The notes under the pieces were generated by a model. It was not told the DNA's origin, made no database searches, and saw only the letters and a list, made by a program, of their open reading frames with translations. This document shows, in pieces, positions 1 to 64,000 of a DNA stretch of 64,000 nucleotides. The translations under genes were made by a program, and so were the position numbers. Position 1 is the stretch's first letter; each line of letters begins with the position of its first letter. The stretch is from Rhizodiscina lignyota (lineage: Eukaryota > Ascomycota > Dothideomycetes > Aulographales > Rhizodiscinaceae). The DNA is taken from assembly GCA_010015805.1 (NCBI GenBank), contig ML978121.1, forward strand, positions 2,666,001 through 2,730,000. The letters run 5' to 3'.

Positions 1-137
1 TCAGACTGGGAAGTGTAGGATGTGGAATTGTAGACACTTACGTATCTATCGGGAAGAGCAAACTGTTTGCTACCACCAATGCCACTGAACCAGATATTGC
101 ATACACTATTGGCGGCGGATTTCTAAGAGACGACTGA
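1..137 (+). CDS. 3' end of an unidentified protein gene (partial)
   Basis: From base 3 one frame stays open to a TGA at 135-137. It encodes about 44 residues rich in Gly, Thr and Ile, including GSVGCGIVDTYVSIGKSKLF and ending IGGGFLRDD. The composition reads like the end of a folded protein, while the other frames are interrupted. The gene starts outside the window, so neither family nor exon structure can be judged. No function is proposed. It could also be a chance open stretch. Confidence 0.4.
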   Translation, partial: RLGSVGCGIVDTYVSIGKSKLFATTNATEPDIAYTIGGGFLRDD

Positions 138-2134
138 TTCGCCATGATGAAATGAGACTCGATCTATGGCCGTGCGATGTAGCCGCGATAAGGAATGCTG
201 AAACTGTTACAAAAATCAAGACTTCACAATAGCAGCTGTTGACCGCAGTCTAAAAGGGAATAGGAAAATCTATATCATCTTCGATATTGGCCTCATTCCC
301 ACAGATGCCCAAAAATGAGGTATATGATAGCTGACATTATTAATGATACTTTGGTGTCTGAGATGCCGAGGTACAATGAAGGATTATGACACTTCGGAGT
401 CCGAAGCCGTAACGACATGGGACCTCTTACGCACGCACTCACAAATTTAATTTTTCGATTCCCCCTAAGTTGAAGAGATGCCTCTAATGATTGAACGATG
501 CTCTAGTTACATCTCCAGGCACGACCGAAGAAGTCGTATGGCAAGGAGTATGCCAAATTTAATCACAATCGGTGGTCGCATTCACCGCGATTGACGGATC
601 GTGAGGATATGAGAGCAACTTCTGCTTTAACTTCATTTTGAGAGAGAAATTCATACCAATCCCGATTTCGGAAGTGGTTTACCCCGTAATTGAGTAATGA
701 AAGAAATGAGTTGAACATTGGTGGCTGGAAGAGGGAGGCCGGGTGGCGTTCGACCTGGTGCGCCTCATTATGGCACTTCCACTACGTTGTGTGACTTGCG
801 TCGAGATTCTCTTCAATTCTACTTCAATTCTGCCAAATTCTGCTCCAAGCAAACACCGCACGTTGTCCAAGCTGTCGATCGCCAGCGGGAATACAAAAGA
901 TCAAAATACCAACTTCTTCGGCAAGTTGCCCGATTTCAAAGAAGGCGAAGATGACATGGACTATGAGCAGCAGATGGCAGCACTCCGTGACTCACAAACC
1001 CGAAGGGCCGATCCTGGAGTTCGTGCGAGGAGGAGGGATATAATTGTGAAGCAGCAGGATCCGAGCGAATGATGTGAATGGCCCCTATTCGCTCGTTGAA
1101 AAATGAGCTGGATTGGGCTGAGCGTTCCAAATTTCGGTTCTAACATGCAAGATACCTAAGGCGCGAGGTTCGAATAGTGCGCATCTTTCGCGCAGGGGAT
1201 CTTCTTCAACCCCGACGAGACGGTGTACGACCTCATGTAGTGTGAGAAGAATCCTCTTCAAGTTTAAGCTCAAGGGTCTAAGAGAACACATGTTTTGTTG
1301 ATAGACGCTTCTTCAACACTAAGTATACTATATGGCAGACCGTGACTCTGAACGTCGTATTCCAAGCCCATGGATATTGGTGTATCCTTTCCCGTCGTTC
1401 ATGGCTCACTTCTGCCACCACATCTGTATAAGTTAAATGACATACATCGTATCGTGGCCATTCGGACGCGACTCAGTAATTGATGTGAAGCCCCGATTCT
1501 CGTCGTTAATAGAAATGAGAGAGGTGTGCACGAAAGTCTGCACAATGTCCGAACGGTGGTTGAAAGGACCGAAAAGCTCAGACTTTCCTTCATCTTCCCT
1601 GTCATTCGGCCAGTTCAGACGATATGCCTGAGGTGTTGAGACCCCCGAGCGCACGCAGCTACCTGTCGCCGAACGTTGACATTTGCGGGTTGCGACTCCG
1701 GTGTGGACAGGACAGCGGGCAAGAAACTTCACTGTCCATTGCCATTGCTCCGTGCATCAACCGGAATGATCTCTACCATCACCGAGGAAGGTATTGAGGG
1801 TGACAGTCAACCTCACGGCCAATCGGATTCTCAAATTAGGGCAAGTCGGCTGAAGAGGCCGGGGTTCTGCGAGTCATGCTGTAAGATTCCGGGGATTGTG
1901 ATTGGCTACAATGACTTCTCCGCAGAAGCGGCACTCAGAGCCGCAAGGGGGAAGAAATCGTCGACATGTGGAGAAATCGGACGCAGCTCTTTTGGCACCA
2001 AAAGCGGGCGAGCATGCGACGTGAACGAATTGTCTTCAGCGTGGAGATGCCTCATCAACGCCGTTCCGCCTCTGCAGACTTCCACCCGGTGGAGTGGCAG
2101 TCACCCTGAGATTGATCCCCAGGACTGTACGATG
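138..2134. other. Intergenic region, no supported gene
   Basis: About 2 kb without a convincing coding region. The longest open frame (1676-2161, +) has no family resemblance, and its composition is like that of the short shadow frames around it. The last 300 bases are the promoter of the sugar transporter. Confidence 0.55.
1859..2122. promoter_or_regulatory. Candidate CreA-type carbon repression sites
   Basis: Three matches to the SYGGRG consensus of the fungal carbon repressor CreA lie upstream of the sugar transporter: CCGGGG at 1859-1864, CCGGGG at 1889-1894, and CTGGGG on the minus strand at 2117-2122. Two sit 30 bp apart. Sugar transporters are common CreA targets, but the motif is short and occurs often by chance. 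Confidence 0.3.
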
Positions 2135-2140
2135 TATAAA
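2135..2140 (+). promoter_or_regulatory. TATA box of the sugar transporter
   Basis: A perfect TATAAA lies 116 bp before the chosen ATG at 2256, a normal position for a fungal core promoter with a short leader. Confidence 0.5.
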
Positions 2141-2255
2141 GAGGGGTCCCCATGGAGTTGAGATGATGATTATCAAGGCTCTCTTGCGATTTGTCTACTG
2201 GAGTTCTCAGGATTCGGCTCAAGGGCGCTCTGTTGCATATATACCTCTGACGACC

Positions 2256-4152
2256 ATGGACGACAAGAAGGACCTCCAAACCAAGACCGAGAAGCTCGGC
2301 GATGGCGCTGCTGACGATGTAATGCTCTTTGAGCCGGAGAAGCGGCCAATTGCTCAAGTGCTCAGAGAGAACCCATATATCGTTGGACTAGCTTGTGTAA
2401 GCACCTTGGCTTGTATACAATTCCAGGCTGTGATGTCCGCTGACCTCTTTGGTCACTCAGTTTGCAACGCTAGGTGGATTCCTGTTTGGATATGATCAAG
2501 GCGTCGTCAGTGGAATATTGACGATGGAATCCTTTGGCGCCAAGTTCCCTCGCATATATATGGATAGCGGGTTCAAAGGGTGGTTTACGTCCTCATTGCT
2601 ACTTGGTATGGAAGCAAGTCAAAGTTGATTGCGGAGTGGACTGACAATCTTTAGCTGCGTGGCTTGGTTCTCTCATCAATGGTCCTGTCTCAGACAAATT
2701 TGGCCGCAAGCATTCCATTTTGTTTGCTGTTGTGATTTTCGTATCTGGCTCTGCAATCCAAGCTGGTGCAGTCAGCATTCCCATGCTCTTCGTTGGTCGT
2801 ACCATTACTGGCATCCCGGTCGGAATGCTCACCATGGTGACGCCCCAATATCTCTCTGAGATCTCTGTGCCGACAATTCGTGGTACACTCGTGGTGCTCC
2901 AACAACTGAGCATCACCATTGGCATTCTGGTTAGCTACTGGTTGGAGTACGGGACTCACTACATCGGCGGTACTCGCTGTGATCCAACCATACCGTACAG
3001 TGGAGGCATGGCGAGCAAACCTACCTTTGACGCTTATCACGATGTTGGTCCAAACGGTTGTACAGGCCAGTCGGAAGCTTCATGGCGTGTGCCATTTGCC
3101 CTACAGATCTTCCCAGCTCTCGTTCTCGGCATAGGGATGCTTTTCTATCCGGAATCACCCAGATGGTGGCTCATGGTTGGCAAGGACCAGAAGGCTCTGG
3201 ACGCCCTGTCTCGCATCCGTCGTCTACCAACTGATGATCATATGCTCAGCACAGAATTCCTTGCCATCAAAGCTGATGTTCTCTTCGAGCAGTCTTACGT
3301 GCTTGAGCACTTCCACGGCTGGACTGGAATCCGACTCATGGCTGCCCAATACTTAGCTCTCGTCTCCACATGGCCAAACTTTCGTCGACTCAGCATTGGA
3401 AGCTGTATCATGTTCTTTCAGCAATTCATGGGCTGCAATGCCATGAGTAAGTTCGAGTAGCAAGCTTGATTGGGATACCTGTATTGACAAACAACATCAT
3501 AGTTTACTATGCGCCGACGATTTTTGGCCAATTAGGTCTCTCTGGAAACACAACGTCTCTTCTCGCCACAGGGGTTTATGGGATTGTCAACACGCTGTGG
3601 ACTCTTCCTGCCCTATTCTTAATTGACAAAGTCGGCCGCAGACCACTCCTCATGTGTGGTGCGTTAGGTACTTTCATCTCCCTCGTGATCGTCGGCGGCA
3701 TCGTTGGCGGTTATGGCTCGAATCTCGCAGCCAACAAAGCCGCTGGCTGGACCGGAATTGCATTCATCTACATCTACGACATTAACTTCTCATACTCCTT
3801 TGCTCCCATCGGGTGGGTCCTACCATCGGAGATATTTAACCTGGGCAACCGCTCAAAGGCTATGTCCATTACGACGTCCTCAACTTGGATGTGCAATTTC
3901 ATCATCGGGCTCGTAACGCCGGACATGCTGTCGACGATCAAATGGGGCACGTACATCTTCTTTGCGGCGTTCTGCCTGCTTGCGCTGGCATTTACCTACT
4001 TCTTTGTGCCGGAGACGAAGGGCAGGAGTTTGGAGGACATGGACTTGGTATTTGGAGATAATGCAGCACATGAAGAGAAAGCACATTTGGTGAGGATTGC
4101 TCAAGGGTTGAGAATTGAGGCAGAGCAGGAGAATAGGGCAGCGCAAGTCTGA
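2256..4152 (+). CDS. MFS sugar (hexose-type) transporter
   Basis: Predicted 12-helix plasma-membrane sugar/H+ symporter of the major facilitator superfamily, sugar porter family. Four exons: 2256-2396, 2461-2605, 2655-3446, 3503-4152. All three introns are 49-64 nt with GT-AG ends, and the phases join to 575 residues. Splicing restores family motifs: GGFLFGYDQGVVSGIL in helix 1, then SDKFGRK in the first cytoplasmic loop, PESPRWW before the central loop, DKVGRRPLL, and the C-terminal PETKGRSLEDMD. The start at 2256 gives a short hydrophilic N terminus typical of the family; the open frame continues upstream but without resemblance. The substrate cannot be fixed from sequence. Glucose or another monosaccharide is likeliest, and a quinate- or polyol-type carrier is possible. 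A TATA box and CreA-like sites lie upstream. Confidence 0.93.
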
Positions 4153-4407
4153 GTGTCATGAGCGGAAGAGCAATGACGCAATAGGTATTCATTTGCATTC
4201 ACGCTATGCAAGGTCTGAGTTGAAGAATGGCTTTGCTCAGGACTCTCAAGTGAAGCTGGAGCAGTTCAGATGGTCACAAGTCTCATCTGTCACGCAGGCG
4301 CGACTGAAAAGCGCGCCTTCCTTCACACTGCCGCGCCGACTTCGCATTCACAACAACAACAAACTTTTCATTTCGGCTTCTACCGCTTTTTGCCGCCTTG
4401 CCATCAC

Positions 4408-4414
4408 TATAAAA
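4408..4414 (+). promoter_or_regulatory. TATA box of the zinc-knuckle gene
   Basis: TATAAAA lies 149 bp before the ATG at 4557. It is followed by a pyrimidine- and CAA-rich leader, as is common for highly expressed fungal genes. Confidence 0.45.
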
Positions 4415-4556
4415 ACGCCGCCCCTCCGCGCGAACCTTTTGTTTTTCTCTTTCACCACAACAACAACCTCTGCGCGTATCCCGCGCGCATTTGCACTTTG
4501 CATCATTCTGCAAGCTTCTCTTCCTTCTTTAACTGTTATATCTTGTTCAAGTAACA

Positions 4557-5647
4557 ATGCCTGCCCTCCCGGCAAACCCTTGGTACGAGGGCGAGCGTCG
4601 CGAGATTAAGCCAAGGAGGACTATCTGCACGACCTGCGACAGGACCATCATGAGCAAGGATTGGATCGGTCACACCAACGGCAAGATGCATCGCGAGAAG
4701 ACGGTCTTGAGGGAGATCTTGGAGAAGGCTGCTGCTGCTGGTGTCGCCAAGTCGAGTGAAGGCGCTGGCTGGGGTGCTTCCGGTGCCTCTGGTCTGACCG
4801 ACGTGACCAACAAGCCTCGTGGAGGCATGGAATGTCATAATTGCGGTCAAGGTGAGTAACACGCGCCTCAAGTCGCCCTCAAACTTTGCGCGACACGCTT
4901 TCTCGTTGTAAGGACAGACTAACTTATGTAGCCGGTCACAAGAAGAGCGACTGCACCGAGCCTCCTTCTGCGCGCAATGTTGAGTGCCGTAAGTGTCAGC
5001 AGGGTGAGTGTTTCCTTTCAACCTTTTCACTCTTCAACCTCACTCATAACACGCGATCTTCTTTTAACAACGTCACAGTTGGCCACTTCGCCAAGGACTG
5101 CCCCAAGGGTGGCTTCGCCTGCCACAACTGCGACCAGCAAGGCCACAAGTCTAAGGACTGCCCTGAGCCAAAGGTGCCCAAGTGCAAGAACTGTGACGAG
5201 CGCGGCCACATTGCGAAGGAGTGCCCGAAGCCGAAGGACTGGAGCCGCATCACTTGCAACAACTGCGGCAACACGGGTCATGGCGCTAAGCGTTGCCCAA
5301 ACCCTCCTGCCGAGCCTCAGGCGAGTGGCGGTGGATGGGGCGACAATGGCGCTGGCTCTGGAGCTTCTGGTAGCTGGGACACCAATGGTGCTGCTGCTAC
5401 TGGCGCCGCCGCTGGAGGCTGGGACAACCCAAGTACGACTGCTGAGACTGGTGCCGCTGCTACCGGCGCCGCCACTGGAGGCTGGGACAACCCAAGTACG
5501 ACTGCTGAGAATGGTACTACCGGCGAGGCTCGCAACATCGAGGGCGCCAAGGAATTCTTCGGTACATACGGCAGCGTCGACGGCAACCCGACCGGTGGAC
5601 AGTCTTCCAACAGCTGGGACGACAACAACAACGATGGTGGTTGGTGA
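4557..5647 (+). CDS. CCHC zinc-knuckle protein (CNBP/Gis2-like) with N-terminal C2H2 finger
   Basis: Likely cytoplasmic nucleic-acid-binding protein. Exons 4557-4851, 4932-5003 and 5079-5647 encode 311 residues. Near the N terminus is a C-x2-C-x11-H-x5-H finger (C24, C27, H39, H45). It is followed by five CCHC knuckles of the form C-x2-C-x4-H-x4-C, such as CHNCDQQGHKSKDC and CKNCDERGHIAKEC. The C-terminal 120 residues are low-complexity Gly/Ala/Thr/Trp, with a 21-residue unit containing GGWDNPSTTAE present twice. Yeast Gis2 and animal CNBP, built from the same knuckles, bind mRNA and affect translation; a similar role is inferred here. The extra C2H2 finger and the glycine-tryptophan tail distinguish it from Gis2. 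Both introns interrupt successive knuckles at the same codon and phase. Confidence 0.88.
5414..5510 (+). repeat. In-frame 63-bp tandem duplication in the zinc-knuckle gene
   Basis: A stretch of about 34 bases beginning GGAGGCTGGGACAACCC is identical at 5414 and 5477, a 63-bp period equal to 21 codons. The near identity points to a recent slippage event that preserved the frame. Confidence 0.8.
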
Positions 5648-6605
5648 GAGTCCTCTACTCATGGACCTTATAAAGGCTGATCACCCCGTTCGGCCTTTCT
5701 TACGCTGGCTGGTGGTGGGATTTCAATGGTTCCATAATGCTAGCTATTGGCGAGCTTGATTGGAACTCATGAAGATTTCTGTGGCTCGCAGTCATGTGGT
5801 TTTTCTTTCTTCTTTGCGACATCTGGCAGTTTACGATGCAACTCGATTGGTGACAAGTCCTCCGTATGATGCGGATGACGAGTCTACGATACAAATGAAT
5901 TTGCGACTTGAACTTTCAAACGACTCTGTAACTCTACTCTAGTACATAGGCCTCTAGTTGGAGATTACCTCAAACCACATGCGACTAAACTCTAGTGCTT
6001 GAGCAATCTTGACGTTCAACCGTGACTTCCGCCATGTACCTCAAAACATGACGTGAACTTTAACCTCATAGTATGAAATTACTGCGTCACTCTAATACCG
6101 ACGCCAACTCCAATATTTCGGTCGATCAGGAATGATCTCCGAACTCATCGATCTGTAGGCAAGGCTTAACCAAAAGCTTCGCGAAGATCAACGGTAGTAC
6201 GTACGTCACGACCCGCTCCACACAATCCGTTCAACCAACAACGCAATCCATAAAAGAAACGTGCAATTCCCTTATTACTCAAAACAACTATCTTGCAGAT
6301 TCGATGTCCCAAAGTTGTGGAATTGCTCCATTCTATTCACTCAATACAACTGTGAGAAGTGTGCGTGAAGCAGAATGCTGATGTCACAATTGTTATCATG
6401 CGATTCACGAGATGGTGTCTGGCAGTATATAAGACAAAATGTATGGCAACAACTAGCATGCCGTCTGACTGTCATATGGGCATTGATATCACATTTATTT
6501 TCACTGTCTGAATTTTCTATTTAATTCTGTACTGCGGCATAACTATTGAATCGCCTCAAGATTTCCATCCAGCTACTCTTTTTATCCGCATAACAACCGA
6601 CGACA
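5648..6605. other. Intergenic region with a TATA element
   Basis: No open frame of note. TATATAAG at 6426-6433 lies 173-180 bp before the next ATG, followed by an AT-rich leader. Nothing else is recognisable. Confidence 0.5.
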
Positions 6606-7014
6606 ATGCGCTTCGCAATAGTCCTCACGTCTCTCATGGCGGCGTTCGTGTCATCTAGCGTCTTGGATATTCCACAAGTGATCGACCTCTATGTGAGTAG
6701 CTGATAACCTCTATACCTTTCAATGCTCGAACTAATCGTCACAGGGCCGTCAAGACAAGAGCTCCAGCTCCGCCAGTGTCAGCACAGTTACATCCACGAC
6801 GACAGCACAGACTAGCTCGTCCGCCAATCCTATGACCTCGTCTCCCTCGAACCTCACCGTCCAAGGTGGTTCGGGCGATGCAGGTGGCGGCACGAGCGCA
6901 GGCACTTCGGACGCTGGGAGATCGTTCGACACGAATATGATGCTGGTGGTCACGATAGCTGGTATGATTTCTGTTGGAACGCTCATGGTGGGAGACAGAG
7001 GGCAACATGCATAA
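6606..7014 (+). CDS. Small Ser/Thr-rich secreted or wall-anchored protein
   Basis: Two exons, 6606-6692 and 6745-7014, encode 118 residues with one 52-nt GTGAGT-CACAG intron. The N terminus MRFAIVLTSLMAAFVSSSV is a clear signal peptide. The middle is dominated by Ser, Thr and Gly, as in O-glycosylated wall proteins. A hydrophobic stretch, MMLVVTIAGMISVGTLMV, lies just before the end, consistent with a GPI-attachment signal, though a charged GDRGQHA tail after it is not ideal. No enzymatic motif is present. The role is unknown; a short cell-surface mucin is the best description. It converges on the MCCB gene with 171 bp between the stops. Confidence 0.6.
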
Positions 7015-7185
7015 ATGTAGCACTCCTCTAAATTGCTGGCGCTCAGCAGGTCGTGAGGGCGGTTGGAGGTATGATGAGTAAAAGTGAACACTGAGGGACA
7101 AGAGAACCATCGTTAATAGTCTTTAGCGTAATCGTCAGGTCATGTATCATACAACTCGTTGACTCTGTATGACATACCTCTGCTC

Positions 7186-8970
7186 CTACATCCTGAAAAC
7201 GCCCCATCTCGTCTCGCCGCCCAGGGCCTCTCTCTCCCTTAGGCCTTCTCCGGAAGACGCCATCCTCAATCCCATGCCGAGCACTCTCCTCGTATGACTC
7301 GGTGGAATGATACCGTCATCCCACAACCTCGCACTACCAAACGTGGCCAAACTCTCCCTCTCAATCCTTGCCTTAAGCTCCGGGTCCGCTTGCCGTCCCA
7401 CCGCCTCCATGACTGCAGACAGTTGCTCCGGCCCCATAACTGATGTTCGTGCATTCGGCCAGGTGAAGAGCAGACGGGGCGAATATGCACGACCGCACAT
7501 ACCGTAATTCCCAGCTCCCGCGCTGCTTCCGAAGACGACGGTGAATTTAGGCACATCCGCACATGCTACGGCCGTAACCAGCTTCGCGCCGTTCTTTGCG
7601 ATGCCGCCCTTCTCGGCGTCGGCGCCAACCATGAAGCCGGATATGTTTTGTAGGAAGAGCAAAGGGATGCGGCGTTTGGCGCAGAGCTGAATGAAGTGCG
7701 CTCCTTTGAGGGAAGATTCAGAGAAGAGGATACCGTTGTTCGCAAGGATACCGATCGGTTGTCCTTGGATCTTTGCGAAGCCGGTGACAAGAGTGCTGCC
7801 GTAGTCCTTCTTGAACTCTGCAAATTCGCTGCCGTCTACTATCCTCGCTATTACTTCGTGTGCGGGAATTTGTCTCCTCAAATTCGTGCCTACAATGCCG
7901 CCAAGCTCCTCTGGATCATACAGAGGCTCTTTCCAGGCAGTTGTCTTTCCAGATCCATCGTCTGAGCCTATTCCCAGAGTTGCTCCCATGCCCAGAGGCC
8001 AGTTCAATCTTGAAACGCATCTCCTTGCTAGCACAAGTGCATGAGCGTCGTCCACAGCCAGGTAATCTGTTACGCCGCTGACCTCGGAGTGCAACTTCCC
8101 ACCACCAAGCTCTTCTGCGCTCACGACCTCTCCAGTTGCAGCCTTCACAAGCGGCGGGCCAGCTAGAAATATGTGGCCCTGCTCCGCTACAATGATACTC
8201 TCGTCACTCATGCTAGGCACATAAGCACCTCCCGCCGTACAAGGCCCCATTACAATAGAGATTTGTGGTATATTCAACGATGACATCCTCGCCTGGTTGT
8301 AGAATATGCGTCCGAAGTGCTCTTTATCTGGGAAGACGTCTGCCTGATGTGGAAGGTTTGCACCACCTGAGTCTACTAAGTACAGACAAGGCAGTCTGTT
8401 CTCCTGCGCAATCGCCTGGGCGCGAAGATGTTTCTTCACAGTGACCGGATAATACGTTCCACCTTTGACCGTGCTATCATTCGCAACAATCATGCATGTC
8501 ACTCCCTCTACCGTCCCAATACCCGTGACAATGCCTCCAGCGGGTACGTCTTCGCCAGGATACGCATCGTATCCGGCCAATTGGCTCAGCTCGAGGAACG
8601 GAGATCCGGGATCAAGCAAGGCAGTAACACGGTCGCGTACTAGCATCTTGCCTCTAGCAGTATGCTTGTCTCTTGCTTTCTGAGAGCCGCCGAGGGTAAT
8701 CCGGCTGTGCAGGGACGACATTTGATCGAGGAGCTCACTCATTGCTGCGGCGTTCTCTTTGAATTCGGCGGACGAGGTGTCTACATTGGTAGGGATGACG
8801 GATAGGGCAGAGGCATGGTGCGAATGAGAGTGTGTCGCTAGGCTGCGGCTTTGCGAATGCCATTGAGAAGGTCGTCGTCTTAGACATGGTCGTATAGACG
8901 AGCGTGCGGATGTGCGGGTCGCGGTTCGGAGGAGGGATAGGAGGGAGGGCGAAGGCGCAGGTGGTGGCAT
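7186..8970 (-). CDS. mccB: 3-methylcrotonyl-CoA carboxylase beta subunit, mitochondrial
   Basis: Biotin-dependent carboxylase carboxyltransferase subunit. With the biotin-bearing alpha subunit it converts 3-methylcrotonyl-CoA to 3-methylglutaconyl-CoA in leucine breakdown in the mitochondrial matrix. The gene is one exon of 594 residues, a normal length. The first ~45 residues are Arg/Ser-rich and lack acids, as in a mitochondrial presequence. The N- and C-terminal carboxyltransferase halves follow, with family landmarks such as [61 protein letters not shown] and the later [11 protein letters not shown]. Propionyl-CoA carboxylase beta is the main alternative, but the [13 protein letters not shown] block fits MCC. 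The gene is divergent from IVD, the enzyme one step earlier in the pathway. Confidence 0.95.
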
Positions 8971-9197
8971 TGCTGGGGACTGAAGAGATGGTAGGGAAAG
9001 GATGTATTCTGCCCTGGTTCAAGAGTTGAAGCAGAATTGAACGTGAAGTAGAGACGTATAGCTCGGCTTTGAAGAACTGGAGTGAGGGATGACATCGTAT
9101 CTGGGGTCTAATGCCGATGGTAACCGGCCACGGCATGCGGAGAACGAGGACAAACCTTCGCAGCTGATGGCAGCGCATCATTTCAACAATATTCACA
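8971..9197. promoter_or_regulatory. Shared divergent promoter of mccB and ivdA
   Basis: Only 227 bp separate the two start codons, so the leucine-catabolism pair must share regulatory DNA. CCGGCCACGG at 9124-9133 differs by one base from CCGG-NN-CCGG, the site recognised by Leu3-type zinc-cluster regulators. This may be chance. Confidence 0.5.
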
Positions 9198-10683
9198 ATG
9201 GCCTCAAGATTTGCACCAAGGCTGTTCTCACAGTCCTTTCGACAACTCTCCCGCCCGCAGCGACACATAATCTCTCTAAATGCGCGACGGGCCGCGTCGA
9301 CCAAACATCCTCGCGGCTTCGTTGCGCCGACGAGCGAAGAGCTGGATGAGTTGAGAGAAAGAGTTCAGGAGTTTACAAGTACGTTGTTCTACCACTTTGC
9401 CCTTTAGAATGTACTGATAGAATGTTAGGACGAGAGATATCCGAAGATGTCGCCCAGACCACCGACCACAGCAACGAATTTCCCACGGACATGTGGCAGA
9501 AGCTTGGAGATGCAGGATTACTCGGCATAACGGCAGATGAGGAGTATGGAGGGTTAGGGATGGGATATCAAGCACATTGTGTAGTCATGGAGGAGCTGAG
9601 CCGGGCGTCAGGTGCGTCTGAAGCTTCCAACAGGACTTCCTGGCTCTCTTTTCCATGAGACAACATACTAATGTCGTAGGCAGCATCGGCCTCTCCTACG
9701 CTGCTCACTCCCAACTCTGCGTCAATCAGTTAATGCTTAATGGCTCTCCTGACCAAAAAGCAAAGTTCCTCCCCGACCTCCTATCAGGTGCGAAGGTTGG
9801 CGCGCTCGCCATGTCAGAGCACTCTGCCGGATCAGACGTTGTGAGCATGAAGATGGCCGCGAAAGAAGTGGACGGCGGATACCTTCTCAACGGCACCAAG
9901 ATGTGGATCACAAACGGGCCTGACGCGTCGACAATCATCGTGTACGCGAAGACCGACCCTAAAGGTGGTAGTAAGGGCATCACGGCCTTTATAATCGACC
10001 TCTCGCAGCAGGAGACAGCAAAGGGATTCTCTGTTGCAAGAAAATTGGATAAACTGGGCATGCGTGGAAGCAATACGGGCGAGCTCATCTTTGACGACGT
10101 CTTCGTCCCGCGCGAGAATGTGCTTGGCAAAGTCAACCGGGGTGTCCGAGTACTGATGGAGGGCCTGGATCTGGAAAGATTAGTTCTTAGCGCTGGACCA
10201 TTGGGTATCATGAAGGCATGTCTCGACACTGCCCTGCCCTACGTGCATACGAGACAACAATTTGGAGCACCCATCGCCAGTCAGCAACTGGTACAGGGAA
10301 AGCTGGCAGATATGTACACCAAGTATCGTGCAAGCCAATCTTTCACATTAGCAGTTGCCAAAGAGGTCGATGAGTCTGCAACTAAAGGATCTTCTTCCGC
10401 CGTCCTCGATGGGGAAAACAAGGAAGAGGCAGCAGAGTCGGGCACTGGTGCAGTAGTGAAGACGCAAGACTGTGCAGGGGCTATTCTGTATGCTGCAGAG
10501 AGAGCGACAGAATGCGCGCTTGACTGCATACAATTGCTAGGAGGGACTGGATATGTCAACGAGGTTTCAGCTGGAAGGCTGCTGAGGGATGCGAAGTTGT
10601 ACGAGATTGGAGCAGGGACGAGTGAAGTCAGAAGAATGGTCATTGGACGAGCTTTCAACAAAGAATTCGGAGTCGGCCGATGA
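9198..10683 (+). CDS. ivdA: Isovaleryl-CoA dehydrogenase, mitochondrial
   Basis: FAD acyl-CoA dehydrogenase that oxidises isovaleryl-CoA to 3-methylcrotonyl-CoA in leucine degradation. Exons 9198-9378, 9429-9611 and 9680-10683 join in phase to 455 residues. The N terminus is an Arg/Ser-rich mitochondrial presequence. Family motifs are visible: [47 protein letters not shown], and near the end [17 protein letters not shown]. The block [13 protein letters not shown] carries the glutamate that serves as catalytic base in isovaleryl-CoA dehydrogenases, unlike most acyl-CoA dehydrogenases, which use a later glutamate; this supports the assignment. A ~28-residue acidic, Ser-rich insertion (about 10371-10455) before [14 protein letters not shown] is unusual. 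It is not bounded by good splice sites, so it is probably translated. Confidence 0.94.
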
Positions 10684-10799
10684 TACAGCTCTTGAGCATT
10701 GCTAATTGTGAGATACCAAGAGTCTTCGGCATTGTTTGAACACCATCGTTGGTCACGAGCCTCGTCGCCTGTGTCGGGGATATCGCCTCCAGTATCGGT

Positions 10800-11570
10800 T
10801 GTAACATGACAAAGTCCGTTATTCGCACTTTGCACAGCTACGTCAGCATCTATTCGACTTTGAGAGAAACTATTTCCGTAAGGTTACACCAATACTCCGA
10901 GCATCGTGTACCTACCACGCACGAGACCAGTCTTCGACCAGGGCCCCACGCGTCTCCAATATTGATCGTTGCATGACAAAATCATTCCTCAGGCACCTTC
11001 GTCGAATACGTCAGCACCTATGTGATTCCGAGAGAAGCAACTTCCCGTCTGCACAGCTAGCCTTATGCTCTAAGCATCGTTTGTCATGCGCGATACCCGC
11101 CCTTGACCAGGATCGCGAATCCCCAGAATTATTTTATCCCTGCGCAGATCCTCTTGAAGTCTCTTCGATCTATCGTGCGAGTATCAACATCCTTTCATGG
11201 AATGCGAATTCTGTGCTCCCGACTCAGTGAGTTAAGAATCGACGATCTCTTTGGACACTTGCCTTCCGCCATATCCGCTCGAATCTTTCAGTGTCGACGT
11301 CAACGCGCACATTCGTCCTTCAGACGCTTTCGCACTGGGCTGCGAGCCTCCATACAATTTCACATTCTCTGACTTCTGCGCGCCTGGCTTGATGAACTGA
11401 GTATCGCCGGAGTACATCTGCGCTTGTCTCCATCAATCTTCATCGAATGTTCAGGTATTATATCTCGTATTCTGACGACTCCGCGGTGCTACCAGAGCAT
11501 GTACACAATTTGACACTTCCTGACTTCTATGCGCCCAGTTTGACTACCTGAGCAACTCCAGGTTATCGTG
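10800..11570. repeat. Degenerate tandem repeat array, period about 150-170 bp
   Basis: Two similar blocks begin with ATGACAAA near 10806 and 10973, 167 bp apart. They share TACGTCAGCA, GAGAGAA and ACCAG at matching offsets. A second obvious pair is CATACAATTTCACATTCTCT near 11350 and GTACACAATTTGACACTTCC near 11501, each followed by a TGACTTCT-like block. Copies are about 65-75% alike by eye. No open frame runs through it. It looks like an old minisatellite between the IVD and F-box genes. Confidence 0.55.
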
Positions 11571-12298
11571 ACATCCCTATTAAGTGATCATCTCACAAGC
11601 CTCTCATCTTACTTGTCACTGGCTAGAATCGCTCTTCTGGAGACCTCTGTACTGCTGCACGAGCGTGACCGCTGCAGTCGGAGAAAGGCTTTCCTTGCGC
11701 AATCATACTGTTGGACGAGCATCTATATAATTCTAATTTGCGCGTCTTCCACGGGATGGACTTGATGCTTCAAGCATCAGAGACCTTTCACAGTGTTTCT
11801 TCGATGATCCGTGTACGGTGGCCAAAATATTCGTTCGACATCCGTACGGACCCAGTGCATCACGACGGCCACATAGTGGAAATTTTGTATTGTAAAATAA
11901 CCCAAATGCTTGACTACGATTTGGATACATTGCTATAAAGGGAAATTTTGTCTAAAAGCCTCTTCCATTAACCTCAATCTAATCTCAAGGCCAGAAGATG
12001 AGGCCAGCCTGTATTAGACCGCTGCAGTCAAGCAGTATGTGAAAGCATGATACAGCAGATTGTAGTGAAGAGCAGAGCAAACCGTCTCTCGGTGATGGAA
12101 GACTGAAGACGCCCGATATACCAGACATGTCCGACTTTTAAGCAAAGAACTCCAGTTGAGCCGAATCCCTCAGTCCATGAATCGATTACCATAAACAACC
12201 GAGAGTTCATAAGCGCAAATTGCAGCCAACCAGGAGCCAGATTGCTTCAGCTCGCCTATATTAGAGTCTGTTGAAGTAGCACCGCTATCCGCCAATCC
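11571..12298. other. Intergenic region, no supported gene
   Basis: Several open frames shorter than 80 codons, none with a family resemblance. Nothing else recognised. Confidence 0.5.
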
Positions 12299-13322
12299 TC
12301 AAATGTTGTCCTGCTCCATTTGTCGGTCGCCGTTTTCGAAGGTCTTGATTTTACCCTGATCTAGGTATACTCGAGTGAATCTTTTGTGGAAGAGAGCCTC
12401 GAATAGTTGCAAGCTGGCTGGTACTTGTTGAAGGAAGGTGGCGATTTGGCCAGGGATGGTATTTGCACTCCCATCGCCTTCATAATCTTCGTAGTCCTCG
12501 ATCTCGAGGAAGGACGCAGGCAAAGCGAGAAACGTCAGGTGAGGGAAGCTATCGAGTTTCAACTGCCTCAGAAATTGGTGAGATTCCACTATCTCTAGAG
12601 TTGGAACGATCTTGAGAGATTGAAGAGAATGCCTGTAACCCTGGAGAAATGGAACAAATCGAGATAAGCTGGTGCCGTCGTAGAAGAAGAAACTGGTTTG
12701 GCAGCAGAAGCTCTTAAGGGCCTTACTCATCTGGACCATATCCATGACGGGACCGCTGTCAAGTAAAACGCCTTCCAATTCCACTTCTTGCAATGCGCAC
12801 TGATATTCCAGGATGTGACAATGCAAAGGCATTTCGTCGTACTCGTCTCCTCCAACATTTCGACATACAAGCTTCCGAAGCCGGGGGAGTCCCAAAAATG
12901 AGGTAGCTACCGTGAAACTTAGGCGGGCTGTCCAGTGATTTCTGGAATAGCCCAGCTCGAGCGTGTGAAGCTTTGACAGTATACAGAAGTCTGTCATCTG
13001 ATTCGTTGATACCGCAAGTAGTCGTGAAAGGACGAATTGCGTCACGAAGGATTGCGACGTTCATCGAGATGCTTGTCGGGAGCTCGGTCTCAGTCTCGTT
13101 GGTATATGTGAAGACCTTGACGTAGGAAGCGAGCTCTGGCCGTGCTGCAAACGTCCTCAACAAAAGGAGGAGCTGCCCGCTGCCATCAATCAAGATACTC
13201 GAGTAGAAGATACTCTCTGCACAAGGACGGAGCACTCGACATGCCTTCAAGAGGCTGAGATGATCCGTTTGAGACACATAAGTGAAGATCTCATCGAGCA
13301 GTTCATTCGGTAGCTTCAGCAT
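12299..13322 (-). CDS. F-box protein
   Basis: Probable substrate receptor of an SCF ubiquitin ligase. The N terminus MLKLPNELLDEIFTYVSQTD is a classic F-box, followed by SLLKACRVLRPCAESIFYSS. The rest (LHTLELGYSRNH, GLPRLRKLVCRNV, SLQSLKIV) has leucine-rich spacing like fungal F-box proteins. Two overlapping frames must be joined. A 55-nt intron at 12991-13045 (GTGACG...GACAG, branch-like TATCAAC) joins them in phase to 322 residues, but its donor is weak; a slightly different donor or a frameshift is possible. The start at 13322 is chosen because a good 5'-leader intron (13338-13394, GTAAGT...CTAAC...CCCAG) removes the upstream ATG at 13358. Confidence 0.7.
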
Positions 13323-13394
13323 TGCGCTTGACTTGATCTGGGATTGTTTTGTAAGCATATAGTTAGATGGTAGCGGTTTTCAATAAGGACTTAC

Positions 13395-14589
13395 GAGAGA
13401 CTGAGTATGAGCAGAGAGTGAGTTGTCCTTGATGTGGAGGATGTTGAAATAAGGAACGTGGTTGGCATTTAGGTCACAATCCTTTATACCCCTGCCACTC
13501 GTGTGTTCGCAGGCAGGCGCGGAGTTTTGAGAAGTTATGTCGTTGTTCGACCTGTGCGCGAGTTCACTTCCTGAACCACATGCAGCTTGTTAATAGCTGA
13601 AAGCAAGTTTGATTTCGAGATAAGCCAATTATTGGACTTGCATAGCTTCTGGTTGCTGTTTTGGTGCGCGCGGCTGCTTCACCCAACTCAAGCAGTTGCA
13701 ATATACTCAATGAATAAGTATCATTCACCACTATGGCCATTAAGAGTGAAGACAGTCATGCGACTTATCGTACCTCTGTGAGCAGCACTCCCTCCAAGAT
13801 CGTGCAGCACTGCTTCGATCTTCCGAGGCAGGCTTTGCGAGTGACGCAGGCTTCTTCCATACATGATCCACTTTCAATGCCATAGCGTGTAGTTGTGGAA
13901 TAGCGTAGTTATCCCACAATCCAAGGTCTTCTTGCTTGAACATAATTTGTGGAGTCAAGGTCTACTTGGCCGGAGATGGAGGGATCTACAATTTTGCTAG
14001 TTTCAAAGGAGGAAGAGAACGCAGAGAGCCTTAGCGAGAGTGCGCGAGATGATAATATTGCTAGCGAAGAGTATTGAAGAAGGTTAAAGCTGAATGCCAC
14101 GATTCGTGGAGTGTTTGGGGTTGAACGAGGCTGGAACGCCATCGGGCAGGGTGCGAAACAAATGGAAACATCCGATCGCTCTCACCAATCTGCATTCCCC
14201 ACCGAAGCGCCCGTGTCCTTTCTGCGGCGGCGGCAATGTTGCTTGAAAGCCTCTAGGAGGACTACTTTGAATCTAACTCGCTGTTTCAATGGCTGATAGA
14301 GGCAGATTCGTGCCTGCGATGCCCTGGCTGCATGCGATTAGTTGCCTCAGCCGCTCATCTCATCCATGGATATCTCATTGTTCAAACATTCCCGTATCAA
14401 TCCAACGTTTCAAAACCGCGGCGACTGCAGCAGTGCAAGGTATGTATGCAGGTACCGGAAGATTTTACGTGTATTTCCTATGAAAGCCTTAATCGTCCAA
14501 TTTTTGTGTGCCTGAGGACTTCTTGGGCTTTTCAGTTCACTGGGTATGAGATCTACCTTTTCTAGTGGAAGCTTTTAATTGATGTTAAG
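13395..14589. other. Intergenic region, no supported gene
   Basis: About 1.2 kb. Open frames are short and mutually overlapping. This is presumably promoter for the F-box gene on the left and the wall protein on the right. Confidence 0.5.
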
Positions 14590-15540
14590 ATGCAACTCCC
14601 ATTTTCAATCATATCGTGGGTAGCGCTATTTATTGCTCAGTCGGAAGCGAGCAAAACTGGTCACAGCGCCTCTCCTGAAGAACGCCCAAGTTTTGGCTCT
14701 GTTCTCCATCATAAAACGAATCATCAACAGCGACATCATGGCTATGCACATGGCCATCATCACAATCGACCATACTATCAACCTTACTATGGATCATTGG
14801 GTATCAACTCGACCTCGACGGTGACAACAACAGGGACTGTTGTAGTCGTGATCACTCGAACAGCCACTGCGACCCCGGCATCGGAATGTTCATCGGATCA
14901 ACCGTCCACAACGTTCACATTTGCTCCTGCAGACGCAACATCAATTCCGAACTCCTCTGCCACTTTATCGTCTCTCACGAACTCGTCTGCACTCACTGTC
15001 TCGAGCACCCTGACCTTCGCAACCCTGCCTCCTCCGAGTCAGACTTCAAGTGCAACCTCACAAATCAGCAGATCAACATCCATCTCGGTAACGCTTTCTG
15101 TGCCTCAATCTACTGAACCCCAGACGTCGCTGTCATCGCCGACTGCGACATTCGTCATCATTGGCACATCTGTTGTTCCGATTTCGTCTGCAAACTCTGG
15201 TGGTGTCGTAATTCCCGGGGGCCAATCTATCTCTACCGGGCAAGGAACAACGATACCAGATGCCACGTTCTCTTTGGAATCATCGAGCTCAATCATTGTG
15301 GCGGGTATCTCCGCACCGCCACCTGGCGCCACGGGCGAAGATACCACCCAAACTTCAACCGGGCTACCATTCGCAAGCGCAGGAACACCCACAAACGAGA
15401 ATGCGACGCTCGGTTCCACAGCTGCATCTGCCGAGCCTGAGGAGGTCAGTCGGGCAGCTGCTGCAGCTACGCCTTATACCATTCACCGGGAATTAATGGT
15501 GCTGTCATGGATGCTTGTTTCCTTCAGAGTCCTTCTATAA
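14590..15540 (+). CDS. His-rich, Ser/Thr-rich secreted protein with GPI-like tail
   Basis: Single exon, 316 residues. A signal peptide (MQLPFSIISWVALFIAQSEA) is followed at residues ~38-70 by a histidine/tyrosine-rich block including HHGYAHGHHHNRPYYQPYY. About 200 residues of Ser/Thr/Pro-rich sequence follow, with candidate N-glycosylation sites (NSS, NST). The protein ends in a hydrophobic tail (LMVLSWMLVSFRVLL) consistent with GPI attachment. This is the layout of a fungal cell-wall mannoprotein. The histidine cluster could bind metal ions, which is inference only. No homologous domain was recognised. Confidence 0.68.
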   Translation: MQLPFSIISWVALFIAQSEASKTGHSASPEERPSFGSVLHHKTNHQQRHHGYAHGHHHNRPYYQPYYGSLGINSTSTVTTTGTVVVVITRTATATPASECSSDQPSTTFTFAPADATSIPNSSATLSSLTNSSALTVSSTLTFATLPPPSQTSSATSQISRSTSISVTLSVPQSTEPQTSLSSPTATFVIIGTSVVPISSANSGGVVIPGGQSISTGQGTTIPDATFSLESSSSIIVAGISAPPPGATGEDTTQTSTGLPFASAGTPTNENATLGSTAASAEPEEVSRAAAAATPYTIHRELMVLSWMLVSFRVLL

Positions 15541-16272
15541 GAGGGAAAAGATACCTACTGTATCCCGCAATCGCTCCATCACGTGCGGCGCCGGCAAATG
15601 ACCAACACGCTCAAAAGCTCCACGGAGATTATCTCGTAATACAGAGCACCGCTTACGTCGCCGCTATCCCTTGTCATCGATCGGTCTCGGTTTCACACGC
15701 ATGTTCCCGTACGTCTGGGAGAGCTTAAGGACCATGCGGACTTGAGCCCGACGAATGCAGGTCCATCATGCGGGACGGCACCAGGAAGGGAGGCCCCGAA
15801 CACCGCCCCCGTGTCCGGTGCAGGTTTCTACAGGCTCTCCACGTGTTTATACCCAGAGTCTAGCCTAGCCAGAACCTCACATAGATAGCGTTCGAAACAG
15901 TCAGGATTGGCGCTCTGAGACACCGGGCTGAGTCGGGCGGCGTGATTTCTGATAGCTGGCTCTCGCGAGCCTCACGAGTGCCAGATTAGGAAGATGCTTA
16001 GGACGAAAGGACATTGAGCCTTCATTGATTTCGTGGTATCATGATGTGCTTTAAAATATGTCAAACTTCGGCTGTGAACGAACGAAATGAGAATGTGAAA
16101 CGCCACCCGCCAACAACCGACCGACACCCACTCGATCGATCGCCACCATGCTCGTCACCATGCAGCAGCCTTTTCTCCGGTTCACCCTGCTGGCCTGCAG
16201 GCAGGTCTTATTCCCGTCTTAGAAGCTCATTCGACCTTGGTGCTGCAGTCGGAACCTCGCTTCCAAGCGACT
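15541..16272. other. Intergenic region, no supported gene
   Basis: No convincing coding frame; nothing recognised. Confidence 0.5.
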
Positions 16273-16491
16273 CTAGCTGCCTTTCCCGGAACTTTCCTTC
16301 GAGGACTCCTTGTCTTTATCGCTTTCCTGTTGCTGCTGCGCGGCAGCCCGGGCCGACTCAGGTAGTGGTATTGGAAACGGGGCGTACGGGAGCTGGTATT
16401 GAGGTGCTCCAGCAGTAGTCGCCGTCTGGCCAGGAGTAGAAGTACCGCTGCTGGAAGCAGACGAGGTATTTGTGTTCTTCCCAGAACCCAT
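16273..16491 (-). CDS. Hypothetical low-complexity protein, possibly the last exon of a longer gene
   Basis: 72 codons from the ATG at 16491. They are rich in Ser, Thr, Gly and Gln, ending in a charged tail with ESDKDKESSKESSGK. The same frame stays open and protein-like upstream for ~30 more codons (…PTPALPTSPDAGDTGV) to a plausible splice acceptor, TTCTGCAG, near 16582. An upstream exon is therefore suspected, but no ATG with a matching donor phase was found. Either the start at 16491 is real, or this is a gene fragment. Function unknown. Confidence 0.33.
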   Translation of the reverse strand: MGSGKNTNTSSASSSGTSTPGQTATTAGAPQYQLPYAPFPIPLPESARAAAQQQQESDKDKESSKESSGKGS

Positions 16492-19196
16492 GACTCCGGT
16501 ATCGCCAGCGTCTGGGGAAGTTGGTAGTGCCGGGGTCGGACGGGTCGAAGCGTTGGTGCCCGCAGCGTAAGCGAAAGGCTGCAGAAGTTGGAATCAAAGG
16601 ACAGTAGGCTGACTGAGGATGATATAAAGGTCTTCGCCAATCAATGTCTGACTTGAGGGATAGAGTATGACTGAGTGACTTCAAGGTGACTTGTTGATGT
16701 TTATCTGCCTTATATGCCTGAACCTGACGGATATGAGATGGGCTTTAAGAACCTAACGCAGCCATGACGTTCCCAGAACTATATACCCCCTCCCCATCCC
16801 AAAGTGGAAACGATGACATGGAAACCGAACAACCAAGAGGCGACAGGGCTTACTGCTTGCGAATACACCATGGCGTAAACGATCTTACTCACGATTGGTT
16901 CCGCAACACCGTAGTGCCGCAAATTCATTCGAGTCAACAGACTCGGTCTGGGTTCGGGTCTAGGATTGCATCTCTGTATGCGGGCCGCATACGTATCAGG
17001 GCTGAGTATATTCGCCACGCCTTGGCTTCGGACGTTGGTCATGGAGCGAAAAAGAAGTGTTCCACCCTTGCGATCCCGATCAGATGTAACGCCGCCGCCA
17101 TCGCGAGGTTACGAGAGAACATAGCGGAGTGGCATGGTAGGCACGAGAAATAAAGCCGCACCGCAAGATCTCCAGAAGCCGCGCGAAGGTGGTAGGGTAT
17201 CTGATTGGAAAGCAATTGGAAATTGCCCCCCAAGCCTCGAGGGTTGTTGAGTCGTCCAGCGTGGTGGTTAGTGCTAACGGAAGCTTGTTTAGTCTCGCAT
17301 GTCAGGCACCGCGGTTTTGGGCGGTCAAACGGCCGCTGGAAGCCATGACGATGCGTGTCGATTTCGGTGTGAGAAGTGGCACTTTCGCGAAAGCACGGAA
17401 TGGGACGTTAGTAGGCATGCCAAATCCTGGTTGACGACTGAAATGTCACGGCTCCGCTCAGGATGCGTCAAGATGCGAGATCTAGCGGCAAGGGTGCTGG
17501 TGCATACTGCACTGCTAGGCGAGTTTGCAGATTGCAGACTGATGGACCAGGAGAGCAGTTTTCTTGGACGTTAAGCCTCGAAGCTGAGATGCGCCGCAAT
17601 TCCGAGGCGATGTGAGCGAGCGTAAGGATTTGACCAGGTTACTAATCGGTCAGTGCGGCATTGAACGGCCATGACGGCCACCTACTGCTGCTGAGTAACG
17701 TCCGAGGCCAGACGAGCTGTTCCCTGATTGGGCAAGCGATTGTCAAATATGCATGTAATGCAGGGTATGAGGTGAGTGATAGGCCTCACTCGCACAACGT
17801 CGCTCGGAATGCTCTCGTTCGGCCTGCCTGAAATTCAGGAGACTCGGGCCAATCTCGCGAGGCCAGCCGGCTTAATGGAGGTTCATTTTTCGCCTCGGAT
17901 GAAAGAGGAAAGTGGGATATTGGAGCGTTGGGCAGGGCTGTTCTGTAAGACGCACCGCTATAAGTTTCGTCGTGCGATGTGCATACCCCCTCCGGAGCTC
18001 ACTAGTCGCGCGCATACATGATAGCTCAGCTCGCAACTTCTTACTCCTTCACCTTAGATAAGTCGCAATTTCCTTTTTTTGCATGCAAAGCATTATCGAA
18101 TGATTCTTGAGTATTTCTGATGATTACTTTCCGGATTGAAAATGAATCAGGCTAGTCTCCCGCTTCTGCTTGCGCTATCTCACAAAAGTGTAGCTCCGTG
18201 GCAGCGTCCTCATGCCGCATGCGGATGCACCTCCACGCTTCGGAGCCGCATCCTGCAGCTTCGTATTCAACATCCGATCTTTTTCCGCTCCCCAGTCGCA
18301 GGTCGATGGCGTAGTGAACGCGATTAAAACTAACCTACTCCCTCATTGTTCCGCAGTCAAGAGGTGCTGTTGGTCGCAATTTGGAATTTCTCCACAAGCT
18401 TGGCAGAGTTATGGGTGCGAAGACTCTTGCATGTTCCATGCGGAACGACCCGAATCTCTGCAAGCGCATCAAATCAAAACACACATTTGGCACGTATTGA
18501 TGATTGGCAGGAGATGCCGTGCGCAGTTTCTGTTATGCTCTTCACACTTCGATTCGGCCAAAGACGGCTGTCCCGTCCCACGCGATGTTTCTACTGCGGC
18601 GACTTCCAGTCAAGATCGTGATTGAGATTGAGTCAGCTTTCAGTGACCATTTCGAGCAGCATCTATCCGTTCGAGTCGTTCAAAAACTTCTTTATCTTTG
18701 GCTGCAATCGAAGCGCTGCGAATGAATTGACGTCACACATCGTCTTCGGACTTCGGACGGAATGGCTGGAGGCGGTATCTTGCCTTGGGTGGCAACACGG
18801 CATTAGGTTGAGATCGCTCACACCGCTAGTAACACATGAGTCTTGGAATGGGGTCAAACGGACTGGTTGCACGGGCCCAGCCTCCGAGGCATGGACGTCT
18901 AGAACAGCTTCTGGTCCCGAATATCGAGTCAGGGGCGACTTCATCTTGCAAAATGCGCGATATTCTATCGTGAATTCTCTTCAGAGACCCACTACCACAG
19001 CCCTAAGACAAGGTTGAAGGAGACCACCACCGAACAAAGCAATGTAACTCGCTCGGGTAGGACAAGCGGTCCATAAGTTCCCTGTTGTCCTCCAGGAGAC
19101 GCCGAGGAGCTTGAGGATGATGTTGCCCTGGACGGAGATGATTAAAATTGGTTCCGATCTGAATATATACATGCAAAGCTGACGCGGTGAAAAATC
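16492..19196. other. Long intergenic region, no supported gene
   Basis: About 2.7 kb. Frames at 16764-17153 and 18212-18625 are open but lack an intron-compatible structure or recognisable motifs. The second includes a Cys-bearing stretch (VKRCCWSQFG, SYGCEDSCMFHA) downstream of an ATG in another frame at 18136. A decayed small secreted protein gene is conceivable but not supported. Confidence 0.4.
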
Positions 19197-19871
19197 TTAC
19201 ACCGTCTGCGCCGTCTGCGTGCTGGGGGGCGACGAGGTGCTGCTGCTGCCGCTGCCACCACCGCCATTTGCCTGCAACATGTAAGCCTGTCACCAATCTC
19301 AGAAGCTACGTGTCCTTCTCACCAAGGCTTGGATCATTTGGTTCCTCACAAGGTCGGCTTGAAAAGCCGCCTTCAACTGTTGGAGCTTTGGTTTATCGGT
19401 AGGAGGATCACCCATGAGTTGATTCGCTAGGATATATCCTTTTACTTGAGATTCTTCTAGTTGCGCCAGACTAGGCAAGACAGCACTATCGCTGGTGGCG
19501 AGTTTCTGACTGTCTGCTCGAATTTGGATACTCGTACTGACCAAAGTCATTAGAGAGCTATGTTTCTCGTTAATTAGGCTGCTAGCCCTCGGCCAAGCCT
19601 ATAAATTACGAACCTTTGTCGCGTTGAATGATTGATTGTCCGTTATTCCGCTCTGTTGCATCTGCTGGATCATCTCTACGGTAGCGATTTGGCTTTGCTG
19701 CGCCATAATATTGACACCAACATTAAGAGCCAGGAGCTTCTCTGGCGTGAGCGATGAATTTGTCGGTGCTTGACGTCGGACTGTCTCCCCATAGCCCGTT
19801 GAAAACGTATTCGCTGCACCTCTGGCTACGAGAAAGATCATTGGGAGCCAAATGATGGCTCGAAACAACAT
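19197..19871 (-). CDS. Small secreted protein of unknown function
   Basis: Three exons are inferred: 19871-19614, 19505-19323 and 19271-19197, giving 171 residues. The first begins with a signal peptide (MLFRAIIWLPMIFLVARGAA). The second is helical and Gln/Leu-rich (QLEESQVKGYILANQLMGD, LKAAFQADLVRNQMIQAL). The third is a flexible Gly/Ser/Thr tail (ANGGGGSGSSSTSS). The second intron (19272-19322, GTGAGA...TTGCAG) is strong and removes an early stop. The first (108 nt, GTTCGT...GTCAG) is needed because the two open parts share a frame interrupted by a stop, and its boundaries are less sure. No domain is recognised. The layout resembles a secreted helical protein with a linker-like C terminus. 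Confidence 0.55.
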
Positions 19872-21498
19872 AGTAGAAAGAACAATCGTATGGAGCTATA
19901 GGAAAGGTAAAGCTTTACCAGGAGGATGCTAGGGCTCTTAAACCTCCACCAGGTCGACTTTAGAACGAGGTACCAATCATTACCATCGATTCAGCTGCCG
20001 AAACAAGATGCACAGGAGACGGATGCAGCCAGTCAGAATCCCCTTGTATCATGATCTAGGCAAAACAGAACAGAACATGTCGGAAATGCTCCCCACAGTC
20101 CTGGCGTTTGAATTGGTAGTGACGGAGCTTAAATGAGGCAATGAGCGTTCAGCGTTTCGGAGATCAACATCTGAGGCAGGTAATACTAAGCTAAATGAGC
20201 AGAATTCATCGAGCGCCTAACAAGTCTTAGAGAGATGCCCATGTCCTGCCGTTTCAATGCTGTTTCATGTGGAATCGGCAGCATGAAAGGGGTGGACAAG
20301 ACTTGAGGTGAGGTCGCCGTCGGGTCGGAACTTCGGAAGCTAGATTCTCCTTTCGGAGTTCGGTCGGGATTGCACGTGGTAGGATAGGGAGACGACCGGG
20401 GGAAATCCGAACGACGTCAGATATGCAGTTGCCCGTACACCAACCATCGACAATGATCCTTGTATCTTACCTGTTATTTGGAAGCGGCTTTATTTAAATT
20501 TATCTCCATGGCATCTTGCTCGATTAAGCAATAGCTCGAGGAAGATTTCCACTCTTGACCGCGATGGCTTGGAACACCCGAATTATCTACGACTCGCCCG
20601 TAAGCTCAGCCAAAGGGGCGAAATAAGCTGTTCGCGAGAGACAGGTTCGATGATGAGCAGAGTCCGCCATCCTATTTGAGCCGACTTGCGAGAATTAACA
20701 CGTTGACGGCTCAGCTTTCCGCAACGAGGAGCACACTATGCCACAGAGTGAGCTTTTCACCTTGCTTACTGTCTTGCCTTCTCTAAGGAGAAGCACATTG
20801 AGTTCGGAGTATGGAAGCGCCAAGATTCTGGATATATAGGTCTCGTCGACGCGTGCAGCATCTATTCAGATGTGTTACCTATCTACACGTTGTGTACGGA
20901 CTTCGCGATATTGGGCTCTCATTGCCGTGTACGCTGACTCCGATGACACGCTTGCCAAACTCAAGCCGACGATTCAACATAGATCCAGCACCATCCAACT
21001 CTCAATGAAAGTCAGATGAATAGTACGGCTATAATAACCATATCTGTCAAGTCCATGTATTACTGCCTAAGAGATTTTCGCATTCATCACTGTGGAGCAC
21101 GAAACCACGAAGGCCCAGAGGGTGCTCTGATGGAGTCGATTGAAAGGGAGAGTAATCTATGAGAGAGGGGAAAAGCCAATATATGATGCGAAGCCATGAC
21201 GCCAACGCCGTCACCTGCGGAAGGTGTAGCAAAATAGCGATGCTAACACCCCTTTGACAGTTATCATTAACACGAAGCGTCTACTCATGAGTCATGATCA
21301 GATTAGCTTTTACTCCACGCACGCATAGCAATTCACTCCTGCTACAGCTCAGTATTTGTGGGATAATAGCTTTTAGCTTTACTAACGTTTCTTCTTTTTC
21401 CTTGTTGTTCATTACTTTTTTCGGCCCTTTAATGTGACTACACTTTTACTTATCATTTGCACTTTGGCAACACCTTGCTACAGTTTCATCGCACCAAG
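19872..21498. other. Intergenic region, no supported gene
   Basis: About 1.6 kb without a credible coding frame. AT-rich stretches near 20490-20510 and 21370-21450 precede the RBR gene start. Confidence 0.5.
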
Positions 21499-22364
21499 AT
21501 GGCGGCAAAGACCCGCAAACGGGCTCGCTTTCAGCATTCTCGTACTTGCCAATGGCAAAAGGAGACAGATGATTCAAACATTCAGCAAAAAGAACCAAAC
21601 CCACAGTGTTTGACATGCGGTGAGGACTTAGACGACAACTCTTCAGCTCCACGATCCTTCACGAAGAGCTGCCAACATGAGATGCACACATGCTTCACGT
21701 GCATGCAACAATGGATCCGATCGCAGCTTGAAGACAAGACTTGGGACACGCTAGCCTGCCCGGAGTGCCCAGAACGTCTGGAGCACGATGATGTTCACCA
21801 ATTCGCTGATGAGAGGACCTTTGACAGGTGAATTGATTCATGAATTGATTCATGACATCAGACATGTTGTGGTGCTAACACACCCTGTAGATATGACTTG
21901 CTCTCCCTGAGAGCTTCCGCTGGTGTGTTTCGCCTGCCTGTTCGTCCGGCCAATTTCATCCTGCGGCGGCCGAAGCTCCCATATTCACCTGCAATGCTTG
22001 TAGGCATAAAGCTTGTGCAGTATGTGACCGAAACTGGCACGAGGGCGAGACTTGCCAACAGTTCGATGCACGCTTCGCAGCGAATAAGGAGGCTTCTAAT
22101 CAGTCAGAGGTGATGCTGAACACGCTGTCCAAGCCATGTCCAGGTCAAAATTGCCGGTGGAGGATCCAGAAGAATGGCGGATGCGAGCATATGACGTGTA
22201 GGCTCTCATATTTCACCGTTATTTGCATTCAATATTCCTACTAATTCATATTCACGACAGGCTCACGTTGTCGTCATAAATCCTGCTGGGAATGTTTGGG
22301 ACAGATCGTCAGCCATGGTAACCATCTGCACAAGAAAACTTGCCGATTTTACGGGGCTCCGTAG
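21499..22364 (+). CDS. RBR-type (RING1-IBR-RING2) E3 ubiquitin ligase, frame disturbed at exon 2
   Basis: RING1 in exon 1 (21499-21827): CLTCGEDL, CQHEMHTCFTCMQQW, CPECPERL. IBR: CVSPACSSGQFHP, FTCNACRHKACAVCDRNWHE. RING2: CPGQNCRWRIQKNGGCEHMT joined to CSRCRHKSCWECL. The cysteine of NGGCEHM matches the catalytic RING2 cysteine of RBR ligases. Introns: 21828-21890 and 22198-22260. The canonical acceptor at 21890 yields RYDLLSL, as in the neighbouring paralogue, but the frame then fails before FRWCVSPAC. A GAGAG acceptor 23 nt downstream (exon start 21914) restores the frame, giving 238 residues without the RYD block. Either an alternative acceptor is used or the gene is a recent pseudogene. 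Shorter than its neighbour at 23112. Confidence 0.65.
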
Positions 22365-23111
22365 ATCTATAATGCAAGACAGCATACGGATAAGACAGCT
22401 TCGACAACTTTCAAATTGAACTTGGGTTTCAGCACCATTGCAGTGTGTTGAGCGAAACTGGAATTCACATATTCAAGTACCTTTCATTCAAAGAGCTCGA
22501 GCCGCTCGCTTCGGTCCGGACGATATCTTCGCCGGTCTTTTATCATTAGAATTAGTACTCAAACTCTTACGCCGGTTAACGCGCAGCTGCTCTCCAAATT
22601 CCAGCGGTTCGTCAAGAAACGGTGCGGTCATAAGCACATACTGATTGAGAGACATGATAGATTGGACAAGCTCAAATTCTCTCAGCATCTTAAAATCTAC
22701 GCTGATGCAGTAGACTTCACAGGCTCCCATAACTTGCCTGTATGCCGGTATTTTAGCGCCTTATTGCTACCCTTGAGCTAGACTCTACTTGCGCACAAAA
22801 ACTCTCAAGCCTGTCACAACTCCCAGGGGCTTTCCATGCACACGTATTAATACCTCTCAGCCTGTTTCAATCTCCGACTTTTTCTTCCTCACCACTACTC
22901 ACATCTCTATTTTCACTTGTATCTTCACTCTTCAACACAGCTTCAAGCCAATAGGAGCTTCATCAAACAACACCTTCCAGCATTACTCACACCTCTATCA
23001 ACCAAATATCCTCGTCGAAACCATCAAATACACCTTCAGGGTATCAACTCCAAAACTCTAATCAATCTCGAATATCTCATCACCACAGATCAAGGACACG
23101 CTGTTAGACAG
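22365..23111. other. Spacer between the two RBR genes
   Basis: About 750 bp. The last ~250 bp are pyrimidine-rich (CTCACCACTACTC, TCTTCACTCTTC), as in a 5' leader. No gene seen. Confidence 0.5.
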
Positions 23112-24092
23112 ATGGCTAGACGTTTGTGGGGCTTGCATCTGCCTTCTGATGATCTCGATAATGCCGATAAACCGGAAAAGAACGTTCGACTAAAACGTGA
23201 GCGAAGTTCTTCTGAGGATCTAGAAGAGCAAGTATCTCACAAGAAACAACGCACTGATGAGCCTGTCGGTAACAAGCAGTGCATTAGCTGCACGGAAACT
23301 TTATCAAAGCAGAGCTTTGCATCTTCTCTTTTGGCATGCGACCATGCAGCGACTGTCTGCCTCTCGTGCTTCACGAATTGGATTCGAGTTAGGATCGATG
23401 AGGGGAATTGGAAGGCGATTCCATGTCCTGAGTGCTCCCGAACACTGTCGTATGGTGATCTGCTTGATCTCCTAAAGGAGGTGCCGAAGCTCTTTGAGCG
23501 GTAAGACACCTTTCTCCTACCGTTGAGGTATTCCGCTGACAAACGTAACAGCTACGACACCCTCATTACCCGGGACGCCATCTCTTCCGATTCAACATTT
23601 CGCTACTGTCTTGCGCCAGGATGTGCGTCAGACCAGTTCCATCCTCGTGGCACCGACGAGCCGATCTTCACGTGCGAAGCTTGTGGGTTCAAAGCTTGTG
23701 TCGTTCACGAGTGCGCTTGGCATGCAGGCGAGACGTGCAGTGACTTTGGAGAGAGGAAGGAGAAGGAGGAATCAGCGCAACGACGACGCGATGAGAAGGC
23801 ATCCATAGCTGCAGTGAAGCAAGACTCAAAGGAGTGTCCAAATAAGGAGTGCAAAGTGAGGATCACCAAGTATGGAGGATGCGATCACATGACGTGTGAG
23901 TAAGCTCATTGGCCTTGGAAGTTCAGGAGATTGACAGAAACAACAGGTTCTCGCTGCAAGCATGAGTTCTGCTGGGAATGTCTCGCCCGTTACGATGAGA
24001 TTGCCAGTCGTGGAAACCACAAGCACCGCAAGGGCTGCAGTTATCACCGCCCTTATCGCGTGCCCGGTTATCAGCCACCGGAGATTCCTTGA
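23112..24092 (+). CDS. RBR-type E3 ubiquitin ligase
   Basis: Predicted ubiquitin ligase that passes ubiquitin through a RING2 cysteine thioester. Exons 23112-23500, 23552-23895 and 23947-24092 encode 292 residues. RING1: CISCTETL, CDHAATVCLSCFTNWI, CPECSRTL. The IBR region has FRYCLAPGCASDQFHP and FTCEACGFKACVVHECAWH. RING2 is CPNKECKVRITKYGGCDHMT joined over intron 2 to CSRCKHEFCWECL; the cysteine in YGGCDHM aligns with the catalytic cysteine of parkin and HHARI. A short linker EKEESAQRRRDEK lies between IBR and RING2. The ATG at 23112 is the first ATG in a frame open from further upstream. Exon boundaries match the preceding gene, so the two are tandem duplicates. Substrate unknown. Confidence 0.88.
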
Positions 24093-24575
24093 GTGCACAT
24101 ATTTACGACGGAATACGCAGTTTGACTATTTGGTGATGGGATTTCTCTACACTTGTGAATGCTGCTATATTCTTCATATGGAGACGGCGTTGGAACGGGG
24201 GCCTTCTACCAAGAAGTGGTTAACTGGTTTGAAGGTTATTCAGTATATCTCATTTCTATCATGGTAACTATTCTACAGTCCCTCTCAGTCCATTGATCTA
24301 GGTTTGTTCATCTTTCTATGTGGGAAATGGTGACAGTGGTTCTTCAGATTATTCTCGTATTTGAACATTATTGGTTGTGCCTATGTTTACATATCTCGTT
24401 TGGTCTCATCGGACCCATTACCCATAAAACATTGTCGTATCCCATTGACCCATTCCAAAAGCGGGTTTTGTGAAAACTCCGGCCCAATGCACGCTCAATA
24501 TCGCAGCAATTTTTCGCTCGATCCAAAATCAGTCTGAAAGCCATCCAGTAGCTTATCGTCGTTCCGCATGTCAAT
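24093..24575. other. Intergenic region between convergent genes
   Basis: No open frame of interest; presumably the 3' ends of the RBR and wall-protein genes. Confidence 0.5.
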
Positions 24576-25379
24576 TTACAGAAGCATCATCATCGCAGCA
24601 ACAAGGCAGCAGGCGGCCATGCCGCTCTGCAGGCTCATGATGCCGGCGCTGTTGCTCTGCTCGGACTGGCTAGTCTCCTGGCTGAAGCCATTGTCAGTTC
24701 CGCTGGGCGAGCTGATGGTAGCAGATGAATTGCTCTTGGCGCTGCCGGTAGGAATCGCCGCCGTCGTAGCGGCGCTCTGAGAGCCAGATTCTGCGCCTGC
24801 AACGACACTTGCAGCGGATTTCTGCGAGGTGACAACGGCTGGCTGGCTGGTCACGACTTTTGGAGCGCCCGTGATCACGCCAAGCGAATTGGTCATGGTG
24901 GTGAAGGAGGTGAAGCCGTTGGTGTAGGGTGTGCTGGCATCCCATGTCTCACTGTCCGTCAATGAGGGTGCAGCAGTTGCGGAGGCAGCCGCAGCGCCGC
25001 CAGCAGTCGAGCCACCGGCGATAATGGCGCCAGATGGGCAGGGGTTCGACCATTGCTCGCAGCCAGCAGGGTATGTGACATGCTGGAGCCAATCATCACC
25101 TGATCCTGAGCCTGAGGCGGCAGAAGCATCTCCAGAGGCAGCAGGGGAGACAACGGGGGCAGCGGTCGTTGCAACAGCAGTGGTGGCAGCCCAGGTATCA
25201 ACAGAAGCGTCGGTTGCTGAGGCGCCCCATGCGTCTGCACCAGCATCGGCGGACGAAGGTGCCCAAGCGCCGGAGTCGCCAGAATCGGCTAGTTGTGGCT
25301 GAGCGAATGGGTTTGGCAGGGCGATGGCAGAGGCGAGGATGGGGAGAGTGAGGGAGATGATCTGGAGAGAGGAGTGCAT
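24576..25379 (-). CDS. GPI-anchored cell-wall type protein
   Basis: Single exon, 267 residues. Signal peptide MHSSLQIISLTLPILASAIA, then an Ala/Asp/Ser/Trp-rich segment with repeated DAWGA/DTWAA-like words. A short conserved-looking block follows (WLQHVTYPAGCEQWSNPCPS, the only cysteine pair in the mature region). A ~110-residue Ser/Thr/Ala tract comes next, then a C-terminal hydrophobic tail (SGMAACCLVAAMMMLL) after a small-residue site, typical of GPI attachment. Likely a glycosylated surface protein; no enzyme domain. The Cys-containing block is the most useful query for homologues. Confidence 0.72.
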   Translation of the reverse strand: MHSSLQIISLTLPILASAIALPNPFAQPQLADSGDSGAWAPSSADAGADAWGASATDASVDTWAATTAVATTAAPVVSPAASGDASAASGSGSGDDWLQHVTYPAGCEQWSNPCPSGAIIAGGSTAGGAAAASATAAPSLTDSETWDASTPYTNGFTSFTTMTNSLGVITGAPKVVTSQPAVVTSQKSAASVVAGAESGSQSAATTAAIPTGSAKSNSSATISSPSGTDNGFSQETSQSEQSNSAGIMSLQSGMAACCLVAAMMMLL

Positions 25380-26271
25380 CTTGAATGTGGTTGTGGTTTG
25401 GGTGGTGATGTTCGGTGTAGGTGATTCGGATGGGGGTCGCAGTTAAGCGGGTGCTGCGAAGCTGTAGAGGGGCTTGATAGAGGGTGTGAAGATGCGATTG
25501 ATGTTGATGAGCGATGGAGAGTTCGATATCGAGGAGATCAGAGAAGCGAGCAGTCACTCAGTCAGTTGAGGTCGAAGCTTGGTTCGAATTGCTGATGCTT
25601 GATTGTGGAGAAGATTGGATTGCTGTGTTGGTTGATGTCGAGAAAACGAGGGCAAGACGAAAGGAATATATACTCGTCAGACCAGCCATGTTTGTTTCAT
25701 TATTTCCCACCTGTTGCTGGGGAGAGGTTGGTGTTTATTGTGGCGCCGTGGCTAGTGCGCTAGTACGCAACGGGGTGGCGGGGAAGGCTTGGCCAGGGGT
25801 GCACGTGCAATCGCTTGGCCCGCGCCGCACGCGCCGGAGAGCGAGAGCGGCCGGACTCCGGGCGCTAGAGGTGAGTTCAGCCCCTGCCAGCCGCCGCGCC
25901 GGTCGAAACAGGGAAAAAGGGTATGGCCAGGTGCGCTGGCTGGATTGGCACAGTTTCGGAGTATGATGCGCGCTGACTGATGGGCTTAGCAAGTCGCAGC
26001 TAATTGCTTTCGCCGCTCTTTGTATGGCATCTCTGCCCTCCGCACGCTGCCGACGCCTGGCCTAAGCTTATTCAGGCCTGGATACTGGAATACGGTCGCA
26101 GCTGCTCCTTCCACAGCCGCCAAGCGGCGTTCTTGCGGAACGAGGTATTATCAGATTTTCCCGCCCGTTCCCTCGCCTTCATCACCTCTTTCACCGCTCG
26201 CTCCTACCAACCTCTGTATATCTGCTCGCCCTCAATTCCGCCCTATAGATGTGTAGACGATAGCCGGCGGC
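25380..26271. other. Divergent promoter region
   Basis: About 890 bp between the minus-strand wall protein and the plus-strand DUF2985 gene. No coding frame supported. Confidence 0.5.
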
Positions 26272-28260
26272 ATGGCGGACTACTTTGACGGGCCTAGCAA
26301 CCCCAACCACCGCGACGACACAGACGCGACCGCTCTGCGGACAATAGAGACTACCCAATCAGTGCCTCCGGTGCTGCTCTCTGCGCAAACTACTACCAAT
26401 GCCCCGCAGGATGGCAACCGACTTTCGGTCCCTTCCTCGGGCCTCCGACGAAACAGAAGCTCGAGCATTCGGATAAGAAGACTACCTTCCAATATCAATC
26501 GACAATCAAATACCATACCAGAGATACAACTTGCTGCCGAGCCCGGAGTCACTACCCAAGACTATGCTCACCAACCACCTACACCACAACAATATGAAGA
26601 ACAGACTGGAAGACGGCGGAGTATGTCTGCTCCGGAGAGAAGAGAAGATGTTTTGGCAGCAGCGGCAGCAGAGTCGAGCTCGAGACCGGCGTCTCGGTTC
26701 ATGCCAATAATTCCAGAAGGACAGACACCTCAGCCTCCCTCCACCGCGCCTGATCAGACTGCATCCGGTCGTCCTGTGCGACCACCGATCTTTGGTCGTC
26801 TACGCAGCGGCTACAATAGGAGCATGGAATTTGGTTCGCAGAAGCAGAAGCAGCGTCGTTCCAGTGCCGCCAGCGAATACGAAGGCGACCACGAGTACGA
26901 CGATGAAGTCGCGAACCTCCTGGATGTCGTCGATCCCGAAGTCTCCACCCTATCAACCCTCACAAATATTCAGAATTCCCTCTTCATTCCAGATCTGGGT
27001 CGTTTCAGCTTCGTCAACCGAAGGCCAACCTACGACCTCACAGCACACCCTTCATCTGAGTCGGTTGACTCGGATACCACAGATGAGTACATCAAAGAGG
27101 CGCAGGAAGTTGCACGAGGCGAGCAGCCCGGTCTTGAGCGTGAAGGGACCCTCGAGGAAGAAGACGCCACGGTACAACGTCCGATGCCGAGGAGTAGAGT
27201 GGGTAGCATAACATCGCAGCTCAGCGAGTCTCGATATGCTGTCTTGCCTCACGGCGTCCATCTTGACGGCTGGACAAAAGAGGATAAGGAATCACTTAAC
27301 GATCATGTCCGACACATGCTGCACTCCCGCCGCAGCAAACTAAAGCGATCCTGGAAAGGCTTCCTGAAATACGTCAGTCGGCCTTTGGGTTTCTTCGTTA
27401 CTCTCTACGCGTTTTGCATCACCATCTTCGGTCTTATCTGGGTTTTGTTCCTCATTGGATGGATTTCTGGTGGCTCCGATGCTCGTCACAAGTACCTCAT
27501 TAATGTCATCGACAACGTCCTTGTCGCACTCTTTGCGATTATGGGTGATGGTCTCGCCCCATTTCGCACCATTGACACGTACCACATGATCTTCATCGCG
27601 CACTACGCCCGTCTGACGTGGAAGAAGCGGAAAGAAGAACGCCTACCAAAACTCGAAAACCGGAATGACCTGCCTACGGTAACAGGCTTCGACGTTGAGA
27701 ATCCGGAAGACAAAGAGCAAGAGTTGAGCGTCTTGACTCCAAAGCAGCAACGTCGGCTTGCCCACCATCAGAAGAAGTTCGCAAGGAGTCATACGTATTA
27801 CAAGCCTCACGAGACAACTACACACTATGCTTTCTCCATCCGCCTCCTCATTACAATCACAATTTTGTTGGATTGCCATTCGCTTCTTCAAATCTCACTG
27901 GGTGCCTGCACATGGGGCTGGAATTGGCATACTCGTCCAGCTGTCGTGACTACGGTCATTCTTATCTGCTCCATCACGTGCAACATCACCGGGGGCGTAT
28001 TAATCTCTGTCGGCGACAAAAGGTCAAGGAAGACCGAGGTGGTCGAACAGATGTTCAGGCAGCAGCTCACGGAAGAAGCAATCAAGAAGGTTGCCCGACA
28101 TAAGCGTGAAAGAGCGCGAAGGGAGCAAGAAGAGAAGGAAAAGTGGCTGCGAGAGAATGAGGTTCCGGAACCTGAGTTTACAGAAAACGAGTTTAGAGAA
28201 ACCGAGCCGCCGTCTAAGGAGATGGACATTGGGCAGAGCAGAGCTTACGAGGGCACGTAA
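26272..28260 (+). CDS. DUF2985 integral membrane protein
   Basis: Single exon, 662 residues. The N-terminal ~350 residues are polar, Ser/Arg-rich and probably disordered. Then come FLKYVSRPLGFFVTLYAFCI and hydrophobic segments near residues 365-395 and 410-435, with the family hallmark MGDGLAPFRTIDTYHMIFIA. After a charged loop there are further membrane segments (AFSIRLLITITILLDCHSLL and AVVTTVILICSITCNITGGV). The tail is a charged Glu/Arg coiled-coil-like stretch (RERARREQEEKEKWLRENE). This order matches fungal DUF2985 proteins, whose biochemical role is unknown to me. Residues 1-350 are likely cytosolic and carry many Ser/Arg sites. Confidence 0.85.
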   Translation: MADYFDGPSNPNHRDDTDATALRTIETTQSVPPVLLSAQTTTNAPQDGNRLSVPSSGLRRNRSSSIRIRRLPSNINRQSNTIPEIQLAAEPGVTTQDYAHQPPTPQQYEEQTGRRRSMSAPERREDVLAAAAAESSSRPASRFMPIIPEGQTPQPPSTAPDQTASGRPVRPPIFGRLRSGYNRSMEFGSQKQKQRRSSAASEYEGDHEYDDEVANLLDVVDPEVSTLSTLTNIQNSLFIPDLGRFSFVNRRPTYDLTAHPSSESVDSDTTDEYIKEAQEVARGEQPGLEREGTLEEEDATVQRPMPRSRVGSITSQLSESRYAVLPHGVHLDGWTKEDKESLNDHVRHMLHSRRSKLKRSWKGFLKYVSRPLGFFVTLYAFCITIFGLIWVLFLIGWISGGSDARHKYLINVIDNVLVALFAIMGDGLAPFRTIDTYHMIFIAHYARLTWKKRKEERLPKLENRNDLPTVTGFDVENPEDKEQELSVLTPKQQRRLAHHQKKFARSHTYYKPHETTTHYAFSIRLLITITILLDCHSLLQISLGACTWGWNWHTRPAVVTTVILICSITCNITGGVLISVGDKRSRKTEVVEQMFRQQLTEEAIKKVARHKRERARREQEEKEKWLRENEVPEPEFTENEFRETEPPSKEMDIGQSRAYEGT

Positions 28261-28550
28261 TTTGTCACATGCAATTCGATATTCGTATTGGTAATCATAA
28301 AGTCAGCGAGGCGTTGGAGTTCGTGTGTACGCTCATCCGGATATGTGTAACCAGTTTTGGATACCGCGGCAAGGGCAACGCTATCAATTTTGCTCCCAAT
28401 CTATGAACCAGCTTTAAGATACATTGATTAGGCTAATACGCAAAAGCTTTTTTCAATCCGCTCAAATAGACAATCTCGACTTGAGTCGTCTTTCCATCCA
28501 GCCTATGACTCATGGTCTTTGTAAGACCTTACCATCCGTCACTTCGCTTC

Positions 28551-30609
28551 CTACAATTCGTTGTGTATCGGCTTCTGGTGATCGTGCTCGGGCTCAAAAA
28601 TCCACTGTCCCTTCTCTTCACTCCACTGCTCCATCCTCGAACCCGGCTCGCCTGCTTTTATAATATCGTCCGCAATCTTTTCCGCGAGCATATACACCGT
28701 CGCCATCGGGTGACCCGGAGGTAAGAAGGGCATGATGCTCGCGTCCACTACTCTCAGCCCCTTCACACCATACACTCTAGCCTTTGTATCCACGACGCCC
28801 ATCCGATCGCCGCTCTCATCCCCGGGCGCCTTGCCCATCTTGCAGGTCGAGCTCGCGTGAAACACAGTCGCAAGCCCCTTCCGCGCCATCGCCAAGATGT
28901 CCTCGTCGCTCTGCACGTGCTTGCCCGGATAGTACTCCTCACCGTCCAGGATGCTCAGCTTATTCCAGATCTCGCGCGCGCGTCTGAACACCGCCACTAT
29001 CATCTCCTTGTCCACGGCATGCGTCAGCCAGTTCGGATTGATGAGCGGAGGCTCCGCCGCGTCGGCGGAGGCGATGGAGATGTTGCCGCGCGACATGGGC
29101 GCCACGAGGATGCCCATCATCGACCCGTAGTTCTTGCCATCAAAGGGGTCGAGTACGGTACCGGTGTAGTCGCCGAGGTAGGCGGATAGTGCGATGTGTT
29201 CGAGGTGCGGCCAATCTGAGGGGAACTCCTCGTCGAGGATCTTGCGGGTCTCCTTAGAGGCGGTGGATGGGTATCTCTCCCATGCCCACGGGCCCGAGGG
29301 CGAGGATAGCGGACCGGAAGCGTTGGCGAGGAATTGCTCGTTCGAACGGTAGTAATATTCCGGGTCGAGGAAGAGGCGGGACACAGTAGGCACTGTGACG
29401 GGGAAGGCGGGCGCGACGAAGGGGTGGTCTTGCATGTTTTGGCCTACACCGGGTAGATCGACGAGCACGTCGATGCCTAAGGGGTCGAGGATGCGGCGCG
29501 GGCCAATGCCAGAGACCATGAGCATTTGTGGCGACTGGAATGTGCCGGCTGAGAGAATGACTTCCTTGTTCGCGAAGAGGGTGTACGGTATTCCTACCGT
29601 CTCAACCTTGACTGCGTGTGCGGCCTTGTCTTCTGTGAATAGTATTTGTTTAGCCAGTGTGCGGTGATAGATCTTCAGGTCTGTTTCCTCCATTGCGTTT
29701 TTCAGATAGCTGGTGTAGCTGCTGCTACGTGTGCCATCATGAGGGTTGATGGCAAACGTCGCATAGCCGAAACCAAGGAGATTACCACCACTGAAGCCTC
29801 CCTTGTTCTCTTTCATGCCCAGTTTCTCATAGACATCTATCGTGTTCGCACCGAGTGGCTCGACATAATTGGGCCAAGAGACGTGGACGGGCCCTTTGCC
29901 GAAGTGGGAGAGGTCAGCTGCTACTTTTCTGAATTCCGTGCTGCGCTTCGAGTAGTCTGGAGCTGTAATTTGTGTTGAGCGCTCGAAATACGGCAGGACG
30001 CCGTCCCATGTATAGCTCTCATCACCAACTTCATCCGCCCATTTCTTGAAGGACCCTTTAGTCGGACTGCAGGTAACCGATTAGTCAGAACTATTTGAGT
30101 TGGAAGAAGAAGAAAAGGGTGTGGTACCGATGGTAAGCCATATAGTTCCTCGCAGAGCATCCTCCAAGAGTCTTGCCACGAGCATATCGGAAGACTCTGT
30201 TGTCAGCACCCTATGCTCACTCATCAGCCAAGTGTCTTGGAAAATGTATTCTTGTGAAGTTGTGCGTCCTCACCGCCTGTGGAATTGTACTGAAGTCCCA
30301 GTCAATCAAAGGAGCTTTGATTTCGAGCGAAGTGCCTGTATGCTGTCCACCAGCAAGACCCGCTACCACGGATCCATTGCCATTGTCCATATCATAGAAT
30401 CCACCGGCTTCGATCAACGCGACGCTGTAGTGCTCGGCCAGCCGTGAAGCAATGGCCACACCGCCGTTTCCCCCGCCCACGACGACATAGTCAAAGGTTG
30501 CGTTTACGAATGGAAGGCCAAAGGAGTTACTGAAGAGTCGAGCATCAACAGCGCTGGAATAGAACAAATATAGACTCAGGAAAGGTAAAGACGGCCACAT
30601 TGCGAACAA
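28551..30609 (-). CDS. Secreted GMC-family FAD oxidoreductase
   Basis: Glucose-methanol-choline oxidoreductase (aryl-alcohol oxidase/choline dehydrogenase-like). Exons 30609-30274, 30210-30128 and 30066-28551 encode 644 residues; introns of 63 and 61 nt. A signal peptide (MFAMWPSLPFLSLYLFYSS) precedes the FAD-binding fold DYVVVGGGNGGVAIASRL...VALIEAG. GMC signature 1 spans exon 2 (YARGKTLGGCSARNYMAYHR). Signature 2 is AGTFQSPQMLMVSGIGP. The C terminus has FHASSTCKMG and PPGHPMATVYMLAEKIADDI, giving the two active-site histidines expected for the family. The electron acceptor is oxygen or a quinone, and the substrate is probably an alcohol or sugar; neither can be read from sequence. Confidence 0.92.
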
Positions 30610-32005
30610 GATTTGTGTGGAGCAAAATCAAATAACATCCCTCAGCGGCTACCATACTTCAGAACAAGAGCACTGCCCTCTTATAAGATGTTTCAATCGA
30701 CTGCCCGAGTATGCAGTACGTTCATCGAAACGTAGCTAGTCAGCAGCCATTGATGCAGGGACCACGTAGTATACCATATTAGGTCCGTACGCGGACTTAA
30801 GGCAACGGACGACCAGTGGGTTCTGGGCGAGGAAGCGATAGGCGGAACTGGTGTCAGTCTTTTCTTAATGCTCAATATAGCTTAGCTTGACTCTATGTGT
30901 TTCCCCGCTGGGCTTACACAGGGCGCAGAAACAGCTACTGTTGACAACAGGAGTAAAACTCGGCGGCGGCGCTTACGCGACGCTAATTGAAACAAATCGC
31001 GGCTGCATTATTACACACTGTAGAAGCAGTTAAAGTTGAATGCTCCGGTGATATGGATGACTGTCGCGTAACCCTTTCCACATGGGACCGTATGTCCTCC
31101 TGGCTGACAAAGATATGAATAAAAATAAGAACTAGCACTATCCGTTCAAGGCCGCCTGAATTCCTAATGGAGAGCTTGGTAGCACACATGCCCTACCAAA
31201 AAAGTAAGCGGTAAGCTGGTTGGCTTTTGATTTGACGAGGTTATACAATTCGTCCGACCGCCTATTTTGCGAGATCCCGCGGGTTTGCCATTCATTCTTC
31301 CTTCTATTCGCCCAAACAATTCGTCCATGAGGCCGATGTGTCCACGTTCTCAGATTCATCAAAGCGTGCCCACTGCTACTCCAGGTTCTTATTCAGAAAT
31401 GAACAGACGTAGGGAGCGTTTGCAATATTGTAGAAAAGTTGATGGCGCGCCAACAGTTGCGGCATCGCCTCGGCGGCCTAACATCCCATCCGATTCGGGC
31501 ACGGACAAAAACATTGCGATAAATTGGTAATGCTCGCACTTGGAAGGGACTGAAGAAACCAGAGGAAATTTCAGAACGCGGAACCAGGTTGTAACGATTT
31601 GAAGACGGAAATGAGTAGATAAACCGGAAATACAGGTAAGCACTGGATGAAGTTGTCGAAGCGATTGCACCGAAGGACCGGTTGATCTGAAATGTACGGC
31701 ATTCCTCGGTGCTCCGAAGGCCACGGTGGCAATGTCACTGATGTAGTTCCGCTACATCTTCCGGTACACATTCCGATAGCATGGAGGGAGTTGTCTCAGT
31801 GTGCGGTGCGGTGAAGGAAGAAGAGGTGGAAGGAAAGTGTGGTTAAGGTAGCGGAGTGGTGGTCTCTAGGCTAACCCCACGACCTCGGCGAATAAGCTAT
31901 TACGCGTGACGACGCGTCAACGCCCCACCAACCCGCGTCTAATACCGCTAATGGACATTCTGAACAATGATATGAACAGCATGTAACACTCTTCTGCCGT
32001 TTCGA
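30610..32005. other. Intergenic region, no supported gene
   Basis: About 1.4 kb between divergent genes. Only short overlapping frames were found. Confidence 0.5.
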
Positions 32006-34012
32006 ATGTCCTCTTCCCAGCCTTTCCTCTCCTCGCCCCTCGCGACGACTCCCTCGCGCCGCCGAAAGTCGCAGTTCACCTTCAAACAGCTCCATCAGCT
32101 GTCCCTATCCTCGACAGCCACTCCTCTCCGCGTGATTGCGCATATAGACCTCGATGCTTTCTATGCCCAATGCGAACAGATTCGCCTGAATCTCCCAGAC
32201 ACAACGCCAGTCGCGGTCCAGCAATGGCAGGCATTGATAGCGATCAATTATCCTGCCCGCAAGTTTGGATTAAGCAGACATATTACTGCTTCGGAAGCAA
32301 AAAAGCTGTGTCCAGAACTTGTTTGTCAACATGTCGCGACGTGGAAGGAAGGTGACGAGAAATGGGCGTACCATGAGGACGCGTACAAGCATATAGGGAC
32401 GTATAAAGTGAGCTTGGATCCGTACAGGATGGAGAGTAAAAAGATCCTAGCCTGTATCAAAGAAACATTACCAGAGAAGCTTCAGCGAGTTGAAAAAGCG
32501 AGCGTCGATGAAGTTTTCTTGGATTTGTCGGCTCAAATACACTCGATATTGCTAGAACGCTATCCGCAGCTTCAGGGACCTCCGCCGTACGATGATCCAA
32601 CGGAGAACTTACCCACACCGCCATCTTCTGCGCTAGATTGGAGTGCGGATTCGCTTGTAGACTTGGATGAGAAGGAGACGGAGGATGATGATCCTGATTG
32701 GGACGACGTCGCGATGCTCATCGGTTCGGAGATTGTGCGCGAAGTTCGCGCCGCCGTACGCGAAAAGTTAAAGTATACATGCTCCGCCGGCATTGCGCGA
32801 AACAAAATGCTCTCCAAATTAGGATCAGGACACAATAAGCCAAATGGACAGACCGTAGTGCGCAACCGTGCTATACAACAATTCCTCTCTAGTTTCAAAT
32901 TCACCAAGATTCGCAACTTGGGCGGGAAGCTGGGTGATGAAGTGGTCGCTGGCTTCAACACAGATACAGTAAAGGAGCTGCTAGATGTTCCACAGGACCA
33001 GTTGCAAAAGCGGTTAGGCGATGATACAGGAAGCTGGCTTTATCAGACCATCAGAGGAGAGGACCATAGCGAGGTCAATCCTCGAACACAGATTAAGAGT
33101 ATGCTCAGTGCCAAATCATTTCGTCCAAGCATCAATACCTTCGAGCAAGGTGTGCGATGGCTCCGAATCTTTGTCGCGGACATCTTCAGCCGCTGTGTGG
33201 AGGAAGGCGTGCTGGAAAACAAGCGGCGCCCAAAGACGATTAATCTCCACCACCGCCAGGGCGGACAAACCCGCAGTAAGCAGTCGCCGATACCTCAGGG
33301 AAAGACTCTGACTGAGGAGCTGTTGTTCGACTTGGCAAAGAATCTTCTTGCTCAAGTTGTTGTAGATGGAAGAGCTTGGCCTTGTGCGAATCTCTCGCTC
33401 AGCGTTGGCGGCTTCGAAGATGGCGTCACCGGCAATAAAGGCATTGGGACGTTTTTGGTGCGAGGTGAAGAAGCAAAGGCAATGCTCCAAAACGAACGTG
33501 ACAGGACTCCGATTCTTGAGGATTCTGGTCCCTCTGCTAAAAGGCGCAAGGTCGACGATACCAAATCCGCAACAGGAAGGATCCAAAACTTTTTCATCGG
33601 ACGTGACGAGAGTACGGGGAGTGCAGGGGACAGCGAGCTTGAAGAAAGACTTCCAGGTGTGGAAGATGAACAATCTCTCCCTAACGTTACCCTCGAGCGC
33701 GAAGAACTGGACGAGCCACCCCCGTCCAATCAGAATGGGCCGCCATCCCACCTCCACCAGCAGTCAATTGATCATTATTTCTGCTCTCGTTGCAACGTTC
33801 ACTTACCCGAGTCCGAGCGAGCCGAGCATGAAGACTGGCATTTTGCTAAAGACTTACAAGACGAGGAGCGGAGTGCTGGACGGAGTGAAACAGCGACAAA
33901 TGCCGCTAAACCTCCACCTCAAAAACCTGCGGCAGGAAGAGGGAGACCACCTGGAACGACCGCGAAGAAGACGGAGAAAGGGCAACGAAAGCTCGCATTC
34001 GGACCTCAGTGA
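32006..34012 (+). CDS. rad30: DNA polymerase eta (translesion Y-family polymerase)
   Basis: Nuclear Y-family polymerase that bypasses UV photoproducts. One exon, 668 residues. Palm catalytic motifs: AHIDLDAFYAQCEQ (metal-binding D48, near D50) and KASVDEVFLDLSAQ with its DE pair. The fingers include ALIAINYPARKFGLSRH, a eta hallmark. CSAGIARNKMLSKLGSGHNK lies in the helix-hairpin region, and the little finger follows. A UBZ-type finger near residues 590-615 (FCSRCNVHLPESERAEHEDW, C2H2 spacing) binds ubiquitinated PCNA in homologues. The last residues, GQRKLAFGPQ, resemble a degenerate PCNA-interacting box. An acidic insertion around residues 200-235 (EKETEDDDPDWDD) is common in fungal orthologues. 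Yeast name Rad30, animal POLH. Convergent with the FAD monooxygenase. Confidence 0.96.
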   Translation: MSSSQPFLSSPLATTPSRRRKSQFTFKQLHQLSLSSTATPLRVIAHIDLDAFYAQCEQIRLNLPDTTPVAVQQWQALIAINYPARKFGLSRHITASEAKKLCPELVCQHVATWKEGDEKWAYHEDAYKHIGTYKVSLDPYRMESKKILACIKETLPEKLQRVEKASVDEVFLDLSAQIHSILLERYPQLQGPPPYDDPTENLPTPPSSALDWSADSLVDLDEKETEDDDPDWDDVAMLIGSEIVREVRAAVREKLKYTCSAGIARNKMLSKLGSGHNKPNGQTVVRNRAIQQFLSSFKFTKIRNLGGKLGDEVVAGFNTDTVKELLDVPQDQLQKRLGDDTGSWLYQTIRGEDHSEVNPRTQIKSMLSAKSFRPSINTFEQGVRWLRIFVADIFSRCVEEGVLENKRRPKTINLHHRQGGQTRSKQSPIPQGKTLTEELLFDLAKNLLAQVVVDGRAWPCANLSLSVGGFEDGVTGNKGIGTFLVRGEEAKAMLQNERDRTPILEDSGPSAKRRKVDDTKSATGRIQNFFIGRDESTGSAGDSELEERLPGVEDEQSLPNVTLEREELDEPPPSNQNGPPSHLHQQSIDHYFCSRCNVHLPESERAEHEDWHFAKDLQDEERSAGRSETATNAAKPPPQKPAAGRGRPPGTTAKKTEKGQRKLAFGPQ

Positions 34013-34146
34013 TCTTGGGCCTGGCTCTTTGGGTGCGTGAAATTATTCTGTTGTTTTTGGTTCGTAGCGGGTTTGAATAGCGATGAGATACCCCATGACG
34101 GCATCGGACCTCACGACGACCTATGAATAACGACGGAATAGACAAC

Positions 34147-34520
34147 AATAAAGAGCATTGAACCAATAATGAAAATTACATTCAAGGGTTAATTTCTGAG
34201 TACTTCATGGTGCTTCCGTTCAATTTGCACTTCATACGGTTCGTGCAAAAGGTGCGAACCAATAAAAGAGCTGCAGAGCATGATTGAATCATCTTTTGCT
34301 CTACCTGCTTGCTTACAGGTTAGATATACCAACCGAAACATGATAAACACTTAATCAGTGGGTGAGCATCAATAAAATAGCTCCAGGACACAATTGGATG
34401 ACTTCTCCAGCAAGCAGCTACACTGGGCAAGAAATGGATAACCGAACATGCAACAAACGCTCTACGAACGTGTGAGGACAAATAAAATAGTCCTGATTGA
34501 ACTTAGTATTGTAGTCGTCG
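34147..34520. repeat. Degenerate tandem array with a 110-bp period
   Basis: AATAAAAGAGC at 34261, AATAAAATAGC at 34371 and AATAAAATAGT at 34481 are spaced exactly 110 bp. A weaker earlier copy, AATAAAGAGCATTGAA, is at 34147. Matching words recur at the same offsets (CATGATTGAATCAT and CACAATTGGATGACT; AACCGAAACATG and AACCGAACATGC). The array fills the gap between the convergent polymerase eta and monooxygenase genes. Its AATAAA words could act as polyadenylation signals on the plus strand. Confidence 0.65.
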
Positions 34521-34551
34521 TCGGGACCAGCTACTTGTTACCCTCGAGAAT

Positions 34552-35922
34552 CTACGTGGACGCCAAATTTACTCTAAAAATCCTCTTTGCTGTGTCCAAC
34601 TCTCCCTCTAGGTCCTCTGTCCATATCCACTTGTATATGTCCCCCATCTCCTGCCTCGCCTCAAGATTGTTCTGCACTTCCATCATGATATCCCCTGATC
34701 GTCGGGAGTACTGCACCAGTGTCTGCGTCCGTGGTCTGCGCACCGCATCATACGCCATCAGCAATGCAGGCATCTCATCCGCATCTGTCAATTCGCCGAA
34801 CAGGTTACCAAGGACAAATGCGTCCTCCATAGCCATGCCTGCGCCAGCTCCGGTATGTGGTGTCGATGCGTGTGCAGCGTCGCCCATCAACGCAACCGCC
34901 CCACTCGAATGTACGTAGGGCTCGTTGTGCGGCAGGTGGAACAGCGCCCAGCGATCACAAGGGGAAAACCTCTCCATCAGTTCAAGCGACGGCGGATGCC
35001 AACCTTTCAAATCGTGCATCATCGTCTCTTTCCCTGCCGGAAGCACCCATTGTTCGCTCGGCCAGACAGGCGGTTCACCGCTATTTGGATCCCAGCTTGG
35101 ATCGCGTCTGATAATGATCATATTGTAGAAGGCACCCCCGGAAACGGGATACTGCGCCGAGTAGCCCGTATACGCTGAGTAGAGACTGCCTGTTGTCCCT
35201 AGCTTTTCACCCAGAACTCTCTTCGCTTCTTCCGTAGGCACGAGGCAGCGATAGGCAAAGTCACCGGTATATACGGGCTCGACTTCGCGTCCTGTGCCGC
35301 GCATCACGGCCTTCCTTACGGCGGACTTGATCCCATCACACCCAATAACTACGTCTGCCGTGGCAGTCGTGCCGTCTGCGAAGGAAAGCTTGACCGCTCC
35401 TCCCTCACCACGCTCTTCTGGTGTGACAATCTCGAAATCAACAAATGTCTTCTGGAACGACACATTCTCCATCGGAATCAGCTTCACCATCTCGTCCAGA
35501 AGCTGCGCCCTGTGAACGCAACTTCTCGCTCTCGCATCCAACTTCAAATCCTCTGGATTCGAATAGGGGATCTGGTAGATGACCTCTCCTGGCTTTGCGC
35601 CCTCTGCATTGCCTCGTCCGGGCATGCCATGCCGCACGTTGAACCAGAGGGCCTCCGTTCCTGGAGAGGCATCATATGTCGCGCAGCGCTTGTAAGCTGC
35701 GATCAGTCTCTCGTCTATGAGGCCAATGGCTCGCACGGCGTTGGCGCCAGATGCGACGCCGGCCCCTATTTCAGAGAAGGCGGGCGCTGCTTCCCAGATG
35801 TGCGGGGAAAGATGAGGGTATTTGAGAAGCCCAATGGTAAGTGCCAAGCCACCAATGCCACCGCCGACGACGGCTATGCGAATCTCCTTGGGAGATTTGG
35901 TGCCATTTGTTGAAGAGCTCAT
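34552..35922 (-). CDS. FAD-dependent monooxygenase, salicylate hydroxylase-like
   Basis: Class A flavoprotein monooxygenase, 456 residues in one exon. The N-terminal Rossmann motif is IRIAVVGGGIGGLALTIGLL, with a Glu (IWEAAPAF) binding FAD ribose. The middle DG motif is DVVIGCDGIKSAVRKAVMRG. The GD motif is ALMGDAAHASTPHTGAGAGM followed by AMEDAFVLGNL. All three match the salicylate 1-monooxygenase-like group, which decarboxylates and hydroxylates aromatic acids using NAD(P)H and oxygen. The aromatic substrate is inferred from family only; a role in degrading phenolics or in secondary metabolism is possible. No signal peptide, so cytosolic. Confidence 0.9.
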   Translation of the reverse strand: MSSSTNGTKSPKEIRIAVVGGGIGGLALTIGLLKYPHLSPHIWEAAPAFSEIGAGVASGANAVRAIGLIDERLIAAYKRCATYDASPGTEALWFNVRHGMPGRGNAEGAKPGEVIYQIPYSNPEDLKLDARARSCVHRAQLLDEMVKLIPMENVSFQKTFVDFEIVTPEERGEGGAVKLSFADGTTATADVVIGCDGIKSAVRKAVMRGTGREVEPVYTGDFAYRCLVPTEEAKRVLGEKLGTTGSLYSAYTGYSAQYPVSGGAFYNMIIIRRDPSWDPNSGEPPVWPSEQWVLPAGKETMMHDLKGWHPPSLELMERFSPCDRWALFHLPHNEPYVHSSGAVALMGDAAHASTPHTGAGAGMAMEDAFVLGNLFGELTDADEMPALLMAYDAVRRPRTQTLVQYSRRSGDIMMEVQNNLEARQEMGDIYKWIWTEDLEGELDTAKRIFRVNLAST

Positions 35923-36420
35923 GACGTCCTATACCAGTTTCTCCTTCTCGATTGTTAATAGACTGAAGGGAATACGTTGTAAGAATCTTCTTCTCTAAGA
36001 CCCCTACACTTCTATCATGCCCATATATTATTTGTAAAAGTAAAAAGAGCTGCAGCACGCAACTTCTTCCATTCCTGGGCGGATTTGAGGCAGACATCGA
36101 AGTGCTTTTAAGGTTATTACTCCTTTATGCACGGACACGAAAGTTGGGCGACAGTGGAGACTTCTGAGACACGGCTTGGTCCTTCATGGATCTTTGTCGG
36201 CCAGCGTTGTCAGCGATTTACCGATCTTCATCTTCGGCTTACCCAGCATTCCGTCGCGTCACCATCGCCATGCCGCAATGTCAGCGGTATTTACTTGATC
36301 GCAACAGAGTACAATCAAGCCAATGGAATGCCATGAAGCAATAATTCGACCGTCTAAACGCAAAGAGATGCCGTTTTCGCCTTCATCTTGATAATTTCAA
36401 TCGCCGACTGAAGATGCCCA
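35923..36420. other. Intergenic region left of the first MITE-like element
   Basis: About 500 bp with no supported gene. It contains the promoter of the minus-strand monooxygenase. Confidence 0.5.
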
Positions 36421-36427
36421 GCCCGAG

Positions 36428-36660
36428 CACGCGGGTGACAAAATAGTTGAGCCCGATTGACCTGAACGGCTGTAGTAATAATCAGCATTGTTCTTCAGCA
36501 CATACGAGAGCATCTCTAAAACCTCGATTATATAAATACTAGAGTATATTTATTAAAATCGTATAGCTTTAGTATATATAACCTATATTATCTAACGAGG
36601 ATATACATTCTCACGGTTCGATATATTACAGCCTCGACCCAACTATTTTGTCACCCACTT
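36428..36660. mobile_element. 233-bp MITE-like element, copy 1
   Basis: The ends are inverted repeats: left GGGTGACAAAATAGTTGAG (from 36433) and right CCCAACTATTTTGTCACCC (to about 36656). The element is exactly flanked by GCCCGAG at 36421-36427 and 36661-36667, a perfect 7-bp target duplication. The core is AT-rich with no coding frame, so the element is non-autonomous. A second copy of the same length and orientation lies at 38125. The superfamily cannot be assigned from a 7-bp duplication. Confidence 0.85.
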
Positions 36661-36905
36661 GCCCGAGTTACCGCAAGCTCGTTCGCCGAGCTGGTGGTGA
36701 CTCAGCAAGTTCCTACTACTTTCTCCACACCTGCCTCTCAACCATCTTCTTCGTTCCATAGAAATCATTTATGGGTTCTTGGCCGCGATGTGATGCTTCA
36801 GTGCTACCCTCGTGATTAAGCAGTGACGTCCTTCGTTCCGTTAAGCGGCGATTGCGACATGGACGGGCGGAAGATGGCGGTAGATTGAGGATGGGTAGGT
36901 TTGGA

Positions 36906-36911
36906 TATAAA
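36906..36911 (+). promoter_or_regulatory. TATA box of the quinone-oxidoreductase-like gene
   Basis: TATAAA lies 129 bp before the ATG at 37040, downstream of the first MITE-like element. Confidence 0.4.
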
Positions 36912-37039
36912 TGGAGAGGGGGAGATTTTCTTTCATTCATTGCAAATCAATTCAAATCGTGAGCTAAGTCACGTTATAATCGTCTCAATCGTCTCTCTCA
37001 TCCTCAACTTGTAATCTCGTCTTTCGCAGGATACCAACC

Positions 37040-38047
37040 ATGGCTCTTCCAAAGGTCCAAAAGGCAGTCTTCCACGACCTCAAAAACAACAATCTCTCCA
37101 TCATCTACGATTCTCCAGTCCCAGCACCGGACTTCAGGAAGCGCCAACACCTCGTCCACGTGATGACGACCTCTCCTTGCAACAATGAACTTACTTGGCC
37201 GATCAACTACCCGCACCACATGGATGCCGACCGCATCCCAATCCCATGCAATGACATGGCCGGAGTAGTCGTTGAAGCGCCCGAGGACTCTTCATTCCAA
37301 CCGGGTACTGCTGTATTCTGCCGAACGACTGCTGCAAGGACGGGAGATGCCAGAGAATACACGATTGCAATAGAAAGCGAGCTCGCGAAGAAGCCGGACT
37401 CCTTGGGATGGGACGAGGCTTGCGCTATGCCGCTCTCCGCTGAGACGGCGTGGCAATGTCTTTTTGACAAGAGTGGATTGGCTGTTCCTGGGAGTCCGCA
37501 TGTTGACGAAAATAAAGCCAAGCGCGTCCTGATCACAGGAGCATCGGGGAGCGTTGGCATGTGGGTCGTCCAGCTTGCAAAGGTGGCGGGAGTCGGCCAG
37601 ATCGTCGGCCTCGCCGGGGCTAACAGTGTGGGTTTTGTGAAGAGCTTAGGTGCTAATGAGGTCGTTGACTACAAAGCTATCAATCTCTCCACCTGGGGCG
37701 AGAGCGAAGGTGGCAAGAACAAGGTGGATCTTGTATTCGACTGTGTTGGAGGAAAGGCGCTGGGCAATTGCTGGAGCTGCGTTAAGGAGGGAGGTGTGCT
37801 GATAAGCGTCACTGATGTTCCGGAGACGTTCAAGCCGAAGGATTTCGTAGGGAACGTGACGAACTTCTTTTTCATCATGGTCTCGGATGGAAAGCAGCTG
37901 GAGAAAATTGCGGAATTGGTCGAGAAGGGTCTATGCAAGCCGTTCGTGGATAGCGTTTGGAACTTTGAGCAGTTTCAGAAGGCATTTGACCGCGTGGAGC
38001 TGAAGTCAGGATTGAAAGGAAAAGTAATCATTAAAGTTGAGGAGTAA
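37040..38047 (+). CDS. Zinc-independent medium-chain dehydrogenase/reductase (quinone oxidoreductase-like)
   Basis: 335 residues, one exon. MDR superfamily enzyme using NADPH or NADH to reduce an enone, enoyl or quinone substrate. The GroES-like half includes GVVVEAPEDSSFQPGTAVFC. The Rossmann half has the dinucleotide motif VLITGASGSVGMWVVQLAKV, then KSLGANEVVDY and LVFDCVGGKALG. The cysteine/histidine ligands of the catalytic zinc of classical alcohol dehydrogenases are absent, so the quinone-oxidoreductase/enoyl-reductase branch is favoured. Such fungal proteins are often stress-induced or sit in metabolite clusters. It is bracketed by two MITE-like elements, 373-379 bp upstream and 77 bp downstream. 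Confidence 0.88.
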   Translation: MALPKVQKAVFHDLKNNNLSIIYDSPVPAPDFRKRQHLVHVMTTSPCNNELTWPINYPHHMDADRIPIPCNDMAGVVVEAPEDSSFQPGTAVFCRTTAARTGDAREYTIAIESELAKKPDSLGWDEACAMPLSAETAWQCLFDKSGLAVPGSPHVDENKAKRVLITGASGSVGMWVVQLAKVAGVGQIVGLAGANSVGFVKSLGANEVVDYKAINLSTWGESEGGKNKVDLVFDCVGGKALGNCWSCVKEGGVLISVTDVPETFKPKDFVGNVTNFFFIMVSDGKQLEKIAELVEKGLCKPFVDSVWNFEQFQKAFDRVELKSGLKGKVIIKVEE

Positions 38048-38124
38048 CTGCTTCCCCTCGAATGTAGTGGCATCTAATAGAAGCTTTGAAGCTATTATCC
38101 TACGAGCGACTTCTGTTGGGTACC

Positions 38125-38357
38125 ACGAGGGTGACAAAATAGTGATATCCAATAAAGTTTGAATACATCTAGCAGAAGCGAGGTTTCTTCTTCAATGCTG
38201 GTAGGAGCATTTCTAAAAGGTTAATTAAATATATACTAGAGCTTATTTATCTAAAACACTTAACCTTAGGGTGTATAACGTACGTTAGTTATCGAGTATA
38301 TCCATCCTGGCGGTTCTATATATTACAGCCACGACTCAACTATTTTGTCACCCACTT
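38125..38357. mobile_element. 233-bp MITE-like element, copy 2
   Basis: Same length and orientation as copy 1. Left end GGGTGACAAAATAG (38129), right end CTCAACTATTTTGTCACCC (to 38353). Flanked by GGGTACC at 38118-38124 and 38358-38364, a perfect 7-bp duplication that extends by TT on both sides. The right halves match closely (CGGTTCTATATATTACAGCC here, CGGTTCGATATATTACAGCC in copy 1). Non-coding. An AATAAA at 38151, inside the element, lies 104 bp after the stop of the oxidoreductase gene. Confidence 0.85.
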
Positions 38358-38501
38358 GGGTACCCACACCACCAAAGTTTAGGTGCTAGTGCCCCTGCGG
38401 CCGGTACCGAGGACTTTGCCAAGAGAGCCGTCCCTGACAACACCAAAGCCAAAATCAACGTCCAGTCTATTCATCAATTGATTGGTTCTTAACTTTTTTA
38501 C

Positions 38502-38920
38502 TAAGTGTCCGTTAGGGTTTAATTAGTATATCTGGCCGATAGCGTGCGAGCAGAGCGAATGGTGATGCAATTATGCCTTGCAGCTCTTTAATTAGCTCTT
38601 ACCTTCGTATTAAGTACCCATTATGTCTTAATTGATGCATTTAGCCTGGAGGCATGCATGTAACGTGAAGGGTGATTCAATTATGCCCTAGAGATCTTTC
38701 ATTAGTTCTGACCTTCCTGCTAAGTATCCGTTATCTCTTAATTAACTTATCTGGCCAGTGGACATGTTGGTAGGGTAAAGTGTGATTCAATTATCCCCTG
38801 GAACTCTGTTATTACTTCTGACCTTCTCACGAAGCGTTCACTATGTCTTAATTAATATATCTATCCCGTCCCGGTATGGGTGGCGCGAAGGGTCATTTAA
38901 TTATGGCCTGGAGGCCCTGT
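38502..38920. repeat. Tandem array of four ~110-bp units
   Basis: Units begin at 38502 (TAAGTGTCCGTTAGGGTTTA), 38611 (TAAGTACCCATTATGTCTTA), 38721 (TAAGTATCCGTTATCTCTTA) and 38831 (GAAGCGTTCACTATGTCTTA). Periods are 109, 110 and 110 bp. Each unit also carries a GTGATTCAATTATGCCC-like block and, in most, a TTCTGACCTTC-like block at fixed offsets. Copies are about 65-75% alike. No coding frame. Confidence 0.8.
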
Positions 38921-39075
38921 AAACAAGCGAGAGCATCGGGGAAAGCTTAGAGAAGTGCAAAAGAGGCGAACCAGGGTACCGAGCCCTGGCATTTGAATGC
39001 CAATTTGTATGTCTATGAACAGAAAGTCTGGAGTCACCACGCTGCTCCGCAGCCAAGTTTTTATCCGCCGCCGCT

Positions 39076-39396
39076 CTACAGCATGCCTAGTTGGAGGCCA
39101 TGCGCTTCCTCACCAAGCCAATTGAGCATCTCCTGGTTCAAGATGAGGCCCACGTGGCCCACCGTCGCGTTGAACGCCTCAACCCCCTCCTCATTTCCCA
39201 CCGTCGCACCGCCAAGCTCATCCACGTCGTCATCGCCATCTTCCTCCTCTTCAACCTCCTCCTCGACCTCCTCCTCGACCTCCTCCTCCTGCACGAGCGC
39301 GAAGAGGGCGAGATGCTCCATTTCATCGTCCTTGAGGGCCTTCTGCGCCTTCTTCCAATCCTTGAGAACTGGTGCGGCGGAGGTGCGTGGAGACAT
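39076..39396 (-). CDS. Hypothetical acidic protein
   Basis: 106 codons from the ATG at 39396. Lys-rich start (APVLKDWKKAQKALKDDEM), then a Glu/Val heptad-like run (EEEVEEEVEEEVEEEEDGDD) and a hydrophobic tail. The opposite strand also has an open frame over the same repeat, so the case rests mainly on plausible composition. No family recognised. It could be a real small nuclear-type acidic protein or an artefact of a CTC/GAG repeat. Confidence 0.33.
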   Translation of the reverse strand: MSPRTSAAPVLKDWKKAQKALKDDEMEHLALFALVQEEEVEEEVEEEVEEEEDGDDDVDELGGATVGNEEGVEAFNATVGHVGLILNQEMLNWLGEEAHGLQLGML

Positions 39397-39570
39397 GATT
39401 AGAGTATGAAAGGTTTTGTGAAAGGGTTTTGACTATGACAGTTTTTGAGTATGATAGCTTCAGAGTATGACAGTTTTAGAGGATTCTGAAGAGAAGAAAG
39501 TGGAATGTCTGGCAAAGATGTAAAGGTGATATGTTTATTAGCGCGATTTCACACCTATTATTCTATTGTA

Positions 39571-40059
39571 CTATTGTCCTATTGTCCTATTGTCTCGTCC
39601 CATTGTACCATTTATTGTAGTACGTAGCTCTGGCTCGTAGGATTCCGAGATAGCAATGTGATGGGAAAGCCACCATTCGAACATGGTCTGCATCGTGTCG
39701 ATGTGTATTTCCTGGAAGCCATAGCCTGCGATGGACGTGTTGAAAACTTCGTCATGAACGTTTCGTTTCACCAACATCACTGCTTGACTTCTGTCAACGA
39801 CCTTGAACTCATGTGTGTCGATGTTGCCGCTGCCATTGTCGGCACGGAGGGTCTTAATAATTTCGTATGAATTGTTCAATAGAATACTGACGCCTCCTGC
39901 AGTGCTCCCGGTGGCCGCGCAGGTCGCCTGAATGTAGGTCCAGTGTGGTTCGCCAATGCAGGTGGCGGGCGGACCGGCATAACTTTTAACTGTCTTTGAA
40001 CTCCGAAGGCTGGAAGAATGGATAATCCGATGCCTAATCCCGGCCCATGTCACGTGCAC
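39571..40059 (-). CDS. Hypothetical protein, start uncertain
   Basis: An open frame of about 162 codons with fairly protein-like composition (PPATCIGEPHWTYIQATCAA, FKVVDRSQAVMLVKRNV, MFEWWLSHHIAISESYEPEL) and two N-glycosylation motifs. It has no ATG at its upstream end (the frame opens at GTG), so the true start or a 5' exon is unknown. No domain recognised. The sequence 40060-40125 upstream is the promoter of mL60. Confidence 0.33.
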   Translation of the reverse strand: MHVTWAGIRHRIIHSSSLRSSKTVKSYAGPPATCIGEPHWTYIQATCAATGSTAGGVSILLNNSYEIIKTLRADNGSGNIDTHEFKVVDRSQAVMLVKRNVHDEVFNTSIAGYGFQEIHIDTMQTMFEWWLSHHIAISESYEPELRTTINGTMGRDNRTIGQ

Positions 40060-40125
40060 CTACTATATCCGCGTCTGCATCTTAACCTTTGAGATGGAGC
40101 TTCCTTCGCGGCTTCAATCAAGATA

Positions 40126-40703
40126 ATGTTCGGTCCCTTCCGTCCAACCTTCTCCCTCTTCGGAGGTCTCCTCTGGTATGCCATGTTCTCCTCCCAGTTC
40201 TCAACTCGTCCTCCCGCTCTTCCACTACTTCCATCTCACCCGATCGCATCTTATCCACATGCTAACCTTCCACAGGAAGCGCCCATGGCGCATGTCCCGA
40301 CCCCAGAAGTACCGGCTCCGCCAACGCTTACGCCGCGTCGATAGCATCGTCGCGACCGTCGACGCCGCATTGTCGAAGAAGGGGCTCACAACGCGCAGTC
40401 TGGAGAGATGGAAGGCAGAGATGCCGACGGAGGAGGAGATGCGGCCGAAGGACAAGTACACGATGTTTGATCGGAAGGTGAAGGGGTATCGGAAAGGAGT
40501 GCACAGTATGTTTGCCTCTATCTCTCATTTTGGCTTCGGCTTGGGCGCAAAAATTTGGATGGCAGAGGTGGAGCTGGGTTCAAAGAGCGATTGATCTGGC
40601 AGAGGGAGGAATTGCTATTGGAGAGATACAACGGCTAACAAACATCACAGAACTACCAAAGTGGACGAGAATATCGCAACGACTCAATCCGCCCGGTTAT
40701 TGA
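40126..40703 (+). CDS. mrpl31: Mitochondrial large ribosomal subunit protein mL60 (MRPL31)
   Basis: Component of the fungal mitochondrial large ribosomal subunit. Exons 40126-40175, 40276-40505 and 40651-40703 give 110 residues. Introns are 100 and 145 nt with CTAAC branch sites just before the acceptors. The spliced product has the family pattern throughout: MFGPFRPTFSLFGGLLWKRP, WRMSRPQKYRLRQRLRRVD, LERWKAEMPTEEEMRPKDKY and the terminal LPKWTRISQRLNPPGY. Length and the basic N-terminal half are as expected. The splice in exon 3 depends on recognising the conserved tail. Confidence 0.92.
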
Positions 40704-41036
40704 GGATAAAAATATGGATTTAGCATTTCTGGGCGCACATGGCACAATGTCTGTACAATACCGGGTTCGAGGGTCACTCGATTTATACCGTTCAGCATTC
40801 AAATGTCTGGGTCTAATTTTCAGAGGAGATATGATCTCGATTGGACAATTTCATGTACAAAACTGCCAGTCTATGAGTAGAGCGACTTGCTCAGCTTATC
40901 CGACCATGCTTCTTTGTTCCAATCCTACCTTTGTGGCATATTGGGTGGCCATTTTCCTAACCCAACGCCTGCAAATGCTAATATCGTCGCATCAACCCGC
41001 AAACTCCTATACGCCCTTCGATTCAATTCGCATCGC
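40704..41036. other. Intergenic region between convergent genes
   Basis: 330 bp, no coding frame supported. Confidence 0.5.
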
Positions 41037-44000
41037 CTAAGCACCCGCTCTCGCCGTTCCAGGTGCATGAGAGGCGGTAGCATTCGTACTCCTCCTCTCC
41101 CCAAAATTGTGCAGCCTCTCTCCAATGAGGTACACCTCGTCCCTAATCCTGCCCCTCCACCTATCCATCTTCCGGCCCAAAACCATAACAAGCCAGCCCA
41201 GCATTGCCGCACCCGCCGTCGCAGGATATTGCATCCTGAATAGCAGCGTGCTAATGCCTTCATCCGCCCCCCTGAAAAGCGTTGAATTGAGCACTACGCC
41301 AAAGGCCAAGGGTGCGAATAGCAAAAATGAGAAGATGAGTGCAGACGGCAGTATGAAGTAACGCGTCGCAAGCTTGGCGGATGGGTCAAGATAACCTCCT
41401 TCCGCCGTGACGGCACGGGCGGCACGTGCGAGGACTGAGTCTCGGTCGTACATGACGATGCGAGTAGCAATGCGGACATAGAGGACGCCAAGTGTCCAAT
41501 CTTGGACTAGATGAATCGTGTGTTCTGCAACCGTGGTGTTCGCAGCAGTAGCAGTTAATGCTGTCTCGGCTCCAGGAGTTTGATCTGCGCCCGCGAGAGA
41601 ATGCAGAGGGATGAGAACATAAAGTTCCAGGATGGTCGAGAAGACCAGAGGTAGCAACCCGACGAGGCAACCGTAGACATAAACAATACGAGCCGCGCGG
41701 AGGATGTACTTGGTGGTTGTATTAACAGCCCGTCTAAGTAATGAGATGGACCATAACGACGGGTAGAGACGCTGGAGCTTCTGCTTTGACAAAGCGAGGA
41801 CTGGGCGAAGATGAAGGGCGAGGTATAGAAGGCCTCCGAGAGTGTAGATGCCGAGAGAAAAGGCGTAAATGTCGTTTACCCGTTCCTTGTCATCAAATCC
41901 GGTCGATCGGAGGCTGGAGAAGCGCTTGACCATCGATCGTCCCACTAGTAGCGGCACCACAGTGATGCCACATCCCGTCACTGCGGCAAAGAACCAAATA
42001 GTAACCACAAAGGCACTGATGCGTGCACCGAACCAGGGTGGGATGTAGACCATCTTAGTCTGAGTTGAGTCGGCAGCGTGAATGCCTTCGTTGTCGGGCT
42101 TTTTGTCCTTGCGAGTATTGTTCTCGTTGACTTCCACAAAGACTGGCTCACCCTTTGGTATGCGAACCTGATCGCTTGCGGGAGCACGCACGTAACGGCC
42201 ATCCTTTATGAAGTGAACCTCAGGGTGTATATTGTTCACCCACTGGCTGGGTTTTCCATTGACGGGACTCTTTGCGTCAGCTTTGAACCTCAGCAGCCAG
42301 CTGCGCCACGATTTTCTCACATGCCGGCCCTCCTCATCATGTCGTCGTTCGCCAAACAGAAAGTCTGAGAGGCGTAAGAACCTTGCGCATCGTCGGAACC
42401 ACCACTTGTACATCGCATGGAGTCCGTCGCTCGGTTTGGCACTCTTGACAACAATCGGCGTGAAGAAATTGTAGAAGAGGATGTCCAGCGGAAATTCGAT
42501 GCTGCTCCTGCTGCTTGACCAATGCAGTGGTAGCACGCTGCCGAACGCTGCCCATAGGCTCCAAACGACGCCGCCGAGGCAAAGCATGATCAGTGCGCCG
42601 TAGACAATGGCGCTAAACGCAATCTTCCGAAGCTGCGTTGCAACACTGCGCTCCAGGACATCTCGTACCGGATGGAAAGTCGGATCGTCTGGATCGCGAA
42701 TGAAGTACAAAACGCCAGTTCGCATGATCTTGCGGCACATGCTCACAAAGAGCGCGAAGTGGAACATGTAGCACGTGCCGACGAACCAGTGCACAAAGCC
42801 GCTCTTCCAGGGACTTCCGATCGCAAAGATTACTCTGCTAGCGACGCTGGCATTTTCAAACAGCGGCAGTAAAGCGAGATCGAGCAGGAATCCGCAGAAG
42901 AGCGGGAATGCAATCATTTCAATTGAAATGATGAGGATGACCTTGCACACGCCCCCAGCTTGGGTGAGGACATCGATAATCGCTTGCTCCGCTTGGCGAA
43001 TCTTACCCTCCGAGAACAGCGGCGGAGACCAAGAGAGATAGATGCAACCGACGAGTGCGAACGAGAGGTAGCCAATCATGATGGCGAGCGTGCGATCAGT
43101 GGCAGACCAGAAGGCTAGAGATGGATCGAGAGGGGCTACATCGACTGCGTTGGTGAGCGTCGAGTTGTTGACAACCGGACCGGCAGCATGACTCCAGAAG
43201 GACAAATTAATCTTGATGCTACTTAGGTAGCTAACGACAGCCATGATATCATTGGCGAGGTCGTTTAAGAGGAAAGAGATGGCGAGTCGTGCAGCAGATA
43301 GCGGCGATCCGGATATGCCTGAATTGTAGATGTTCGCGGTCGAGTTCCCGAACAACGCAAGTTTCCCGAATAGCTGTGCCTCTATATTCTTCAACGCAGC
43401 GTGAGAGGCGATGCTCGCATGGAGGTAGTCTGCATCAGCAGGCCACTGAGCTCCAAGAGTCATATTACCTAGCCTCTGCCACGCCGGATCCATGATGTTT
43501 CTTGCGGGTTCGATGATCACCTCGAGCGATACGCTTGTCTCCATTCCCATAACAAGCTTGTACAGGAAGGATAGTCCAGCGCCAGAGTAGTATAAGACAC
43601 CTCCAATGAAGAAGAGGACTACATCAGCGATGAATCCTTCCACGGTAGAGATGAAAGTCATTGGGATCTCAAACCACATGGCAAGAGGGCTACCGAGGAA
43701 CAGCAGTATCATCTTTCCCCAGGTATACGGGAACCAGACCGCCGTTGCAACAGTCAGCGAGATTAACACAGCGCTGAAAAGTGCGTTCTGGAAAAGGCCA
43801 GTCAGAGGTCCTTGCATACCAATCAGTTCCAGTATGCCCTCTAGATCCTCTGCGTCGTCAATTGCATCCTGTTCATTGATGTCAATTCCGGCTTGAGCTG
43901 CAGCTGCTGCGACTTCTGGATCCTGGCCCTGATTGAGCGGTTGTGCCGGTGGGAGATCTTGATCTGCTTGCTGAAGCGCTGGTTGAGCATCTTCAAATGG

Positions 44001-46244
44001 GACGAACGGCGCTTCATCTTCGATGTCCTGGACAACGTGCTCATCGTCCGTGTCAATATTGTCGGCGGTAGCGGCAGCGGTGGTGAGATCACCATAGAAG
44101 TACTGTACGAAGCGGTCCACGAGATTATGGGCTTCTGTGGCCGAAACATCGCGATGTGGCGTATCCCGCATTTCGTTCGTCTCTTGTACTGCTGGCGGAG
44201 TATCTACCTGCGTTTCATCCGCTGCTATACCACCTTCCGGGTCAAGCTCTGGTTCGAGATCCGTTTCAGAGGTCGACGGCGTATCTTCATAATTACCAAG
44301 TGAGTATCTGGACCCGGCAATTGACTCGGTACTGGAGATTCTAAGAATTCGGGTTGATTTACCTTTGCGCCACTCACGTCCCCGCCACTCAGGATCGTTT
44401 TCACGGAGAGAAGCTAGAGAGGGAACAGACCAATTTCCAGCCTCTAATGGAACGCCATTGGCCTCCACTCTTTCCGTAGGCTCGCCAAAGGTTTCTGAGT
44501 CACGGGACAGAGACTGACGGTCATCGATCGGAGATTCCCCGCCCTCCAATGATGCCGTAGCCTTCTCCTTCCCCTTCGAAGATGACTGTACAGGGCCTTC
44601 TTGTGGTGTCATATCTTCCTCCCATGAGTCTGGAACACTTTCCCGGGTGCCTACGTCTGCACTACCATCACCCGTTACATTCTCTTCATCCTGTACATGT
44701 GTCAGACTGGGGGCCTGTAGTTGTGAGGATGCATTCTCTTCTTCCTCAAGGTTTCGCTGGATTTCCGTGGCTACAGAAGAGCGTTCCCATGCTGGAATTA
44801 TTCGTCCTGGGGCTGACTGGGACGTGTCATTAGCCACCTGATTGGCAGATTCTGCAAGCCTTTCACGCGCTGAACGGAGCTCGCGTTCTAGGTTGCGAAT
44901 ATGCTCTTTCTGTGACCTTGACCACAAAGTGAGTAGCTGCTTTACTCGCGCAGCTTCGTCTGGGGGCAGCTTAGCAATAATGTCCAGGACTTCTGATACA
45001 CGGCCTTGTCGCACAGCATTGCGGACAGATCCGGGCAGCTGAGCTATCGTTTCCTCTGCGCTTTGCCTCCTTTCGCTGAAAATGTTCGATTCAGCCTGGA
45101 CATCTAATGCTGCATCGCCTGTGGCGTGCTCCTCAGCGACAACTTCAAGTCCAGTGTCAACCGGGTGCTCAACATTTTCAGCTTGGCCTTCGTTGGCATC
45201 TTCGGCATCATGGGGAGCGTCCTCTTGGGCATCCGGGGCGTTGTTGATATTTCCGACTTGCAAGTTAATTATTGGCTGTTGCTGAACGACCCATTCCCGA
45301 ATCAGAAACACCAGGATAAACGCGACGACGACTGAGAGAGTAATCAGAAGTCCCTCCAGAACATCAACGACTACTCTATTGAACGCAGGTGATGATGTTA
45401 ATGTCTGGAATATATGGACGTCCGAAAGAAGGGAGTCATAACGTCTGGATATGAGCTCCGCCGCGGCGCTCGTTCTATTATCCGTCGGCTTAAATGGGCC
45501 AGGCTGAATGCTCAATCTGAACAGTTTTTTGACTAGCGAGAAGAGGACTGGTTCTGCAGCGCTCATATTGAGTGTTTGTGAGACGGGCTGCAAGATTGAA
45601 GAGAAAGGTAACGCCATGCTTGGGTTGGCAGAAAGAGCAGTGCTGGCTTGATCGGCAGCGAGTGACCCGTTCGCCAGTGAGATTCCAGTCTCTTCGAGTC
45701 TGCTTGCAAGTTGATGTATATGGCGGTCTCTAGCCCAGCCTCCATCAGCGAACCAGAACATCGTCCGCCAAACCATTCTCATGGCGAAAGGTAACAGGAT
45801 CAGCCAAACTGTTCCCACCAACGTAGCTCTTGTCAGTGCTCCCAGCCGTCCCAGAGTGTGCATAAAGGCCTTCCTCATGAACACGGTTGTTGGGAGCTTG
45901 CGTGGCATATTTGGGTGGTAGAGCTTCGTGAAACGGAAGGGCGTCTTGCACAGCTCGCAGTACTTCTTCTGAGAATGTGACAACCACTCCATCAGGCAGT
46001 CTTGATGGACGTATTTTATGGATCCAGAGCATTTGCAGGGATAGAAGAGAGCTTCGGTCGGTGTGGATTCGCCACGACATATCCGACAGGTGTCGACATC
46101 TTCGCTAGGTTTGACGACTACTGAAGAACGTCTACGACTGGGAGATGATGGGGAGGCCGCGGAGCCGGGTGTTATCGCCTGCGGTACGAAATTTGCGGAG
46201 AAGGGGTTGTGGGAGGATTCTGTCGGAGAGAGAGGGCCGTCCAT
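41037..46244 (-). CDS. ssm4: Doa10/Ssm4-type RING-CH ubiquitin ligase (MARCH6 homologue)
   Basis: ER and inner nuclear membrane E3 ligase for ER-associated degradation. Single exon. The ATG at 46244 (MDGPLSPTESSHNPFSANF) is chosen; the frame is open 63 codons upstream but the extension does not resemble the family. This gives 1,735 residues. The RING-CH (C4HC3) finger at residues ~53-99 reads CRICRGESTPTEALFYPCKC and VHQDCLMEWL, then KKYCELC. A long acidic, Ser-rich insert and many membrane segments follow. These include the two-helix TD region (around ILLFLGSPLAMWFEIPMTFI) and the C-terminal bundle (FILPSALIFSFLLFAPLAFG). Yeast Doa10 has 14 membrane spans and 1,319 residues; the extra length here is in the cytosolic insert. 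Ubc6/Ubc7-type E2 partners are known for the family. Confidence 0.95.
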   Translation of the reverse strand: MDGPLSPTESSHNPFSANFVPQAITPGSAASPSSPSRRRSSVVVKPSEDVDTCRICRGESTPTEALFYPCKCSGSIKYVHQDCLMEWLSHSQKKYCELCKTPFRFTKLYHPNMPRKLPTTVFMRKAFMHTLGRLGALTRATLVGTVWLILLPFAMRMVWRTMFWFADGGWARDRHIHQLASRLEETGISLANGSLAADQASTALSANPSMALPFSSILQPVSQTLNMSAAEPVLFSLVKKLFRLSIQPGPFKPTDNRTSAAAELISRRYDSLLSDVHIFQTLTSSPAFNRVVVDVLEGLLITLSVVVAFILVFLIREWVVQQQPIINLQVGNINNAPDAQEDAPHDAEDANEGQAENVEHPVDTGLEVVAEEHATGDAALDVQAESNIFSERRQSAEETIAQLPGSVRNAVRQGRVSEVLDIIAKLPPDEAARVKQLLTLWSRSQKEHIRNLERELRSARERLAESANQVANDTSQSAPGRIIPAWERSSVATEIQRNLEEEENASSQLQAPSLTHVQDEENVTGDGSADVGTRESVPDSWEEDMTPQEGPVQSSSKGKEKATASLEGGESPIDDRQSLSRDSETFGEPTERVEANGVPLEAGNWSVPSLASLRENDPEWRGREWRKGKSTRILRISSTESIAGSRYSLGNYEDTPSTSETDLEPELDPEGGIAADETQVDTPPAVQETNEMRDTPHRDVSATEAHNLVDRFVQYFYGDLTTAAATADNIDTDDEHVVQDIEDEAPFVPFEDAQPALQQADQDLPPAQPLNQGQDPEVAAAAAQAGIDINEQDAIDDAEDLEGILELIGMQGPLTGLFQNALFSAVLISLTVATAVWFPYTWGKMILLFLGSPLAMWFEIPMTFISTVEGFIADVVLFFIGGVLYYSGAGLSFLYKLVMGMETSVSLEVIIEPARNIMDPAWQRLGNMTLGAQWPADADYLHASIASHAALKNIEAQLFGKLALFGNSTANIYNSGISGSPLSAARLAISFLLNDLANDIMAVVSYLSSIKINLSFWSHAAGPVVNNSTLTNAVDVAPLDPSLAFWSATDRTLAIMIGYLSFALVGCIYLSWSPPLFSEGKIRQAEQAIIDVLTQAGGVCKVILIISIEMIAFPLFCGFLLDLALLPLFENASVASRVIFAIGSPWKSGFVHWFVGTCYMFHFALFVSMCRKIMRTGVLYFIRDPDDPTFHPVRDVLERSVATQLRKIAFSAIVYGALIMLCLGGVVWSLWAAFGSVLPLHWSSSRSSIEFPLDILFYNFFTPIVVKSAKPSDGLHAMYKWWFRRCARFLRLSDFLFGERRHDEEGRHVRKSWRSWLLRFKADAKSPVNGKPSQWVNNIHPEVHFIKDGRYVRAPASDQVRIPKGEPVFVEVNENNTRKDKKPDNEGIHAADSTQTKMVYIPPWFGARISAFVVTIWFFAAVTGCGITVVPLLVGRSMVKRFSSLRSTGFDDKERVNDIYAFSLGIYTLGGLLYLALHLRPVLALSKQKLQRLYPSLWSISLLRRAVNTTTKYILRAARIVYVYGCLVGLLPLVFSTILELYVLIPLHSLAGADQTPGAETALTATAANTTVAEHTIHLVQDWTLGVLYVRIATRIVMYDRDSVLARAARAVTAEGGYLDPSAKLATRYFILPSALIFSFLLFAPLAFGVVLNSTLFRGADEGISTLLFRMQYPATAGAAMLGWLVMVLGRKMDRWRGRIRDEVYLIGERLHNFGERRSTNATASHAPGTARAGA

Positions 46245-47082
46245 GTTGCCGGAGTTGAAGAAGGACGATGCGTGCGCAAGGCCGCTGTTGAGAAGATATG
46301 GGGAGAAGAGGGAGTGTGCTCGGCCATTCAAAGTGTGCCAGCCGGTGTAGAGGCTAGCGCATTTCGGCAGGCTCCAAAGGTGGTGCTTAGGAGCGAGGTG
46401 ATGAACAATGAAATAAGAAAGGAGGTTGTACAAGCGCTGAGGTAGATGCAGGGAATGATGAGGGGAGAGGTTGTCAACGGAGTCGAAAAGTGAAGCACGA
46501 GCCCCGGGAGCTGGAGGCGCGAGGTGTGGCGTTGATCACGTGCAATGATCGATCTCTTTCACGTGGTGACGCAGGATGTGTGAACAGGCGAGCTAAACAG
46601 AGATAGAAGGGAAATGGATGGTTCGTGGTGGTGGTGCAGATCAATATCACGCGCTCACACCATGTAAATGTCACGATAAACGCGGTTCCGACGTGATTTC
46701 TTTTGCTGCATGTGCTGGTGCAGTATCGCTTGGAGGATGTTTAGCAGCGCGCCATGACGCAGTTTTGCGGAGATCGAGACGCCTCGCTAGCAGGGGCAGG
46801 GAACATGTAGGCCAACTTCTTTCCCGCATCAAGCTCGTAAACCTGCCCCAAAACACGCCTCTGAATTCACCACTCGGGCTGTCCTCAGCTTCTACGTCCT
46901 TTCTGCTGCCTTTGGCTCCCTTCAATTCCCCAACTATCTTTTCCACATCCTCTGTTCCCTAGAAACCGCACTGGACTCGACATCTGGTCAAAATCTGCCG
47001 AGCTTAGTCTCGAGCTTCCACAGAGCGGAGTTGCTGCTGATACGCTACCTCTAGAGGCACTCCAGCGTCCCTCAGCCTCACA
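46245..47082. promoter_or_regulatory. Divergent promoter region of the Doa10 and repeat-protein genes
   Basis: About 840 bp between divergent start codons, with no supported coding frame. A Leu-like CCTTCTACG/CTTCC-rich leader precedes 47083. Confidence 0.4.
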
Positions 47083-50000
47083 ATGGGTGCAGAACCTAAT
47101 GGCAGAGCGGTCAAGGGCAAGAAAGAACCAAATGGCTCTATTGATGGCACTTCAGAACGAAGAAGTAGGAGGAGAAGCAGAAAAAATCGGTCAGGCTTGA
47201 GTGCTTGGCTACTCAGCGTTACTGCAAGGTAAGACATACCACTAGGGTATTGGAGAGAATGACTACTAACGTGTCATAATACTCTAGACTAGTCATATGG
47301 TATTGCATAATAACCTCTCTCTTCTTCTGCCCGCAGTCGCTCTCAAACCTCGACCAGGATTCTCCAGCCATCTGCAAGCCTTATCTCCAGGCTCGCTCCT
47401 ACCTCGCACCATACATCGACCCTTACTACGAGACCTATGTTGCACCATACGCGAAGCAAGCAGAACCCTACGTGAATCAGTTCAACACGCAGATTTATAC
47501 TCCCGCAGCCGCTGTCTCCAAAAAGTACTACGGCTTGTATGCTGCGCCAAGCATCGACAAGGTGTACAAGTACGCAGACGACGAGTGGGAAAAGAGCGTG
47601 CAGCCGTACCTTCTGGACGTACAGAAGCAAGCACAGAAGCTGTACGAACAACAAGTAGCTCCCTACGCAAAGGCGGCTACGGACAACATCTCTCCGTACT
47701 ACCAGCAAACATCGGAGACTTTACAAGGTGCATACAAGGAACAGCTAATACCCGCATATGATGCTGCAAAACCATACGCTGGGCAAGCATGGGATCAAGG
47801 ACATCATCTAGTAGTTCACGTCGTCTTCCCTTATGTTCGTTGGGCAGAAAAGGAGAGCCGTCTATTTCTCAGCCGTCAGGTCTGGCCAAAGCTACGGGTA
47901 TTATATGGAGAGAATGTGGAGCCTCAGCTTGTCCGCATCAGTGAGCGGCTGGGACGGTACAAGGACGGCAAGAAGCTGGAAGCAGCCATCGAATCTATCG
48001 ACAGCTTGTCGGCTTCAGGTACCATTCCTCCTTCTGCTGCCTCGTCGATGGCCTCATCAATCTCCGAATCGCCTTACCCTTCCCAGTCTTCTACAGGAAC
48101 TCAAGCTTCGGCTTCAAGTACACCAGCTACGGAAGCTGAAGTCCGCGAGAAGATTGCATCAGACCTCAAGACCTGGCAAGAAAAATTCGCCAAGGCCGCC
48201 GATAAGGGTGCTGAAGACCTTGAAGAACGTGTCAAGGAAATTATCGATCGCCAAATCGATCATCAAGCTAATGGTGTAGGCAAGGCGCTGGTGATTCAGT
48301 TGGAAGAGACAGTCAATTCCAAGCTCAAGAGTGTCAAAAACAAAATCAATGCTGCAGTTAAAGGCCTACCTGAAGAGGCCAAAGATAAGGACATCAAGAC
48401 AGTTCACGATGCCATCGTCAAAGACATCCGTGAAGCTGGCCGAGCCATCCGTGAGAAGGCTCAGGCGGTGCGAAGCTGGAAGCAGAATTACGATCAGGAG
48501 ACATATTCGCTCGTCAAGGCTGCCTCAGATTCCACGCTCGACGTCATCGACAATATCCGCGACTTGGGGTTGCAAGAGATTGGCATGCGCTGGGCATGGA
48601 TGGAGGGTGTAACATACAAGGACTGGAGCAAGTACCACGCGCTGAAGAAGACATTCGACGAGTGGCGTGATGAGGTCGAGAGCGTCGCAATGGAGCACAA
48701 AGGCCTTGCAGAAGCAAAGAAAGAAGGCGATGCTATTGAAGATAAGGGTATGAGCATTGCAGAAGAGGTGGCAAAGGAACTAGCGAGGCTCAAAGACGTC
48801 GCGAAGTGGAAGCTTCAGGCGGGCGATGCCACGGAAGATTTCAGGAGCAGAAAACTACCCGCCGCAGCAGTCAAGGCTGCTCAGCAGGTCATAGAAAAGG
48901 TCGTCCCTGGAGGATCATCTTCATCGTCTCAAGGATCGTCTGCTTCGGAGAGCGTGGTGAACAGTTTGAGCTCACTTCTATCTGCTCAGCGCGCGAAAGC
49001 GTCCAAAAAGGCAGGGCAAGCTTCCGAAGAGGCGAAGTTTGCGGCTTCTAGTGTACCAGGATCTGTGGAAAATCTTGCGTCTCCGTCCGTCGAATCGGTG
49101 CTAGAGGAAGCCTCATCTTCCGCCTCATCTGGCTTATCTAGCGCTTCCTCAAATGCAAAGGAGGGAGTGTCTAGTGCATCCAGTATTGTGGCAGGATCCG
49201 AGCCTGGCGAGGGCGAAAAAGCTGCATCCAAAGCATCAGAGGCCATACTCGGATCACAAAACGTTGCGGATAGCCTGTCTTCAAAAGCAAGCGCGAACGC
49301 GAAATCCGCATCCTCCAAAGCCGACACTATTCTTTCCGCTCCAAAGTTCAAGTCAGACCAGATTCCTATCAACATCAAAGGCTCCCCTGCTCCACCGGCA
49401 GAAGAGGCGTCTTCATCGCTTAGCAGCGCTGCATCAGCAGCATCCGAGAATCTGGCTGAAGGCGCTTCTTCTGCGTCTTCATCAGCAAAGAAGGTCGTGG
49501 GTGGAGTCTCTGCTGGTTTCGTTGCGGCTACCCAAGCTCCCATACTCGACGACGTTCTCCAGGACGATGACATGACGGTTCAAGAGAAGCTGAAGGGCTT
49601 CGTCGATATTGCATCAAACGAGGTGGCGCGCTTGAGTGAGATCATGGCTCAAGCTGTGAAGCCTACGCCTACTCAGGGAACAGTTGAGAGTATGACAAGC
49701 GTTGCGAGTGAACAGTGGAGCAGTGCGATGAGCGCAGCGTTGGGTGCGCTGTATGCGCCTCATCAAGAGTCGTCTCTAGGACAGGGAATCGAAGAGAGAT
49801 ATTCAAAGGCTATCACCGCGTAAGTCAACGCAGCAGAGGACCCCGCGTTTCGACTTCTCTTACTAACTAAAGAATTCAAACAGAGCTTCGCACGCTATCT
49901 ACGGCACGCCTCCACCTCTCACAGCATCTCTGGCTTCCGAAGCCTCTTCTCGCTATGTCATGGCAACTAGCATGGCTGCTGAGCAGTATGAGATTGCGAG

Positions 50001-51748
50001 GTCCCGTTTGTCGGAACAAATCCATGGCGAGTCGAAGCCAGTGCACGAGGAAATGCTGTCAAGCATCGAGAGCGCATATTCTGGGTCACTGGCACAAGCG
50101 AGTAAGAAGCTGAACGAAGCACTGAAGATTACGGACAGTGTTATGAATGCCGTATACCCCACGCAAGGCCCGCTGGAGAGCATCAGCAGCATGGCGAGCG
50201 CGAAGTTGTCGGAGGGGCTGGCAGAGGCGAGCAAGCAGTAAGTCTTTGGAAATGCTATCGAACTACTCTTATTACCTGTTAACACAGCTCGGTAGATACA
50301 CATCCGCAAAAGTTGCCCTCCACCTCCAGCCTCCCTCTAAGCAGGATCAATACTTCTCTGCTGCGCAAGCGCAATATTACCAAGCGCTTGGCTATGCCCA
50401 CGATCAATACTCCGGTTTCATCTCTACCGCTTCAAGCGCTGCTTACGGCACTCCTACACCTGCCTACGAATCTCTCATGTCTGCGGCACAAGGGCAATAC
50501 TCGTCCGCCACCTCTGCTGCGGGCGCTTTCATCGACGATCTGTACAGCACTGCGAAGTCTGCTGCGGGCGCAGAGCCGACGAGCGAAGGTATTATAGACT
50601 CGGCGATAAGCCAATACGACAGCGCGATGTCTGCCGCGAGCGCGAATCTCGCTGCGGCGTCAAGCTCTGCCAGCGTAGCGTTCTACGGCTCGTCCACCGG
50701 CATGGTCGAATCTCTTGCCTCCGCAGTATCCGAAAACGCAGAATCGGTCGCAAGCATTGCATCATCTGGTGTTTACGGTCGCGAGACGCCGTGGGCAGAG
50801 TCCGTCGCACACCAGGCTAGTGCGAACTGGGAAGATCTTGTTTCAAGAGTTTCGAATCAGGTATACCAGACGACAGCGTGGCACGAAGCGGCGTGGTCGA
50901 CAGTGGGGTCGTATGGTGCGCAGGTCACAGATGCCGCGAGCAGTCACTATTCATCAGTTTCAGCACTGGTGTCAGAGCTCGTGGCAGGCAAGGAGCCGGA
51001 TTTCACTGAGAGCGTCATGCTTCGCCTGAGCAGCGCCTACGCGACCGGCTTCGGCATCCCAGAAATGGCCGCCAGCGCATCGAGCGTGGCCAGCGAAGCG
51101 TATGAATCGGCGTCGAGTGTAGTTGCCAGTGTCTTCACACCGCCCGCAACCCTTGAGAACGTCTTTGAAGCTGCAAGTGAGCAGTTCAATTCTGCAGTCG
51201 CAGCAGCTTCCATTCAGGTATACGGTTCGGAGAAGGGTACGTTCGAAAAGGCTACGTCCGCTGCTGCTGAGGCGGCAGAGTCAGTCGCGAGTCAGGCCAG
51301 CGACGCTGTCTATGGAACGCAGCCAAGTTACGTCGAGCAGGCACAATCACAATTAGACAATGCTGCCAGCTCTGCCCGAGACGCGATCTCAGTTGCATTC
51401 TATGGCACCCCGACCGGCACTTTCGCCGCCGCAACGTCCGCAGCTGACGAAAGATACTCATCGTTATTGTCGGCCGCTAGCGTAAGTCTTGCGGCTGCAG
51501 GCAGCCAAGCGAGTTCGGTATACGAGGATGCGACCGCGAGCGTAAGCAGCATGGTATATGGCCCCGAGAAAGGTGCGTTCGAGAGCGCAACGAGTCGATT
51601 AGCTGAGGCGGTGGAGAGCGCGAGGGCGAAGATCGTGGAGAGGGGGTCGAGTGCGCAGAGCGTGGTCGCGGAGACGGTGGAACATGTCAGCGAGAAGATT
51701 GAGGAGATGACGAGTAAGGCGAGCAAAATGGTGAAGGATGAGTTGTGA
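47083..51748 (+). CDS. Large repetitive membrane-anchored protein of the fungal family mislabelled 'hoxa13'
   Basis: Exons 47083-47228, 47288-49819, 49884-50237 and 50296-51748 encode 1,494 residues. A basic start (RRSRRRSRKNR) is followed by one hydrophobic segment (LVIWYCIITSLFFC), then a conserved region with Pro-Tyr words (LAPYIDPYYETYVAPYAKQA) and VFPYVRWAEK...LYGENVEPQLVRISERLGRY. The rest is helical and Ala/Ser/Glu-rich. The C-terminal third repeats a YG-(T/S/P)-...-ES-...-A-A-A module (SAAYGTPTPAYESL, VAFYGSSTGMVESL, QVYGSEKGTFEKA, MVYGPEKGAFESA). Database entries for relatives carry the name transcription factor hoxa13, which does not fit: I see no homeodomain. A surface- or ER-anchored helical repeat protein is the best description; function unknown. 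Splice phases all match. Confidence 0.83.
50400..51620 (+). repeat. Protein-level tandem modules in the repetitive protein
   Basis: Within the last exon the motif Y-G-x-x-x-x-x-x-E-S/A followed by an Ala/Ser-rich helix recurs irregularly about every 33-45 codons (examples near 50430, 50680, 50775, 51220, 51310, 51400, 51555). The DNA of the units has diverged, so the duplications are old and held by selection on the protein. Confidence 0.6.
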
Positions 51749-54700
51749 GCGGTTACTGAAGGCTCCTTCACAAGAGACGAAGGAGCTGCAATGTAGCTGT
51801 ACTGCATCTCCAGCGAGTGGGATGCTTACGGGGCCGCGAGGAGCAAGCACGGATGCTACGAATGTACGAGGCACGAGGGGATAATGGCCGTCTTTTCCAG
51901 ACCTCTTTCATTTTGTATGTGTATACCCCATTCTTCGGCGTCGGCGAGGCACGTTTTGATATACAGTCGGTATGGCGCTCCTAGTAACCTAGTTGAGTCT
52001 TTATTTTCCTATGCTGTCAATTTACCACCACTCCGTACAGATCGTCGCGTAAGAACACATCTTTAACACTCATCAGTTCGCCTAGCGATCGCAATCTGAA
52101 GTTCTTTGAGTGAGCAAATTAGACTGTTCTTTGTTCGTGCACGTTAATGGCATCAGAAGTCTTCGTCCTGCCTGTACCTACAACTTGGAAGCCGCATGAG
52201 CAACTCAAGCTCTCAACTTGCTCCCTTTGCCATGCGACGTCTCACGCCGTGCTTTCTCTCGCACTCACTCGCCTCGCCTCTTTCAGTGCCTTCACCACTA
52301 CTCGCTTGGCTGCTCCACACGCATCCTCTCGCGGCCGCGTCACCTCTTCTTCGCAGATATACCTTCTGTTCGACCATACCATCCATCAAGACCATGGCGA
52401 TTTGCCAGAGCGACGTCGTGTCGTCAACGCTGTTCCGAGCAAATAAACGCAAAGCGGAGCGCTAAAGGCGTGGCACCGTGTAACCCGACAGCACGGCTCC
52501 TCTCGCCTATCCTCAATGCTGTGCAACGCCGCGTGGACATGACGTTCAAGCGCGTCTCGACCCAAGCAGGAGGAGCCGAAGACGTGGTTTCGCAGCATGA
52601 GGAGGACGTGGTACCGGCCGTCATCGGGTAGGCGCGCTGATAATTGAGTATACTATAAATTCTTTCAAGGTGCGGCTTTTCATGCGGTGTAAGTGAGAGG
52701 AAGATCTGATATGCCGAGCGAAGTGAGTTGAAACTTAGGAAAGGTCCGCAAGAAGCTCTCTTAAATATCGAATGTGTGCCCAACACTGAGTCGTTGAGAA
52801 GAAGTTATTCGTCCACCAACGATCATTCAGACGCTGAAAGTCCGCTCGAGAGCCCAGACTATCCTGTGTCCCTCGTGGCTGTTGAGATCTCAGCCTCTGG
52901 ACCTCGTCATGACTGACGAAATCGATGAGGCCGGTCTCTCTATCCCGAGCTGATTGGAATTTCGAGCGGGAAGCCGCATGATGAGCAAGATGGTCAATGT
53001 GATGCTGATTGTGGTCGCACAGTGATGACGGGCGTGATAGAGATCTGTCGTACAACAGCGCTAGGAGCCGAGAGACGAGCGTGCGGATCACGGGCGAGCC
53101 AAGATGATGGTAATTGCAAGAAACGTACGTTCTGTAGGATATCGCGTGCAAGTACTGCCCACTCGAGATCAGCGAAAATCTTTTGGTTGATTCGATTCAT
53201 TGTGCATTCTGCCCAGCACCTAGATGCCCAGTCGAGCGTCTTTATGCTCTTAGCTGGGTGCCTAGGTAGTTCTCATATGGTCAAATATTGAGTTCAAGAC
53301 GGTGCGGCGTGTCATACTGTAGTGATTTGGAGTTGAGCAAAAAATGAAGCTTGTGTCCGCCCGCTGACTATGAAGATTTCATTTGGCCACTGAAGAGTTG
53401 CTAGCTTGCGCTGTCGCAGACGCGATCAATCACCGAAAGACCCCTCCCGTTTATGCCTTCATCGATTACGTCTCCCTTGGATCATCAATACCTGTCTATA
53501 CATCTCTACATCATCACAGGCATCCCATGACATGCTCTGATTCCCGAGATCCGTCTTCAAGGGAGCTACGATCCTGCCACGTCAGCACGAGAAGATCTGT
53601 CGAGTTCTTCCAAATCTTGCCAGTGTCTGGTGGATTAATGAACAACGAAACACATCCTGTTGTAGGTTACTGGACATAGAGAGGTGCTGTGTGTGACAGC
53701 ATTGGCTGCTGCTGCAGTGCAGCATGAATGTGGCGTCAATGACTCTGTGAAACAATGATATCGCGTGGACGTGCTCGCAATGCAGCGCTTATTTTTGGGT
53801 CCAATTGAGGAGACGAGGAAGGTTCGCAGGACGCCGCGTTAAACGTTCGCAGACAGCATGGCGTGGAGTTGAATGTTTACTGGGCAGAAGCGTAGAGCGC
53901 ATGATGGCGTAGACGCTTTGATGACGAGACGAGCGTCCAACGATAGTGTGGCATCGTCGCCGGTGTCTTCCTGTGATCATAACGTGCTCAGAACCAGAAT
54001 CCTCTCATGAAAGCGCGAAATTGGCAGAAAGATTGTATGCACGACGCGCAATTCGAGCGCATATCATTCGTCGCGCCTTTTGCATACAGCCTTCTCCACA
54101 GTCCGGAAATTGCAGGCGGAGTAACGTATCATGCCGAGCGTTGCGCAGAACTCCCAGACTCTTTACCTGCTCCAAATCTGGACGGAGGTATTGCGTATTG
54201 CGAATCTCTTGCAGCATTCATGCAAACCGGGGAGATTGTTAAGCTTTGCGTTCTCGACTGCTCGGTCAAAGCGTTTTCTGATAGAGCCGGATGATAGGCA
54301 AAATGGGTGCTCCTGCAAGCCGTCTGCCTAATTAGGAGGGGTAATGATAGATGACCAGATGCGTTTTCAAGTTGGGCCGGCTGGAGCATTCTGATTCACT
54401 CTGTCAAATTAGACTTCGGTGTACGGAATGCATAGCTCGAAGTTAGATGTCGTCGTCGGCGCGCTAGAATGATAGTTTAATGAGATGTGGAAAGCGAAAG
54501 GGACAAGTGCTTTGACTTTGAAGGCTTGACTCTCCACCGGTGATAATTCCATTACAAGAAACGGCGGAGTGATTCTACACCGCATCTACTCGGTGGAGGT
54601 CCCAATGGAGGAGTTGGCGCGGCCTGAGGCCGCAATTCGTGCGGCACACTGCATACTGCTGGAGCGAACTTGAAACTTACGAAGACTTGATGAGACATTC

Positions 54701-57700
54701 GTCTCATGTAATGCCTAGTCCATCAGATAGATTCTCAGGTGAGTATGCTCGGTTCTTCGGCCTTCGTCGCCGATATCACGAGCATCCGATGTGTTCATGT
54801 TGGCACTTTCGCCTTCGACCTGTCTCCCAGCTTGATGCCGACAAACGGCCCGGGTGTGCCGCACGAAACGGGCCGCAGCGTATCAATTGGACCCCACGCA
54901 CTCACGCACACCGTACATGCAAACTGAAGTCGATTGCGATTGCTCGTCGATAGTCGGTTTGTCTCCTCCGGACGTCCCATTCGAGCAAGATCAGACCATC
55001 AGACGCAGCCATTCGCACAAAGGAGCAAGCCCCTGGCTGCAGCAGGGGCTGGACGCTAGGACATGGGCAAGGGCGAGGGGCGGGAAAGCAAGGCATCCCC
55101 GTCTCGCCACGCAGCAGCCGGCAGTTGCACCTGCAAGCCACCACGATCGAGAAAATGCGCAGTCTGACTCGGGCCAGGCTGGAAATAAGGTGCACGGGCC
55201 AGGCACGTCGCAGCTGCAAGTGGGAAACGGAAACGGATGGGAGAATGCGCGCGACAGTCTCGAGAGCCAGTCCGCAAATGAGAGCGGAGTGCGCTTATGC
55301 ATGGCCGTTGAGGTTGCAAATGGTGTGAGCAGCCTCGTACGAAGAGGGGCCACTGGGAAATCAGGAGGTGGGCAGCCGATAGTGAGAGAGGGGTCGCGAA
55401 GCCTCGGTTACATAGCGCCGTCGGAAATGGCTTGAGTCTGATGGGCGAGAGTGTCGCGGTGTAGAGGCGGAAGTCGAGACGCGATGGTTGGGAGTGCGTA
55501 GGTACGCGCAATATTAACGAGGCGACCTGCGACGAACTATATATGTAGTGTTCGATGCGGAAAATTTCGAGGTACCTCGAGGGTTGTTCGGCTCGTGCCA
55601 GACCATGCTAGACTTCATGCTTCCCCATACTCGAGTCCACTCCTCCCGTTAGAAAATCCTCGAGGCTGCCTGGCTGCCGTGGAGGACCCTCAGGGCGCGG
55701 GCTGAAGGTGCGGGAAGCAAGGCTCCGAGCCCTTGAGGGTGACTTCAGAAAATTCAGCGAGAGGCTGCGAAGTGGCCGGAGAGAATCACAAGCCTCGCAA
55801 GGACCGCCGCCTTCCTCCACTTGCCGACTCCCTCCAGCTTCAGTACAGCAGACTGCCCACCCTCGAGGATGTATTTTCAGACGCCTTGGGGGTCTGGTGA
55901 TGATTGTGGAGGAAGCTGATGGGCCTGACATGCATCAGCATTGAATGTACGAAGTGGGTCCAGTTTTTGACAGGTCCAGGCCAGGGCTCGGAGAATACAA
56001 GGGCTCGCAAAACGGTGAACAGGGAGCTTATTGATGGGCCTGGCGAATTTGACAGTGGCGATCACTGGCGAGCGCAATGAACCTCGTATGCAGGAGTGCT
56101 GCCCATTCGTCACTCGCGCGTGTTTGTTTTGCTGAGAAATTGATCGCAAACGAGGCCATTGCGAAAATGGAATTCGCTCCGTCCGAATAAGGGCGAGCAA
56201 GCTGCAGCTCTGGAACTGGAATATGAGGCGGAGAGCCCGAAAACCTGCTGAGGGAAAAATGGGCCCGTATTTGCGTATTTGCCATGATTTTCATTGCAGT
56301 CGCGATCATTGATAATGTGGAGGGAGAGGCTGGGCGCGTACACTTGTAAAGATCGTCACATGGCAGCCCCATTGGGTTGTTCTTGCGGTGTGATTGCTGC
56401 ATTAGGAGAGCAGAGAATGCCAAAGCGTTAGGGCGCTCGTGTGATATCCCTTCCAGAGAGGCTGAGGCTTTGCACAAGCAGGGAGAAAGACAAGACGAAC
56501 AAGTCTCAATTCCTTGCCGCAGAGGACGCTTGCATGGCCGCCACGTGGAAGTCCCATAGCGCGCGGGTATGGCTTGCACAGGGCGCGACGAGCCGATCAC
56601 GACTCCATTGTGCTCCCTGTCGGCCGTTGAATTTCAGAATCCATGTCCGGTGCCATGTCGTTGTCTACCCTTGCCACTGCTGGGCTGTCACGGCCGCCTT
56701 CGAGAGTAAGAAGACTTAGCGCAAACGGTTTCTTTGCCAGGGAAAAGGCCTGGCTATAGCTCTCGATTCTCACCAGTAGGGTAAAAGAGAACGGGGCAGC
56801 AATAGGGCAGAGCTGCAGGCTGCCTCATTTCTGATCCCGATCAATACCACAGATGATATTACTCGAGCAATGTTTCCAGGTGTCGATCCGGCATCACTGG
56901 CTTCCGACTGCAGGATTTTCTATGATTGCTCGATGCAACACTCGTTGACGCGATGGTAGGACATGGCCGTAGCGATCGCGATCTGGAATTCTAGAGTCGC
57001 ACATGGCTTGTTTGCCAAGTGGTCGTACGCGCCCCAAACTCGAGATCGAGTCACCTAGCGGGAGTTTGCAGGAAAAAACTCCGCTGTGATGGCGAAGTGC
57101 AGAAGCAATTTCGCCGTAATCATGTGCACGTTCGATACTTTGTTGCACAAATCGCAACTGTCAGCATCGTATGTAACTTGTAATGAGTGACTCCGATTCG
57201 GGCAGTCATTCATGTCGCGCGGCGTCGCGTAGCAGTGTGGCTTTGCTTCTCCTGAAGAATATCGTCAGTTCGTCCATGGTTGTTTCAGAGCGGTGATTGG
57301 CGTGCATTCTGGAGGCGCTGAGGCTGTTCAAGCGCGTCTAGCTTGACTTTACGATAGAACTCCGAAGTTACTTTTTCACGATGGTGAAGAGCCTCCACCG
57401 GAGGAATTTCGAGCTGGTTGGTCATGAAACGCTAGTGGGTGATAGCAGGCAGTCCCTAGGACACACAGCTTCGCGTGGAAGATTCCGGCCATTAGCCGTC
57501 GATCGTACCTACAGCTGATTCTTACAGCTTAGCACACTGCTCTATACAGACATTGTGTGGCGGAAGTGAACGCTCCATTCGTAATGTTGACATTCGCGCA
57601 ACGTTATCCGCTTGGTGAAGAGTCAAGAAGATGTTGATAGTGCATAACAAGCGTCGCCAGAAGGGGAAATCGAGCGAAGGAAAAGAAAATGGTCGCGTCA

Positions 57701-59644
57701 CTCGCGTTGCCAATGCTATCTAGCAGCGGCGGCGACGTTCGAGCCTGAACCCATCTCGGGTATCAATGCTTCTGGTATGGTGTCTGGATCTCAAAGACGT
57801 GGTTGGATGCTGATCACAGCCGAAATTGAAGCGTGAACATGGACTGGCGCGACCACATCGGCATTTCCTTGACCCTCCGCTCCGCTGTGGTGATGCTCAC
57901 ACTGCTCACAGTCTACAGAGTGACATCCATCAGCCTCCTGCGCTTGAAGTGGATGGTGGAATCACTCGCATGAAGCGGGTCAATCATGCAAAGTCATCTG
58001 CAGAGTTTAGCAGCGCCTATCAGCGCTCTCCCAGTCTTGCCGGAGCGGTGGCGGGTCGATGAAGAAGCATCAGGATTACTCGACGTTACTGATGATGGAG
58101 TCGCGCAATGCGCAGTGGAGAGGGAATGGAGATGTCGCCATCCTGGCCGTTGGCGGACGAAGGCGGGAAGAAAGGAGGCCATCCACGCTGCCATTTGCAG
58201 ACAATGCGGGCTGTGCTAGAGCTGGAACCGTCCAGGCGGAACGGCGGAGGGCTGTCAAGGGAAAAAGCAATTTCGCATCACGATTAACTGGCGCTGTGCT
58301 ATGCTCCACGTGAAACGAGTGGCTTTGCGTGATCCAACGGCGCTGGCGCGTCGCACAGCGCTAGAGCTGAAGGAAGAAGCTCGTTAAGCAGCACACTTCT
58401 GACGCTTTGCCGGCGAGGCAAGAGAGCGCACTTGGTACGTAGCGCTCCAGCGACGAGGGCAGAAAGGGTGGGGCCAGCTGGAAAATTTCTAATCGCGACG
58501 GCGTTGGGCGTGGCGACGAGTGGAGGGAGACGGCTTCCGAGAATCATCCTAAGGCTGCAGCGCCGGTCACGGGACTCGCGGCTATTATTCGTGTTCGGCC
58601 CTGTAATTGTAATCCTCTCCCCTTCGCTGATCCGCCAGCGCAAACAACCTCTCGCTCGAGTCTCGCAGAGCATCACTGCCGTGCATCAACCACCGCTCGC
58701 CTCTGCTCTGCGCCTGAGTCTCGTCGCGCTCCCATTGACCACCCCGTCGGCGCGAAGCCGGCTGCCACGCGGCACCCCGGTACGTACACACCCTCCGCGA
58801 GCCAAACAATCTCGCCTCGACACAACGGTCTTGCACGCAGCGGCCACCGCCAAACCCTCGCTGCATCTGCCGTAAGCGGGGAGCCCTTGTCCGCCGGCGT
58901 CCATCCAACGCGCACTGCTGCCGCGGCCGAAGGGCAGGCTAGCACCCAGGGCCTAACAGGCATCGCAGAAGCACGCAACAGTGCCAACAGACAGGTGAGC
59001 AAGCGAGCCCATTCATCCCCCCATCACCCTCGCCCGGCAAGGATTCGCACAGCAGACAGGTCAACGTCGGCGGGGCTTGCATGCGCAGGCCGCATGCCTG
59101 ACACGACAAGGGCCGCTGAAAAGAGCGTTGGCCAGTAGGGCGTTGAGGCCAAGGGCGGGCCCAGCTCCACATACAGCTAGCACTCGCACGGCGACAGGGA
59201 ACAGAGGCTGTCAGCGGCGAGCGTTGGCGTGTTTTGAGTTTATTCCAGAGCGGGTCGAAGCTCTTCAGCTTGATACTCGCGCGCTGTCCTGCGTCCAGTG
59301 AGCGCGCTGCCGCGATATTATTGCTGGCCTGCCGGCCGTTGTTCCAGCTCTTTCATCCTCGCAGGCATTGTCCGCATATTCACCAGCATTCGCAACCCCA
59401 AACCCTTAATCCTTTCCCACCCCGCGCCGCCATCCTCCATTTGTTCGCGCAAGTTTCTTACGAGGATCAAGGAACAGCGGCCCTTTAACGCTCCACTGGG
59501 CCATCCTCACCACATCACCCATCGCAGACGCACGGCCGTTGAGTTGAGCCTAGCTTGCCTCGCCTGCTCAAGTCCCTGCAACCCCCGACACCTCAAGACG
59601 ACCTCGCCAAAGACCCGGAGGCAAGCTCTCACCTATTCATAATA
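51749..59644. other. Long gene-free block upstream of the medA-like gene
   Basis: About 7.9 kb with no supportable gene, RNA or element. Frames such as 54854-55435 (+), 56028-56600 (-) and 58432-58875 (+) are open, but they show Arg/Ser/Pro-rich shadow-like composition and no introns or family motifs. The last ~700 bp (58900-59640) become pyrimidine-rich, as in a transcribed leader. Developmental regulators in filamentous fungi are known for long upstream leaders, so regulatory content or unrecognised non-coding RNA is plausible. Confidence 0.5.
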
Positions 59645-62600
59645 ATGTCGCAGTCCTCGCCTCAGAATGGGGCCAAGTCTCCTGGGTATAAGGAAGGGCC
59701 GGCTCCTGTGGCGGACGATCTTGTGAGTGCCTCCCTGCTTCTTACTTGCCATCTTGCATCCCCCCGCCGCCGACCGTTGGACTACGTGCAACGCACAGCA
59801 AAACAAGCGCAGGCCCAGCAGCGAGTGCAAGCAAGTGAGCGGAGCGCGACAGCAGAATCCAACGACCCTCAGCGCACTCGGGACACCAAGCTACAGCGAC
59901 CATCTGGCCGGGCAGCCTCAAGCATTGCACCCTTAACTCCCCTCACCATCACTATTCTTTTTTGCATTTGCATGCGTCGCCTACACGCGCTACTGCTGCC
60001 TCTTTCCTATTACCACCCTCTTTCCATCGCTCACGATTCAGTCGGCCGCCGCCTCAACCCGGCTACAGTCGCTCAGACTACCCCAGCTCACTCGGGCCTC
60101 TGACTACATGGTATGCCCTTTTTCGCCAAGCTCCTGGTTTCAACTATTTTCCCTACCCGCTGAGCAAGCCTTCCTGCCCTGGCGCCTTCCACGCACTCTT
60201 CAAGCTTCCCTGCCATTTCCTTCCGCACAACGGTCCCATGCTTTGTAACCGCATCTGACAGCCTGCGGGCGCAACCACGCCTCGCGGACCAGTCGATGCT
60301 TCAGCCTTGAACATCTTTCTTTCTAACATCCGCTTAACCCTCTACGTCTTGCATTAAACTTCATTTCATCCTTCTATAAGCATTCGCGGTGGTCCGTGAA
60401 CCCTTGTCTTCTTACTTATACTTCCGCACTGGTATCGCTACCTTATTCCCCTCTTCTGTCGCCAGTTTCGCATAACCTAGCCCTTGTCCCAGAGCCATCA
60501 CCAAAGGCTTGCTCCATTACTCTTTCACTGCTGTCGCCGAGGCCTACCTGGATGTGTCTGTGATCTGCTCGACTTGGGCATTTCACAACTGTTGGGCCGC
60601 CTTGTCTTATTTTAGACAGTGTGCGTTTCCACAAAATCTCACGCCACCCCGCCATTCTGTTTGTCGCCGAATCAGGATAACCACGCTCGCTCACCCTTGC
60701 ACTTGCGCGCCTTGAGGAAACAACAACAACATCAACACTTCGACGCGAGGATCTACGGAAGGAACAGTTAGCTAACATTTTATTTTCTTCCTCCAGCATC
60801 ACCCCCATTCAGTTCAACAAGGCCTGCCACCTCCACAGCACCTTCAGCATTCACGACCTGGCGTAGTACAGTCGCACCACCCTGATTCACCGCATCAATC
60901 ATCGGCGCAGCATCATCCACCTGGTCAGTACGCGTCGCCGCATACAGCCCCTCACGGTTTACCACCTCAGCAGCCTCCGCAGCACCACCAGAGTCCGTAC
61001 GCGGCTATTCCTGGAGCTCCCGGACAGCCTCAGCAAGAAATACCGTACTTTACTGGGGCGCATCCAAGTCCCTATAGTACGAACAGCGCCGCAGGCAGCT
61101 ATTCATCATCAGGTCAGTTTCCGACTTCAGGCGACGACCAGCAGTGTCTAGACCCGCAGCTCCGTACACTCGGAAATACTGCCGAGGACACTGGATCTGG
61201 GACGAAGAACGTCCTAACAGGTAAATCAGAAAACCCAGAGCTCATGGCAACCGCAACGATGAATCGGCAATACCCTGCCCCAATCTACCATACCCCGCAG
61301 TCTGCTTCTCCGGCTTCTGTTCAATCCCCTCAGCATGACCAGCATGGCAGGCCTCTGTACAGCCAACCAATGTACTATCCGCAGCCATACCAGGTTCAGC
61401 AACAGTCTCCGTACTCGCAGCACCCGGGACCACAACAGCCTACGCCATTGACGACCAATTTCATGTCCCAGGCACCTGGACAGCCTCAGTCGTACCATAC
61501 GTCTCATCCAGTCACTCCAGCTTTGACTGGAAGTCCAGGTTCGAAACTGCCAGGAGCGCAGCTTCAGCGACAGGGCACCGGGATGAGCCCGGTAGCGGGA
61601 ACGCCTACTGGACCTCCCGGAAGCGCTTCGAGCATTCATCAGGGCCCACAGTCAGGAACGAGTGTCAATCCAAATGCAGCGCCAGGCCCGATTCCTGCGA
61701 CTACGCCACTAGTTGTCAGACAGGACCAGAATGGTGTCCAGTGGATAGCTTTCGAGTACTCGAGAGATCGAGTCAAGATGGAATATACCATCCGCTGCGA
61801 TGTTGAATCCATCGACGTCAACACTCTTTCGCAAGAGTTCAAGTCGGAGAATTGCGTCTATCCGCGAGCTTGCTGCTCAAAGGAGCAGTACAAAGGCAAT
61901 CGCCTGCATTACGAGACCGAGTGCAACACGGTTGGTTGGGCCTTGGCGCAACTAAACCCTTGCCTTCGCGGCAAGCGCGGTCTCATTCAGCGAGCGGTTG
62001 ATAGCTGGAGAAATAGCAACCAAGACCCGCGGTTGCGAAGTCGCCGTGTCAGAAGGATGGCAAAGATCAGCAACAGGAAAGCGGTGCAGGCGCAGCAGCA
62101 CGGTCCACCACACATGGCAGGTCCAGGTGGTCCTGCAGCACCGGGCGTTGGACCGCAGTCTGCGGGTATTCCAACTCCGGGAGCACCAAGACAAGCACCA
62201 GGTTTGGGAATCGGAGGGCCACAGCAATTGCATCATCATCACCAGTCGGGACCTCAGTCTGCAAGCGAACAAGACGTCAGCGGTATGTTTCATCACCCGA
62301 TGTAAATCGATGCACTTGCCTGTCCGTTCTGCTCTATAGTCTTTGAAATGGTCCCCATGATAATTGATTTTTACGGAATGATGGAGTAATTTGGATTGGG
62401 AGGGCCTTCCCCTAGTCATGTGTCTATTTTCTACTTCTTCTCACATACCAACCTTTGTCCTCGGCATGTACATTACCATCACACCCTTTCGGACACACTT
62501 CTGTAAAGATCCCGTCCCTCGCGCGATTGTTGAGGCATTTGGGATCATCCAGCCAATTGCATTTGGACAGTCACATAAATCGGCAGACGGGCAAAAGCAC

Positions 62601-63660
62601 AATGGCATCGAGAATCCCACACACACGTCCCCCTTCCTCCTCACTTGTTCTGTGCAACGTGCTGCAACATGAAAGCTAATTTGTCACCTCTCACTCTAGG
62701 TGGCGCCGACTATGATCCAAATTCCCACACCCACCATCATCCGCCGCCTAACGGCAACTCTCATGGCCAGGCTCCCAGTGGAGACGTCCGTCAAGCCCAC
62801 AACTTCTATCCGAACTATCCAGCTCCACCCAGCGCAAATATGGTTCCGTCTCTGCCACCAACTCACGATCCCATGGATCAATCAGGTAGCCACGGCGCTG
62901 CCCCTCATGCCGTAGCGACCTCTTCTCTCCCGAACCGCAAGGGCGGCGACGACGAAGATGATGCCGAGACGACAACGGCACTCTTTGGCGACCTTCCAGA
63001 GGCTAAGCGTCGTAAGTTCATCCTCGTGGACGACTCCCAGCGTGGCACCCGTGTCCGCGTCCGCGTGATGCTGGATCAAGTCCGCATGGCCGAGATGCCT
63101 GACTCTTACCGCAAGAACAACAGTGTCTATCCGCGCAGTTGGTTTGCGACTGAGATGCAGGACACGGAAAACCCTGGACCGCAAGGAAGGTGGCCCGAAG
63201 ACGCCGAGGACGAGGACGTTGCGCGAGGTGTGACTGGAGATGACGGCGAGAGAGTGAAGACGCATGTACCCGTCCAGATGATGGATGGCAGCGAATCTAA
63301 GGTGCCTCTCCCCAAGATGAGTCGGGGAAAGAGAAAGAAGGAGGTTGTGTTGAACGACCTGGGATACAGAATGAGCTGGAGTCAGAGCAGGGTGTTCAGT
63401 GGAAGGACGTTGTTCCTGCAGCGGTCACGTAAGTTTGCTCCCTTTTTCCTTGTCGTCTCCATTGTGAGAACACGATGAGGGAATTGCCATGGCTAACGAG
63501 TTGTCCTACAGTCGATGCCTACCGCAACAAGATGCGCTCAACAATGGTTGCCGCAGGACAAGATGTCGCAAATGTCGCGCCACACTTTGAGACCCGCGTT
63601 GGCAAGCGCAAGTGGCTGGAGCGCAGCAAGAAGACGAAGGGAAGGGAGGGTAGCCCGTAA
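59645..63660 (+). CDS. medA: Medusa (MedA/Acr1/Ren1)-like developmental regulator
   Basis: Nuclear regulator of conidiophore and cell-type development in relatives. Exons are inferred at 59645-59722, 60797-61112, 61239-62282, 62700-63428 and 63512-63660, joining in phase to 771 residues. The N-terminal third is Pro/Gln/His-rich (QHHPPGQYASPHTAPHGLPP, YPAPIYHTPQSASPASVQSP). The conserved domain begins near residue 298 (QWIAFEYSRDRVKMEYTIRC) and continues with LNPCLRGKRGLIQRAVDSWR and PRLRSRRVRRMAKISNRKA. After a 417-nt intron it resumes with RRKFILVDDSQRGTRVRVRV, RMSWSQSRVFSGRTLFLQRS and the spliced DAYRNKMRSTMVAAG end. I assign Medusa from memory of this domain (also called DUF8032). Intron 1 is 1,074 nt, unusually long for this window. 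Confidence 0.8.
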
Positions 63661-64000
63661 ATCGGCGCTGCTATGCCCCTCTCCTTTATACGCGCGAGAC
63701 GGAGCGGGGTGCGGTTGGGTAGCGACGTCTAAACGAGCGACGAGCTACCGCGCGAAGCGAAGCAGCGATTTTTGCCTACGGCATACCCAGAGCCATGTGT
63801 TTCAGGGTGGTGATGGGGAAGGGGTGGTGCTTGTTTCGGAAAGGATGATCCTCGGTGGGTGCGGTGCCACCGTTGTCAAGACATGGGGCCTGGCTTGGTG
63901 ACTTGGGTCCCTGCAAGGAACGGAGAAGGCTATTGCCGTTCGTGCCGGGAGCGGGGATCTTTTTAGGAAGTGCACGATGGGGTTGTTTCTCTTTTCGCTT
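63661..64000. other. 3' flank of the medA-like gene
   Basis: No further coding exon is supported. A GC-rich 3' untranslated region is likely. Confidence 0.45.

Follow-up and report, generated by a model that had tools for sequence, protein, structure and literature searches.

What are the two 233-bp segments that bracket a quinone oxidoreductase-like gene in the 64-kb window (the whole stretch of DNA analysed here), and how did they come to lie on both sides of it? Copy 1 is located at 36428..36660 (36428-36661 when the terminal G is counted as part of the element) and copy 2 at 38125..38357 (38124-38358 if its ends are set to be homologous to those of copy 1). Both read on the + strand, they lie 1.7 kb apart, and each has a G+C content of 36%, against 52% in the window. 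We consider it highly probable that one MITE family (class II, non-autonomous) was inserted here twice, independently, its copies having been moved in trans by a transposase encoded elsewhere.

Ends and interiors of the two copies

The motif GGGTGACAAAATAG is found exactly, at 14/14 bases, at all four element ends: 36433-36446 (+), 36643-36656 (-), 38129-38142 (+) and 38340-38353 (-). A pattern count finds these four mismatch-free occurrences in the window, which form two inverted pairs. When up to two mismatches are allowed, the count in the window rises to five matches against a shuffle mean of 0.30, and none of 100 shuffles reaches five. Inverted-repeat ends of the transposon type, as proposed in a first-pass annotation of this DNA, are thus present above chance. 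The fifth match, a partial end with 2 mismatches at 62676-62689, is within chance (0.30 expected), and the two-copy family profile reports no match there.

In copy 1, the left terminal inverted repeat spans 36428..36449 (+; CACGCGGGTGACAAAATAGTTG) and the right one 36640..36661 (-; CAAGTGGGTGACAAAATAGTTG when read on the minus strand). In the alignment of the two copies, the left ends read CACG(C/A)GGGTGAC... and the right ends ...GTCACCCACTTG. Longer imperfect inverted arms can be drawn in the single copies, 26 nt long and 88% complementary in copy 1 (flank bases included), and 30 nt long and 80% complementary in the other. We also scanned the window for 14-bp inverted arms (at most 2 mismatches) bordered by a flanking repeat of at least 6 bp. 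Five of the six hits are the two elements under different boundaries; the sixth, at 54634-54869, has a repeat of 6 bp, and a flanking repeat of at least 7 bp is seen only at the two MITE copies. The same scan of four shuffles gave 3, 0, 3 and 2 hits, which, as counts alone, make a weak control by themselves.

An end-to-end alignment of the two copies has 235 columns and a single gap, and in it they are alike at 166 of 234 positions. The agreement is 19/22 in the left end, 35/67 in the left part and 112/145 in the right part. None of 1000 shuffles is as good as the right part, even without its terminal repeat, which bears out the earlier remark that the right halves are similar; 3 of 1000 reach the score of the left part. 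As both parts align better than shuffles, the two copies belong to one family, and either this family is old or the copies represent two subfamilies. The predicted fold of each strand pairs the ends and is better than those of its dinucleotide shuffles (z -4.77, 0/200 as good, and z -2.83, 1/200). At 233 bp the coding limit is about 77 aa, below the size of a transposase, and the ORF list of the window holds no ORF of at least 80 aa overlapping either element; the elements are too short to be autonomous, as had been stated at first.

Could the divergence of the copies be the work of repeat-induced point mutation (RIP)? The TA/AT ratio is 1.10 and 1.30 in the two copies against 0.64 in the window, and (CA+TG)/(AC+GT) is 0.81 and 0.79 against 1.31. 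Usual RIP thresholds exist for both indices, and both copies pass them, as do 17 of the 274 bins of the window. The threshold for TA/AT is quoted in PMC4112212. RIP may thus have touched the two copies. We nevertheless rejected it as the cause of their divergence, given that the differences between them comprise 37 transitions and 31 transversions and that 17/274 bins pass as well.

Flanking duplications and the placement of the ends

Copy 1 stands between two GCCCGAG repeats (36421..36427 and 36661..36667) and copy 2 between two GGGTACC repeats (38118..38124 and 38358..38364). At 200,000 random sites of the window, a direct repeat of at least 7 bp at an offset of 240, within an 11-bp zone, arose with a frequency of 0.000775; with offsets of 237-243 and an 18-bp zone, the frequency at random window sites was 0.0056. 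At these rates, flanking repeats on both copies are not a product of chance.

Is the duplication truly 7 bp long? The first-pass annotation gave each copy 233 bp and its own perfect 7-bp duplication, and under its boundaries this is what one reads: GCCCGAG and GGGTACC are both present. However, these boundaries place the first base of copy 1 at CACGC and that of copy 2 at ACGA, two starts that are not homologous, and the equality of the two lengths depends on this placement of the ends. The distance from the left to the right flanking repeat is 240 in both copies, and the interior of copy 2 is one base longer. Consequently, once homologous ends are chosen, the duplications of the two copies differ by one base, so that the figure of 7 bp is not firm. 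Homologous ends give copy lengths of 232/233, 233/234 or 234/235 bp. With CA...TG ends the duplications are CCCGAG and GGTAC (6/5), and with CACG...CTT ends they are GCCCGAG and GGGTAC (7/6). With ACG...CTT ends, copy 1 has GCCCGAGC/GCCCGAGT (8 bp, one mismatch) and copy 2 has GGGTACC (7 bp). One minor insertion or deletion close to an end of either copy would bring back a common duplication length. The main reason why '7 bp' is premature as a classifying character is therefore that two copies cannot tell the original length of the duplication.

The hexamer GGTACC occurs at 38119, 38359, 38403 and 38975, that is, four times within 0.9 kb out of 11 occurrences in the whole window. Two of these four sit inside the flanking repeats of copy 2.

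Insertion history and surroundings

The two copies are homologous, carry inverted ends and flanking repeats, and occupy separate target sites. From this we infer movement in trans by a transposase. Such an enzyme, encoded elsewhere in the genome now or formerly, would recognise the ends of about 22 bp (CAnGnGGGTGACAAAATAGTTG-like), the element itself supplying these ends only. Each copy would have been inserted separately at staggered cuts, and repair of the gaps would have left duplications of about 7 bp.

Two other histories have to be weighed against separate insertions. The copies share orientation and length and lie just 1.7 kb apart, as one segmental duplication, or chance inverted repeats, might have it. 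Yet unlike 7-mers adjoin each copy and the likeness halts at the element ends, which excludes a segmental duplication in practice and upholds the initial view of two separate insertions, while the GGGTGACAAAATAG ends exceed what shuffles lead one to expect from chance; we hold this pair of explanations to be extremely improbable. It is also very improbable that the pair forms, or once formed, a composite element that moves the dehydrogenase gene enclosed by it. The outermost ends (36428-36451 and 38335-38358) do form a better inverted pair, 24 nt long and 92% complementary, than those of the single copies (26 nt, 88%, and 30 nt, 80%). However, the outer flanks of such a unit differ (GCCCGAG versus GGGTACC), whereas the flanks of each single copy match, and therefore no composite unit was inserted here as one piece. 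Independent insertion of each copy remains by far our preferred reading.

The gene between the copies (37040..38047, +) is a single ORF of 335 aa of the zinc-binding-dehydrogenase family, quinone oxidoreductase-like, and is not a part of the element. It matches Pfam ADH_zinc_N_2 (E 1.2e-21), its best PDB match is 5a3j, a putative quinone-oxidoreductase homolog (E 4.3e-27), and its predicted product is an ordinary enzyme of the family. Copy 1 lies 379 bp before its ATG, in the 5' region that it has in common with a divergent FAD-binding monooxygenase-like ORF (34552-35922, -), whose own ATG is 505 bp from copy 1. Copy 2 starts 77 bp past the stop codon of the dehydrogenase. A preference of the family for promoters and 3' flanks had been suggested on the strength of these positions; with n=2 insertions it is unsupported.

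Further genes of the window encode a protein like DNA polymerase eta that bears a ubiquitin-binding zinc finger, a MARCHF6-type E3 ligase, the mitochondrial ribosomal protein L31, a GMC oxidoreductase and a sugar transporter. A gene content of this kind suggests fungal DNA, probably from one of the filamentous ascomycetes. From about 130 bp past copy 2, at 38490-38930, there is a diverged array of about four 110-bp units placed head to tail, some 65-75% alike; no inverted repeats were reported around them in 38350-39100. An ORF at 4856-5644 (+) encodes CCHC zinc knuckles (Pfam zf-CCHC, E 6e-19, 3 stretches) and overlaps a 63-bp tandem repeat at 5384-5515. Searches of the window for tRNAs, and for Rfam families above their thresholds, found none.

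No third copy was detected in the 64-kb window with nhmmer and a profile built from the two copies. After the copies themselves, the profile scores best on the reverse strands of the two (E 7.9e-6 and 0.045), and the next match is at E = 5. The reverse-strand match of copy 1 (36428-36660) to the profile covers the whole element (20.8 bits) and may come mostly from its ends; it is a hint of an overall palindromic origin. None of the 34 window ORFs scanned (30 of the 37 stop-to-stop ORFs of at least 170 aa, plus 4 shorter ones) matches a Pfam transposase model, and intron-broken genes could still hide one.

Exact patterns (the paired ends, and a degenerate single end) had 0 matches in viral contigs, and blastn gave no match in plasmids. 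In prokaryotic genomes the end pattern gave 5 single matches, against about 3.7 expected by chance from 18.5 specified bases, 257 Gb and two strands. An opposite-orientation partner end (at most 3 mismatches) was found near 0/5 of them, one locus (L005) having only 28 bases on the partner side; at another (L002) a further end, with 3 mismatches, points the same way as the first. We read these five matches as chance and not as family copies. A search of the open-licence literature for the element ends as text found no record of them as a transposon: the full end sequences led to one paper, on human embryonic stem cells, and shorter forms, in the context of transposable elements, to none.

Affiliation of the family and known systems

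To which superfamily would the transposase belong? Our first guess is a hAT-type enzyme with a duplication of 5-8 bp, and in our judgement a broadly defined hAT group (with an eroded 8-bp duplication, or the branches with 5, 6 or 7 bp) is the best fit. hAT elements start with CAGNG. The ends here read CACGC, CACGA and CAAGT or, one base in, ACGCG, ACGAG and AAGTG, which come near this motif and do not reproduce it; for this reason we do not file the family under hAT. A TA duplication of the Tc1/mariner (mimp) type is excluded, since GCCCGAG has no TA and the TA of GGGTACC does not abut the ends.

Within the reading of two MITE insertions, a hAT-derived element with the standard 8-bp duplication, one change having eroded each copy, is possible although rather doubtful. 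The ACG...CTT ends give copy 1 the flanks GCCCGAGC/GCCCGAGT, alike at 7/8 positions; the right flank of copy 2 is then GGGTACCC, and one C would have been deleted from a CCC run in its left flank, GGGTACC. The element ends become A(C/A)GNGGG, near CAGNG, but their first base is A and not C. Moreover, 8 bp requires one change per copy, hence two, against one for a duplication of 7 bp, which is perfect on both copies under the boundaries first drawn. As to the target, GGGTACCC fits nnnTAnnn, whereas GCCCGAGC does not match it; nnnTAnnn is the Buster-type target, described for TcBuster and for the Mar MITE of Drosophila (PMC3517528, PMC10512250).

The flanking repeat of copy 2 can also be extended to 9 bp, TTGGGTACC, at 38116-38124 and 38356-38364. 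Mutator (MULE) duplications measure about 9-11 bp, and a Mutator-type MITE with a 9-bp duplication would account for this reading. But copy 1 has a 7-bp repeat, and its 9-bp flanks, CAGCCCGAG/TTGCCCGAG, are alike at 7/9 positions (2 mismatches), so that we take a Mutator origin to be improbable.

The source might well be a lineage whose duplications are truly 7 bp (or 5-7 bp) long, be it hAT7-like, hAT5/6-like or Kyakuja-like, though we would stop short of calling this probable. Both copies have perfect 7-bp repeats under the boundaries of the first-pass annotation, and the outermost bases common to the two are CA...TG. Duplications of 5, 6 and 7 bp are given for hAT5, hAT6 and hAT7, respectively, and both hAT7 (7 bp) and Kyakuja (7 bp, CA..TG) are published from fungi (PMC12730594), which puts out of date the earlier statement that a 7-bp duplication fits no class. 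On the other hand, hAT7 is reported there from rust fungi (Puccinia, Melampsora), and Kyakuja is described without terminal inverted repeats (PMC12730594). With inverted repeats of about 22 bp, our elements do not fit that description of Kyakuja (KDZ). We regard as unlikely the more specific proposal that the copies are traces of a DNA-transposon lineage of filamentous ascomycetes that is yet to be described, distinct from the hAT7 lineage of rust fungi and characterised by GGGTGACAAAATAG ends and a true, fixed duplication of 7 bp (or 5-7 bp).

That a fungal MITE family, as yet unclassified, was inserted twice is an ordinary event of a common kind, and alone the two insertions carry little weight, MITEs near genes being already known in fungi. 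If a fixed 7-bp duplication in an ascomycete proved true, it would lengthen the short list of lineages with that cut spacing. Furthermore, copy 1 in a shared 5' region and copy 2 behind a stop codon offer simple test cases for the effect of MITEs on expression and on transcript ends.

How do these elements compare with known ones? The mimp/impala MITEs of Fusarium are about 220 bp long, with inverted ends of about 27 bp starting with CAGTGGG, a location near genes and a TA duplication. Our copies resemble mimp in length, in their inverted ends and in their position near genes, but have a flanking repeat of about 7 bp, which in copy 1 contains no TA. With the hAT7 elements of rust fungi (PMC12730594) they share 7-bp duplications in a fungus; unlike them, as far as a comparison by description and not by ends can go, they code for no transposase, whereas hAT7 does and twenty of its families also carry a TET/JBP gene. 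The likeness to the Kyakuja of Laccaria bicolor consists in 7-bp duplications and CA...TG termini, and the difference in the inverted repeats of about 22 bp found here (PMC12730594).

In Mycosphaerella graminicola (Zymoseptoria tritici), 13 MITE families have been described (PMC4522978). For the 12 whose duplication is stated there, it measures 2 bp in nine, 5-6 bp in two and 8-9 bp in one, so that the repeat of about 7 bp seen here, compared by description only, has a size absent from those stated. These MITEs are commoner in gene-rich regions, and the same article refers to a study of Epichloe for a bias of insertions towards the 5' regions of genes (PMC4522978). Finally, some of the M. graminicola families have common ends and a common duplication with different interiors (PMC4522978), and our two copies are like them in sharing their ends while their interiors differ, as the left parts partly do.
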